DNA from: Prevotella micans DSM 21469 = JCM 16134
Lineage (GTDB): Bacteria > Bacteroidota > Bacteroidia > Bacteroidales > Bacteroidaceae
Assembly: GCF_000614105.1 (NCBI RefSeq)
Contig: NZ_BAKH01000026.1
Location: forward strand, 1-37,330
Direction: 5' to 3'
DNA length: 37,330 nucleotides
In this document: positions 1-37,330 of the stretch, piece after piece
Layout: each line of letters opens with the position of its first letter
Position numbering within the stretch: position 1 is the stretch's first letter
The notes under the pieces: generated by a model
Seen by the model: the letters and a program-made list of their open reading frames with translations, nothing else
Databases searched by the model: none
Told to the model about the DNA's origin: nothing
Made by a program: the position numbers and the translations under genes

Positions 1-168
1 TTCTCAAATCAAATTGCGATGACTCCCTCACCCGTCCGGTGCCTCGTAAATCGAACTGCAAAGGCACTCTCAACCACCCGGCGCTTCTCAAATCAAATTG
101 CGATGACTCCCTCACTCGTCCGGTGTCTCGCAAATCGAACTGCGAAGACACTCTCAACCACCCGGCGC
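1..168. repeat. Two tandem 84-bp repeats, each made of two degenerate ~42-bp halves
   Basis: Bases 1-84 recur at 85-168 with only a few substitutions, in exact 84-bp register. Each copy splits at about base 42 into two related halves, both running from CTC..AAATC through a C-rich stretch to CCGGyG, so the array is about four degenerate 42-bp units. It starts at the window edge and may extend further upstream. It lies just upstream of the promoter of the Nif3-like gene. I see no gene in it. Confidence 0.9.
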
Positions 169-250
169 TTTTACGCATACTTATACTGAGATTCAATCAG
201 CTAAATTGAAAAAGATGAAGCATGTGTACGGTTAATGGAGAACATCTAAT

Positions 251-258
251 TATCTTTG
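251..258 (+). promoter_or_regulatory. Bacteroidetes-type -7 box TATCTTTG
   Basis: TATCTTTG fits the Bacteroidetes -7 consensus TAnnTTTG. Transcription would begin near base 265, about 10 nt before the ATG at 274 and 18 nt before an alternative GTG at 283. No good -33 TTTG is visible at the usual spacing. The box overlaps a possible TTG start at 256, which argues against that start. Confidence 0.6.
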
Positions 259-273
259 CGACTCAAAAATCTT

Positions 274-1071
274 ATGCGTAGCGTGAAAATTAAGGAAGTA
301 ATCAACGCCCTTGAACAATTCGCTCCTCTGCCCTTGCAGGAAGACTACGATAATGCCGGCCTGCAAGTTGGATTGACAGAGACGGAAGTATCAGGGGCTT
401 TATTGTGTCTTGACGTGACCGGCGATGTGCTCAACGAAGCTATCAATACCGGGTGCAATCTGGTGGTGGCCCATCATCCGCTTATATTCCACAAACTGGC
501 CCGTGTGGCCGATGAAAACATGGTTCAGCGAATCGTTAGAAATGCAATCCAAAACGGAATAACCATCGTGGCCATGCACACCAATATCGATGCCGCGGAA
601 GGCGGGGTGAACCATAAGATTGCTGAGAAACTGGGACTGCAAAACCTTCGTCCCATCGGTAAAGAAAAACAAGTGGGAACGGTATGTGGCTCCGATGGAA
701 TTATTGGCAGTTTGCCTCATCCGATGTCTGCCAGGGAGTTCATCGAACTGCTTAAAACAAGATTCAATGTTGAATGTTTACAGGCCAACCAGCTCTTGCA
801 GCGTAATATTAAACGGGTTGCCCTGTGCGGCGGGGCTGGCTCATTCTTGCTGGATGACGCCATAAAAGCTGGTGCCGACGCCTTCCTGACCGGCGAGATG
901 CACTATCACGAATACTTCGGACATGAGCAGGAAATACAAATCTGCGTCATCGGGCACTACCAAAGCGAACAGTTCACCCCCGAAATATTCAAATCTATAA
1001 TCGAGCGTGGCTGCCCGGGCGTGAGCTGCATCATCTCCGAAACAAACACAAATCCAATTGTATATCTATAA
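274..1071 (+). CDS. Nif3-like dinuclear metal-centre protein (YbgI/YqfO family)
   Basis: A 265-residue protein of the Nif3/YbgI family, cytosolic proteins that form hexameric rings with a two-metal site and are often labelled GTP cyclohydrolase 1 type 2 homologs; the true substrate is unsettled. Visible metal-site motifs are AHHPLIF (His67 and His68), MHTNIDAAEGGVN in the middle, and GHYQSEQ near the C terminus; CGGAGSFL is also typical. The PII-like insert of about 100 residues found in longer homologs such as B. subtilis YqfO is absent, so this is the short form. I chose ATG 274; GTG 283 would give MKIKEVINALEQF, which matches the start of many relatives as I recall them and is a real alternative. 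It is followed after 12 nt by the zinc-ribbon gene and is very likely co-transcribed with it. Confidence 0.9.
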   Translation: MRSVKIKEVINALEQFAPLPLQEDYDNAGLQVGLTETEVSGALLCLDVTGDVLNEAINTGCNLVVAHHPLIFHKLARVADENMVQRIVRNAIQNGITIVAMHTNIDAAEGGVNHKIAEKLGLQNLRPIGKEKQVGTVCGSDGIIGSLPHPMSAREFIELLKTRFNVECLQANQLLQRNIKRVALCGGAGSFLLDDAIKAGADAFLTGEMHYHEYFGHEQEIQICVIGHYQSEQFTPEIFKSIIERGCPGVSCIISETNTNPIVYL

Positions 1072-1083
1072 AATTACAGAAAT

Positions 1084-1914
1084 ATGACAAAGACAGAATC
1101 ATTCGAAATCTCTGTAGAGAGCAAACTGAAGAATCTCTACCAGTTGCAAACCACCTTGTCGGGAATCGATGAAAAGCGGGCCTTGAGAGGCGAACTGCCC
1201 CTCGAAGTGCGAGACCTCGAAGACGAACTGGCCGGACTCAACACGCGAATAGACAAGATTAAGTCTGAAATCAGCGAGTTCCGTAAAGCCATAAGTCAGA
1301 AGAAAGCTCAAATTCAGGAGGCTCAGGCAAGTTTGGAACGCTACAACAAGCAACTCGAAACCGTGGCCAACAACCGTGAATACGATACCCTGACCAAGGA
1401 AATCGAGTATCAGAAACTGGAAGTTGAACTCTGTACCAAAAAGATTAAAGAAGCCCAGTTGAAGGTTGAAGAACGCCAGAAAGACCTCGTTGAAAACCAA
1501 GAACTGACCGCAGAACGTAAACATGACTTGGAAGAAAAACGAGTGGAACTCGACGAAATAATGCAAGAAACCCGCGAAGAAGAGGAAAGCCTCAAAGAGC
1601 AGGCCGCCGAACTCGAAACGCAAATTGATCCGAGTCTTCTTCGCAGTTTTAAGCGCATCCGCCGTGGTGCCCGCAACGGTCTAGGTATTGTTTATGTGCA
1701 GCGCGACGCTTGTGGCGGTTGCTTCAACAAGATTCCGCCCCAGCGCCAGCTCGATATCAAAATTCATAAAAAGATAATCGTGTGCGAATATTGCGGTCGC
1801 ATCCTCATCGACCCCGAACTAGCCGGAGTGCAAGAGGAGATTGTTATCGAGGATAAACCCAAGAAACGCAAGGTGACTCACAAAAAGAAAGACGACGCCG
1901 AAGTGGTAGAATAA
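1084..1914 (+). CDS. Coiled-coil protein with C4-type zinc ribbon
   Basis: A 276-residue protein. Residues about 10-185 form a long, charged, Glu/Lys-rich coiled coil. A four-cysteine zinc ribbon follows: Cys210-x2-Cys213 (CGGC) and Cys234-x2-Cys237 (CEYC), with the motif FNKIPPQ between them that is typical of this family. The C terminus is a Lys-rich tail. The family is widespread in bacteria and was often annotated as a possible nucleic-acid-binding protein; its precise role is unknown. It sits 12 nt after the Nif3-like gene, an arrangement common in Bacteroidetes, suggesting linked function. The gene ends directly at a strong terminator. Confidence 0.88.
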   Translation: MTKTESFEISVESKLKNLYQLQTTLSGIDEKRALRGELPLEVRDLEDELAGLNTRIDKIKSEISEFRKAISQKKAQIQEAQASLERYNKQLETVANNREYDTLTKEIEYQKLEVELCTKKIKEAQLKVEERQKDLVENQELTAERKHDLEEKRVELDEIMQETREEEESLKEQAAELETQIDPSLLRSFKRIRRGARNGLGIVYVQRDACGGCFNKIPPQRQLDIKIHKKIIVCEYCGRILIDPELAGVQEEIVIEDKPKKRKVTHKKKDDAEVVE

Positions 1915-1920
1915 AAAAGA

Positions 1921-1959
1921 AGAGGTAAAAGTTCAAAGACTTTTACCTCTCTTTTTTTT
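1921..1959. terminator. Strong intrinsic terminator, probably bidirectional
   Basis: An 11-bp perfect stem (1921-1931 with 1940-1950) around an 8-nt loop is followed by a run of eight T. On the minus strand it is followed by the complement of the A-rich 1912-1918, so it may also stop the convergent DUF349 gene that ends at 1985. Confidence 0.92.
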
Positions 1960-1984
1960 CAGGCAATTCGTGGGAGAATCGCGT

Positions 1985-3817
1985 TTATTTGTTTTCGGCG
2001 TCTATGATACGAATCTTTTGCTTCACTTCTTCCAAATCGCTTTTCAGTCGTTCGATGCGGCGTGTCATATCTTCAATGAGATTATTGCCTTTTTTGCTGC
2101 TTGCATTCAGGAAGCCGAGATTGTTTTCATAGGTATTTATGTCTTGTTTAAGCTGGTCGAACCGATGCATTAGTCGCGAACGCTCAGTGTTAAGTGCGGA
2201 GACTCCGCGTTCGGCCATTTTCTTTATGTTGCCCTTGAAATCGTCGATACGTTTGCGAGAGGCGTCTATATTGAGCATCTTGTGCAGTTGGTCGACAATT
2301 GAATGATAATCGTTGTAGATTCGCTCTTTTGATTTGAATGGCACATGACCAATCTTTCCGAACTCTTCGATTAGGTTGTTGAGCGTTTCAGCGGCGTTAT
2401 CGGGTTTTTCTTGTTCAAGAGCTTTGAGTTGCTCTATGATTTCTTTCTTTCTCTTGAGATTTTCATTTTGTTCTCCTTTTGTATCGGCTCTGTTGGCATC
2501 GCGTGCGTCGAAGAATTTGTTGCAGGCTTCCCGGAAATCTTCCCAAAGTTTGTCGGCATTCTTTCTTGGCACCATGCCTATTTTACGCCATTCCTTTTGG
2601 AGTTCTATGAGCTTTTCGGCTGTGGTTTTCCAGTCGGTAGAATCGCTCAGGGCGCGTGCTTGTTCGATGATTGCTTTTTTCTTGTCGACGTTTTCCTGGA
2701 AGCGAGCTTTGAGATTTTTATAGAACTCCGACTTGCGTTTGAAGAATTCGTCGCACGTTGTGCGGAAGCGTTCGTAGATTTTTGTGTTGAACTTACGTGG
2801 TACAGTTCCGATATTTTTCCATTCGGCCTGCAGAGCCATGATTTCTTTTGAATGTTCCTCCCAATCGGCCGATTTCCGATTTTCTTTTTGTGCGATGAGT
2901 TCAGCCTGTTCGCAGAGTTTTGTTTTCTTTTCTAGATTTTCTTTTTCGGCTTCCCGAATGGCCTCGAAGTGTTGCATGTGGCGCCGGTTGATGATGGTGC
3001 TCGCTGCTTTAAATCGTTCCCATAGGGGTTCACGAAGTTCTTTCTCGACAGGACCGGTTTCGCGATATTCTTGATGCAGTTCTTGCAGTTGATGGAATGC
3101 GCTTACAGGGTCATTGAATTCGGTGAGGAGTTCGGCTGTTTCGCAGAGTTTTGTTTTCTTTTCGAGGTTTTTCCGAAAATCATATTCGCGTGCTTCTCTG
3201 TTTAGATTCAGCAGGTCGTAGAATTGTTCAACGTAGAGCTGATAATTTCTCCAGAGCTCGCTTACCTTGTCGGCTGGAATGAGTTTAATTTCTTTCCATT
3301 CCTGTTGTAGTGCTTTGAATTCCTGGAAATTTTGGTTGGCCTCTTCGGGCGTTGTCGCCATTGTTTTTATTTGTTCGATGATGGCTAATTTACGCTCGAG
3401 GTTCTTTTGTTTCTCTTCTTCCTGCTGGAGGACGATTTTTTGCCGTCTTTCGCGGATGATGGATAACTCGACTTTGAATTCTTCTTCTTCGATGTCGGGT
3501 CTGATTTGAAATTTCTCGGGGTCTCCTCCGGCTTGTATGAACTCTTTTTGTTGTGCGTCGCGTTCAGCTCCCAGGAGTTTATAGAATACCATTTTGAGAT
3601 ATTCTGTCTCGCTTTTTTTTGGTATTTCCTCGTCGTGAGCTATTTCCTTTATTCTCTCTAGCACCTCGTGTTTGGTGTTGAAAATTCTGGGATGTGGTTG
3701 TTGCTCTTGTGGGGTGTCTTTAGAGTTTTCTTCAGAGCTGTTTTGGACAACAACCTCTTCGCTGGGCTTAACTTCTTGTGTCTCCTGATTGAGGAGATTC
3801 TCTTGAGAGTCGATCAT
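1985..3817 (-). CDS. DUF349 repeat protein
   Basis: A 610-residue, highly charged, mostly helical protein. After an acidic, low-complexity N terminus (about 1-45), about five DUF349-type helical repeats can be seen between residues 140 and 525. Their hallmark is EWKxIGxVPRK-NxxLWExFRxAxxxFF, for example AEWKNIGTVPRKFN, KEWRKIGMVPRKNAD and EEFGKIGHVPFKSKE; two earlier copies are more diverged (EWKEIKLIPAD, ETGPVEKEL). The C-terminal 80 residues look like a coiled coil. DUF349 proteins are common in Bacteroidetes and their function is not established. There is no signal peptide, so it is probably cytoplasmic. It lies downstream of corA with a 106-nt gap that holds its own promoter-like box, and converges with the zinc-ribbon gene. 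Confidence 0.88.
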   Translation of the reverse strand: MIDSQENLLNQETQEVKPSEEVVVQNSSEENSKDTPQEQQPHPRIFNTKHEVLERIKEIAHDEEIPKKSETEYLKMVFYKLLGAERDAQQKEFIQAGGDPEKFQIRPDIEEEEFKVELSIIRERRQKIVLQQEEEKQKNLERKLAIIEQIKTMATTPEEANQNFQEFKALQQEWKEIKLIPADKVSELWRNYQLYVEQFYDLLNLNREAREYDFRKNLEKKTKLCETAELLTEFNDPVSAFHQLQELHQEYRETGPVEKELREPLWERFKAASTIINRRHMQHFEAIREAEKENLEKKTKLCEQAELIAQKENRKSADWEEHSKEIMALQAEWKNIGTVPRKFNTKIYERFRTTCDEFFKRKSEFYKNLKARFQENVDKKKAIIEQARALSDSTDWKTTAEKLIELQKEWRKIGMVPRKNADKLWEDFREACNKFFDARDANRADTKGEQNENLKRKKEIIEQLKALEQEKPDNAAETLNNLIEEFGKIGHVPFKSKERIYNDYHSIVDQLHKMLNIDASRKRIDDFKGNIKKMAERGVSALNTERSRLMHRFDQLKQDINTYENNLGFLNASSKKGNNLIEDMTRRIERLKSDLEEVKQKIRIIDAENK

Positions 3818-3861
3818 TTGAATTCGGATTTATTTATTTGAGTTTTTCAAAACTTGCGTTG

Positions 3862-3869
3862 CAAACTTA
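3862..3869 (-). promoter_or_regulatory. -7 box TAAGTTTG for the DUF349 gene
   Basis: Read on the minus strand, TAAGTTTG matches TAnnTTTG. It lies 45 nt before the ATG at 3817, giving a leader of about 38 nt. The -33 region is T-rich but has no clean TTTG. It implies that the DUF349 gene can be transcribed independently of corA. Confidence 0.5.
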
Positions 3870-3923
3870 CTTATTTTCTTTCTAAAAGGCTCGCTGTCAC
3901 TGCTTGTTTTGGTTTTTGCCAAC

Positions 3924-4850
3924 TTAAAGCAGTCGTTTGTGGCGGAGTATCCACCATGAGGCTCCCGACACGACAACCGATATGATGAGTGCGATGATGA
4001 ATCCCCATTGGCTTTTTTCCATTCCGTTGACAAGGTTCATTCCGAAGAGCGATGAGATGAGCGTGGGGAACATCATGATGATTGAAACCGAGGTGAGTGT
4101 TCGCATAACTGTGTTCATGTTGTTGTTGATGATGCTGGAATAAGTATCCATTGTCGATTCGAGGATGTCGGAATATATGTTTGTTGTTTCGCGTGCCTGA
4201 ATCATCTCGATGTTAACGTCTTCAATCAGGTCGGCATCTAGTTCGTCCACCTGAAGTTTGAATTTCAGCTTGGCCAGCAGATTTTCGTTTCCGCGAATGG
4301 AGGTAACGAAATAGGTGAGCGAATCTTGTAGCCGACTCAACCCTATCAAACTTTCGTTGTTCACGCCTTTGTCTAGATTCCGCTTTGCTTTTTCGATGAG
4401 CGTACTGATTTGTTTGAGCCGTTTCAAATACCATACGGCCGACGAGAGGAAAAGTCGGAAAATTAGGTCTACATAATCCGTGAATCCTGTTCCGCGTTTT
4501 TGCTGAAACGAAACGAAGTCTATCATCATGTTTGTTTCGAAGTTGCACACGGTTATGGTTACATCGCGTTTGTGGATTATTCCTAGAGGGACGGTAGTGT
4601 AGGGTGTGCGTGAGCGTATTTCCTTTACGTATGGAATACGCAGAATTATGAGCATCCATCCGTCGTCGTATTCATAGCGTGCTCGTTCGTCGGTGTCGCT
4701 GATGTCGGATAGAAAATAGTCTGGGATGTGATATGTGTCTTCCAATTCTTGTTGTTCCCTTTCTGTTGGGCATGTTACCTGAATCCAACAATTAGGCTGC
4801 CATTCTTTGATGGTGCTCAAATTTCCGTTTATGTTCCAATAGGTTTTCAT
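3924..4850 (-). CDS. corA: CorA-family divalent cation transporter
   Basis: A 308-residue inner-membrane protein, CorA family, which forms pentameric Mg2+ (or Co2+/Ni2+) channels. The N-terminal two thirds form the soluble, mostly helical cytoplasmic funnel. The C terminus has two membrane segments: the first contains SIIMMFPTLISSLFGMN, ending in the invariant GMN selectivity motif at about residues 270-272, and the second is GFIIALIISVVVSGASW, followed by a short basic tail (RHKRLL). Length and motif layout are normal. The start ATG at 4850 is clear. About 210 nt of leader separate it from a good promoter at 5060-5090. Mg2+ is the likeliest substrate by family, but the ion is not readable from sequence. 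Confidence 0.92.
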   Translation of the reverse strand: MKTYWNINGNLSTIKEWQPNCWIQVTCPTEREQQELEDTYHIPDYFLSDISDTDERARYEYDDGWMLIILRIPYVKEIRSRTPYTTVPLGIIHKRDVTITVCNFETNMMIDFVSFQQKRGTGFTDYVDLIFRLFLSSAVWYLKRLKQISTLIEKAKRNLDKGVNNESLIGLSRLQDSLTYFVTSIRGNENLLAKLKFKLQVDELDADLIEDVNIEMIQARETTNIYSDILESTMDTYSSIINNNMNTVMRTLTSVSIIMMFPTLISSLFGMNLVNGMEKSQWGFIIALIISVVVSGASWWILRHKRLL

Positions 4851-5059
4851 TTCAGCTAATCTCCATGATTACAATATAAAGGTGGGGATTAGCATCCCGG
4901 TTCCGGGGGCGTTATCCTCACACTTACGAGTTGAAATTCGCGTGATAATCGTCTTTGTTCGACATTTCTTTTTTACAAAGTTGATTGTTTGTATTTACCT
5001 TTTCGCTGCCAGATTCCTGTCTTGTTCGCAACTCTAGTTGCTTTTGAAAAGGGCGCTTG
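4851..5059 (-). promoter_or_regulatory. Long corA leader with a 13-codon ORF and a GC-rich hairpin
   Basis: The predicted corA transcript has about 200 nt before the start codon. It contains a 13-residue open frame (4924-4965, MSNKDDYHANFNS) preceded by an A-rich stretch, and downstream of it a compact hairpin CCCG-GAAC-CGGG near 4895-4912. Such leaders can mediate ion- or translation-dependent control, but I recognise no known Mg2+ riboswitch class. Function is inference only. Confidence 0.35.
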
Positions 5060-5090
5060 CAAAGGTAATTAATTTGCCCCCCTCTCCAAA
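5060..5090 (-). promoter_or_regulatory. Full consensus Bacteroidetes promoter upstream of corA
   Basis: On the minus strand there is TTTG (5087-5090), exactly 19 nt, then TACCTTTG (5060-5067). Both boxes and the spacing match the Bacteroidetes -33/-7 consensus; this is the best promoter in the window. Transcription would start near 5054. Confidence 0.7.
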
Positions 5091-5228
5091 AAACGATGTA
5101 ATATTTCAAGTATGTTACACTGTTCTCGGCTTTGTCAGACGGTCGTGCATCTTTGTTTACAGAGGTTCCTGATTTTATTGTGAGTCTAAATCATTCAATA
5201 TTTCTCTATCCGATTTTGATTATTAATT

Positions 5229-5604
5229 AAGGGAAGTTCCGAAGATACTATACAATAATTAAAATTATATTCGGAACTTCCCGTAGATATAAAAAGTAGT
5301 AAAAATGATTTTAGGAGTTTTCCAGAAATATAAAACAGTAATGTAAATGAAGTTCGGAACTTCCCCGAGATATAAAGAGTAGTAAAAATAATTTTAGGAG
5401 CTTTCCGGAAATATAAAATAGTAGTGTAAATGAAGTTCGGAACTTTCCGAAGATATAAAATAGTAATGAAAATAATATTAGGGACTTTCCAGAGATGTTA
5501 AATAGTAGTTTAAATTATATTCGGATTTTTCCGGAGATATAAAACAAGAATTTATATGCTCTTTGAGTTTGCTAGGAGATATAAAACAATAATGATTTCT
5601 TTTT
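5229..5604. repeat. Nine tandem AT-rich units of 41-43 bp in an alternating two-type pattern
   Basis: Units begin at about 5230, 5271, 5313, 5354, 5396, 5437, 5480, 5521 and 5563. All share a core TTCCgGAGATATAAAA followed by A/T-rich sequence. Units starting TCGGAACTT alternate with units starting AGGAGTTTT or AGGGACTTT, giving an 84-bp higher-order period. The GGAAcTTCC core is itself a short palindrome, and units 1 and 2 contain a perfect 12-bp inverted repeat (5231-5242 with 5271-5282). No coding frame is evident. The remaining intergenic DNA (5110-5228) shows nothing else. Confidence 0.92.
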
Positions 5605-5617
5605 CTAGGCTGGTTAG

Positions 5618-5672
5618 TCTTAATCTATAAGAGGATGTGCCTTTTCAGGACACATCCTCTTATAGATTAAGA
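5618..5672 (-). terminator. 22-bp perfect hairpin after the exported-protein gene
   Basis: Arms 5618-5639 and 5651-5672 are perfectly complementary with an 11-nt loop. The hairpin begins 14 nt after the stop codon of the minus-strand gene at 5687. It lacks a T tract on either strand, so it may be an atypical terminator or an mRNA 3'-end stabiliser. Confidence 0.6.
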
Positions 5673-5686
5673 AACGATGGTTATTT

Positions 5687-7780
5687 CTACATAGTAAGCT
5701 TGATAGTTTGCTTGCCTACTTTGACGAGGAACACACCGTGACCAAATGTTGGAAGTGTGGTTGAGGCGGCTCGACTGGTGTTGGAGTAAACAATGGCGCC
5801 TGTGAGGTTGTAGACATAGATATTTTCCTTTCCGGGGTTGTCTATAACTATGCTGTTGCCTTCGAGGCGAACGGTTGCTCCAGAGATGTTGGCTTTCGTG
5901 TTGCTGATTCCTGAAACAACAGCTTTGCCTACGTATTGAAGCTCTGAGAAAGGACTCTCCAGGCGTGAGATGCTTTGCTGGGATACTTTGCTTACTCTCA
6001 CGGATTGTGCTCTGTGATATATGTCCTTTTGGTTGGCTTTGTAGGGCACATTAACTTCTATGGATTTTTTATCTAACCATCTTACATAGAAGAATGGGTC
6101 GTTGAAAGTTTCGCCTGCTTTGTAGTCCTGAGCTATTTTAATCTTGCTGAGGTAGAGGTTGCCTGGGTAGCTTACGCCGTAGAATCCTATGATGGAGCGT
6201 TTTGTTCCGGTTGTGAGCTGGCAGCTGAAGTCTTGCCATGTACCTTTTACTTCGCCGGGATAGATAAGTTCGCTTTGCTCATAGTCGCCTTTCTCGGCAT
6301 TGTAGTTGAACAGGGCCACAGCACATTGTGTGTAACCTTTATGCTCAACATTGTTGTTGTCGTAGTATGAGCATTCTTCTCCGCATGCGGTGAGGTTTAT
6401 TTTTATCTTTCCGTTGTCTTTTGATAGGTCGAGTTCGGGCGAGATTAAACCTGCGTCTTGATGGTTGTAGAGATACTGGAAGGCGTCGAATGTGAGGGCG
6501 TCTTTGTAGATGGCGTAGCTTTTTGCAATCCATCCGGCCTGCGACATACCGTCGATTACACCTTGGTCGAACGTGTGGGTGTCTTTGTTGTCTATGGAGA
6601 ACTCTACTTCCTTACCGTTGGAGTATTTGAGTCCGACAAGATTCAGGTCTGAAATTGTGAATTCGCCAGCTTGGTCGGCGGTGCGAGTGTAGTAGCTTAT
6701 GTAATTATAACGCTCTGCAGATGGTACGCTGTCCCATGATGCGGTATATTTTCCATCCTTTATCTCTGTGACAGGTTTCAGGAATGGGGATGCTACGTCT
6801 TTTATTTCTACCTCCTGAGATGGTATCGAAACGTGGCTTCCAACCTTGGAACTAACCGTGTAGTAGTATATATCGCCTGAATGTGCGCCTGTTACTGTGT
6901 AGGTTGTATCGGTGTTGGAGAAATCTTTCAGTAGATAGTTTGTAATGTTTCCGGTTTCGTCTTTGCTGTATACGTTTATGATATACGAATCGGCATTTGC
7001 TACCTTACTCCATCTGAGGTCGAACTGTGCGTCTTCATTGGCCTCTCCTTTATAATTCTTATGATTATAGGCGGTTGGAGTCGCTGCATATTGGTTAATC
7101 TGGAAAACCTTTACGTCGTCGATTAGCAGAGATGCATCCATAGCTACGATATTAAAAATCGTGTATTTGCCGCCACCGTAGAACATATAGGTGAATGTTT
7201 TCCATTCGGTTGTTACTTCAGGCAGTTGGAAACTTCCCATGTTACGCCATGAGGGTGCCATGTTGAAAGTTTCGGCAGCTTCAACAAGTGCAAAGGATGC
7301 CGGCTGACTTCCATTCGGAACTCGTGCTTTGAAGGAAATAAAACAAATTCCTTGATAGCCGCTAACATCCAGCATCGGAGTGTTTACATGTCCTTGTTCT
7401 TGCTTGGGAACAACATTAAGAAAGAGTTTTCCGCCAGCAGGGAAAGCGTTGTGAGCTCCCCATCCGGGCATTGTTGTGTACTCGTTGAGGACATTGATCC
7501 AAACGATTCCATCAGGATTCTGGAAGTTTATATTTGCGTCGAAGTCTGGCGCATCTTCGGTTCCTGTGGAAAACTTGGAGAAGTCTTCATTGAGAGTTAC
7601 TACTTCGGTGCCATATTCCAGAGGATTAGTTATCGCTTTGAAATAAGGAGCACCTTTAATTTCTTTTTCGGGGGTCATCGGGGCCGCATTTGCTGTTCTG
7701 CTTCTGACTTGTGAACTAGCCGGTATTACAGAACATCCTATGAACCCTGCTACAATTAATTTTTTTGTAAAATTACTCAT
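5687..7780 (-). CDS. T9SS-exported multidomain beta-sandwich protein
   Basis: A 697-residue protein with a signal peptide (about 1-24, cleavage near PASSQ). Residues about 60-225 resemble a choice-of-anchor or carbohydrate-binding jelly roll (LNEDFSKFSTGT at the start, LLIDDVKVFQI at the end). Two FN3-like modules follow (about 235-330 and 335-390), then a second jelly-roll-like region (about 400-555). The last 70 residues are a T9SS type A sorting domain: IYVYNLTGAIVYS and then GHGVFLVKVGKQTIKL. By family knowledge such proteins cross the outer membrane through T9SS and are attached to the surface or released. No catalytic motif is visible, so an adhesin or binding role is an inference. It is divergent from the plus-strand exported-protein genes, with a 191-nt region between their starts. 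Confidence 0.82.
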   Translation of the reverse strand: MSNFTKKLIVAGFIGCSVIPASSQVRSRTANAAPMTPEKEIKGAPYFKAITNPLEYGTEVVTLNEDFSKFSTGTEDAPDFDANINFQNPDGIVWINVLNEYTTMPGWGAHNAFPAGGKLFLNVVPKQEQGHVNTPMLDVSGYQGICFISFKARVPNGSQPASFALVEAAETFNMAPSWRNMGSFQLPEVTTEWKTFTYMFYGGGKYTIFNIVAMDASLLIDDVKVFQINQYAATPTAYNHKNYKGEANEDAQFDLRWSKVANADSYIINVYSKDETGNITNYLLKDFSNTDTTYTVTGAHSGDIYYYTVSSKVGSHVSIPSQEVEIKDVASPFLKPVTEIKDGKYTASWDSVPSAERYNYISYYTRTADQAGEFTISDLNLVGLKYSNGKEVEFSIDNKDTHTFDQGVIDGMSQAGWIAKSYAIYKDALTFDAFQYLYNHQDAGLISPELDLSKDNGKIKINLTACGEECSYYDNNNVEHKGYTQCAVALFNYNAEKGDYEQSELIYPGEVKGTWQDFSCQLTTGTKRSIIGFYGVSYPGNLYLSKIKIAQDYKAGETFNDPFFYVRWLDKKSIEVNVPYKANQKDIYHRAQSVRVSKVSQQSISRLESPFSELQYVGKAVVSGISNTKANISGATVRLEGNSIVIDNPGKENIYVYNLTGAIVYSNTSRAASTTLPTFGHGVFLVKVGKQTIKLTM

Positions 7781-7875
7781 AGAACTTTAGGTTTAAATGT
7801 GAATAAGATTGTGAATAGAATTATGGTATCTTCCAGTATTTGAAGCCCTAGAGTTTAACCATAAAATTTTCCCTG

Positions 7876-7883
7876 CAAAGAAA
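7876..7883 (-). promoter_or_regulatory. Imperfect -7 box TTTCTTTG for the minus-strand exported protein
   Basis: On the minus strand TTTCTTTG differs from TAnnTTTG at one position. It lies about 95 nt upstream of the ATG at 7780, in the divergent region, next to a nine-base A/T homopolymer. Weak candidate. Confidence 0.3.
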
Positions 7884-7925
7884 CTTTTTTTTTTCAGAAG
7901 GGCAATTATATAAAGTGGAAAAATG

Positions 7926-7933
7926 TATCTTTG
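7926..7933 (+). promoter_or_regulatory. -7 box TATCTTTG for the plus-strand exported-protein gene
   Basis: TATCTTTG matches TAnnTTTG. Transcription would start near 7940. That leaves ATG 7963 or 7972 as start codon and makes a TTG at 7948 unlikely. No clear -33 element is seen. Confidence 0.55.
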
Positions 7934-7971
7934 CCCCGAATTAACATTTGGCATATATAAGAATGTACATT

Positions 7972-10900
7972 ATGAGGAAAAGAATATCTACAATCCTGTC
8001 TCTAATTATGGGAGTTTTTACTCTCTGTAGTGCACAATCTCAACAGCAGATTAGTGCTTTTGAAAAACATAACGCCATAAATAATATTGCTGATGGCGAG
8101 GCTAACATATATGGATACTTACGCTATGATTGGAAGTATCGTACGAATGGAATCATAAATTTCCAGACCAATACGCCTGATAAATCAGTTTTATTAAAGG
8201 ATTATGGTAATGTTCCTGGTAAGACACCAATATTCACCGCTGGAACCTATGTGGGTGGAGATTATTATTGCTATGAAACTATACTCTATGCTAATGTGAT
8301 TATGCCACAAGGATTAAGTATAGTAGACCCACTTACGGGAGCCTATGTCAAGAAGAGTACTCTGCCGGAAGGCACGACTCTTATTTTGGACGAAATGACC
8401 TACGACCCCAAGACCGATAGGATATTTGCTATTCATTATGATACAGACGCCTTTACAACAGATCTGTATGAGATAAGCAAGACAACGCTTGCATTAGCCA
8501 GAGTGGCAACTATTAACGAGCCATTCCTCACGCTTTCTGCCGACGATGGTTATCTGTATGCCGTAACAGTTGAACGTGATTTTGCCAAGGCTAATCTCGT
8601 TAAGATAAATCAGAGTACGATAGATGCGACCAATCAGAGTTGTACGGTAGAGAAAATCAGTCCTGCAGAGGGGCTTGGCTTGAATGTAGGGAACTTCAGC
8701 CAGTCGATGGAATTCGATAAAACAACACACCGTCTATGGTGGCAGGCTCAAACACAAGATGACAAGTCTTACCTAGTAGAGCTAGATCCTAAGACGGGAA
8801 AGATAATAAAGAGTACGCTCGACAACAATAAAACCCAATTGCTAGCCATGGGGATTCCTTATCAATATGTTGTAGATGAGGCCCCTTCTTATGTTACTAG
8901 CCTCAAACTTAAGGCCGAGGAAAATGGAGGAAGTAAGGTTACTCTTACTTGGAATATGCCCACGCTTAATTATCGCAATAAAACACTTGCCAACATAACC
9001 GGTGTGAAGATATTCCGTGATGGTCGGCTGGTAAAGAGAATACCTTCAACTAGCATAGGCGCTGCTATGAGTTGGGTCGACGAAGGACCATCTAATGATA
9101 CACACATATATAAGATTATTCCTTATAATACGTCGGGTGATGGTATATACAAAGAGGCTTCGGTTTTTGTTGGAGAAGACCTTCCTGGAGCCCCGGCAAA
9201 TGTCAAATTGACGGCTAACGAGTCGGAAGGAACGCTTACATGGGACGAACCTGCTGAAGGAATTCATGATGGATATTTTGACAAGGCATCGCTATCTTAC
9301 GATGTTACTCGGCTTCCCGATAATATAAAGATAGCTACCCGTACAACCAATCGTACACTGACAGATAGAGTCAGCAAGCATGCCGGATATAGCTATGTTG
9401 TTGTTGCTTATAACAGAAAAGGCCAAGGTTTGTCTTCTACATCAAATACAGTGGCTTTCGGAGCTTCGGAGGCAATACCGTTTACATCCAGTTTGAATGA
9501 TAATGACGACTTCGGGCGTTGGACTGTGATTGACAACAATAACGATGCTATGACATGGAAGTTCAATTCGAAAACTTCCTCGGCGTACTACGATCGTAGC
9601 GAACATAATGCTGATGACTGGTTGGTTTCGCCTCCGCTATCGTTCGTGAAAGACAAGAAGTACCAACTCCGCTATACTTATTCCACATCTAACTGGATTA
9701 ATCCCGACGACAAGACGCCAGTGATGGAGAAGATGAAAGTATTCTATGGAACAGAACCGACAGTTGCCGGTCTTACCGCGATGATAAAGGATTTGGAGGA
9801 ATTCCACACGGCTTCCGAGACTTATTTCTATGGCAAGAATATCTTCAGTGTAGGGGCAACCGACAAAGGATATATTGCCTTCCAGGCTTGTTCTGATGCA
9901 ATGCACGGGCAGATATTCCTCAAGGACGTGTCGCTTCGCGAGTATAGCGATAAAGATTTGAGTGTTAAGGGTCTCACAGGGTCGGCTACGGCCAACTGTG
10001 AAGTTGAACAGGTGTTCGTAGCTACCGTAGGCAATGAAGGTTCGAAAGCTGTGAGCAACTACACTGTTCAGCTATTTAATGCCGATACCGATGAAGTGCT
10101 TGCTTCGGCTGCTGGAGTGTCAATTATGCCTGATGAAACGGGTAATGTTTCCGTGAAGTGGACACCTGCAACAGAAGGAGATATAAATGTATCGGCACGT
10201 GTTGTTTTGGATGGTGATACGTATCCGAAAGACAACGTTCTCGGCTCGCCGATAAAGGTCAAAGTTGCAGCTAAGAATGCAAGCAAATGGCTAACAATCA
10301 ATACCGACGAGACCTACGGCTGGTACTCTCCCTTCTTCGTTTCGATGCCTTATTCGCAGGCACAATGTCTGTATATGGAAGACGAAATCCAGAAGAAAGA
10401 CATTAGCTTCATGGCAATGCAGGTTAAGTATAATGGAAAGTCAAAGGGAGAATTTACATTCCCGGCAAGGATTTATATCAAGACCACCGACCGTACCGAC
10501 CTCCTTTCTGCCGACAACGCATATATTGGAGTATTCGAAGAAACCGGTTGGACAAAGGTCTTCGAAGGTAATATAACCATAAACGGCCCCAAGGAAGGAG
10601 CTGATTTACAGATAAGGTTCGACACGCCTTTCCACTACACAGGCGGCAATTTGAACTTTAAGTTCGAAGCCCTTGCAGGCAAAAAGCGACTCATAGCAAA
10701 CCAGCATCCCGAATGGCATCTGAAAGAAATTATCGGTAAGGCACGTACGGCTCATTACGACGGTCAGACCAGCAATGTGAAGGAGTCAGAAATATTCCCG
10801 TCCCCCTATGTGCCTTTCATGATGCTGGAATACAAGGAAGGCGGAACCTCCGGCATTCTCTCTGTGGGAGGAGAAGGTTTGAATATCTATCAGAAAGGCA

Positions 10901-11082
10901 ATATTCTATACCTCTCGTCGGTTTGCGAGAAAGCAGAACTGTTCAATGCCTCCGGCTCGCTCGTGTGTGCAGCCAACAACACCGATCGTCTCCAGCTGAC
11001 TTCGCTTTCTTCAGGCGTATATCTATTGAAAGTGAATAAGAATGGCATGATAAGAACCATGAAAATCGCGTTGAAACGATAA
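7972..11082 (+). CDS. T9SS-exported adhesin-like protein with FN3 and cleaved-adhesin-like domains
   Basis: About 1036 residues from ATG 7972 (ATG 7963 adds MYI). A signal peptide starts MRKRISTILSL and ends near CSAQ. Residues about 30-300 look like a beta-propeller-type region with repeated strands (ILDEMTYDPKTDRIFAIHYD). Two FN3-like modules follow (about 310-400 and 410-500). Next comes a choice-of-anchor J/cleaved-adhesin-like domain (FGRWTVIDNNNDAMTWKF and DDWLVSPPLSF, about 510-660), then a CARDB-like sandwich (VGNEGSKAVSNYTVQLFN) and a further beta domain. The C-terminal T9SS sorting domain shows AELFNASGSLV and SGVYLLKVNKNGMIRTMKI. It is a paralog of the next gene (shared T-R-x-PDN and DVPGA/DLPGA motifs). 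Cleaved-adhesin domains are known from Porphyromonas gingipains and haemagglutinins; adhesion or host-protein binding is inferred. Confidence 0.82.
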   Translation: MRKRISTILSLIMGVFTLCSAQSQQQISAFEKHNAINNIADGEANIYGYLRYDWKYRTNGIINFQTNTPDKSVLLKDYGNVPGKTPIFTAGTYVGGDYYCYETILYANVIMPQGLSIVDPLTGAYVKKSTLPEGTTLILDEMTYDPKTDRIFAIHYDTDAFTTDLYEISKTTLALARVATINEPFLTLSADDGYLYAVTVERDFAKANLVKINQSTIDATNQSCTVEKISPAEGLGLNVGNFSQSMEFDKTTHRLWWQAQTQDDKSYLVELDPKTGKIIKSTLDNNKTQLLAMGIPYQYVVDEAPSYVTSLKLKAEENGGSKVTLTWNMPTLNYRNKTLANITGVKIFRDGRLVKRIPSTSIGAAMSWVDEGPSNDTHIYKIIPYNTSGDGIYKEASVFVGEDLPGAPANVKLTANESEGTLTWDEPAEGIHDGYFDKASLSYDVTRLPDNIKIATRTTNRTLTDRVSKHAGYSYVVVAYNRKGQGLSSTSNTVAFGASEAIPFTSSLNDNDDFGRWTVIDNNNDAMTWKFNSKTSSAYYDRSEHNADDWLVSPPLSFVKDKKYQLRYTYSTSNWINPDDKTPVMEKMKVFYGTEPTVAGLTAMIKDLEEFHTASETYFYGKNIFSVGATDKGYIAFQACSDAMHGQIFLKDVSLREYSDKDLSVKGLTGSATANCEVEQVFVATVGNEGSKAVSNYTVQLFNADTDEVLASAAGVSIMPDETGNVSVKWTPATEGDINVSARVVLDGDTYPKDNVLGSPIKVKVAAKNASKWLTINTDETYGWYSPFFVSMPYSQAQCLYMEDEIQKKDISFMAMQVKYNGKSKGEFTFPARIYIKTTDRTDLLSADNAYIGVFEETGWTKVFEGNITINGPKEGADLQIRFDTPFHYTGGNLNFKFEALAGKKRLIANQHPEWHLKEIIGKARTAHYDGQTSNVKESEIFPSPYVPFMMLEYKEGGTSGILSVGGEGLNIYQKGNILYLSSVCEKAELFNASGSLVCAANNTDRLQLTSLSSGVYLLKVNKNGMIRTMKIALKR

Positions 11083-11094
11083 ATATAAAGGTGA

Positions 11095-11132
11095 GGTTCT
11101 CTGCCGGCGGTGAACAGTCCGGTGGGAGAACC
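11095..11132 (+). terminator. Hairpin shortly after the exported-protein gene
   Basis: GGTTCTC pairs with GAGAACC, with an inner CCGG/CCGG pair around an 11-nt loop, starting 12 nt after the stop codon. There is no T tract, so it may protect the mRNA 3' end rather than terminate. The rest of 11133-11228 shows nothing recognisable. Confidence 0.4.
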
Positions 11133-11228
11133 TTACGATAATCTACATCCGGAGTAAATAATAATAGAGTTGTGGAACCTGTCGAAAAATCTCAGGCTAA
11201 AGCGGAGATGAAGAATATGGTCGAAATA

Positions 11229-11294
11229 CCTTAGTCCGGGACCAAGGTACCCTTAGTCCCATACCGAGGTACCATCAGTCCCGGACTGATGTAG
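11229..11294. repeat. Three tandem 22-bp units
   Basis: Units at 11229-11250, 11251-11272 and 11273-11294. The first two share CCTTAGTCC and a terminal AGGTAC; the third is more diverged and contains the near-perfect palindrome CATCAGTC-CCG-GACTGATG. Degenerate related sequence continues to about 11315. The array lies about 165 nt upstream of the next gene start. Confidence 0.7.
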
Positions 11295-11419
11295 GATGAT
11301 GTCCGTACTGATCCTATTCTGATTCGAAATTTCGAGAACACGATTATTAGAGTTTGCGAGAGATATTCCAACATACAACTCTGTTGAATTCCAAGACGAA
11401 CAATAAATTGTTATAGACA

Positions 11420-11427
11420 TAAACTTG
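11420..11427 (+). promoter_or_regulatory. Weak -7 box TAAACTTG
   Basis: TAAACTTG differs from TAnnTTTG at one position. It lies about 30 nt before the ATG at 11457, a normal distance. The 374-nt gap after the preceding gene makes a separate promoter likely, but this is only a candidate. Confidence 0.3.
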
Positions 11428-11456
11428 TATTCTTTTAATTTTAAAACCTAAGAAAG

Positions 11457-14400
11457 ATGAAACATTTCTATTTTGCAAGTCTTGTGTTTGCCGCCCTGTC
11501 GGTATTACCGGCATCCGGACAGGTGAATGCAAGAAAGTTCCCCACATTTTGGGACAAACCTATTTTAGCGTCTGCGCCGCGCATGCCATACCAGGCTCCG
11601 AAGGCGATAGACGATAAGTCGAAAGGAATTACCGTGTATGCTGGCCAACTTACTAGTCAGGATAAGAAGCGCGGCTGGGTGAAATTCCGTACAGGTAAAG
11701 CTACCGAGTATGAAACAGTAAAAAATTTCACACCAGCGAACGACCAGGTACAGGCCTATGGTATTTATTGTGGCGCTTACGATGGTAAGGACTTCTATGG
11801 TGTTTACGCTCAATCGTTTACGTATGGCGTTCATCCTCTGACATTCGTTAAGTTGAATGTGGCAACTGGAGACACGACAGTCGTTTACAAGTACACAGAA
11901 GCTGAGAAGAACAAATGGTACATGGGTTATGACGTTTACACAATAGCCTATGACCGTAAATCTGACCAGCTCTATGCTCTTGGAAAGGATTATGAAAAGA
12001 AAACCATTAACGGAGAAGAAGTAATCGTGGGCTATTCCATGCTATACACTGTCGATAAGACAAATGGAAAGATGGAAGAGGTTACAAGGTTAGATAGAGT
12101 GTACTACAACTTCTGCTTCGACTATGATGGCACGTGTTACATGATACGTCCTAAAACTAAGAGTGCTTCTGACGATGCGGTCGTAGGATCGGAAATTGTG
12201 AAATTCGACTCCGACTTCAACCCAACAGGCACTCCGGTTGAATGTAAGAGCGAATGGGGAGAGTCTTATATCCAGATATACTTCGGTACTATGGGATTCG
12301 ACTATACCACCGGCGACCTCTGGTGGATACCAGTTGGACGCCAAGGAGCAACGACACTCTACACGCTAGACGTAGAGACAGGAAAATACACCACTAAATC
12401 ATGGTTCAATCTTGGTAACTCTTTCGTTGGTCTTACCATTCCTTATCTAACTGCAGACACACGCAAGTCAGCAGCTCGAGTTTCGAATATAGATGCACAA
12501 GCCGATGTAAACGGTACAATGGCCGATACCATTAAATGGGTTAACCCCACTACAGCATGGGATAAGACTCCTCTCACCGAACTGAAAGAAGTGCGCATCT
12601 ATCGTAAGAAGCAGAATGTAGCAACAACCGAACTGACTTCTTCAAGTACTTTGCTTTCATCTGCCAATGCTGACCTTATTGCTACTGTAGAAGCACAGAA
12701 CAAGATGGGTCAGGCAATGCAATGGGTTGACCAAAACCCACATAATGGCATAAACACTTATTATGTTGTTCCATCGCGCGTTAGCGGCGAATTAGGTATC
12801 CCCGACAGTATCCGTTGCTACATGGGTGTCGATGTTCCTGGTGCCGTTCAGAATATTCAGATTAAGAAGAAAGGAACTGGAATCGAACTCTCTTGGGAAG
12901 CTCCAAATAAGGGCTTGAACAATGGTTATATCAAGGAGTCGGAGCTCACATATACGCTAACTCGTATGCCTGATAATGTAGTTGTGTCTACCGACCAAGC
13001 AGCTACTACTTACACCGACAATACACTCGGTGAACAGCAGAAATACTCTTATAAGATTCAATCAAAGAGCCTTGCCGGAAAAGGTGCAATTGCTGAGTCT
13101 GAAGGAATCATGGCTGGTAGTGCTCTCACAACTCCAATCAATTTGAGATTCGATACCCAGGACGATGCTAATCGTTGGTATTGCCCAAATAATCGTCCAA
13201 TATTCTTCTACTATTGCGGCGGTTACGATGCAGACTCTAAGTGTCTGATTGGTTACAGCAACTATCAAGAAGCTGACGGGTTCGTCACCTCTCCTCCTCT
13301 TAAACTGGAAGGTGGTAAGACCTATCGTATAACAACCGATTTCTATGTACATCAGAGAGATACTCCGTTCGACCTGAAACTTGTTGTTGGCACGAATAGC
13401 GAAGATCTCACCAATGCAACTGTTATAAGAACAGAAACAGGAACTTCTTATCCAGCCATGTATACACGTGTTGTATATGAGGACATGTTCACAGCTCCTA
13501 CTACTGGTACTTATTATTACGGACTTCAGATTGCTACCCACAGTCAGTATAACAGTTTCAAAATCTTTGGTCTGAACGTAGACTATGTTGCAGAGAACGA
13601 CCTCAAGGCATTCTCTATCGATAATATTCAAGAAGCTGTTGTTGACTATGACAATAAGTGCACCGTAAAGGTTCGCAATATGGGTTCAAAGACACAGAAG
13701 AATTATGGTATTAAGATTTATTGCGACGATGAAGGAAACAAGACGCTTGTTGGTGAAACAACAACTGTTCCAGAGCTGAAAGCCGGTGAAACAGCAGATA
13801 TTCCTGTTACATTCAAGCCAACTTCCGACGGTACGTTTGAATTCTACGGTGTTGTAGAACTTGCAGGCGACCAGGATCACAGCAACGATACTACGGTAAT
13901 TTCTCGCATAAAAGTATTGCCAGCCGGAACTACTCCTTGGACGAACATCGTTACTAGCGGTGAGTTTGAAGGAGAAGATACTCATGGTCCGTCCATAAAC
14001 TGCGACCCATACGAGCGTACACAGTCTGTCTACTATGCTTCTGAAATCAAAGCCGATAAGGATAATGAAATCAGACGTATCGGTTATATCTATAAGTCGA
14101 ATGACAATCTGACGGATAGAACTACTCCGTTTGACGTGAAGATTTATCTCTGCCATACAGATACAAAATCATTCACTTCGGCATTCGATTGGATTAAGGA
14201 GAAGAATTTGACACTTGTTTATGAAGGCACATTCACTCTGCAGCCGGGTACTGACAATATACTTTCATTCGACCTGCAGACCCCATTCAAGTATGACAAT
14301 ACGAAGAATCTGGTTGTAGTGTTCGATAAGAGTGGCGCAGTTCCTTCTAATCTGGCATTCTGTGCTCTGTACAAGGTATTCAACTCTTGGGGTAGCACGC

Positions 14401-14759
14401 TGAATATTAATCGTACGCTTGAATATGGTGGCAAATCACCTTTTGCAGGAACAGGCTCTCAGACCTATGGTTCGGCTCCGGTTCTCTATCTTGGTATGGC
14501 CGCTAGCGATCCTAATAGTATAGGTAGCAATAATTACGTTGCAGAGAAGAATTTCCTCTACGATGCAAACAGTAAAGTAATTACCTTCATGAAAGACATA
14601 AGGACTGCTAACATCTACACTGTAGACGGCAAGCTGGTTAAGACTTTCAATGTTGACAATAATAATCAGGTGAGACTAAACATTCCTGCCGGATTGTATA
14701 TTGTACGTACTATTGCTAAGAACGGTACTGTTACAAGCGTGAAACTTAATGTGAAATAA
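11457..14759 (+). CDS. Large T9SS-exported adhesin-like protein
   Basis: An 1100-residue protein with a signal peptide ending near PASGQ. The order of regions is: a propeller-like section (about 55-340, with YDVYTIAYDRKSDQLYALGKD and FDYTTGDLWWIPVG), two FN3-like modules (about 345-455 and 460-550; VDVPGAVQNIQI opens the second), a cleaved-adhesin/choice-of-anchor J domain (about 560-705; EADGFVTSPPLKLEGGKTYR), a CARDB-like sandwich (about 710-820; VRNMGSKTQKNYGIKIY), a further beta domain (to about 1010), and a T9SS sorting domain (TANIYTVDGKLVKTF and PAGLYIVRTIAKNGTV). It matches the preceding gene domain for domain, so the two arose by duplication. The next gene starts 3 nt after its stop, indicating one operon. 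Binding or adhesion at the cell surface is an inference. Confidence 0.84.
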   Translation: MKHFYFASLVFAALSVLPASGQVNARKFPTFWDKPILASAPRMPYQAPKAIDDKSKGITVYAGQLTSQDKKRGWVKFRTGKATEYETVKNFTPANDQVQAYGIYCGAYDGKDFYGVYAQSFTYGVHPLTFVKLNVATGDTTVVYKYTEAEKNKWYMGYDVYTIAYDRKSDQLYALGKDYEKKTINGEEVIVGYSMLYTVDKTNGKMEEVTRLDRVYYNFCFDYDGTCYMIRPKTKSASDDAVVGSEIVKFDSDFNPTGTPVECKSEWGESYIQIYFGTMGFDYTTGDLWWIPVGRQGATTLYTLDVETGKYTTKSWFNLGNSFVGLTIPYLTADTRKSAARVSNIDAQADVNGTMADTIKWVNPTTAWDKTPLTELKEVRIYRKKQNVATTELTSSSTLLSSANADLIATVEAQNKMGQAMQWVDQNPHNGINTYYVVPSRVSGELGIPDSIRCYMGVDVPGAVQNIQIKKKGTGIELSWEAPNKGLNNGYIKESELTYTLTRMPDNVVVSTDQAATTYTDNTLGEQQKYSYKIQSKSLAGKGAIAESEGIMAGSALTTPINLRFDTQDDANRWYCPNNRPIFFYYCGGYDADSKCLIGYSNYQEADGFVTSPPLKLEGGKTYRITTDFYVHQRDTPFDLKLVVGTNSEDLTNATVIRTETGTSYPAMYTRVVYEDMFTAPTTGTYYYGLQIATHSQYNSFKIFGLNVDYVAENDLKAFSIDNIQEAVVDYDNKCTVKVRNMGSKTQKNYGIKIYCDDEGNKTLVGETTTVPELKAGETADIPVTFKPTSDGTFEFYGVVELAGDQDHSNDTTVISRIKVLPAGTTPWTNIVTSGEFEGEDTHGPSINCDPYERTQSVYYASEIKADKDNEIRRIGYIYKSNDNLTDRTTPFDVKIYLCHTDTKSFTSAFDWIKEKNLTLVYEGTFTLQPGTDNILSFDLQTPFKYDNTKNLVVVFDKSGAVPSNLAFCALYKVFNSWGSTLNINRTLEYGGKSPFAGTGSQTYGSAPVLYLGMAASDPNSIGSNNYVAEKNFLYDANSKVITFMKDIRTANIYTVDGKLVKTFNVDNNNQVRLNIPAGLYIVRTIAKNGTVTSVKLNVK

Positions 14760-14762
14760 AGA

Positions 14763-16699
14763 ATGAACTCTATCAGAAAATTTATATTTCTGTTATCACT
14801 TACAAGTCTCCCCATCATAGGGGGAGACTTGTTTGCTCAAAAAGCAGACAGAAACATTTTTAGCTTGTCACCAGTGACTTTCGACAAGCACGAAAACATT
14901 TCGCCTACCGCAACCGGGTCTAATATGCGACTGGGATATTGTACGACGGAATATAGCCGAGGACTTATAGCCAAGATTCAAGGTCAACATTCCTATCATG
15001 CTGCGGTATTCTTCCCTTCCGAACTGCTAGATAAATACGTTGGAGATAAAATAGATTCTATGGAATTCGCTATAAAGCCTAAGCGTGGTAATATGGCAGA
15101 GTTCTTTATATGTACAAACCTGAAAGATATGCAAGGAACGACTCTAGCTAGAGGGGTTTCTTTAAGTTACGATGAAGGATGGAACAAGATTAAGTTCGAT
15201 AGATCTGTAACTATTAAGCAGGGGATGAATCTTTATGTAGGCTATATACTTCATCTGCAAGACGGTGAAGACTACGATTGCCTTCTGTTCGATAAAAGTA
15301 ATTACACCTTAAAGGGTAAGAACTGGTATGGATATGATGGAAGCTGGTTCGACAATACAACCGCTATAGGAAAGAATATCTGTATTCGCGCCATCATCTC
15401 CGGAAATAATATACCTAATAACGACATCTCGCTCATGAAACTTTTTCCGGCAGATGGCAGCCAGTTCGTAGAGCAGAACAAACCAAGACGTTATATTGCC
15501 TATATACAGAATAATGGAACCACGCCTGTAAACTCTCTCTCTGTGACAGTGTCTGCAAAAGGTGTGAAGAGTACTGAAGTTACTCTCAATGGTTTTGATG
15601 TTCCTAATAATACCCCACAGAGAGTCGAACTTGATAATATCTCCATCCCTGTGGAAGGAAACTACACAGCTGAGTTCACTGTAACAAAGGTGAACGGAGT
15701 TCAAGACCCTTACAACTCTGACAATACAGCCGAAGACGCAGGTTTCTCGATGAAAGCCGGAACAGGACCAGTTGAACGTACAATACTGTTCGAGGAGTTT
15801 ACCTCCGAAGGCTATGACGAATGTGTTATAGCAGACAGCGTATATACTAAGGTTTTGGCAGAGCGTAAAGATAAAGATGTTGTTCGTGTTAAGCATCACC
15901 GCAACTATAAGACTCATAACGACCAGTTCCGTATTTCTGAGGATACCGATTATGAAGAATTGTATGGCAAAGCCAAGCCGTTTATTCCTGCTGTATGCAT
16001 AGATCGCCTTATTGTAGGAGGTTTCGAAGACCCAGGCCCTGCCTATTTCATTGCTAATGACACAATAGTCGGGAAGTTCTTAAATGTGGCCAAGGGAGTA
16101 TATTCGTTCATCAACCTGAATGTTGAACCGAAAGTCACAGGTAATAAACTTAACGTGAAAGTCAGCGGACATGCCGGGACAAACGAGATGCCCCAACAAA
16201 CAGACCTCCGATTGGTTACATGGTTGGTTGAAGATGGTATTGTCAGTAGTCAACAAACCGGTAAACCACGGTTTATACAAAATGGCGTATTGAGAAAAGT
16301 TCTTAGTAGCAATGCATGGGGCGATGCTCTGAACATTTCTGCTTATGACTTCGAGAAGACCTATTCTGTTGACTTGAAACCAGAATGGAAAGCCAACAAT
16401 ATGCGGGTGGTTTCGTTTGTGAGCAACTATAATGCTGATGTTGAAAAACGTATTGTTTACAATACGCCCAGGCTTTATGTGGTATTCCTGATGGAATCGC
16501 ACACTCATCGGCCGATGATAACCAGAGCTTATATATAGTAGATGGTAATATAATCGTGGCTGATGGTTATAAACTTGCAGGCATCTACGACCTGTCGGGA
16601 AGAATCGTTTCTGCTGACCGTCTTACCCGCGGAATCTACGTGGTAAAGGTGACGAACGGCAAGACGACATTCACGAGGAAAGTATGTATTAATAAATAG
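14763..16699 (+). CDS. Frameshifted T9SS-exported Omp28-like protein (redox cysteines absent)
   Basis: The first frame runs 14763-16538 (591 residues), but its last 25 residues are out of register. Moving by one base at about 16467-16469 restores a normal end in another frame up to the TAG at 16697-16699, encoding QALCGIPDGI, then LAGIYDLSGRIVSADRL and TRGIYVVKVTNGKTTFTRKV, a clear T9SS sorting domain. One added C in the CCC run repairs it to 645 residues. The protein has a signal peptide (ending near LFAQ), a beta-sandwich region (about 50-215), a CARDB-like module (about 220-335) and a region like the thioredoxin-fold Omp28 family from about 340. In that region the paralog downstream has WCGWCP, whereas this protein reads FEEFTSEGYDEC and lacks the CxxC. 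It starts 3 nt after the preceding gene and carries a perfect hairpin in its signal-peptide codons. Confidence 0.78.
14802..14832 (+). promoter_or_regulatory. Perfect 12-bp hairpin inside the start of a coding sequence
   Basis: ACAAGTCTCCCC (14802-14813) pairs perfectly with 14821-14832 around a 7-nt loop, 37 nt into the gene and within the signal-peptide codons. Its position just inside the third gene of an operon could reduce downstream expression by hindering translation or transcription. That role is inferred. Confidence 0.55.
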
Positions 16700-16713
16700 A
16701 GAGGACAATAATC

Positions 16714-18496
16714 ATGAAGAAGATATCCTTCATCCTGATGTTGCTTTTCAGTCTCGTGGCAATGCAGATGCAAGCTGCGACGACCCACTGTTTCTGGGGA
16801 TATTGTAACAGTAAAGTCTCCGGCGAGTTCGGGTCAAAGACTAAAGCCAAAGGAGCTATCTATATTCCTGCAGACATAGCGCAACTTTATAAAGGCAAGA
16901 CTATTTCTTTTGTAAAGGTCGGTCTAGCAGCTATGGCGAATTCAGTGAATGTGTTCATAACTAAAGACCTCAACGGAACAAGCATAACAACTAAAAAAGC
17001 AGGAATGCTTTATAACGGTTGGAATGAAGTGAAGTTGAGTTCTCCTTACACCATCGATGGCGAGGCTTTCTATATAGGCTACAGCTATGAAGGCGATAAC
17101 GCTTCCATGGGACGCTCGGACATGTATTCGGAAAATGGTTGCTGGGCCGACCTGGGAGACGGTTGGAAAAACTATGCAACTGAAAAGGAGTACAAAGCGC
17201 TTGCATTGACCATTCAGGCTAAAATATCAGGCGAAAATATGCCGAAAGACCTGTGGATTTACAGCAATCGCGACTTTATTGTAAAGAAAGGCGCACCATG
17301 CAAGCTTCCATTCGGAATAATGAACATGAGCCCCGTGTAGCCCGTAATTTGCAGGTTGGCTACAGTATTGACGGAGGAGCCGAAACTGTTGCCGACTTCA
17401 AAACTACGATGGGAGCTAACACCGAAAAGGAATTCTCGTTCGACCATCCCGGATTCAACGAAAGTAAGACTCACACCATAAAGTTCAGATTGATTTCGGT
17501 AGATGGTGCAGCTGACAGTTATTCGGGTAACGACACCGTGACATCGAAGATAAAGGTGATGGACGCCGTGCCACGCCAACGCTTCGTAGTTGAAGAAGGA
17601 ACCGGAACATGGTGTGGATGGTGTCCGATGGGAATAGTTGCCCTCGACCAGCTATCAAAGAAATATCCCGAAACATTCATCGGTATAGCTGTGCATAAGA
17701 GCGATCCGCTTCAAACCACATCCTACAATAGCATGAGCTTTAGCGGATATCCCAAATGCTACATCAACCGTAACCTCGACTATCCCACACAACCCGAGGC
17801 TTCTGGATTGGAAGCATCGCACAATAAGGCCGTAGCTATAGCTCCTAATGTGGGAGTAGAAGTGAAAGCCGAATTTACAGATGCATCGAAGAAGAAGATA
17901 AATGCGAAAGCCCTCACCACTTTCTTTACGGCACAGAATGGATTGAAATACAGAATATCATTCGTGCTAGTCGAAAACGGAATAAAAGGCTACACGCAAG
18001 CTAACTACTTCGCCGGAGGAGGACAAGGCAATATGGCGGATTCGAGAGTCTTCCATCTTATGCTTCTATCGACATGGATCATGTTGCCCGGATGAACTAC
18101 AGCTACGAAGGCTTTAAAGAAAGTGTTCCAACAAGCGTACAGGCCGACGAGACAACCGAATATGCAGCTGTACTCAACGTTCCGGCTAGCATACAGCATG
18201 CCGACAGTCTACATCTTGTTGCATTGTTAATAAACAGCAAGGGCCTAATCGAAAATGCCGCACAGGTTAAGGTTCTGCCCGACCCCGTGACCGGAATAAC
18301 CGATAATGCTAAACTCCTGGCTCCGGAAATCATTTTTGCAGACGGACGTTTTGAGCTTCAGGGCTTCAACGGCACCATGACCGTATACAATTCCAATGGT
18401 CAGATTGTTCCGAACGGTTCGTTGCCGCGCGGAATATATGTTGTTAAAGTAGTGGCCGAAAACACTTCTTTCGTTCGCAAGATGTTTGTAAAGTAG
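16714..18496 (+). pseudogene. Omp28-like T9SS-exported protein with CxxC, broken by two frameshifts
   Basis: Three overlapping open frames form one gene: 16714-17340, 17253-18095 and 18074-18496. They join if one base is restored near the CCCC at 17331-17334 and another near 18053-18058; the repaired length is 594 residues with no leftover bases. The product has a signal peptide (ending near MQAAT), a beta-sandwich region like that of the upstream paralog, a CARDB-like segment, and an Omp28/thioredoxin-like domain with EEGTGTWCGWCPMGIVALDQL (CxxC near residues 300-303) and the later SGYPKCYINRN, where the Pro matches the cis-Pro side of a thioredoxin fold. It ends in a T9SS sorting domain (GTMTVYNSNGQIV, LPRGIYVVKVVAENTSFVRKM). 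The start is 14 nt after the preceding gene. Either the gene is inactive, or the sequence carries base-calling errors. Confidence 0.75.
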
Positions 18497-18544
18497 ACTC
18501 TTACCTCGTCTGAAGTTCTTTAAATATGAGCTTCATATAATCTC

Positions 18545-18586
18545 AAATCCACTGCAAGTTCAGGAGAGCTTGCAGTGGATTTTTTT
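18545..18586 (+). terminator. Strong intrinsic terminator of the exported-protein operon
   Basis: A 14-bp perfect stem (18545-18558 with 18569-18582) with a 10-nt loop runs into a seven-base T tract. It lies about 50 nt after the last stop codon. The stem core TCCACTGCAA recurs in the terminator at 34334-34371. Confidence 0.92.
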
Positions 18587-18850
18587 GTATGCGGCTTGTG
18601 TGACCGTTCGAGCTTATATTCGTTGGGTTTAGTCTAACCGGCGCAATTCTTTCCGAGTATGGGGTGTAACCATCGGTTCGAAGAGTCCGCTCAAGATGAA
18701 GAACTTCGCCCGAACGATGCTCTTATCTGTGAAGACGGATGATACCAGATGTCCGTATCATAGCGCTTTACGGCAAGAGGATATCTCACGAATCCTACAA
18801 GTCGCCCGTATAGGAAATCCTTAATGTCCAAGTAGAAACGTACCGCCATT
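18587..18850. other. Intergenic stretch with no recognised feature
   Basis: No convincing open frame, promoter box or RNA gene is visible between the terminator and the 22-bp array. Confidence 0.6.
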
Positions 18851-19122
18851 CGCATGCTCTTGGGATTATATCCGTATGCTCTTGAGATTATATCCGCATG
18901 CTCTTGTGATTACATTCGCATGCTCTTGTGATTACATTCGCATGCTCTTGTGATTACATTCGCATGCTCTTGTGATTACATTCGCATGCTCTTGAAATTA
19001 TATACGTATGCCCGTAAATTTCTTCCCGTATGCGCATAAATTTCTTCCCGTATATAAATTTGCGGGAATACGTATATAAATTTACGGGCATACGGGAAGA
19101 AATTTACGGGCATACGTATGCG
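18851..19122. repeat. 22-bp-periodic tandem array that reverses orientation in its centre
   Basis: Seven units start exactly every 22 bp (18851, 18873, 18895, 18917, 18939, 18961, 18983), the core being CGCATGCTCTTGTGATTA; four consecutive units are essentially identical. The 22-bp phase continues through five further units of a second type (19005, 19027, 19049, 19071, 19093) built on CGTATGCCCGTAAATTTC. The later ones are reverse complements of the earlier ones, producing a 31-bp perfect inverted repeat (19002-19032 and 19089-19119) with a 56-bp spacer. There are no unique spacers, so it is not a CRISPR array. It lies between the ends of two convergent transcription units. Confidence 0.93.
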
Positions 19123-19379
19123 TTTTCAAGAGGAAATGAGAGTTGCTCTGAAACAAGGCGTTTCAGTGATTTTCAGAACCTTGAATACCGAGGGGAGGAA
19201 CAGTAGGAAGCTAGCAGTCAACGAGGTTAGCCGAAGTGCGGAACTTGCTAATGCTAATATCTCTCTCTTAAAAGAACTCTCTGATTTTTCATCCGTCGGG
19301 TTCTTGATGGGGGCTTAAGCGGATTCTTAAGCCGAACTTATGTTGGAAGATGGGGCAAGGCAATCCCTTGCGTAAGTGT
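19123..19379. other. Intergenic stretch with a small hairpin near the cdsA end
   Basis: The only structure I see is an 8-bp hairpin, GGCTTAAG-cggatt-CTTAAGCC, at 19312-19333, about 47 nt beyond the cdsA stop. It has no T tract. A 66-codon open frame at 19118-19318 starts inside the repeat arm and looks spurious. Confidence 0.5.
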
Positions 19380-20243
19380 TCAGATTAGGGTTATGCTGTA
19401 GAGGTAGACCGTAGCGGCGGGGATGGCTAGTAGGGCGGAGTCGAAGCGGTCGAGCATTCCGCCGTGCCCGGGTAGGATGTTGCCGCTGTCTTTTATGCCG
19501 AGGGTGCGTTTGAATAAGCTTTCAATGAGGTCGCCCCAGGTGCCGAATATAGATACGGTGAGGCCGAGACCCATCCATTGAATTATGCTGAGTTGGTGTG
19601 GGTCGGCCTCGGTGTTGGTTAGGTGCCCGATGAGAGCTGCAACGCCTACAACGAGAATGCTTCCGCCGATGCTTCCTTCCCAGGTCTTGGCGGGACTGAT
19701 GCGGGGGAAGAGCTTGTGGCGGCCGAGGAGGGAGCCGGTGCAATAGGCTCCGGTGTCGTTTGTCCAGAGGAAAATGAAGATGCTCAGCGGGAGAAGCATG
19801 TCGATGGTGAGTTGTCCGTCGGGACGTACTTGGAAGGCGATGATGTTGATGAGTGAGAGGGGGAGGGCGATGTACATTTGGGCGAGCATTGTGTAGGCCC
19901 AGCAGTTTATCGGGTTGGGGTTTTTCATGTAGAGCTCGGCGATGAGCAGATAGATTATGGTTAGGATGTAGGGTACGAAGACGCTGAATCCTTCGACAAT
20001 CCCGAGCCTTAATGCGGCTGTTGCTACAAAGAGATATACTCCGGCTACGGTTGAGATGAATCGGTTTGTTCTTACGTTTTCAACTTGTGACACGAGGTTT
20101 GAATATTCCCATATTGTTGCGCCTGTTATAATGGCGAAGAGAACTACCATGTAGTGGGGTTTCAGGAAGCCTGCGACCATCACGGCTACGAAGAGTATGC
20201 CGGTGATGGTGCGAGTTATTAGGTTTTTTTGTTTATCGGTCAT
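19380..20243 (-). CDS. cdsA: Phosphatidate cytidylyltransferase (CDP-diacylglycerol synthase)
   Basis: A 287-residue polytopic inner-membrane enzyme that makes CDP-diacylglycerol from CTP and phosphatidic acid, the branch point of phospholipid synthesis. Multiple hydrophobic segments cover most of its length. The C-terminal CdsA signature is present: SLFKRTLGIKDSGN, then LPGHGGMLDRFDS, with the conserved acidic residues that bind the metal-CTP. PAKTWEGSIGG is also typical. Length is normal. Its ATG overlaps the end of ftsH by 11 nt, so translation of the two is probably coupled. It is the last gene of the minus-strand cluster. Confidence 0.96.
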   Translation of the reverse strand: MTDKQKNLITRTITGILFVAVMVAGFLKPHYMVVLFAIITGATIWEYSNLVSQVENVRTNRFISTVAGVYLFVATAALRLGIVEGFSVFVPYILTIIYLLIAELYMKNPNPINCWAYTMLAQMYIALPLSLINIIAFQVRPDGQLTIDMLLPLSIFIFLWTNDTGAYCTGSLLGRHKLFPRISPAKTWEGSIGGSILVVGVAALIGHLTNTEADPHQLSIIQWMGLGLTVSIFGTWGDLIESLFKRTLGIKDSGNILPGHGGMLDRFDSALLAIPAATVYLYSITLI

Positions 20244-22263
20244 TGTTGTTGTTTTCTTTTTGTGCGGCTTCGTGTTCGGCTTGTGCTTGCTTTACGGCTT
20301 CGGGCATGTCTTCGAGCTTTGGCAAAGCGTTTTCTTGTGCTTCGAGGATTTCTTCGGAACGGCTCACCCAAGGGCGTTTTCCGAATATATTTTCAACATC
20401 TTCGGCCATGATTACTTCGCGGTCAATGAGGAGTTGGGCTAGTTGATTGTGTCCTTCTTTGTGTTCGGTTAGGATTTGTTTTGCCCGGTCGTACTGTCCG
20501 TTTATCATCGTTAGTACTTCTTCGTCAATGGCTTTGGCAGTCATTTCGGAATAAGGTTTCTGGAAGTTGTATTCTTCATTGTTGTAGTAGCAAATGTTGG
20601 GCAGTTTGTCGCTCATGCCGGCGTAGGCAATCATTCCGAATGCGCTCTTTGTTGCTCGTTCGAGGTCGTTAATGGCTCCGGTTGAGATGTTTCCTGTGAA
20701 GAGTTCTTCAGCAGCACGTCCTCCGAGGAGTGAACACATTTCGTCGAGCATTTGTTCTTTGGTTGTTATTGGGCGTTCTTCAGGTAGATACCATGCGGCT
20801 CCGAGTGCTTGTCCGCGTGGTACAATGCTCACCTTGACAAGCGGGTCGGCATGTTCGCAGAACCAGCTAATAGTTGCGTGTCCGGCTTCGTGGAGTGCGA
20901 TGGTACGCTTTTCGGCTGCTGTCATAATTTTGGTTTTCTTTTCGAGTCCACCGATTATTCTGTCAACTGCGTCGAGGAAATCTTGCTTATCCACGGTTTG
21001 TTTGTTATGTCGTGCGGCAATGAGTGCGGCCTCGTTGCATACGTTGGCGATGTCGGCGCCGGAGAATCCTGGTGTTTGGCGCGCTAGCATGTCGATGTCT
21101 ACGCTCGAATCAAGTTTGAGTGGACGCATGTGTACTTGGAAGATAGCTTTACGTTCGGCCATGTCCGGCAAGTCAACATGTATTTGTCTGTCGAATCGTC
21201 CAGCCCGAAGCAGAGCTTTGTCGAGCATATCCACTCGGTTTGTGGCAGCTAGAACAATCACTCCAGAGTTTGTTCCGAAACCATCCATTTCTGTCAGTAG
21301 AGCATTGAGTGTATTTTCGCGCTCGTCGTTTCCTCCCATTGATGGATTCTTTGAACGGGCTCGACCTACGGCGTCTATCTCGTCTATGAAGATTATGCAA
21401 GGCGACTTCTCCTTGGCTTGGTGGAATACATCGCGAACACGACTTGCACCTACGCCTACAAACATCTCAACGAAATCGGAGCCACTCATAGAGAAGAATG
21501 GTACTCCGGCCTCACCTGCGACGGCTTTGGCAAGAAGAGTTTTACCGGTTCCCGGGGGGCCGACAAGTAATGCGCCTTTAGGAATTTTTCCTCCCAATTC
21601 GGTATATTTCTCAGGACTCTTGAGGAATTCAACAATTTCTTCAACTTCTTGCTTAGCACCTTCTTGTCCAGCAACATCTTTAAATGTTATACCAAGATCG
21701 TTAGCCTTTTCATAGAGTTTGGCTTTCGATTTTCCAACGCTGAAAACCCCGCCAGTTCCACCGGCTCCGCCACTCATACGGCGCATAATCCAGAACCAGA
21801 ATGCAAATATGGCTATCCAGGGGAGAATAGAGAACAGCATGTCGGTGAATGGACTACTTTTCTTATTCTCATAGCTGAAGCCGGTTATTTTTTTGTTCTT
21901 CACGGCTTGAGACAGAAATGCTTCCAGATTATCGATTGAACCAATTTCAACCGTGATATAAGGATTGGGGCCTACTTGCTGAATGCCTTGTTTGAATATT
22001 TCGCGAATGTGTTCAGGGCTGACGAACATCTTCAGTGTACTTTCGTTCTTGTTAACCACAACTTTCGTGGCGTAGCCCTTATTCACGTATTGAATGAATG
22101 TTGTGTAATCGCGTTCGATTCCTTCGCTCGAAGAAAGTAGTCCGTTGCCTCTTGCGAAGAACATCAAAGCTAGTGCAATTATGACTAAAGCATAAATCCA
22201 ATTCATGTTGAATTTAGGCATCTTGGGCATATTGGGGTTGTTGTTGGGATTCTGATTATCCAT
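20233..22263 (-). CDS. ftsH: ATP-dependent zinc metalloprotease FtsH
   Basis: A 676-residue membrane-anchored AAA+ protease, a hexamer that removes misassembled membrane proteins and regulates envelope factors. Two membrane segments (about 21-37 and 142-160) flank a periplasmic domain. The AAA module has Walker A GPPGTGKT (235-242), Walker B IIFIDEIDA (about 290-298) and the arginine-finger region LLRAGRFDRQ (351-360). The protease site is HEAGH (458-462), with the further zinc ligand in AINDLERAT. The Asn/Pro-rich N terminus and Asn-rich C terminus are common in this phylum. The gene follows rsfS by 45 nt and overlaps cdsA, an order I know from other Bacteroidales. Confidence 0.98.
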   Translation of the reverse strand: MDNQNPNNNPNMPKMPKFNMNWIYALVIIALALMFFARGNGLLSSSEGIERDYTTFIQYVNKGYATKVVVNKNESTLKMFVSPEHIREIFKQGIQQVGPNPYITVEIGSIDNLEAFLSQAVKNKKITGFSYENKKSSPFTDMLFSILPWIAIFAFWFWIMRRMSGGAGGTGGVFSVGKSKAKLYEKANDLGITFKDVAGQEGAKQEVEEIVEFLKSPEKYTELGGKIPKGALLVGPPGTGKTLLAKAVAGEAGVPFFSMSGSDFVEMFVGVGASRVRDVFHQAKEKSPCIIFIDEIDAVGRARSKNPSMGGNDERENTLNALLTEMDGFGTNSGVIVLAATNRVDMLDKALLRAGRFDRQIHVDLPDMAERKAIFQVHMRPLKLDSSVDIDMLARQTPGFSGADIANVCNEAALIAARHNKQTVDKQDFLDAVDRIIGGLEKKTKIMTAAEKRTIALHEAGHATISWFCEHADPLVKVSIVPRGQALGAAWYLPEERPITTKEQMLDEMCSLLGGRAAEELFTGNISTGAINDLERATKSAFGMIAYAGMSDKLPNICYYNNEEYNFQKPYSEMTAKAIDEEVLTMINGQYDRAKQILTEHKEGHNQLAQLLIDREVIMAEDVENIFGKRPWVSRSEEILEAQENALPKLEDMPEAVKQAQAEHEAAQKENNNNDR

Positions 22264-22308
22264 CGGATGATTTGTTTTTGAAATGAATAAAAAATAATCG
22301 ACGAACCT

Positions 22309-22668
22309 CTAGTCCAATTCAGGCAATCTTGTCAGTTTGGCATCTTCCCAAAGGTTCTCCAAATCGTAAAACTCTCTGATTTCTGGCATAAAGATGTGCA
22401 CCATGACATCCACATAGTCTATCGCCACCCATTGATTATTGCCCAGTCCTGCACAGTTAGTAGGTTTTTCGTCATTGTTTTCGCGAACGTAATTACTAAC
22501 CGATTCGGCTATAGCCTCAACCTGTTGTGGCGAATTGCCTTGGCAGATTATGAAGTACTGACAAATGCTGCTGTCGATCTCCGTTAAGTTGACAACAACT
22601 ATGCCATGACCTTTCTTTTCTTGAATACCTTTTGTGATGGAGTCTACTAGTTTCTTTGTTTCATTCAT
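22309..22668 (-). CDS. rsfS: Ribosome silencing factor RsfS (Iojap family)
   Basis: A 119-residue cytosolic protein of the Iojap/RsfS family, which binds ribosomal protein L14 on the 50S subunit and blocks subunit joining when nutrients are short. Family features are the DSICQYFIICQGNSPQQVEAI segment, the WVAIDYVDVMVHIF strand and the DLENLWEDAK C terminus. Length is normal. It lies 45 nt upstream of ftsH and 52 nt downstream of the HAD gene on the same strand, so it is probably part of the same transcript. Confidence 0.95.
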   Translation of the reverse strand: MNETKKLVDSITKGIQEKKGHGIVVVNLTEIDSSICQYFIICQGNSPQQVEAIAESVSNYVRENNDEKPTNCAGLGNNQWVAIDYVDVMVHIFMPEIREFYDLENLWEDAKLTRLPELD

Positions 22669-22720
22669 TAATTCAACCGTAAAATAGGTGCTGCTTGGGT
22701 TTCTTCAGCTGGGTTAGTGT

Positions 22721-23149
22721 TTAGAATCTGTTCCACCAATGTTTTTTCTTTGACAATTGGGTGTCGCTGTAGGATGGCTCTTCGTAACTTCGGCTTTCCC
22801 AGGTTTCGCCATTCTTTATCATGTGGTAAATTGTTCCCCAATCAGGCAGCCCGCCAAGATTTCTGTCGTCTATGAACATGTCGGCTTTTAGCTTGCGAGA
22901 GAAATGGTTGTTTTTCGAACGTTCTTCCTCGGGATAGTCGCGATTCACGGCCCAGAAATCTACGTCATGCTCGTGTAACCAATCCACAGCATCTTGAAGG
23001 AGTTCACCTTCACGAACACTCCACAGAATGAGTTGATGTCCGTCCTTTATAAGCATTTTCAGAGTTTCGGTAGCAAAAGGAAGTTCTTTACCGATCTTGG
23101 GATATTCGTGTTCGACTATCGTCCCATCAAAGTCTACGGCTATAATCAT
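22721..23149 (-). CDS. HAD-superfamily phosphatase, BT0820-like
   Basis: A 142-residue single-domain HAD protein. The motif I nucleophile is DFDGT (residues 6-10), motif II is the Ser in LILWSVRE, and the acidic motif near the C terminus is DMFIDDRNLGG. Close relatives in Bacteroides (the BT0820 type) are small hydrolases without a cap domain and with unknown substrate. The start is 7 nt after the wzc stop, so it is tightly linked to the polysaccharide gene. A role in sugar-phosphate metabolism would fit the neighbourhood but is only inferred. Confidence 0.82.
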   Translation of the reverse strand: MIIAVDFDGTIVEHEYPKIGKELPFATETLKMLIKDGHQLILWSVREGELLQDAVDWLHEHDVDFWAVNRDYPEEERSKNNHFSRKLKADMFIDDRNLGGLPDWGTIYHMIKNGETWESRSYEEPSYSDTQLSKKKHWWNRF

Positions 23150-23156
23150 AGTTACT

Positions 23157-25691
23157 TTATCGTTTTATAGAGTTGTCTTTTTTGTTGCCGTATTTGCTGT
23201 TGCTATAGCTGTAGTTTCCGTAACCATAACTGCCGTAACTTCCATAGCCTCCGTAACGATTCTTGCCGTAGCGACCGTAGTTGCTGCCGTAACGACCGTA
23301 TTTTCCATAGCGTCCGTAGCCGTAGTAGTAGCCGTATTTCTTCTTAGACATATCGATACCGTTGAGCACAATAGACATGTTGGGGAGTTTCTTTTCGTCG
23401 GCCAGGCTGTTAATCATTTCAAAGGTTACTTTCGGGGTATAATCGGCACGACAGATGTAAACCGATATGTCGGCTACACGGCTTATCTGCAAAGTGTCTG
23501 ACACGAGTCCTACAGGAGCTGTGTCAATTAGAATATAGTCGTATTCGTTGCGGAGGAGCTCGAATATTATTTCGAGTGATTTCCTTGCGATGAGCTCTGT
23601 CGGGTTAGGAGGAACTGGCCCAGCCATGAGCAGGTCGAGATTTTTGTTTATCCCCGATGGCAGAATCTGGCTGCGAAGTTCTTCCTGGGTTGGAGTTTCT
23701 TTGATTAGGAGGTTTGTTATTCCGGTTTTGCGGTCTTTGAGCTTGAAAAGTTCAGCTAATCGTGGGCGGCGTATATCAAGGCCGACGAGTATGGCTTTTC
23801 GGCCCAACAATCCGAAGCTAACGGCAAGGTTCGCAGCTGTGAAGGTTTTTCCTTCACCGGATGTTGAGGATGTGAAAAGAATAACCTTTTGTTTTTCTTG
23901 TAAAACGAATTGCAGATTAGTACGCATTGAGCGGAAAACCTCTTCCATTTGGTTGTTTTGGTTTTCGTGCACAACAATGTCAGCTTTTCCTTTTGCCGCA
24001 TTACTAGCAATTGCAACGTCGGCGATAATGGGGAGTTTGGTTAGGCGAGCAACGTCATCGTGCCCTTCAATTTTGTATCTGAAGAAGCGGACAAAGAAGA
24101 GGATTAGCGAGGGGATACCGAGCCCGATAGCTAATCCGATGAGCATAATCATTGTTGTGCGAGGAGTTATTTTGCCGGCGAATTGCGGTTCGTCTATCAA
24201 TTTTCCTTTGTCCACAGTAGCGGCAAGAGAGATATTGTTTTCCTCGCGTTTTTGAAGTAGCATGAGATAGAGCCCGGATTTTACTTCCTGTTGCCGACCT
24301 ATCTGTGTGAGCATTCGCTCTTGCTGCGGAGTTTCCTGAACTTCAGCGTTATATTTATTGTATTGTCTGAGAATTGCGTCGCGTTGAATCTCCAAATTCC
24401 TACGTGAGGCTGTTACAGAGCGTCGAATATCTGCATTTAGATTGAGGAGCTGGGCTGTGATTGGTTCAACAACTGGCGAATTGTCGGATGCGCTGCGGAG
24501 AAGTCGGTTACGTTCGAGCACTAGTTCGTTGTATTTGCTCACAAGCATTTCAGAACCACTATTTTCTGTTCCGACATTTGCTGGAATAACTTGCGAAAGG
24601 TTGTGGGCTGCATTTTCTATTTCGGCTGCGACGGTATTGAAAAGAGCTATTTTTGTTTCAATCTGAACTAGCTCCTGTTCGGCTGCGTTTTGATTGGATA
24701 CGACGTTAGTTGCTTTCGATTTTAGTTCAACCATCCCATTTCGCTGCTTATAATCTTGGATTTGTCCTTCAGTTTGGCCGAGTTCTACATTAATTTTTTG
24801 GAGTCGAGAGTTGATGAATTTTTCAGTTCGGAGTGCAATGGTATTTTTATCTTCGTTGGCCTGCCGATTGTAGACAACAACTAGTTGTTTCAGATAATCA
24901 ATAGCCCGCTGGGGAACTTCATCGATTTGCAGGAGTCGGGCTATCGTTGTCGATTTTGAATCTTGCACAACCTGTAGTCCGCTCACATATTTATTAGCAG
25001 CTAGTTTGGGCGATAGAATCGTGACATCGAGCACTTGTTCGTCCATAAGAGTTCGTCCTTCATTTGAACTAATCATTATGTTTCCAGCTTTGGTTGGAAT
25101 TCTTGAGGGTAACGTCGCGAAGTCACGATTAAGGGTATAGGGGCCTGTGGCATTTTCTTCGTTGGTTGGAACGTAATAGGTTCCGGAAACGTTATAGATA
25201 TTTCCTTTTCTCTTTATGATAAGTTTTATCGGTCTGTTGATTTTTTCGAGATTAACCGGGTCGATATCCACGTTGAGCGCTTGGTCGTGATAGGCAATCT
25301 GACTTTTCACTCGTCCTTGATTACTGTAGCTCACGTAGAGTTTTAGGTCACGAACGGCTTCTTGCGCCAGGGAGTGCGATGTGAGGATTTCCATTTCGTT
25401 GTCGATTCCGTTGGAATTGGAAATTATGCCGATATTCGACATGTTTTGAAGACTTTGTGAGCCACGTCGTCCGCCGTTGTCGTCTTTGATTAGCAGTTTG
25501 GCCATTGCTTGATAGGTTGGCGTAGTGTAGCGAAGATATATCGCTGCCGAGCCTATGCAAATAATCAATGAGAGAATGAACCAATACCAGTTCAATATAA
25601 CCGTACGATAAGTGGCCTGAAAGTCGAATGAAAACAACCCCTGTTGTTCCTGACCTTTCTCTTGTTCCAAATTGTTTTTCTCTTCAATCAT
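23157..25691 (-). CDS. wzc: Wzc-type polysaccharide co-polymerase and tyrosine autokinase
   Basis: An 844-residue inner-membrane protein controlling chain length and export of capsule or exopolysaccharide. The N-terminal Wzz domain has a membrane segment at about 30-52 and a second at about 507-535, with a long periplasmic coiled-coil region between them. The cytoplasmic BY-kinase domain shows Walker A TSSTSGEGKT (near 605), Walker A' VGLDIRRP and Walker B YILIDTAP (near 720). The C-terminal tail (about 785-835) holds some 18 tyrosines in a Tyr/Gly pattern; reversible phosphorylation of this tail controls oligomer state in known Wzc proteins. It follows rmlA by 21 nt. The matching outer-membrane exporter (Wza) and phosphatase are not in the window, unless the adjacent HAD protein acts here. 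Confidence 0.94.
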   Translation of the reverse strand: MIEEKNNLEQEKGQEQQGLFSFDFQATYRTVILNWYWFILSLIICIGSAAIYLRYTTPTYQAMAKLLIKDDNGGRRGSQSLQNMSNIGIISNSNGIDNEMEILTSHSLAQEAVRDLKLYVSYSNQGRVKSQIAYHDQALNVDIDPVNLEKINRPIKLIIKRKGNIYNVSGTYYVPTNEENATGPYTLNRDFATLPSRIPTKAGNIMISSNEGRTLMDEQVLDVTILSPKLAANKYVSGLQVVQDSKSTTIARLLQIDEVPQRAIDYLKQLVVVYNRQANEDKNTIALRTEKFINSRLQKINVELGQTEGQIQDYKQRNGMVELKSKATNVVSNQNAAEQELVQIETKIALFNTVAAEIENAAHNLSQVIPANVGTENSGSEMLVSKYNELVLERNRLLRSASDNSPVVEPITAQLLNLNADIRRSVTASRRNLEIQRDAILRQYNKYNAEVQETPQQERMLTQIGRQQEVKSGLYLMLLQKREENNISLAATVDKGKLIDEPQFAGKITPRTTMIMLIGLAIGLGIPSLILFFVRFFRYKIEGHDDVARLTKLPIIADVAIASNAAKGKADIVVHENQNNQMEEVFRSMRTNLQFVLQEKQKVILFTSSTSGEGKTFTAANLAVSFGLLGRKAILVGLDIRRPRLAELFKLKDRKTGITNLLIKETPTQEELRSQILPSGINKNLDLLMAGPVPPNPTELIARKSLEIIFELLRNEYDYILIDTAPVGLVSDTLQISRVADISVYICRADYTPKVTFEMINSLADEKKLPNMSIVLNGIDMSKKKYGYYYGYGRYGKYGRYGSNYGRYGKNRYGGYGSYGSYGYGNYSYSNSKYGNKKDNSIKR

Positions 25692-25712
25692 CAGTCTTGA
25701 AATCTATATTTT

Positions 25713-26597
25713 TCAAATGTCTTTATTTTCTGCTAGAAACAGAAGATATTTACCGTAATCGTTTTTTGCCATAGGTTGTGCATTTCTAATCAGTTCGTCT
25801 TTGCTGATCCATCCGTTCTTGTAGGCTATTTCTTCTAGGCAGGCAACTTTCAGTCCCTGTCGTTTCTCAATGCATTCAATGAATGTGCTGGCCTCTGATA
25901 AACTGTTGTGTGTGCCTGTGTCGAGCCATGCGAAACCGCGCTGTAGAGTTTGAACTTTCAGTGCACCACGTTGTAGAAAAACTTGGTTGACTGAAGTTAT
26001 TTCGAGCTCGCCACGAGCCGATGGTTTGATGGCTTTGGCAACCTCGACAACACTATTAGGATAGAAATAGAGTCCAACAACGGCGTAATTGCTTTTAGGT
26101 TTTTGGGGTTTTTCTTCGATGCTCAGGCAGTTGCCATTCGAGTCGAACTCTGCAACACCATATCGTTCTGGGTCGTTCACGTAGTATCCGAAAACTGTCG
26201 ATTTCTCATCCTTTTCGGCGCTGCGAACGCTTTCGGTAAGTAATCCGCTGAAGCCTGCGCCATAGAAAATGTTGTCGCCTAGTACTAGGCAAACACTATC
26301 GTTTCCGATGAATTCCTCACCTATGATGAAAGCCTGTGCTAGGCCGTCGGGTGATGGTTGTTCGGCATATTCGAACTTCACTCCTAGTTCGTGCCCGTCA
26401 CCTAGTAAACGTTGGAAGCCCGGTAAGTCGTATGGGGTTGAGATGATGAGAATATCCCTTATACCAGCCAACATCAGGGCTGATATGGGATAGTAAATCA
26501 TTGGTTTATCAAAAATTGGAATCAACTGTTTACTGATTCCCTTTGTGATAGGATAAAGACGAGTGCCTGAACCGCCGGCTAAAACAATACCTTTCAT
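25713..26597 (-). CDS. rfbA: Glucose-1-phosphate thymidylyltransferase
   Basis: A 294-residue cytosolic enzyme (RmlA/RfbA) making dTDP-glucose from dTTP and glucose-1-phosphate, the first step to dTDP-rhamnose. The nucleotide-binding signature is [16 protein letters not shown] at residues 3-18, followed by [17 protein letters not shown]. Downstream family motifs are [44 protein letters not shown] and [13 protein letters not shown]. Length is normal. The rmlB, rmlC and rmlD genes are not adjacent. It opens the minus-strand cluster with wzc, so it probably supplies precursors for the same surface polysaccharide. Confidence 0.96.
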
Positions 26598-26600
26598 ATA

Positions 26601-26708
26601 CTATTTATTCATTAAATGGAATTTCATTTTCTCGGCATAATCAAGCCCGAGTGAGTTTAGCTTTTCCAATGAAACCCAAATGTGACTATGCTTTTTGTGA
26701 TTTTCCAT
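26601..26708 (-). CDS. Possible 35-residue leader peptide upstream of rfbA
   Basis: An open frame of 35 codons (MENHKKHSHIWVSLEKLNSL at its start, ending HLMNK) begins about 18 nt after the predicted transcription start and stops 3 nt before the rfbA ATG. It is rich in His and Lys and resembles no family I know. The position, filling the space between promoter and rfbA exactly, is the only support. It could couple translation to rfbA or be chance. Confidence 0.3.
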   Translation of the reverse strand: MENHKKHSHIWVSLEKLNSLGLDYAEKMKFHLMNK

Positions 26709-26731
26709 TTCTGAGTTATTATTGCTGTTCG

Positions 26732-26739
26732 CAAAGGTA
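26732..26739 (-). promoter_or_regulatory. -7 box TACCTTTG for the rfbA-wzc cluster
   Basis: Read on the minus strand, TACCTTTG matches TAnnTTTG. It lies 135 nt before the rfbA ATG. It probably drives the cluster rfbA to wzc and perhaps through to cdsA. Confidence 0.55.
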
Positions 26740-26813
26740 ATCATTAAAAGTAGATAAACTGCTCTGACTCTAAAAAAAGCCCTGGAATAGGACATTCCGA
26801 GAGCCTTTTAGAC

Positions 26814-26821
26814 TACCTTTG
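26814..26821 (+). promoter_or_regulatory. -7 box TACCTTTG for the unknown gene at 26867
   Basis: TACCTTTG matches TAnnTTTG and lies 45 nt before the ATG. It is divergent from the rfbA promoter; the two -7 boxes are about 75 bp apart and may share control. Confidence 0.55.
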
Positions 26822-26866
26822 CATGCGTCAAAACAGTGAATGAAAAATACTTTAGGAACATAGACT

Positions 26867-27496
26867 ATGAGTTTATTTAGCAAAATCCTCAAACGAAACA
26901 ATGACGCTCAACAAAATGCAAGTGGAATGCAAAGCTACATGACCCTGGTACAGGTTTATTTCCAAGCTGCATTGGCAACGCGACTCGGAATAACCAATCT
27001 GGCTATGTTGCCTGATTTGCGAACCTACAAACAAACGTTTCGGGTTGCAACGGTAAACAACAAACTTGGAGCTGCCGAAAAAGCAAGTGTCAGAAAAATG
27101 ATGAGAGAACTATATGGAGTCGACGATAATTTCTTCGACGAAATAGACATGAGTATCAAAAAGAACTGCCGCAAAATTCAAGATGCACAAACTTATCTCT
27201 ACCAGTTCCAGGGATATGCACAGAACCTGATGATGTTAATCGGAAATTTGATGAAGTTCAAACTCAGAGTCCCCGGATTTCTCAAAAAGATGCTCTATTC
27301 GATGACTGAAAAAACTGTGGCCGACATTTTCAATAAGAATGATTTTTCGGACGCCGGAGTTGTCAAATCGGTTCTCACAATGCGACAGGTGAACAAACGA
27401 CTCGGATTCTCGCAGAGATGGACAACCGATTTTGCTTTCCAGCTTATCTTGCTTGCCAAGAAAGAACCGAAACAGAACTTAGAAGACGAAAAATAG
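26867..27496 (+). CDS. Protein of unknown function
   Basis: A 209-residue protein I do not recognise. It has no signal peptide and no obvious membrane segment, is rich in Lys and Met, and is predicted mostly helical. Segments that look structurally constrained are YMTLVQVYFQAALATRLGIT, KNCRKIQDAQTYLYQFQ and RQVNKRLGFSQRWTTDFA. It has its own promoter box and its own strong terminator, so it is a single-gene unit and probably really expressed. Codon use is like that of its neighbours. It is divergent from the polysaccharide cluster, which says little about its job. Confidence 0.75.
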   Translation: MSLFSKILKRNNDAQQNASGMQSYMTLVQVYFQAALATRLGITNLAMLPDLRTYKQTFRVATVNNKLGAAEKASVRKMMRELYGVDDNFFDEIDMSIKKNCRKIQDAQTYLYQFQGYAQNLMMLIGNLMKFKLRVPGFLKKMLYSMTEKTVADIFNKNDFSDAGVVKSVLTMRQVNKRLGFSQRWTTDFAFQLILLAKKEPKQNLEDEK

Positions 27497-27528
27497 TCAG
27501 TTCTCCAGCCGTCGAATATTTTGAATAT

Positions 27529-27564
27529 AAAAAACTCCCTGCAACCAAATGCAGGGAGTTTTTT
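27529..27564 (+). terminator. Intrinsic terminator
   Basis: A 15-bp stem (27529-27543 with 27550-27564) with A-rich and T-rich ends and a 6-nt loop, 33 nt after the stop codon. The core is CTCCCTGCA. Confidence 0.93.
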
Positions 27565-27623
27565 ATGCGAGCTAAGTTTAAGAGAGAGTTCCTCTTCGTC
27601 TGTCCTGGTTTGGTAGGTCGGTA

Positions 27624-27760
27624 TGTAGGGGACAGATCTCGTATCTGTCCGCTAGTCCGTGACAGGATAAATATTCGAGTTAAGCAGGCATGAGAAATAT
27701 TATGCTGTTGGTAGACCGAATTGGCGTGAATATCGGATAGATACAGGGTCTGTCCCTACA
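27624..27760. repeat. Imperfect inverted repeat resembling a small non-coding mobile or REP-like element
   Basis: TGTAGGGgACAGA..cGTATCT at 27624-27648 is matched in reverse by 27737-27760 (TGTAGGGACAGA..TGTATCT), about 20 of 25 positions. The 88-bp middle contains a further GCAT..ATGC dyad. No open frame is present. This layout is typical of MITE- or REP-like elements; no target duplication is evident. The flanks 27565-27623 and 27761-27898 show nothing else. Confidence 0.5.
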
Positions 27761-27898
27761 TGCAGGCTGAACGCCCGAATCGACATGGGGTAATAGATTG
27801 CTCGCAAGAAAGAGAAATCATATCGGAAAATTGTTGCGCCATTAACACAAGAGTAAAATAAAACAGTTTGAGTCTCGTGGGGGGCAAGCAAATAAATA

Positions 27899-28055
27899 GA
27901 AATATCCCATTACTCGCAGAGCTTCAGCTGATAAAATACAGAATATTATGTTATTAGCTGCGATTCATGTAGCAAAATATACTAGTACTCACAGAAATCC
28001 ATCTAATAAAACACGAAATATTCCATTACCCGTAAAGATCCATGGAATAAAATAC
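27899..28055. repeat. Four degenerate tandem units of about 41-43 bp
   Basis: Units 27899-27939, 27940-27982, 27983-28014 (a 32-bp shortened unit) and 28015-28055. Each runs from GAAATAT-like sequence through CCATTAC or ACTC to a terminal AAAATAC or AAACAC. Units 1 and 4 are the most alike. The array lies about 95 bp upstream of the sensor-kinase promoter. Confidence 0.65.
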
Positions 28056-28148
28056 GACGGTACTCAACACTGCTTGTTAAGCGTCGAAATAATCTGCAGC
28101 GACTGGTTACACCGTTTTTTAAGTGCCGAAATATTGGAATAAGCTTAG

Positions 28149-28156
28149 TAATTTTG
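28149..28156 (+). promoter_or_regulatory. -7 box TAATTTTG for the sensor-kinase operon
   Basis: TAATTTTG matches TAnnTTTG and lies 30 nt before the ATG at 28186. No clear -33 element. Confidence 0.5.
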
Positions 28157-28185
28157 TCTCTCGCAAATCGGTCATAACAAAATAA

Positions 28186-31100
28186 ATGAAACATGTTACA
28201 GGTTTATTATTCTTCGTTTTAGTTGCACTTCTTGTAGGCGCGATGCTTGGTGCGTGTTCATCCCCCAATAAAGAGTTGGCCGATTCACTCAACCGTAGGC
28301 ATATAACTTCAGATATCGCAATCTTGACTCGACTCTCGTGTATGCGCGTCGGGCAAGGATGGTATCGGCTGGAAAATATGATGTCGGACGAGCCGAGGCT
28401 ATGAACACCATAGCTTTCGTAGATATTGCGAAGATGAACTACAAGCACGCTTTCGAACTGCTTGATTCGATTAGTAAAATAACCGACAATCAGGTGGAAC
28501 TCATGATTGCCGATGTGCAAATGATGAGGCTGTGCCAAAGAATGTCGAGAAACAAGGAGTTCTATGACTATCACGAAATGGCGCTGCATAGATTGCATCG
28601 AATTAATGAGGAACGCGAGATGCTGTGCGAGCATCAACGGGAGAGAATGATTTATGCCATGTCGGAGTTCTATATCGTCACCTCGTCATACTATTATTAT
28701 GTAGGTCTCGAACGTCAGTCGCGACGCGCACTGGAAGCCATCGACCCAGAAGGCGACCTGCGTTCGGACACGGCGCAATATGTGAACTATTTATATAATG
28801 TGGGCGCGGGTGGAATGTTTTCTGGTAGTACCGAAGAGGAGGTGAACCAGCGAGAGTTCGACTATTTGGTGCGCTGTTATTTTATTTCCCGTAATCACGA
28901 CTATGTGTTTTGGGAGGGCAACTCTTTACAGGCAATCAGTGAGCATCTGCTCAACAGAAAATATCGGGCGAGATTAATCGAGGATAATATTCCGGCGATG
29001 AAATACATTAATTCCGACGAGATGCCAGATAGTTTGCTGGCAGGAAACCTGGCTGAGCGGTCGGTTGAGATTTTCAAAAAATATGGCGACGTTTATCAAA
29101 CGGCTGGCTCATATCGTACGCTTGCGGCTTGCTATTGGGAAATAGAGGAATATCAGTCGGCCCTCATATATCTGCAAAAAGCGCTCAACGACGATAAGGC
29201 CATAACCCAGGCCCCCGACCTCGTAGCATCGATTCGCGAACAGCTCAGTCAGGTTTATGCGGCAATGAACTTTAAGCCAGGGAGCGATTATAATCGAAAT
29301 GTTTATCTTGACCTCCAAGAACAAACAAGGCAGGATAGATATTATGAGTCGCGAGCCGGACAGCTGGAACGCTCGGCCGACCAGCTGAACCTTATGATTC
29401 TTGCCGTGGCGCTTATGATTTTAGCCGTGCTGTCGCTCTTGCTTCTGTTTCATTATCTGAAACGGCGCGACGATAAACGCAAACCGCTCAATACTCTCCT
29501 CGGACCGCTCGAATTATGGCAAAAACAGAATGATGAATATATGTCGCAACTCGCTGCACGATACGATGAGATTCAAGAAGCCTACGGAATGAGTATCATT
29601 CACGCCGAAGAAAACCGCCGTCGTAATCTTGAACAACGCACAAAGGTTTCGCTGGCAAATAATGTTATGCCTCTTATCGACCGGATGCTTAACGAGGTTT
29701 CGCGACTCACGAAAAACAACGAATCTAAAACGTTGAGATGTGAGAGGTATGATTACATATCAGAGCTAACCGATAAAATTATTGACTATAACAACGTTCT
29801 CACGCAATGGATCCAACTTCGGCAAGGTACTTTGTCGCTGCGTATAGAAAGTTTTCGTTTGCAGAATCTGTTCGACATAGTTGGCAAGGGGCGTATGGCT
29901 TTCCAACTTAAAGGAATCGCTCTCGAGGTTGTTCCGACAACAGATTATGTGAAGGCCGACCCCGTATTAACGCTCTTCATGATTAACACACTGGCCGACA
30001 ACGCACGCAAATTCACCGACCGAGGCGGTAGAGTTCAAATATCTTCCGAATCGACCGACGATTATGTAGAAATAGCAGTGACCGATACAGGCCTAGGAAT
30101 CGATGCAAAGGAACTCGAACACGTCTTCGACCGTAAAATGATTGTCGACAACGCCGAAACGCAATCGCATGGCTTCGGACTTATGAACTGTCAGGGCATT
30201 ATTAATTCCTACAAGAAAGCGAGTAAGATTTTTTCCGTGTGCATGCTCGGAGCCGAGAGCGAGAAGGGTAGGGGAAGCCGATTCTTTTTCCGACTACCGA
30301 AAGGAATCGTGCGCTCAATAGTTATTCTTTTCGCCGCATTCATTAGCATAGCCTCTTTTGCCACAGGACGCGAGCATTCGCTAATAAACAAGACCAATGC
30401 CTTTCTGGCAAAGGCCGACGCTTATGCCGACTCGGCCTATTACAGTAATATCAACGGACAATATCGGCGTACGCTTGCTTTCGCCGATTCAAGTCGAGTA
30501 TATCTAAACCGATATTATCTGCAATTTCATCCCGGCGGAAAACAGCTTATGAAACGTCTAGGAAGCATGTCGTCGCTCCCAGCCGAAATAGAGTGGCTGC
30601 ACAACGGAATTCCAACCGATTATAACATAATTCTCGATATCAGAAACGAAAGTGCCGTAGCTGCTCTTGCATTGCACGAGTGGGAACTCTATAAATACAA
30701 CAACACCATCTACACCCATCTGTTCAAAGAAAATTCGGCCGACGGAAAACTGGGTGACTACTGCCGGATGATGCAGAAATCGGAAACGAATAAAAACATT
30801 GCAATCAGTCTACTCGTTATATTGCTTCTGCTCATCTTCCCAGCCTACTATTTCATCTACTATCGTCACCGACTGTTCTATCAGTTCTGCATCGAACGTG
30901 TGAAACGAATCAATAGAATTCTTCTCAGTGATGCAACTGCCGAAACTAAGCAACGTAGCATTCAAACCATAGCCAGCGACCGATTCCCTAAGGAACTGCG
31001 CGCAATAATCAAACAAATTCAGGAAGCGCTGCAGCAATCGGTTAACCAAAGGGAATCGAGTAAACTAAATATCGAACTGGCCGATGATGAACTACACAAA

Positions 31101-31709
31101 ATGGAGTTTGAGAACCAACGACTGCACATCAGTAATAACATTCTAGACAACTGCTTGTCAACGCTCAAGCACGAAACGATGTATTATCCGTCGCGAATCA
31201 AGCAACTCGTCGACCAGCGCGACAAAGAACTCCAATCGCTCAACGAACTTGTTACCTATTATAAGGAAATATATTCCATCCTCACCGAACAGGTGATGCG
31301 ACAAGTAGACTCTGTTAAATTCGTATGCAAACCTGTGGAGCTGAAAGACATCCTGGTAGATTTTGTTTGTAGCGCAGAATCTAAACCTACCGTGCTGGGC
31401 GACCCTATCCTACTGCGTTATCTGTTCGAGATTCTACAAAAACAAAACGGCGAGCAGAGACTGCAACCAACAGTCGAGCGCAAATCCTCGGGCTACATGC
31501 TCTTTCACGTGCCAATGCCCGCGCTCTCCCTTACCGACATCCAATGCCTCGAACTGTTCGCACCGGGTTCCGACAGATTACCATTCCTAATTTGCCGGCA
31601 GATTGTTCGCGATAATGGCGAGGCAACCAATCAACGGGCGTGCGGAATAGTAGCTCGCAACGTTGGCGGGCAAACAATTATAGACGTCACACTTGCAAGT
31701 GCAAACTAA
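28186..31709 (+). CDS. Two-module sensor kinase (DUF5112/DUF5113-like), one frameshift near the N terminus
   Basis: Frame 28186-28404 encodes a lipoprotein-type signal (LGAC, Cys24) and frame 28338-31709 the rest. One base restored in the GG at 28298-28299 joins them (NRRAYNFRYRNLDSTLVYAR) into 1174 residues. Order: periplasmic TPR-like helices (to about 395); membrane segment (about 400-425); coiled coil; HATPase domain with NTLADNARKFTDRGG, DTGLGI and HGFGLMNC (about 600-665); second membrane segment (about 705-725); periplasmic stretch; third membrane segment (about 871-893); then a second cytoplasmic kinase-like region with NNILDNCLSTLKHET and a poorly conserved ATPase part. The first module shows ATP-binding motifs but no clear phospho-His; the second shows the His but a degenerate ATPase. 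The response regulator starts 13 nt later and is the likely partner. Family assignment is from memory. Confidence 0.8.
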
Positions 31710-31722
31710 AATCAAAATGTAA

Positions 31723-32451
31723 ATGGAAAAATTTAAAGTAATCATCGTTGAAGACGTTCCTCTGGAGCTCAAAGGAACGGAAGGAATCTTCAGGAACGAC
31801 ATTCCCGAAGCAGAGATAATAGGAACTGCCGAGAGCGAAGCAACCTACTGGCGGCAACTCAAAAACCAAATGCCCGACCTTGTGCTGCTCGACCTCGGAC
31901 TCGGCGGCTCTACAACCGTAGGAGTAGAGCTGTGCAGGCAAACTAAGGATATGTATCCTAACTTAAAGGTGCTAATCTTTACCGGCGAGATTCTGAATGA
32001 AAAGCTATGGGTCGACGTACTCGACGCCGGGGCCGACGGAATATGCTTAAAGAGCGGCGAACTACTCACTCGAGGCGATGTGGCTAGTGTGATGAGCGGC
32101 AAACGATTGGTGTTTAATCAGCCTATACTCGAGAAGATTGTAAACCGATTCAAGCACTCTGTTAACAACCAGCTTATGCATCAGGAAGCGCTTGTGAATT
32201 ATGAAATCGACGAATACGACGAGCGGCTTCTCCGCCATCTAGCCTTAGGTTACACCAAAGAGCAAATTGCTAACCTCCGCTGTATGCCTTTCGGAGTAAA
32301 GAGTCTGGAGAAACGACAAAACGACCTTGTGCAGAAGCTCTTCAGCGACGACGGCCGAACCATAATCGGCATCAACGCAACCCGTCTTGTTGTGCGCGCC
32401 CTCGAACTACGAATAATAGACATCGACAATCTACGCCCCGATGAAGAATAA
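31723..32451 (+). CDS. Response regulator with C-terminal LuxR-like DNA-binding domain
   Basis: A 242-residue response regulator. The receiver domain (1-125) has the acidic pair Glu10-Asp11, phosphoacceptor Asp57 in LVLLDLGL, Thr87 in LIFTGE and Lys110 in CLKSGE, so all key residues are present. The C-terminal part (about 165-235) reads DERLLRHLALGYTKEQIANL and VKSLEKRQNDLVQKLF, a helix-turn-helix of LuxR type but diverged. It lies 13 nt after the sensor kinase, its probable phosphodonor, and its last codons overlap the next gene by 11 nt. Target genes cannot be read from the window. Confidence 0.9.
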   Translation: MEKFKVIIVEDVPLELKGTEGIFRNDIPEAEIIGTAESEATYWRQLKNQMPDLVLLDLGLGGSTTVGVELCRQTKDMYPNLKVLIFTGEILNEKLWVDVLDAGADGICLKSGELLTRGDVASVMSGKRLVFNQPILEKIVNRFKHSVNNQLMHQEALVNYEIDEYDERLLRHLALGYTKEQIANLRCMPFGVKSLEKRQNDLVQKLFSDDGRTIIGINATRLVVRALELRIIDIDNLRPDEE

Positions 32452-33049
32452 ACTGGGAACAATTGCATGCTTACTGGCAGTGGTCCAAGTGATGCTAATT
32501 CTAGTATCGTGGGTTATTGCCGCAGCTTTCCCCGAACTCAACACGCATTCATTGCTAAGCAGCGAAGGCATAAGATGGTTCTTCGGGCGATTCGTCGACA
32601 ACATGCAAACACGCTTCCTGGTTTGGATAATCCTTGTCACCATAGCCTTAGGTGCATTCAACACAAGCGGACTTACATCTGCTATCTCACCACGCACCTC
32701 TGCTCCCCTGCATTATCGGCAACGTATGGCATTGCGAGTCGTAGGTATTGAACTCATCGTTCTCCTCGCTGCTATTGTTCTGCTCACCGCCATCCCCCAC
32801 GCCGTTCTTCTGAGCGTCACCGGAAGCCTATGGCCAAGCAGTTTCTCGGTAAGTATAATACCGATTGTAACCTTTATTGTGAGTATATGCTCCATTACAT
32901 ACGGGCTCATTAGCGGCAAACTAAAAACCAATGCCGACGTCTATCACGCCCTCACCATTGGCCCTGCGCAATGCGCCTTTATTCTTCCGCTCTACATTCT
33001 CATCGTTCAGCTGGTGCAATCGGCGTTATTCGTTTTCAATCAAATATAA
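32441..33049 (+). CDS. Small AbgT-like membrane protein
   Basis: A 202-residue membrane protein with about five hydrophobic segments (about 6-27, 58-80, 103-127, 138-158, 175-198). The segment [19 protein letters not shown] and the following helix resemble the start of AbgT-family transporters (p-aminobenzoyl-glutamate or drug export), but at 202 residues it is less than half the length of those, so transport by the known mechanism is doubtful. It starts inside the end of the response-regulator gene (11-nt overlap) and trmD follows after 5 nt, so it is co-translated within the operon. The resemblance is from memory and modest. Confidence 0.6.
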
Positions 33050-33054
33050 AAGTC

Positions 33055-33735
33055 ATGAGAATAGACATTATAACCGTGCTCCCTGAAATGCTCGAAGGAT
33101 TTGTGAACGAAAGTATCCTTGCCAGAGCGCGAAAAAAGGGAATCGCACAGATTGAACTGCACAACCTGCGCGATTATACAACTGATAAATGGCGACGAGT
33201 AGACGACTATCCATTCGGCGGACAAGCAGGAATGGTTATGCAAGTCGAACCAATCGACCGATGCATATCCGCACTCAAAGCCCAGCGGCATTACGACGAC
33301 ATTATCTTCACATCGCCCGACGGTCAGCAGTTCACTCAGCACCTCGCCAACCAACTCTCGCTCAAAGAAAACATCATCATCCTTGCCGGGCACTACAAAG
33401 GCATAGACCAGCGAGTGCGCGACCATCTCATAACACGAGAAATATCCGTGGGCGACTATGTTCTAACCGGGGGCGAACTACCCGCAGCCATCATAGCCGA
33501 CGCCGTTGTGCGAATCCTCCCCGGAGTAATCAGCGATGAACAAAGCGCACTATCCGACTGCTTCCAGGACGACCTCCTAGCCCCGCCCATCTACACCCGC
33601 CCGCGCGAATACAAAGGATGGCAAGTGCCCGAAGTTCTACTTAGCGGCAACGAAGCCCGAATCAAACAATGGGAACTCGAACAAGCCATCGAACGCACCC
33701 GCCAACTACGCCCCGACCTCCTCGATAAGAAATAA
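33055..33735 (+). CDS. trmD: tRNA (guanine-37-N1)-methyltransferase
   Basis: A 226-residue SPOUT methyltransferase that makes m1G37 in tRNAs, preventing frameshifting, using S-adenosylmethionine. It starts [13 protein letters not shown] and has the family motifs [27 protein letters not shown] and [14 protein letters not shown], the last containing the catalytic Asp and forming part of the trefoil knot. [17 protein letters not shown] is the usual C-terminal domain. The start ATG 33055 lies 5 nt after the AbgT-like gene. Length is normal for the phylum. It sits in the sensor/regulator operon as a housekeeping passenger. Confidence 0.97.
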
Positions 33736-33762
33736 TACAAACCAATTAATAAGTAATAAATT

Positions 33763-34313
33763 ATGTCAGAATTTAAAGAAACACCCCAAGTAGAGTTCGA
33801 AGAATCCGCCAAGAACGTATTCAAGAAAATGATTCAATTCAACGGCCGCATACGCCGCTCTGAATATTGGTGGGGCGTCCTCACACTTTTTCTCGTTTCG
33901 ATGGCAATAGGCTTCATTCCTATTATTGGCCTCGTCGGCATCTTCCCGCTTGCCCTTGCAGGATGTTCGCTCACTTTTCGTCGCCTGCACGACACCGGTC
34001 GTAGCGGATGGTGGATAGCTCGCGAATCATAATCGAATGCCTCGTATTTGTTCTCCTGTTGAGCCTCATCGACTGGCCCACATTCTTCAATGCTCTGGCG
34101 GCCGACGATGAGCATGCCGCCAGTCGTGCATTGGTTGATGGATTCAAAAATAACTCCGGCATTCTAATCCTTTGCGGAGTGCTATCTCTTGTCGACATAG
34201 CTCTCAACGTTATCGTTTTCATCTTCACCCTTCTCGACAGTCATCCAGAGACCAATAAATACGGCGATTCGCCTAAGTACGTACCCACCGAACCTACAGG
34301 TAGCGTTCTATAA
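33763..34313 (+). CDS. DUF805 membrane protein, interrupted by one frameshift
   Basis: Two overlapping frames, 33763-34032 and 34008-34313, form a single DUF805 protein. The first holds the hallmark RRSEYWWGVLTLFL and FRRLHDTGRSGWW; the second continues with IIIECLVFVLLLSLID and a C-terminal membrane helix. One base restored near 34018-34021 (GCTCG to GCCTCG) gives 183 residues with no stop. DUF805 proteins are small inner-membrane proteins with several helices and unknown function. It lies 27 nt after trmD and ends just before a strong terminator. The frameshift cuts the protein in the middle of its domain, so it is either inactive or a base is missing in the sequence. Confidence 0.78.
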
Positions 34314-34333
34314 CTCGTTTACCTGTTAATCCA

Positions 34334-34371
34334 AAAAGTCCACTGCAAACATCGGTTTGCAGTGGACTTTT
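34334..34371. terminator. Strong bidirectional intrinsic terminator
   Basis: A 17-bp perfect stem (34334-34350 with 34355-34371) with a 4-nt loop, T-rich on both strands. It lies between the converging DUF805 and HU-like genes and shares the core TCCACTGCAA with the terminator at 18545. Confidence 0.93.
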
Positions 34372-34408
34372 AATTGTTCAGAGCGATTGTTCAGAATCTC
34401 ATCATCCT

Positions 34409-34852
34409 CTACGGATTCCCTGGCTGGGCAGGCTTCTTCTCCTCACCTTTCCACTCCTCCCAGTCGATAACCACATCCGAGAGGCCACGGGTAGCAACCC
34501 GGCCGCCACCACCCTCACGACGATAACGCGTCTCAGGAATGAAGCGCACGCGAACACCCGTGATTTGGTTCACCGTCACCTCCTTCTCGGTTGCCACACC
34601 CTGCTTGGCAGCCACGGCAGTGAAATAGAACGACCCGATACCATCGAGCTTCACCGATCGGCCTTGCGACATATAGTCGGCCATCACCGGCCCGAGAGCT
34701 GTAAGCACTGCAGCTACGTCGGCCGGTGCAACGGTCGATTCGGTAGCCACCCTCTTTGCAATCTGCTCGGTTGTGACGGGCTTGCCCACCAGAACCGACT
34801 TGGGATACCACTTCCCATTGATTTTCATTTTGATTTTCTTAAAAAATCCCAT
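34409..34852 (-). CDS. HU-family DNA-binding protein (Bacteroidetes histone-like type)
   Basis: A 147-residue protein. Residues about 10-110 match the HU-related family common in Bacteroidetes: WYPKSVLVGKPVTTEQIAK, SQGRSVKLDGIGSFYFTA, then VRVRFIPETRYR. A Pro/Glu/Lys-rich tail follows. Known relatives are nucleoid-type DNA-binding proteins; some are associated with polysaccharide loci. The start MGFFKKIKMKING is likely, with Met9 as alternative. The upstream DNA contains the 22-bp array 34935-35053, 80-200 bp before the start. No -7 box is obvious. Confidence 0.88.
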   Translation of the reverse strand: MGFFKKIKMKINGKWYPKSVLVGKPVTTEQIAKRVATESTVAPADVAAVLTALGPVMADYMSQGRSVKLDGIGSFYFTAVAAKQGVATEKEVTVNQITGVRVRFIPETRYRREGGGGRVATRGLSDVVIDWEEWKGEEKKPAQPGNP

Positions 34853-34934
34853 GACGTTAAAGTATTGTGCTTAGTGAGAAACAAGGGGCGAAGTCGCGAT
34901 ACTCCGACAATCCCTGCACGGCCCGGCGCAACCT

Positions 34935-35053
34935 GCAGCTGGCGGATATACGATCCGTTGCTGACAGAAGTAGGACTTGTAGTTGACGAAAGTACGACTT
35001 GTGGACTACGGAAGTATAATCCGTGCCCCACGAAAGTACGACCCGTCGACCAC
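34935..35053. repeat. Five tandem 22-bp units plus a partial one
   Basis: Units at 34935, 34957, 34979, 35001 and 35023, each exactly 22 bp, with a partial sixth at 35045. Conserved positions give an ACGgAAGTAcGACtT core; the first letters (GT) and the last pyrimidines recur in most units. It lies between the start of the HU-like gene and the end of the fimbrillin-like gene. The sequence is unrelated to the arrays at 11229 and 18851, but the period is identical. The remaining flanks (34853-34934 and 35054-35230) hold no visible gene. Confidence 0.85.
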
Positions 35054-35230
35054 TCCTCTTCACGCCTTTGCCGACAAGCCTTGCCGAGCGTTGCTTTTTC
35101 TTCCCTTTTGCCCCTCATAAGCGGGTTAATAATTATATAAAAAAAGAATCTCCGTATATATTGAATGCCCTTCATCATGGCTGTGAAAGCCTGATATGGG
35201 CTTGGCTCTTTCCTGCTTTCTCCGGCCACC

Positions 35231-35262
35231 TGCGGTGTCGCCTTTTTGAGGGCGACACCGTA
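35231..35262 (-). terminator. Hairpin after the fimbrillin-like gene
   Basis: A 10-bp perfect stem, CGGTGTCGCC (35233-35242) with 35251-35260, extended by two further pairs, one a G-T wobble, with an 8-nt loop, starting about 18 nt after the stop codon. No T tract follows on the minus strand, so termination efficiency is uncertain. Confidence 0.5.
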
Positions 35263-35280
35263 AACGGGCAATCACAAGGT

Positions 35281-36840
35281 TCACTCGAACGCGCCGTCGA
35301 CCCTGTACCCGTCACTTCGGAAGCCGAATCCCACTTCAACGCTACCTTTCTGGATGCTAAATTGGTAAGCGTAGAACCACCACCATGAAGTGGCGCTAGA
35401 CCCCCAGTAGGAGCCGCTTTGGCCAACGAAGCGCAGCATACCATTCCGGTAGAAGCCCAATGCTGGCAGGTAGAAGTAGTTACCTGCATCGGCTGCGGAT
35501 GGTGGTGTGTTGGAAGCAGGCCATTGCTCGCTGGGGCTACTTATTCGAAAATCGGTCCCGTCTGGGGCAGTATTCGCGTTAAATCCGCTGATCTGTGATT
35601 TCTTCTTAAACCACATGCCGCCCTTATATAAGTGGCCCATAGTAGTCCAAACCTCATCTTCGTCCCAACGCGGATCGCCTTCTTTAGCGTACCATGCCAG
35701 CTCGTTGGCGTTCGGAAGACTTGCGCATGACTCTGTTGCTTGGAATGCACCACTGACTTCATGATACCAACGAGGGTCACTGTTGTTCTGGGGGAAGTTA
35801 GGTGAGGGGCTGCTGTCGTTGATGGTCGGCTGACCACCTGGAAGGTTCTTGGTCCATTCCCAACCATCCCAGTATTGTTTCTTCGCATCCCACATGTAAT
35901 AATGATCGCCATCGTAATTCTTTACGTTGAGGTCAGCCGTCATGTCGTAGTAGGTATTCTTAGCATAAGTGAAAGAACTCAAGTTTTTGGTGATGGTACC
36001 CTCTATATTTGTTACCATATCTTTTATCCAATAACGAACCTTCAAAACATGTGTGCCAGGCTTGATAACCATATAGGCGCCATTGGTTGCTACACTAGCA
36101 ACAGTGGTGTTGAGTGGGAAACCATTTTCATTAACGCTGCCGGATAATGGGTCTTGCGTGGTAAGGACAATCTGCTTGCCTGTGCCGCTGCCTGTCAGCT
36201 CGCCACTTGTAGGGTCAAGAGTGTAGGTGCTGGCGATATCGTTATCAGCAGTTACTTCTACCTTGGTCAGATAGCAATCTTTCAAAATGGTGTTGCTCGT
36301 GTAGGGCTGGAAGACGAGGATGGCTGCCTGGTGGTCGATTGTAAAGGAGAACTGATTCTTACCCGTCACCTTGTTGGCCGTTGCTGTGCCACAGTCGCCC
36401 GATTTGCCCAAATGGGTTGTGGTGTTGGGGGCTGTCTGCGTTTGGGCGGCAGGAATGATAACCTGGTTATTGCTGCCGTTCTTGCCGGGGTAATAAACCT
36501 TATAAGACGTGTTATTCTCGAACTTGCCGGGGACCAGAAACTTAAAATAGGCTGTCTTGCCCGTCGGGGCGTTTTTGCTTTTCTTCCATGTACCGCTGTC
36601 ATCCTGCACGTAGATATGGTCGCCTGCCTCCCAATAGAAAGCGCCGGTGGCGTAATCCATCGAGGTGCGGGAGGTTGGCTCTTCGCCGGTTACGAACGTG
36701 GTCAAGTTCTTGTTTGTGCCGTTATCCGTGTTCGTATCTTTCTGCGTTATGTCTTCGTTGGCGCAGGATACAAGCGCCAATACCGAGCCGCAAAGGGCAG
36801 CAAGCGAAAGTAGGCGCATCTTGAATAATTCTTTTGTCAT
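35281..36840 (-). CDS. Fimbrillin-like lipoprotein with C-terminal FISUMP/C-type-lectin-like domain
   Basis: A 519-residue exported lipoprotein. The signal peptide ends in LVSC (Cys26 the lipidation site). Residues about 45-310 have fimbrillin-family features: TSRTSMDY near the N terminus, FYWEAGDHIYV, and AFMV/AYMVIKPGTH-type strands. The C-terminal 170 residues form a FISUMP/DUF1566-type fold: AWYAKEGDPRWDEDEVWTT, YFYLPALGFYRNG, then SGSYWGSSATSWWWFYAYQF and GFGFRSDGYRV at the end. That end is unusually rich in Trp, Phe and Tyr, as in ligand-binding lectin folds and diversified surface proteins. The predicted location is the outer surface. A small acidic-tailed protein gene lies 62 nt upstream on the same strand. 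Confidence 0.82.
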   Translation of the reverse strand: MTKELFKMRLLSLAALCGSVLALVSCANEDITQKDTNTDNGTNKNLTTFVTGEEPTSRTSMDYATGAFYWEAGDHIYVQDDSGTWKKSKNAPTGKTAYFKFLVPGKFENNTSYKVYYPGKNGSNNQVIIPAAQTQTAPNTTTHLGKSGDCGTATANKVTGKNQFSFTIDHQAAILVFQPYTSNTILKDCYLTKVEVTADNDIASTYTLDPTSGELTGSGTGKQIVLTTQDPLSGSVNENGFPLNTTVASVATNGAYMVIKPGTHVLKVRYWIKDMVTNIEGTITKNLSSFTYAKNTYYDMTADLNVKNYDGDHYYMWDAKKQYWDGWEWTKNLPGGQPTINDSSPSPNFPQNNSDPRWYHEVSGAFQATESCASLPNANELAWYAKEGDPRWDEDEVWTTMGHLYKGGMWFKKKSQISGFNANTAPDGTDFRISSPSEQWPASNTPPSAADAGNYFYLPALGFYRNGMLRFVGQSGSYWGSSATSWWWFYAYQFSIQKGSVEVGFGFRSDGYRVDGAFE

Positions 36841-36902
36841 TTGTCTGTTTCTCTTTTGTCATTAATTACTTTGTGTAGAATAATGGGGCTTTAAAGCTCT
36901 CC

Positions 36903-37088
36903 TTATTCTTCCTCATCTTCATCTTCATCAAACCATACCTGCTTACCATTGCTCGGACCGGTTCCGTGCTGGCCGGGGTTGTGCTGACTGTGAAATGATG
37001 TTTGCATGAACTCTCTGTCGAGCAAGATATGAATCACCTCGATAGCGGGGCGTACATACGGTTGTTTCCTGAACATTTCTTTTTCCAT
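36903..37088 (-). CDS. Small protein with acidic C terminus, unknown function
   Basis: A 61-residue protein (starting MEKEMFRKQPYVRPAIEVIH, ending DEDEDEEE). The YVRPxIEVI start resembles a class of short Bacteroidales peptides that begin with a K-x-Y-x-x-P-x-I-E-V pattern, often next to fimbrillin-like lipoproteins. The middle is His/Gln/Gly-rich and the tail has eight acidic residues. There is no signal peptide. It lies 62 nt upstream of the fimbrillin-like gene on the same strand and probably heads that operon. Function is unknown; the family resemblance is from memory. Confidence 0.65.
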   Translation of the reverse strand: MEKEMFRKQPYVRPAIEVIHILLDREFMQTSFHSQHNPGQHGTGPSNGKQVWFDEDEDEEE

Positions 37089-37215
37089 TTTTCTATCATT
37101 TTAAGAGTGAATATTCTGTGTTATTTCCCTCTTGCGTGACTTGGCAAAAGGGTATGAAAAGTGGCACGGAGAATCCTCTTGGAATCCCCGTGTATATCGG
37201 ATATACGACGCTCTT

Positions 37216-37225
37216 CGCGCGCGCG
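37216..37225. repeat. (CG)5 alternating tract
   Basis: Five CG dinucleotides followed by TATG, 30 bp before the (TG)28 tract and about 130 bp upstream of the small-protein gene. Alternating CG is the strongest Z-DNA-forming sequence. Confidence 0.8.
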
Positions 37226-37252
37226 TATGAAAAAGCTAGTTTATAGGTCTGC

Positions 37253-37314
<62 letters not shown>

Positions 37315-37330
37315 GTTTCGACTTTTCGAA

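Follow-up and report, generated by a model that had tools for sequence, protein, structure and literature searches.

The window analyzed here is a 37,330-nucleotide stretch of Prevotella micans DNA in which a 22-bp tandem array reverses its orientation midway and stays in phase. How can a block of units be turned around within an array without loss of register, and is this an accident of one locus or the property of an element? A sequence-only reading had placed the array at 18851 to 19122, which is roughly right, the direct part beginning at 18847 and the palindrome ending at 19132. As that reading proposed, the array lies between convergent genes: a plus-strand open reading frame (ORF) with a weak match to a T9SS sorting domain (18074 to 18496) and minus-strand cdsA, encoding phosphatidate cytidylyltransferase (19380 to 20243), both point toward the array, ending at 18496 and 19380, respectively. 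No ORF of at least 100 amino acids was found inside the array.

Register and symmetry of the window array

The direct part (18847 to 19000, plus strand) consists of seven tandem 22-bp units, variants of CATTCGCATGCTCTTGTGATTA when laid out in 22-base rows; seven is the count at this locus as assembled in a draft of 107 contigs (2.42 Mb, 92% complete). Two forward units of the type CGTATGC..TAAATTTC follow at 19001 and 19023, and the units at 19045, 19067, and 19089, together with the end unit at 19111, are reversed. Positions 19002 to 19032 (plus) and 19089 to 19119 (minus) are exact reverse complements over 31 bp, just as had been claimed. They form the core of a larger palindrome, whose 65-nt arms (18989 to 19053, plus, and 19068 to 19132, minus) are 85% complementary and are separated by 14 nt (19054 to 19067). 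On the right lies a plus-strand tail (19129 to 19185), about 80% identical and common to six other copies of the element described below. Within the tail, a terminator-like hairpin without a long T run (19148 to 19166, plus strand) has a 7-bp stem and the loop AAGGC; among five copies checked for lattice-placed tail hairpins, the window copy is the only one with a perfect tail hairpin of at least 6 bp. Terminator-like sites in the region number two, with 1.2 expected.

The register is fixed by ATACGTAT nodes centered at 19005.5, 19071.5, and 19115.5, i.e., at intervals of 66 and 44 bases; the dyad center at 19060.5 lies 55 bases (5 × 11) from the first node. The 22-bp phase thus runs unbroken across the flip. 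Because the node is its own reverse complement, units of either sense can join there, and because it is identical on both strands, a block of units is reversible about an 11-bp half-lattice point, which gives an in-phase flip. More generally, in an array of period p, a reversal that keeps the register must turn about a p/2 lattice point, and the window center is five half-periods from the first node. Simple slippage alone does not make such a flip, and on this point we concur with the earlier reading. The comparison with shuffled sequence that it proposed shows a far more stable single-strand fold: the predicted DNA fold of 18988 to 19128 has −48.4 kcal/mol, versus −14.75 ± 2.72 kcal/mol for 200 dinucleotide shuffles (z = −12.4), and the predicted RNA fold of 18960 to 19200 has a z score of −13.1 against dinucleotide shuffles.

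Dispersed copies in the P. micans genome

The flip is no peculiarity of this locus. Searched as DNA, the P. micans assembly gave 21 matches, and a covariance model (R1) built from five copies identified nine loci at E values of 5e-8 or better, on contigs C36, C77, C82 (the window), C83, C87, C88, C99 (twice), and C106. A search with the tail added a tenth locus, on C71. This family (here, family A) therefore comprises ten loci on nine contigs, the window included, all with matching inverted ends. Since ten loci share these ends, the flip is inherited element architecture, and the window array is one copy of a dispersed, noncoding, intergenic palindromic element. Each copy starts near GCTCTTGAAATT, continues with forward units and then reversed units, and ends with the inverted version of its start. 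The tail is present in seven of the ten copies (C36, C71, C82, C87, C88, C99 at 40794, and C106) and absent in three.

Copies differ in their interiors. C83 and the C99 copy at 16982 each have other sequence in place of one linker; the C77 copy contains five copies of another 22-bp palindromic unit; and the C71 copy is a composite, in which family A ends enclose a middle made up of a second array family. The left terminal unit (GCTCTTG..ATTA type), single in the C99 copy at 40672, is sevenfold in the window copy, which differs from the rest in this respect. The seven direct units, which had been read as a separate unit type, are thus a tandem amplification of the same element's left terminal unit. 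With the C88 copy left out as it lies at a contig end, the neighboring genes are convergent in two of nine cases, co-directional in seven, and divergent in none. The second array family itself has a dyad around ATCATCATGATG with flanking 22-bp TACGTATATAAATAGAAGGG units, and it was seen at L016, L020, L039, L043, L044 near base 1500, and L215 at 1700 to 1960.

Among 60 genomes of the genus, R1 had matches in eight, including P. micans; in one of the matches (G049 contig C222), no array was present in the stretch inspected. R1 is bound to sequence, so the genomes that it missed are no argument against 22-bp arrays there. The family A DNA pattern had five single matches in a collection of genome contigs, in unrelated organisms, which we took as chance, and none in viral contigs; no similar DNA was found in plasmid or phage collections.

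Matched arms and a possible template-switch origin

In eight copies, the left arm is identical to its own right arm at 31.6 of 35 positions on average and to the right arms of other copies at 28.2 of 35 (permutation P = 0.0001). Double changes, in which both partners of a pair differ, occur in 10 of 39 pairs (19 cells in seven copies); none of 500 shuffles reached this number of cells, and the signal was gone when the partner was slid by 1 to 3 columns. Template switching creates and mends inverted repeats (PMC8794818; PMC8604942), and better arm agreement within a copy is what template switching in DNA would produce. The portions of the literature on such quasipalindrome mutation used here also describe double changes in both arms and inversion of the spacer (PMC8794818; PMC8604942; PMC7202029). 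It is known as a mutation process and not as a source of fixed-pitch arrays, and its part in family A is inferred from sequence.

Our best account is that the window array is probably a palindromic element that is dispersed in the genome and whose symmetry is maintained by strand switching, in a lineage that favors one intergenic pitch. The ends of the element are inverted copies of each other, its inside consists of 22-bp units joined at the palindromic ATACGTAT node, and the tail stands on the right. Reversed blocks and matched arms would come from template switching at the palindromic nodes during replication, while unit number would change by slippage or unequal exchange. The copies may then serve as a natural record of strand switching, to be read by comparing one arm of each palindrome with the other. 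Some observations count against this account. (i) Inversion of the center, which the earlier reading proposed to look for, was not seen: in the seven copies that were aligned, forward linkers never lie to the right of reversed ones, and none is freshly inverted. (ii) The tail differs among copies.

Orthologous arrays show change between species. A 22-bp array downstream of cdsA is common to G003 and G042, the genomes of two related species, and it differs by indels of 45 bp in one direction and 22 bp in the other, so that the change in unit number for which the sequence-only reading proposed a test does occur. Its array blocks are 88 to 98% identical and the adjoining nonarray blocks 80 to 94%; a second array common to the two genomes is 96 to 98% identical, with the next intergenic stretch down to 65%. 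The two arrays thus seem to be more conserved than part of the adjoining intergenic DNA, a pattern that is not expected from mutation bias alone and that also counts against our account. A third locus differs by 230 bp, including the left half of a dyad, that are present in G042 and absent in G003, with no clean empty site. In G017, the closest relative by cdsA (76%), no 22-bp array is present at the orthologous spot. By a raw hand count between G042 (L148, L149, and L150) and G003, four of seven synteny breaks or large indels fall in array-bearing intergenic regions, and a fifth falls in an intergenic region with a weak array.

The 22-bp pitch and competing explanations

We surveyed the intergenic DNA of 20-kb stretches (100 to 400 kb sampled per genome; ORFs of 90 amino acids or longer called mechanically) for matching at fixed lags. 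Windows matching at lag 22 amounted to 13.2 per kb in P. micans, 6.6 in G016, 3.4 in G040, 42.7 in G042, and 16.0 in G017, with harmonics at 44 and 66 in these five genomes, and to 8.4 in Prevotella oral taxon 299, 12.3 in Parabacteroides distasonis, 6.6 in Phocaeicola massiliensis, and 4.3 in Bacteroides finegoldii. The control values were 0.45 per kb for 18 other Bacteroidales families (27 stretches, 18 genomes) and 0 in Escherichia coli K-12 and Neisseria gonorrhoeae (12.9 and 4.5 kb of intergenic DNA, respectively). Thus, the pitch stands out in nine of nine Prevotella/Bacteroides/Parabacteroides-type samples, thinly in two. For segments whose tandem lag was clear and fell in the range 12 to 40, the best lag was 22 in 70 of 99 segments from the nine samples (P. 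micans, 7/9; G016, 12/18; G040, 6/9; G042, 16/25; G017, 12/13; oral taxon 299, 11/11; P. distasonis, 4/9; Phocaeicola, 1/2; B. finegoldii, 1/3; the last two thus with one segment each), versus none of 5 segments from the other families. G118, from another genus of the same family, prefers lags 23, 46, and 69 in two stretches. One of its loci (L225, 3848 to 4116) is a 23-bp array of twelve units.

The pitch recurs where the unit sequences differ. Consensus units have a period of exactly 22 in 83 of 212 cases in the nine samples, versus 2 of 35 in other families, with the reservation that unit clusters were drawn loosely and that several of the units from G016 and oral taxon 299 have a motif in common, which makes them nonindependent. 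A dyad is common: in 43 of 70 arrays, the reverse-complement self-match exceeds that of 29 of the 30 column-permuted controls (about 4.5 arrays expected), G016 being weakest with 3 of 12. Unit sequences differ from genome to genome; in G016, G017, and oral taxon 299, many units within the genome share a genome-specific motif, and the five 22-bp units of P. distasonis are different at each locus. FtsH of the window is 74.8% identical to that of Prevotella oral taxon 299, 71.3% to Phocaeicola, 69.1% to Bacteroides, and 63.5% to Parabacteroides (records of the plasmid collection). Judging from these surveys, the window element is part of a wider set of 22-base-spaced intergenic palindrome arrays in some gut and oral bacteria, even where sequences are unrelated; we found no description of such sequence-free arrays in Bacteroidales in the open-access literature searched.

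Array-bearing segments, pooled from five genomes, are most frequent between convergent genes (37 of 113), followed by co-directional (51 of 358) and divergent (9 of 120) ones (convergent versus divergent, P = 1e-6). The trend holds within length classes of at least 200 bases, i.e., in segments of 200 to 400 bases (10/24, 13/97, and 2/40, respectively) and of more than 400 bases (26/40, 36/74, and 7/25). The P. micans sample alone has no convergent enrichment (1/23, 11/103, and 1/27), and oral taxon 299 does not avoid divergent regions (5/15, 14/80, and 5/14); these two samples count against our best account as well.

These data bear on the possibility that the arrays are a selected protein-binding platform, with dyads two helical turns apart on one DNA face, to which a dimeric nucleoid protein or a topoisomerase would bind where transcription units end. 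In E. coli, BIMEs are regarded as binding sites of gyrase. A platform would fit the conserved pitch, the unrelated units of one pitch inside Parabacteroides, the pooled placement, and the apparent conservation of the two orthologous arrays. However, it is difficult to imagine one protein binding to sequences that are unrelated, two samples depart from the placement trend, G118 prefers 23, and common descent or mutation bias could also fix a pitch. We therefore regard the platform as conceivable but rather unlikely. Under the preferred reading of a strand-switched element, any action of the arrays would be as double-stranded DNA, not RNA, at transcription-unit ends, and a pitch of about two helical turns may be favored because all dyads then lie on the same side of the helix; these are the least certain steps. 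The 22-base pitch possibly stems from descent, from mutation bias, or, in the bold reading, from helical phasing. If helical phasing were true, spacing rather than sequence would matter to a bound protein. Taken further, and only tentatively, host-associated Bacteroidales might carry chromosome-wide intergenic dyad arrays of conserved pitch and free sequence, a structural code on one DNA face at transcription-unit ends that is renewed by template switching and is lineage specific (a sister genus and BrickBuilt of Porphyromonas gingivalis have 23 bp). If pitch and not sequence is kept, this would be a new kind of noncoding signal, widespread in gut and oral bacteria and overlooked because sequence searches cannot see such arrays. 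Why the spacing should be 22 bases is a question that can be tested.

Another reading, about as doubtful, is that of a miniature element (MITE) moved by an insertion sequence (IS) transposase, with the palindrome as transposition substrate, like BrickBuilt in P. gingivalis. BrickBuilt has a 23-nt unit, 19 copies, and IS5-type ends GAGACCTTTGCA, and the available part of its description (PMC4596501) resembles family A in that it is intergenic and dispersed, has a leader, variable spacerless tandem units, and a tail, is predicted to form long stem-loops, and has a copy number of the same order (19 versus ten). Family A likewise has a left end shared by its copies and a tail shared by seven of the ten, and it has the general MITE traits of dispersal, lack of coding, and inverted ends; its fixed ends, variable middle and tail, and the second array family within the C71 copy would suit a mobile element. 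However, terminal repeats like those of BrickBuilt/ISPg1 had no matches, at up to two mismatches, within 250 bp of the ten copies (0.34 expected), an ISPg3-like mini inverted repeat stands beside one copy only (C77), and target-site duplication was not established. It is the 22-bp unit, in place of 23 nt, and the missing IS5-like ends, not the letters of the unit, that set family A apart and led us to reject membership in BrickBuilt. Moreover, the mid-array flip, a rule in family A, does not appear in the part of the BrickBuilt description at hand (PMC4596501). BrickBuilt is the closest known system; family A would work like it without being a member. Mini inverted repeats ACGTGAGTTCGG...CCGAACTCACGT, similar to ISPg3/MITE239 ends, were seen beside a 22-bp array at L038 (1450 to 1495) and L045 (about 1680).

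REP/BIME elements are likewise palindromic extragenic units with neighbors in opposite orientation, located mainly between convergent and co-directional genes, in the excerpts consulted (PMC3733652; PMC2817692). Unlike them, the arrays described here have units joined without spacers at one pitch, and the unit sequence varies by genome and, in Parabacteroides, by locus. RAYT-type transposase (PF01797, the sole profile searched) is present in 27 of 40 genomes searched, but neither the P. micans genome (92% complete) nor G017 nor G003 gave a match, which argues against a MITE of this type, and RAYT-driven REP was rejected on the same grounds. A CRISPR array was rejected since the units abut without spacers.

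A structured RNA or a bidirectional terminator made from gene ends is a distinctly weaker candidate. It would account for the very stable predicted hairpin, the compensatory changes in the arms, and the position adjoining gene ends; in addition, transcription of BrickBuilt in places, and lacZ expression driven by its ends in E. coli, are described in the sections of that report used here (PMC4596501). However, a known structured RNA was rejected, with no Rfam match at the gathering threshold in the window, and a promoter at the element ends was rejected, with promoter-like matches there (2 found versus 1.9 expected) at chance level. The left gene has its own intrinsic-terminator-like site of 17 pairs before the array (18545 to 18582, plus strand), and between cdsA and the array of G003 and G042, a terminator-like hairpin followed by eye inspection has a T run. 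Furthermore, selection on an RNA hairpin would favor G-U over A-C mismatches, and the arms seem to show no such preference: in arrays between co-directional genes, 7 of 28 mismatches in mRNA sense are G-T and 10 are A-C, a small sample by which an RNA hairpin is disfavored and no more. Palindromic candidate RNAs of the human microbiome are intergenic motifs of 80 to 132 bp, two of them mostly or entirely in Bacteroidetes; the part of that work considered here treats them as terminators or possible REPs and mentions no 22-bp pitch (PMC8040213).

Last, the worry raised by the sequence-only reading that the reversed part is an assembly artifact, a chimera, could point to the draft state (107 contigs) and to the difficulty of assembling long palindromes, but it is hardly credible, since the same ends and flip exist at nine other loci and comparable arrays exist in the single-contig genome G016 and at orthologous places in G003 and G042.

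The window holds further repeats. Two short arrays with a 22-bp period (11229 to 11286 and 34963 to 35053) are unrelated to family A, two copies of an 84-bp unit, 94% alike, occupy the contig start (1 to 170), and a (TG)28 dinucleotide run lies near the contig end (37255 to 37311). An intergenic array at 5261 to 5544 is made of 42-bp (83-bp) units, and lags 41 and 42 are also strong in the P. micans genome. In P. gingivalis, 41-nt repeats are known from MITE464/PgRS, and tandem repeats of 22 and 41 nt are mentioned for strain W83, with no location given in the part of the report used here (PMC4596501).
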